A stretch of 5,082 nucleotides of DNA from Anaerolineales bacterium (lineage in GTDB: Bacteria > Chloroflexota > Anaerolineae > Anaerolineales > UBA6663), in assembly GCA_016789245.1 (NCBI GenBank), contig JAEURM010000163.1, positions 1 through 5,082 of the forward strand. The letters are read 5' to 3'. The translations under genes and the position numbers were made by a program. Within the stretch, counting starts at the first letter, position 1, and each line of letters starts with the position of its first letter. A model generated the notes under the pieces. It searched no databases. It had not been told where the DNA came from and saw only the letters and a program-made list of their open reading frames with translations. This document shows, piece by piece, positions 1 through 5,082 of this stretch.

Positions 1-2
1 CC

Positions 3-773
3 AACGCCCTCTTGGTGGAGCGGCTCAATCAATCGCGCCGCATGGCAGAGGATGCCAGCCGCCTCAAAAGTGAATTTTTAGCTAACACCTCGCACGAATT
101 ACGCACACCGCTCACGGGCATTCTTGGCTCACTCAGCCTCATTCTCAACGATGAATGCGAAACCACTGAAGAAGCCAAACAGTTTGCCCAAATTGCGTAT
201 GACTCCGCCCGCAACCTACTGACCATTGTGAATGATTTGCTGGATGTGGCCAAGATTGAAGCCGGCAAGATGAACGTGCAGTTGCAGTTGATTGAAGTTT
301 CATCTCTGCTGGCGGAGGTGTACATGCTCATGTTCACTACCGCCAGCCGCAAGAACTTAGAGCTGAGAATACCCACCCTATCTGAGCCGGTGTACGTGTG
401 GGCCGATACCGAAAAGCTCAAACAGATTTTGATTAATCTCATCGGTAACGCCATCAAATTCACTGAAAAGGGCCACGTCCGAGTTGAAGTAAACGTGGAT
501 ACGCCGCACGTTCACATTTTGGTAATTGATACGGGCATTGGCATTCCGCTGGAAAAGCAAACCCAACTCTTCCGGCCATTTGTACAAGTGGATGGCACCA
601 CCACCCGCCGGTATGGTGGCACCGGGTTGGGCCTCAGCATCTCCCGCAGTTTGGTGCAACTACTCGGCGGCACCATCTCGCTGGAAAGTGAAGGTGAAGG
701 CCACGGCAGTACGTTCACCATTACCTTGCATCACGCAGATCCCGAGTCACAAGTTGCGCCCAAGTTCGCGTGA
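3..773 (+). CDS. Sensor histidine kinase, C-terminal part (5' truncated by window edge)
   Basis: Two-component sensor kinase that autophosphorylates on histidine and passes the phosphate to a response regulator. The reading frame is open to the left edge (N-A-L-L-V-E-R-L...), so the TTG at base 12 is not the real start and the sensor part lies outside the window. Counting residues from that TTG codon, a charged helix leads into a HisKA domain with H-box SHELRTPL (phospho-acceptor His28). The HATPase_c domain follows: N-box around Asn146, G1 box DTGIGIP (173-179), F-box LFRPF (186-190) and G2 box GGTGLGLS (202-209). All catalytic boxes are intact. The protein stops about 13 residues after the ATPase domain, so there is no C-terminal receiver or HPt domain. 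The H-box style resembles the HisKA kinases found in hybrid sensors. No response regulator gene follows; any partner lies upstream or elsewhere, and the signal cannot be inferred. Confidence 0.95.
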   Translation, partial: NALLVERLNQSRRMAEDASRLKSEFLANTSHELRTPLTGILGSLSLILNDECETTEEAKQFAQIAYDSARNLLTIVNDLLDVAKIEAGKMNVQLQLIEVSSLLAEVYMLMFTTASRKNLELRIPTLSEPVYVWADTEKLKQILINLIGNAIKFTEKGHVRVEVNVDTPHVHILVIDTGIGIPLEKQTQLFRPFVQVDGTTTRRYGGTGLGLSISRSLVQLLGGTISLESEGEGHGSTFTITLHHADPESQVAPKFA

Positions 774-796
774 GGCAATACCAGACCTGCTAGGTG

Positions 797-825
797 TTGG
801 CGCAAATTTACTCACTGTTGATAAT
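797..825 (+). promoter_or_regulatory. Candidate sigma70-type promoter for rarA, possibly giving a leaderless mRNA
   Basis: TTGGCG (797-802, 4/6 match to TTGACA) and GATAAT (820-825, 5/6 match to TATAAT) are separated by exactly 17 bases. The expected transcription start, 7-9 bases after the -10 box, falls at or next to the A of the rarA ATG at 834. No Shine-Dalgarno-like purine run precedes that ATG. Together these fit a leaderless transcript. This was recognised by eye only; an alternative -10, TACAAT at 825-830, would place the start inside the gene. Confidence 0.45.
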
Positions 826-835
826 ACAATTGTAT
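824..835. repeat. 12-base perfect palindrome overlapping the rarA start codon
   Basis: ATACAATTGTAT reads the same on both strands and covers the space between the candidate -10 box and the first two bases of the rarA ATG. A dimeric repressor bound here would block transcription initiation, so it could be an operator. It does not match the LexA boxes I know from other phyla. An AT-rich 12-base palindrome can also arise by chance in promoter DNA, so the regulatory role is only a possibility. Confidence 0.35.
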
Positions 836-2240
836 GGATTTGTTTGATTATGGCCTGAAACAACGCCAGAACACAGAAGCGCCGCTGGCCGCGCGTTTGC
901 GCCCGCGCACGCTGGATGAGTTTATTGGGCAGGAGGCGATTGTGGGCGAGGGCCGGCTTCTGCGCCGCGCCATTCAGGCTGACCGGCTGTTTTCTTCTAT
1001 TTTGCTGTGGGGGCCGCCCGGCACTGGCAAAACCACACTGGCCCAAATTATTGCCAACACCACGCGTGCGCATTTCACCTCGCTCAATGCTGTATTAGCC
1101 GGCATTGCGGAATTGCGCGTGGTGATTGCGGAAGCCAAAGAGCGCCGGAAATTGCACGGCACCCGCACCATTTTGTTTGTGGATGAAGTGCACCGTTGGA
1201 ACAAAGCGCAACAAGATGCGCTTCTGCCGCATGTGGAAGACGGTTCTATTATTTTGATTGGGGCCACCACCGAAAATCCATACTTTGAAGTGATTGGCGC
1301 GCTGGTTTCGCGCTCACGCATTTTTCAATTGCAGGCGTTGGGTGAGGCAGAAGTGGCCCGCATTTTGGAGCATGCGCTAACGGATAAAGAGCGTGGGTAC
1401 GGCACGCGCCGGATTGCTTTACAGGCGGATGCCCGGCAACATCTCACCAGCATCGCGGGTGGTGATGCGCGCAACGCGCTCAATGCGCTGGAACTCGCCG
1501 TTGAAACCACGCCGCCGGATGCCGAGGGCGTAATTCACATCACACTAGATGTGGCGCAAGAAAGCATTCAACGGCGGGCGGTGCTGTACGATAAAGATGG
1601 CGACGCGCACTACGATACCATTTCGGCATTCATCAAGTCGGTGCGCGGCTCGGACCCCGACGCGGCGCTGTACTGGCTGGCCAAGATGCTGTACGCCGGT
1701 GAGAGTCCGCGCTTCATCTTGCGCCGCTTGGTAATTTTGGCTGGCGAGGATATTGGCTTGGCCGACCCGCTGGGGTTGGTGGTGGCCAGCGCGGCGGTGC
1801 AAGCATTTGAGTTCATTGGCATGCCGGAGGGCATCTTCCCCATTGTGGAGGCCACGCTGTACTTGGCCACCGCGCCCAAGAGCAACACCACCACGGCGTA
1901 CTTCAAAGCGTTTGAGAAAGTGGAAGCCGAGGGCAAGGTGGATGTGCCCCGCCACTTGCAAGATGCCAACCGGGATGCGAAAGGGCTGGGCCACGGTGAG
2001 GGCTACGTTTACCCGCATGAGCAACCCGGCCACCACGCCGGCCAGCAGTATTTGCCCACCGCGCTCCTCGGCACATATTTTTACGCGCCCTCGGTGGAAG
2101 GTTATGAAGCTAGCGTGAAAGACCGTTTAGCACGTTGGCGCGCCGCGCAAGAAAAAGCGCTGGGGCTCACACAAACCACCATTCTGCCAGAACTCTCCGA
2201 AGATTTGATTACGCAACTCAAACGCCGCGCGGCGCGGTGA
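834..2240 (+). CDS. rarA: Replication-associated recombination protein A (RarA/MgsA), AAA+ ATPase
   Basis: RarA (MgsA; Mgs1/WRNIP1 in eukaryotes) is a clamp-loader-like AAA+ ATPase that acts at stalled replication forks and single-strand gaps in the cytoplasm. The 468-residue product is close to the family length (about 450). Visible features in order: N-terminal PLAARLRPRTLDEFIGQE (17-34), Walker A GPPGTGKT (60-67), Walker B and DEVH box FVDEVH followed by RWNKAQQDALLPHVE (115-135), sensor 1 GATTEN (143-148), SRSR (159-162), sensor 2 region GGDARNALNALE (209-220), then the MgsA C-terminal oligomerisation domain (about 250-440) with LYDKDGDAHYDTISAFIKS and RRLVILAGEDIGLADP. The ATG start is supported by the typical MDLFD N-terminus, although no ribosome binding site precedes it. 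All catalytic motifs are intact. It lies 60 bases after the kinase gene and 52 bases before the phosphatase gene, on the same strand; co-transcription is possible but not shown. Confidence 0.97.
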   Translation: MDLFDYGLKQRQNTEAPLAARLRPRTLDEFIGQEAIVGEGRLLRRAIQADRLFSSILLWGPPGTGKTTLAQIIANTTRAHFTSLNAVLAGIAELRVVIAEAKERRKLHGTRTILFVDEVHRWNKAQQDALLPHVEDGSIILIGATTENPYFEVIGALVSRSRIFQLQALGEAEVARILEHALTDKERGYGTRRIALQADARQHLTSIAGGDARNALNALELAVETTPPDAEGVIHITLDVAQESIQRRAVLYDKDGDAHYDTISAFIKSVRGSDPDAALYWLAKMLYAGESPRFILRRLVILAGEDIGLADPLGLVVASAAVQAFEFIGMPEGIFPIVEATLYLATAPKSNTTTAYFKAFEKVEAEGKVDVPRHLQDANRDAKGLGHGEGYVYPHEQPGHHAGQQYLPTALLGTYFYAPSVEGYEASVKDRLARWRAAQEKALGLTQTTILPELSEDLITQLKRRAAR

Positions 2241-2249
2241 TAATTCAAA

Positions 2250-2263
2250 AAACCTGTGGGTTT
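2250..2263 (+). terminator. Weak stem-loop after rarA, possible inefficient terminator
   Basis: AAACC-TGTG-GGTTT forms a 5-base-pair stem with a 4-base loop just after the rarA stop codon. It is preceded by an A-run and followed by a partly T-rich stretch (GTGTTGT). The stem has only two G-C pairs and the T-tract is interrupted, so it would at best attenuate read-through into the next gene. Confidence 0.22.
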
Positions 2264-2281
2264 GTGTTGTAAACTGGGGGT

Positions 2282-2286
2282 AGGAG
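2282..2286 (+). promoter_or_regulatory. Shine-Dalgarno site (AGGAG) of the phosphatase gene
   Basis: AGGAG lies 6 bases before the ATG at 2293, inside a purine-rich run. It is the only clear ribosome binding site in the window and fixes the start of the histidine phosphatase gene. The other complete genes here lack such a site. Confidence 0.8.
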
Positions 2287-2292
2287 ATTTTC

Positions 2293-2928
2293 ATGACCAT
2301 TCTGCTACTCATCCGCCACGGAGAAAATGAATATACGCGCACTGGCAAACTGGCCGGCTGGACGCCCGGCGTAAGTTTGAACGCGGCTGGCCAAAAACAA
2401 GCGCAAGCTTTGGCCGAGAAACTTAAAGCCGCACCATTGGTGGCCGTGTATTCCAGCCCGTTGGAGCGCGCGCGTGAAACCGCCGCCCCGCTGGCCGCCG
2501 CCAAGAATTTAGAAGTGCAGATTTTGGAGGGCGTGGGTGAAGTGAAGTATGGCGAGTGGCAGGGAAAAAGTTTGAAGCGGCTGGCCCGCACCAAACTGTG
2601 GCGCACGGTGCAGGGCTTGCCCAGCGCCATGCAGTTCCCCGATGGGGAAACTTTCCGGCAGGTGCAGTTCCGCGCGGTGGAGGCGCTGGAGGGCGTGGTG
2701 AAAGCGCACCCTAAGGAAATGGTGGCCGTGTTTTCGCACGGCGATGTAATTAAGTTGGCCGTGGCCCACTACCTCGGCCTACCGTTGGATATGTTTCAGC
2801 GGGTGATGATTAATACGGCATCAATCTCTATACTGCGTTTAGGCCATGGGCATCCGGCTTTGGTAAAATTGAATGATACAACGGGCGTTGAAGTGGCCGC
2901 TAAACCAAAGCCTGCCAAAAAGAAATAA
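2293..2928 (+). CDS. Histidine phosphatase superfamily protein (phosphoglycerate-mutase-like, MSMEG_4193/TIGR03848 type)
   Basis: Phosphatase or phosphomutase of the histidine phosphatase (branch 1) fold, which works through a phospho-histidine intermediate; cytoplasmic, substrate unknown. In the 211-residue product, LLLIRHGENEYT carries the nucleophile His9 with Arg8. SSPLERARET (54-63) carries Arg59. VGEVKYGEWQGK (81-92) supplies the likely acid Glu83. VFSHGDVIK (146-154) carries the second catalytic His149. All four pocket positions are present, so it should be active. The GKLAGWTPGVSLN segment after the RHG motif matches the MSMEG_4193-type family rather than true glycolytic mutases. The C-terminus is a Lys/Pro-rich tail (about 204-211), probably disordered. 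It is followed 45 bases later by the DUF3090 gene; in Mycobacterium the equivalent pair, as I recall, is Rv2135c-Rv2134c. The family assignment is strong; the reaction is not established. Confidence 0.9.
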   Translation: MTILLLIRHGENEYTRTGKLAGWTPGVSLNAAGQKQAQALAEKLKAAPLVAVYSSPLERARETAAPLAAAKNLEVQILEGVGEVKYGEWQGKSLKRLARTKLWRTVQGLPSAMQFPDGETFRQVQFRAVEALEGVVKAHPKEMVAVFSHGDVIKLAVAHYLGLPLDMFQRVMINTASISILRLGHGHPALVKLNDTTGVEVAAKPKPAKKK

Positions 2929-2973
2929 CGCCGCACCGCTTTCTTAACCAACTGTCTTTTCACAATACATTCA

Positions 2974-3501
2974 ATGGCTGGCACGATTTACGAACTCGAC
3001 CCAGTTTCATCCATCACCACTGGTTATATTGGCCAGCCGGGCAAACGCGTATTCTATTTGCAGGCCGCGCGTGAGGACCAAACCGTGACGCTGGTAATTG
3101 AAAAGATGCAGGTGGATGTGCTGGCGCAAAGCATTCAGCAGTTTATGGATGAGCTAAAAGAGCAATTTCCCAACCTGCCGGAGGCCACGCTCAACTACCG
3201 GCCCGAGCGCATGCATTTGCGCGTGCCGCTAGACCCGGCCTTCCGCGTGGGGCAATTGGGCTTGGGCTATGACTCTGACCGCGATTTGATTTTGCTGGTG
3301 GCGCAAGAAGTAACCACCGATGAGCGCACCGATGAAGAGGCCAGTGTGGCGCGTTTGTTTGCCACGCGCGCCCAAATGCTCACTTTGGCTGAGCACAGCA
3401 AATCCATCATCAAGCAAGGCCGCCCCATTTGCGCGTTCTGCGGCCAACCCGTAGACCCGGAAGGGCACTTCTGCCCGCGCCGGAATGGGCACAAATACTA
3501 G
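2974..3501 (+). CDS. DUF3090 / TIGR03847 family protein with C-terminal Cys/His knuckle
   Basis: Function unknown. The 175-residue product matches the DUF3090 pattern. An N-terminal YELDPVSSITTGYIGQPGKR segment is followed by VFYLQA (26-31) and a helix with VIEKMQVDVLAQ (41-52). The middle is mixed beta/alpha with VGQLGLGYD (92-100) and LILLVAQE (105-112). The C-terminus is C-x2-C-G-x-P-x-D-P-x-G-H-x-C-P-R-x-N-G-H (Cys153, Cys156, His165, Cys167, His173). These residues could hold one zinc ion, but binding is not shown. There is no signal peptide or membrane segment. The ATG has no Shine-Dalgarno site; CACAAT at 2961-2966 is a weak -10-like match that would again give a nearly leaderless message. 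It lies between the phosphatase and the kinase-like gene, in the order I recall from actinobacteria, which suggests it works with them. Confidence 0.9.
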   Translation: MAGTIYELDPVSSITTGYIGQPGKRVFYLQAAREDQTVTLVIEKMQVDVLAQSIQQFMDELKEQFPNLPEATLNYRPERMHLRVPLDPAFRVGQLGLGYDSDRDLILLVAQEVTTDERTDEEASVARLFATRAQMLTLAEHSKSIIKQGRPICAFCGQPVDPEGHFCPRRNGHKY

Positions 3502-3503
3502 AA

Positions 3504-3603
3504 GTGTCATGTGCCAAGGTGTCAAAGTGTCGCTCCGCCACAGCGAGGGCGCTCGGCCTTTGCGGTAGGACACTCCAACACCTGACACTTTGACACCAAT
3601 CAC
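3504..3603. repeat. Inverted array of GTGTCAAA-like octamers with 14-base perfect inverted repeat
   Basis: GGTGTCAAAGTGTC at 3518-3531 is exactly inverted as GACACTTTGACACC at 3584-3597. Each arm is part of a short run of degenerate 7-8-base units: GTGTCAT, GTGCCAAG, GTGTCAAA, GTGTCGCT on the left, and the reverse forms (GACACTCC, AACACCT, GACACTTT, GACACC) on the right. The 52-base GC-rich centre can fold into small inner hairpins (CCGC with GCGG; AGCG with CGCT). The element fills nearly the whole gap between the DUF3090 and kinase-like genes and contains no gene. It may be a REP- or MITE-like dispersed element, or an RNA hairpin that modulates read-through. No T-tract follows, so it is not a standard terminator. 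Confidence 0.75.
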
Positions 3604-3613
3604 CAAAGCATTT

Positions 3614-4345
3614 ATGCCTAATCAAGCCATTAGCTGGAACGCCATGCTGGAGATTTTGCGTGATGGCAAACTGCACTTGGAAGGCTTGCTCCCCAATGGC
3701 TCTAACTACACCTTTCTGGCGCGGGTAGCACACAAAAACCAAACGGCGTTTGCCGTATATAAACCCATTAAGGGTGAACAGCCACTGTGGGATTTTCCTG
3801 AAAACACGCTGGCTTTCCGCGAGGTGGCGGCCTTTGTGGTGAGTGATGCGCTGGGGTGGGATTTTGTGCCACCCACACTGTATCGCACCGAAGGCCCGCA
3901 CGGCGCTGGCTCATTACAATTTTTTGTGCAGGCCGAGCCGGACTTTCACTACTTTCAGGCCACTGAGGCAGACCAGCCAGAGATGCGGCGCACGGCAGTG
4001 TTTGATTTGATTGTGAATAATGCTGACCGCAAAGGCGGGCATGTGCTGAAAGATACCAGCGGCAAAATTTGGCTGATTGATCACGGCATTTGCTTTCACG
4101 CGCAAAACAAACTGCGCACCGTGATTTGGGATTACGCGGGTGAGCCTATTCCACAAGATATTTTGCAAGATGTGGAAGCGTTTTATACCAACTTGGAATG
4201 TGAGGAAGAGCTAAAAGCCGCCCTCAACGCCTTGCTAGACCCGCTAGAAGTGGCCGCCCTGCGCCGCCGCACAGACCGAATTTTGACGAGCAAAGTTTTC
4301 CCCAACCCCGGTACGCGGCGCAGTTACCCGTGGCCGCCGGTGTAG
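3614..4345 (+). CDS. SCO1664/TIGR03843 family protein with PI3/PI4-kinase-like active site
   Basis: Predicted soluble phosphotransferase of unknown substrate, 243 residues. The fold assignment comes from motifs: VYKP with the likely ATP-binding Lys50; LAFREVAAF (67-75); a catalytic-loop-like DLIVNNADRKGGH (131-143, Asp138); and a metal-binding-loop-like WLIDHGICFH (153-162, Asp156). These parallel the DRHxxN and IDFG motifs of PI3/PI4 kinases, with His143 in place of the usual Asn and His157 in place of Phe. LRTVIWDYAGEPIP (167-180) is typical of this family, which is known mainly from Actinobacteria and Chloroflexota. The ATG at 3614 is preferred: an upstream in-frame TTG at 3590 lies inside the inverted repeat, and the family's LEILRDGKL segment follows at the expected distance. 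An ATG at 3644 is a less likely alternative. No Shine-Dalgarno site is visible. It is the last gene of the three-gene set and converges on modB. Confidence 0.88.
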   Translation: MPNQAISWNAMLEILRDGKLHLEGLLPNGSNYTFLARVAHKNQTAFAVYKPIKGEQPLWDFPENTLAFREVAAFVVSDALGWDFVPPTLYRTEGPHGAGSLQFFVQAEPDFHYFQATEADQPEMRRTAVFDLIVNNADRKGGHVLKDTSGKIWLIDHGICFHAQNKLRTVIWDYAGEPIPQDILQDVEAFYTNLECEEELKAALNALLDPLEVAALRRRTDRILTSKVFPNPGTRRSYPWPPV

Positions 4346-4436
4346 CCCCACCCTTCCCTCCCTATGGCGCTCAACTTTTTGTAATCCAATCAAGCGCCAA
4401 AAGCGCGATTGCGAGGACACGAAGCGGATGGGGCTA
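4343..4436. repeat. Inverted repeat spanning the convergent intergenic region, with an inner stem-loop
   Basis: TAGCCCCA (4343-4350) and TGGGGCTA (4429-4436) are exact inverted copies. The first contains the TAG stop of the kinase-like gene, and the second contains the TAG stop of modB read on the minus strand. Inside, TGGCGCT (4365-4371) pairs with AGCGCCA (4393-4399) around a 21-base loop. A structure of this sort could act as a bidirectional transcription end between convergent genes, but neither strand has a clear T-tract after the stem. Intrinsic termination is therefore unproven. Confidence 0.4.
4408..4427 (+). repeat. Possible degenerate REP-like fragment
   Basis: ATTGCGAGGACACGAAGCGG resembles, from memory, the left part of a short palindromic repeat common between genes in several phyla (ATTGCGAGGAGCGAAGCG followed by a CAATC return arm). 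The expected return arm is missing, so if related it is a decayed or partial copy. The resemblance is by recall only. Confidence 0.25.
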
Positions 4437-5082
4437 TCTCCACTCTCGGTGAAGCAGGCCTTTCACCACCAGCAACGCCAGAAAAGATAAGCCGATTAAA
4501 ACTAGCGAGAGGGTGAGGGCCACATCCACGCTTAACTCTAGGCCGAGGTAAATGGCGAGCGGCATGGTTTGCGTGCGGCCTGTAAAGTTTCCGGCAAAGA
4601 TGATGGTGGCCCCAAACTCACCCAACGCGCGCGCCCACGTCATCACCGCGCCGCCCAACACCGCGCTCCATGCCAGCGGGGCCGTGATGTAACGGAAAAT
4701 TTTCCAACGGCTTGCGCCATCTAGCGCGGCGGCTTGTTGCAATTCTTCATCCACAGCCGCAAAACCCGCCGCCGCCGATTTGATGTAGAACGGCGCGGCC
4801 ACAAACACTTGCGCTAGCACCACGGCTAGCGGCGTAAACGCAAGCGTGATGCCTAAATCGGCCAGCGGCGCGCCCACACTACCCCGCCGCCCAAACGCTA
4901 ACAGCAACGCCAACCCGGCCACTGCCGGCGGCAGAACAGCGGGCAAATCAATCAACGTGTCTAAGATTCTTTTAAAGCGCAGATTTTTGCGGGCCAGCAC
5001 CAAGCTGAGCGGCGTGCCGAACGTCACCACCAAACTGGTTGAAATGAGTGAAGTGCTGAGGCTAATGCCAATGGCTTGCAGA
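4434..5082 (-). CDS. modB: Molybdate/tungstate ABC transporter permease ModB (N-terminus beyond window edge)
   Basis: Inner-membrane channel subunit of a molybdate (possibly tungstate) importer, working with a binding protein ModA and an ATPase ModC. The frame stays open to the right edge: residues LQAIGISLSTSLISTSL precede the TTG codon at 5033-5031, so that codon is internal. Of 215 visible residues, hydrophobic segments lie near 1-28, 47-63, 77-100, 134-156 and 184-206. The cytoplasmic EAA loop (QQAAALDGASRWKIF, about 115-129, then ITAP) contacts the ATPase. The segment GEFGATIIFAGNFTGRTQT, followed by MPLAIY, is the ModB signature and separates it from sulfate permeases CysT/CysW. LPAVLPPAVAG (46-56) is also typical. 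The protein ends normally with HREWR. No ATPase gene follows; the next gene is convergent, so modC, if linked, must be upstream (right of the window), fused or elsewhere. Tungstate specificity cannot be excluded. Confidence 0.92.
   Translation of the reverse strand, partial: LQAIGISLSTSLISTSLVVTFGTPLSLVLARKNLRFKRILDTLIDLPAVLPPAVAGLALLLAFGRRGSVGAPLADLGITLAFTPLAVVLAQVFVAAPFYIKSAAAGFAAVDEELQQAAALDGASRWKIFRYITAPLAWSAVLGGAVMTWARALGEFGATIIFAGNFTGRTQTMPLAIYLGLELSVDVALTLSLVLIGLSFLALLVVKGLLHREWR

Follow-up and report, generated by a model that had tools for sequence, protein, structure and literature searches.

Three consecutive genes in the window, the 5,082-nucleotide stretch of Anaerolineales DNA analysed here, encode a histidine phosphatase, a DUF3090 protein and a kinase, and belong to a module that is maintained across Actinomycetota and Chloroflexota (Table 1). 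Within this module, the kinase and DUF3090 are the two genes most tightly kept together. We tentatively propose that the trio performs a cycle of reversible phosphorylation on one target, with DUF3090 as a shared binding subunit, a reading that we consider somewhat more apt to be wrong than right as it stands. The families are curated and widespread, and the results turn a row of obscure genes into a testable phosphorylation system.

Table 1 Features of the window, with the module genes and the sites within them.
Feature	Position	Strand	Basis or remark
Histidine kinase, 3' end only	3-773	+	Flanking gene in window
RarA/MgsA-type AAA+ ATPase	834-2240	+	NCBIfam/Pfam; upstream neighbour, outside module
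Histidine phosphatase, MSMEG_4193 family (TIGR03848), 211 aa	2293-2928	+	NCBIfam, Pfam
DUF3090 protein (TIGR03847), 175 aa	2974-3501	+	NCBIfam, Pfam
Putative metal site C-x2-C-x8-H-x-C of DUF3090	3430-3474	+	C153, C156, H165, C167
Hairpin between DUF3090 and kinase genes	3518-3597		Sequence fold
SCO1664 family kinase (TIGR03843), 243 aa, type II PI4K-like fold	3614-4345	+	NCBIfam, Pfam
Kinase catalytic loop DRKGGH, His at D+5	4025-4042	+	Alignment
Molybdate-type ABC permease	4434-5081	-	Downstream of trio

An earlier note on this DNA, made from the letters alone, had named the three families, and a profile search bears it out: each protein exceeds its curated NCBIfam cut-off, with 218.9 bits against 203.85 for the phosphatase, 171.2 against 117.25 for DUF3090 and 282.3 against 172.4 for the kinase. 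The Pfam scores are also above threshold for His_Phos_1 (182; cut-off, 21.7), DUF3090 (162.7; cut-off, 27) and PI3_PI4_kinase (30.1; cut-off, 27.1). The phosphatase, which had been called complete, retains all of its catalytic residues (R8, H9, R59, E83 and H149); among 59 aligned sequences, R8, H9 and R59 are each kept in 55, E83 in 57 and H149 in 59. The PI3/PI4-kinase-like active site previously read in the third protein is likewise intact (K50, E70, D138, H143 and D156), and is invariant in 83/83 aligned sequences, including the catalytic-loop residues D, R, K and H. The kinase has the overall fold of type II PI4K, which is also its closest fold match. The Asn that type II PI4K carries at D+5 is absent, its place being taken by His143 in the window and by His in all 83 sequences.

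In a predicted structure, residues 10–149 of DUF3090 model as a PUR/Whirly-like double repeat, a new resemblance for this family, and are followed by a tail that carries the putative metal site. The resemblance was returned by a single aligner at 4–5% sequence identity, with no Foldseek match at E ≤ 0.001. The CxxC–HxC ligands of the tail have an all-or-none character that is also new: all four are present in 182 of 201 rows, none in the other 19, and intermediate numbers do not occur. In the window they are flanked by the invariant G149–R150 and N171, and this clip may bind a metal. The metal-type ligands of the Cys-His tail described earlier are C-x2-C-x8-H-x-C; its final His, H173, is Y, R or missing in relatives and does not belong to the conserved ligands. 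Across 70 rows, nine DUF3090 columns are invariant, among them R25, E43, K44, R150 and N171, and the invariant Arg and Lys would be compatible with phosphate or nucleic acid as the ligand. None of the invariant columns in these 70 aligned rows is Ser, Thr or Tyr, which argues, not strongly, against DUF3090 as the substrate; position 39, which is Ser or Thr in 68/70 rows, could be an acceptor. The lack of an invariant Ser, Thr or Tyr favours DUF3090 as a binder rather than a phospho-acceptor. In the parts of the literature that we found, DUF3090 is mentioned in tables or lists only.

The hairpin that precedes the kinase gene has perfectly matching arms of 14 nt each (3518–3531 and 3584–3597) and a fold z of −4.4, with equal stability in 0/200 shuffles. 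Its second arm overlaps TTG 3590, an alternative kinase start that would give 251 aa instead of the 243 aa from ATG 3614. Among the matches listed, the homologues that bear organism names are from Anaerolineales, and the closest named locus is that of an Anaerolineales metagenome-assembled genome (MAG; L003, genome G001), with 57–58% kinase identity.

We surveyed the neighbourhood of the module in two ways, by a scan with the kinase alignment (one genome per species; the best 80 of at least 594 relatives were taken) and by even draws of 90 Actinomycetota and 111 Chloroflexota genomes. DUF3090 occurs in 78 of the best 80 kinase loci, and the genomes of the other two (L057 and L077) carry it elsewhere. 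The phosphatase occurs in at least 56 of these 80 loci, a lower bound because several loci end at contig ends; in the flanks of the other 24, several of them on short contigs, no phosphatase was seen. The RarA/MgsA-type ATPase is the upstream neighbour in 10 of the best 80 loci. Homoserine dehydrogenase, which follows the kinase in 18 of them, was taken as a lineage feature.

The co-occurrence in Actinobacteria that had been stated in the earlier note was recovered in the even draws: 41 of the Actinomycetota carry the kinase and 42 carry DUF3090, so that 41 of 42 genomes with at least one of the genes have both, and the pair is adjacent in 41/41 (gap of at most 254 bp). Among the 111 Chloroflexota, DUF3090 is found in 72 and the kinase in 59 (one weak match of 60 was left out), with both in 56 of the 75 genomes with either (Fisher p = 4e-13, a value that ignores kinship). 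The conserved neighbourhood extends to this phylum, in which 40 of 56 pairs lie within 1 kb of each other, one is 6 kb apart and 15 are on different contigs. All 40 close pairs are on the same strand, and the kinase comes first in 5. The TIGR03848 phosphatase exceeds its cut-off in 16/111 Chloroflexota, in 15 of them within 1 kb of DUF3090.

In two loci (L061 and L054) the phosphatase and DUF3090 share a single reading frame, and in L054 the fused gene is followed by a second, free copy of DUF3090. The fusion in L061 could stem from the loss of a stop codon in a draft assembly. The members are also found apart: 3 of the 59 kinase-bearing Chloroflexota have no DUF3090, and 16 of the 72 DUF3090-bearing genomes have no kinase match. 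DUF3090 too can be missing: one control genome, that of Corynebacterium glutamicum, carries a kinase above the cut-off together with a match to TIGR03848 (E ≤ 1e-25), and gave no DUF3090 match at E ≤ 0.001.

A new finding is that an unrelated phosphatase stands beside DUF3090 in part of one Chloroflexota class. In five of the 16 genomes without a kinase match (L131–L135) the gene after DUF3090 encodes a phosphatase of the PTP/DSP type that carries the motif C-x5-R and whose relatives among the matches listed include a Candidatus Limnocylindria protein; it matches the Pfam family PTPlike_phytase weakly, below the cut-off. In the stretch around DUF3090 in the other 11 we recognized no kinase, PTP-type or histidine phosphatase. 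Of 41 genomes drawn evenly from the class of one PTP genome, 11 have the PTP-type enzyme, which adjoins DUF3090 in nine of these 11 loci; a kinase search of five of the nine gave no match. The same class also contains genomes with kinase and DUF3090 (G045, G063, G072 and G081) and a PTP gene without adjoining DUF3090 (L158), so the replacement is not class-wide. No PTP-type gene was found near the kinase in the best 80 of at least 594 kinase loci. That a phosphatase of either fold is kept beside DUF3090 suggests that phosphate removal at this place matters more than the identity of the enzyme.

A review (Chater and Chandra 2013; PMC4255298), in the portion available to us, describes SCO1664 of this kinase family as an actinobacterial signature protein that is invariably in close linkage with mycothiol genes. 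The sampled Actinomycetota contradict 'invariably', and we correct the statement as printed there. MshC exceeds its cut-off in 8/90 genomes; all eight carry the module, and in seven mshC lies within 1 kb of the kinase. The actinomycete loci L001 and L002 read phosphatase, DUF3090, kinase and, downstream, mshC. Of the 41 module-bearing Actinomycetota, 33 have no MshC over the cut-off and 25 have no match even at E ≤ 1e-95. None of the 111 Chloroflexota has MshC or MshA over the cut-off (462.5 bits for MshA; sub-cut-off matches at E ≤ 1e-100 are present in 66/111). From the 33/41 and 0/111 counts for MshC, the core role of the module is probably not mycothiol synthesis, as the earlier note had supposed. 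Its description of the module as free of mycothiol genes can be upheld for the window but goes too far for the phylum, given that an MshC-related ligase is carried by many of the Chloroflexota.

This ligase is, to judge from its sequence, a new finding for many Chloroflexota, which carry an ordinary CysS together with a shorter enzyme, mostly of about 400–450 codons. The short ligases all fall below the MshC cut-off (best, 408.7 bits; cut-off, 485.1). Seven of them keep the HIGH-type and KMSKS motifs and, in a 32-sequence tree, group with five actinobacterial MshC proteins apart from 20 CysS-type sequences (support, 100/100). Counted by hits per genome, with tree placement for part of them and kinship ignored, MshC-like ligases occur in 50/72 Chloroflexota with DUF3090 and in 9/39 without. 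The module genes (DUF3090, the kinase and either phosphatase) were found in 0/18 MshC-like loci of up to 19.5 kb each. A neighbour cluster shared by 15 of these 18 loci was rejected as shadow open reading frames (ORFs) inside the ligase gene (20/20 ORFs), and other neighbours are common to at most 3/18 loci. The closest named genome, G001, has one CysS/MshC-family match, which groups with ordinary CysS, and no MshC. By title and the start of the abstract, no paper on mycothiol in Chloroflexota appeared among the literature matches, which included PMC2922099 and a soil survey (PMC12654796). The ligases hint at perhaps unknown thiols in this phylum.

We hypothesize that the type II PI4K/Fam20-like kinase (TIGR03843) would place a phosphate on the target and that the histidine phosphatase (TIGR03848) would remove it, a place beside DUF3090 that the PTP-type phosphatase may take in some genomes. 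DUF3090, with its predicted PUR/Whirly-like fold, invariant Arg and Lys and a GR...N clip that in most sequences would be locked by the metal-type site, might hold the target or its phosphorylated form. On this reading the module stands apart from the mycothiol enzymes, mshC being a neighbour in those actinomycetes that make mycothiol. Conservation, adjacency, intact active sites and the fold resemblance were computed here, as were the all-or-none metal-type site, the second phosphatase type and the two phosphatase–DUF3090 fusions. What we infer is a target common to all members, its binding by DUF3090, metal binding by the clip, and the nature of the target. In its most detailed form, DUF3090 would be a PUR-type binder with a removable metal lock, the ligand of which is switched by a dedicated kinase and by interchangeable phosphatases of two folds, independently of mycothiol and in both Actinomycetota and Chloroflexota; so specific a picture is unlikely to be right in every part.

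Alternatively, the kinase could phosphorylate, and the phosphatase dephosphorylate, one small polyol, for instance an inositol derivative; the earlier note had proposed this, and we regard it as improbable. Inositol phosphates are substrates of some histidine phosphatases and PTP-like phytases, and the kinase fold nearest to type II PI4K and the sub-cut-off PTPlike_phytase matches of the PTP partner are in keeping with such a substrate. An ino1 match in 103/111 Chloroflexota points the same way, although a gene this near to universal in the sample says little by its presence. Of the eight genomes without an ino1 match, some of them small and perhaps incomplete, seven keep the kinase and DUF3090, and two of 4.5 and 4.7 Mb carry the complete trio, which disfavours an inositol made de novo as the substrate. 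The kinase fold class also holds protein kinases (Fam20, CtkA and HipA), and the mycobacterial phosphatase Rv2135c is inactive on glucose-6-phosphate and acts on other small substrates less than on p-nitrophenyl phosphate (pNPP), in the part of the report available (PMC3866925). It is also doubtful that DUF3090 is a single-strand nucleic acid binder of PUR/Whirly type, with the enzymes setting its state or acting on nucleic acid ends; the predicted fold and the invariant basic residues would suit this role, but the match has 4–5% identity and no significant Foldseek support, fold is not function, and RarA stands beside the module in a minority of loci.

A module that serves the product of a cysteine ligase, with the histidine phosphatase perhaps providing the MshA2 step in mycothiol makers, is less probable again and in our view quite unlikely. 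It would account for the eight MshC-bearing Actinomycetota, all with the module, and for the way in which the MshC-like ligases track DUF3090, but most module-bearing Actinomycetota have no MshC over the cut-off, the nearest genome searched has no MshC-like gene, and the 18 Chloroflexota ligase loci read hold no module genes. We know of no gene identified for MshA2, and the parts of the literature available name it without a locus number. Four loci (L161–L164) contain a histidine phosphatase, one gene of unknown kind and an MshA-like glycosyltransferase in a run. The two phosphatases of this kind that were scored are both below the TIGR03848 cut-off (137.4 in L164; 145.5 in L171, a locus without the glycosyltransferase), and nine enzymes of the same or a similar kind group apart from 55 module phosphatases (tree support, 72). 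We therefore rejected the module phosphatase as MshA2. Finally, the genes might lie side by side through common descent alone and have no shared function. Gene order can outlast a shared task, and 15 of the 56 Chloroflexota pairs lie on separate contigs; adjacency in two phyla, the reversed order in 5 of 40 close pairs and the phosphatase of another fold beside DUF3090 make this very improbable, and we disfavour it.

One near counterpart of the window trio is the mycobacterial set, which we take to be Rv2135c–Rv2134c–Rv2133c, in the same order and near cysQ and mshC, with Rv2135c presumably its phosphatase. The Rv2135c motif is RHA; that of the window phosphatase is RHG. In the accessible part of its description, Rv2135c is a tetrameric acid phosphatase without phosphoglycerate mutase activity that acts on pNPP and more weakly on phosphoenolpyruvate (PEP), glycerol-1-phosphate and fructose-6-phosphate; besides glucose-6-phosphate, ADP and 3-phosphoglycerate (3-PGA) are not substrates, and inositol phosphates lie outside the panel (PMC3866925). 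As far as the excerpts go, Rv2134c is among the Mycobacterium bovis BCG mutants with altered fitness at rifampicin below the minimum inhibitory concentration (sub-MIC; PMC11329110), and Rv2133c appears as a list entry (PMC11754781).

In Streptomyces, SCO1664 stands with mshC and belongs to the same kinase family as the window protein, whereas the 5-kb window has no mshC. The Chloroflexota ligases share a tree group and motifs with MshC, but score below its cut-off and lie in loci without module genes. DUF3090, whose model suggests a likeness to PUR-alpha and Whirly at 4% identity, differs from them by the metal-site tail; its binding of nucleic acid would be hypothetical. The kinase shares its fold with type II PI4K, Fam20, CtkA and HipA, and the Lys, Glu and two Asp are kept in TIGR03843, with the window protein at 17–19% identity to type II PI4K. 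The residue at D+5 is Asn in type II PI4K and classical kinases and Glu in Fam20C; the TIGR03843 kinases, unlike all of these, have His.

The DUF3090 proteins of three loci (L028, L029 and L051), from Brevefilum and an Anaerolineaceae metagenome-assembled genome, have all four putative ligands of the metal-type site (C-x2-C-x8-H-x-C) substituted, with the loop length unchanged. Neither DUF3090 copy at L054 has this site. Knuckle-less DUF3090 also accompanies the module kinase in metagenome-assembled genomes labelled Nitrospinota and Tectomicrobia (L068 and L075). Transfer or mis-binning is possible for both loci, because their kinases join two Chloroflexota kinases in the tree (support 85–86).

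In the window, an alternative TTG start of the kinase gene falls within the region of a strong hairpin; this structure may have a control function or stem from a mobile repeat. On the 3′ side of the kinase, homoserine dehydrogenase occurs in 18 of 80 loci (the best 80 of 594 kinase relatives).

Positions of features in the window and in other genomes
Feature	Location	Details
Strong hairpin	window 3502-3597	DUF3090–kinase intergenic; perfect 14-nt arms; fold z -4.4
Tandem DUF3090 pair	L054:6344-7904	one copy fused to phosphatase
Homoserine dehydrogenase	L067:8361-9386	example; downstream of kinase
Phosphatase/uncharacterized protein/glycosyltransferase run	L164:6321-9585	example
CysS match	G051:C17:8018-11567	one Chloroflexota genome; ~1.3 kb from DUF3090 and kinase; ordinary score

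Histidine phosphatase, an uncharacterized protein of 280–295 amino acids and an MshA-like glycosyltransferase form one run at L161–L164, a lead towards the mycothiol phosphatase step. The middle protein at L162 has no match in Pfam or NCBIfam. The pair of phosphatase and uncharacterized protein recurs at L171–L173.

Short ligases occur at Chloroflexota loci L086–L092 and L113–L130 and in further Chloroflexota genomes from the MshC profile search, mostly alongside a normal CysS. Seven of them form one tree group with actinobacterial MshC (support 100/100). Chloroflexota may thus possess a low-molecular-weight thiol of unknown kind.
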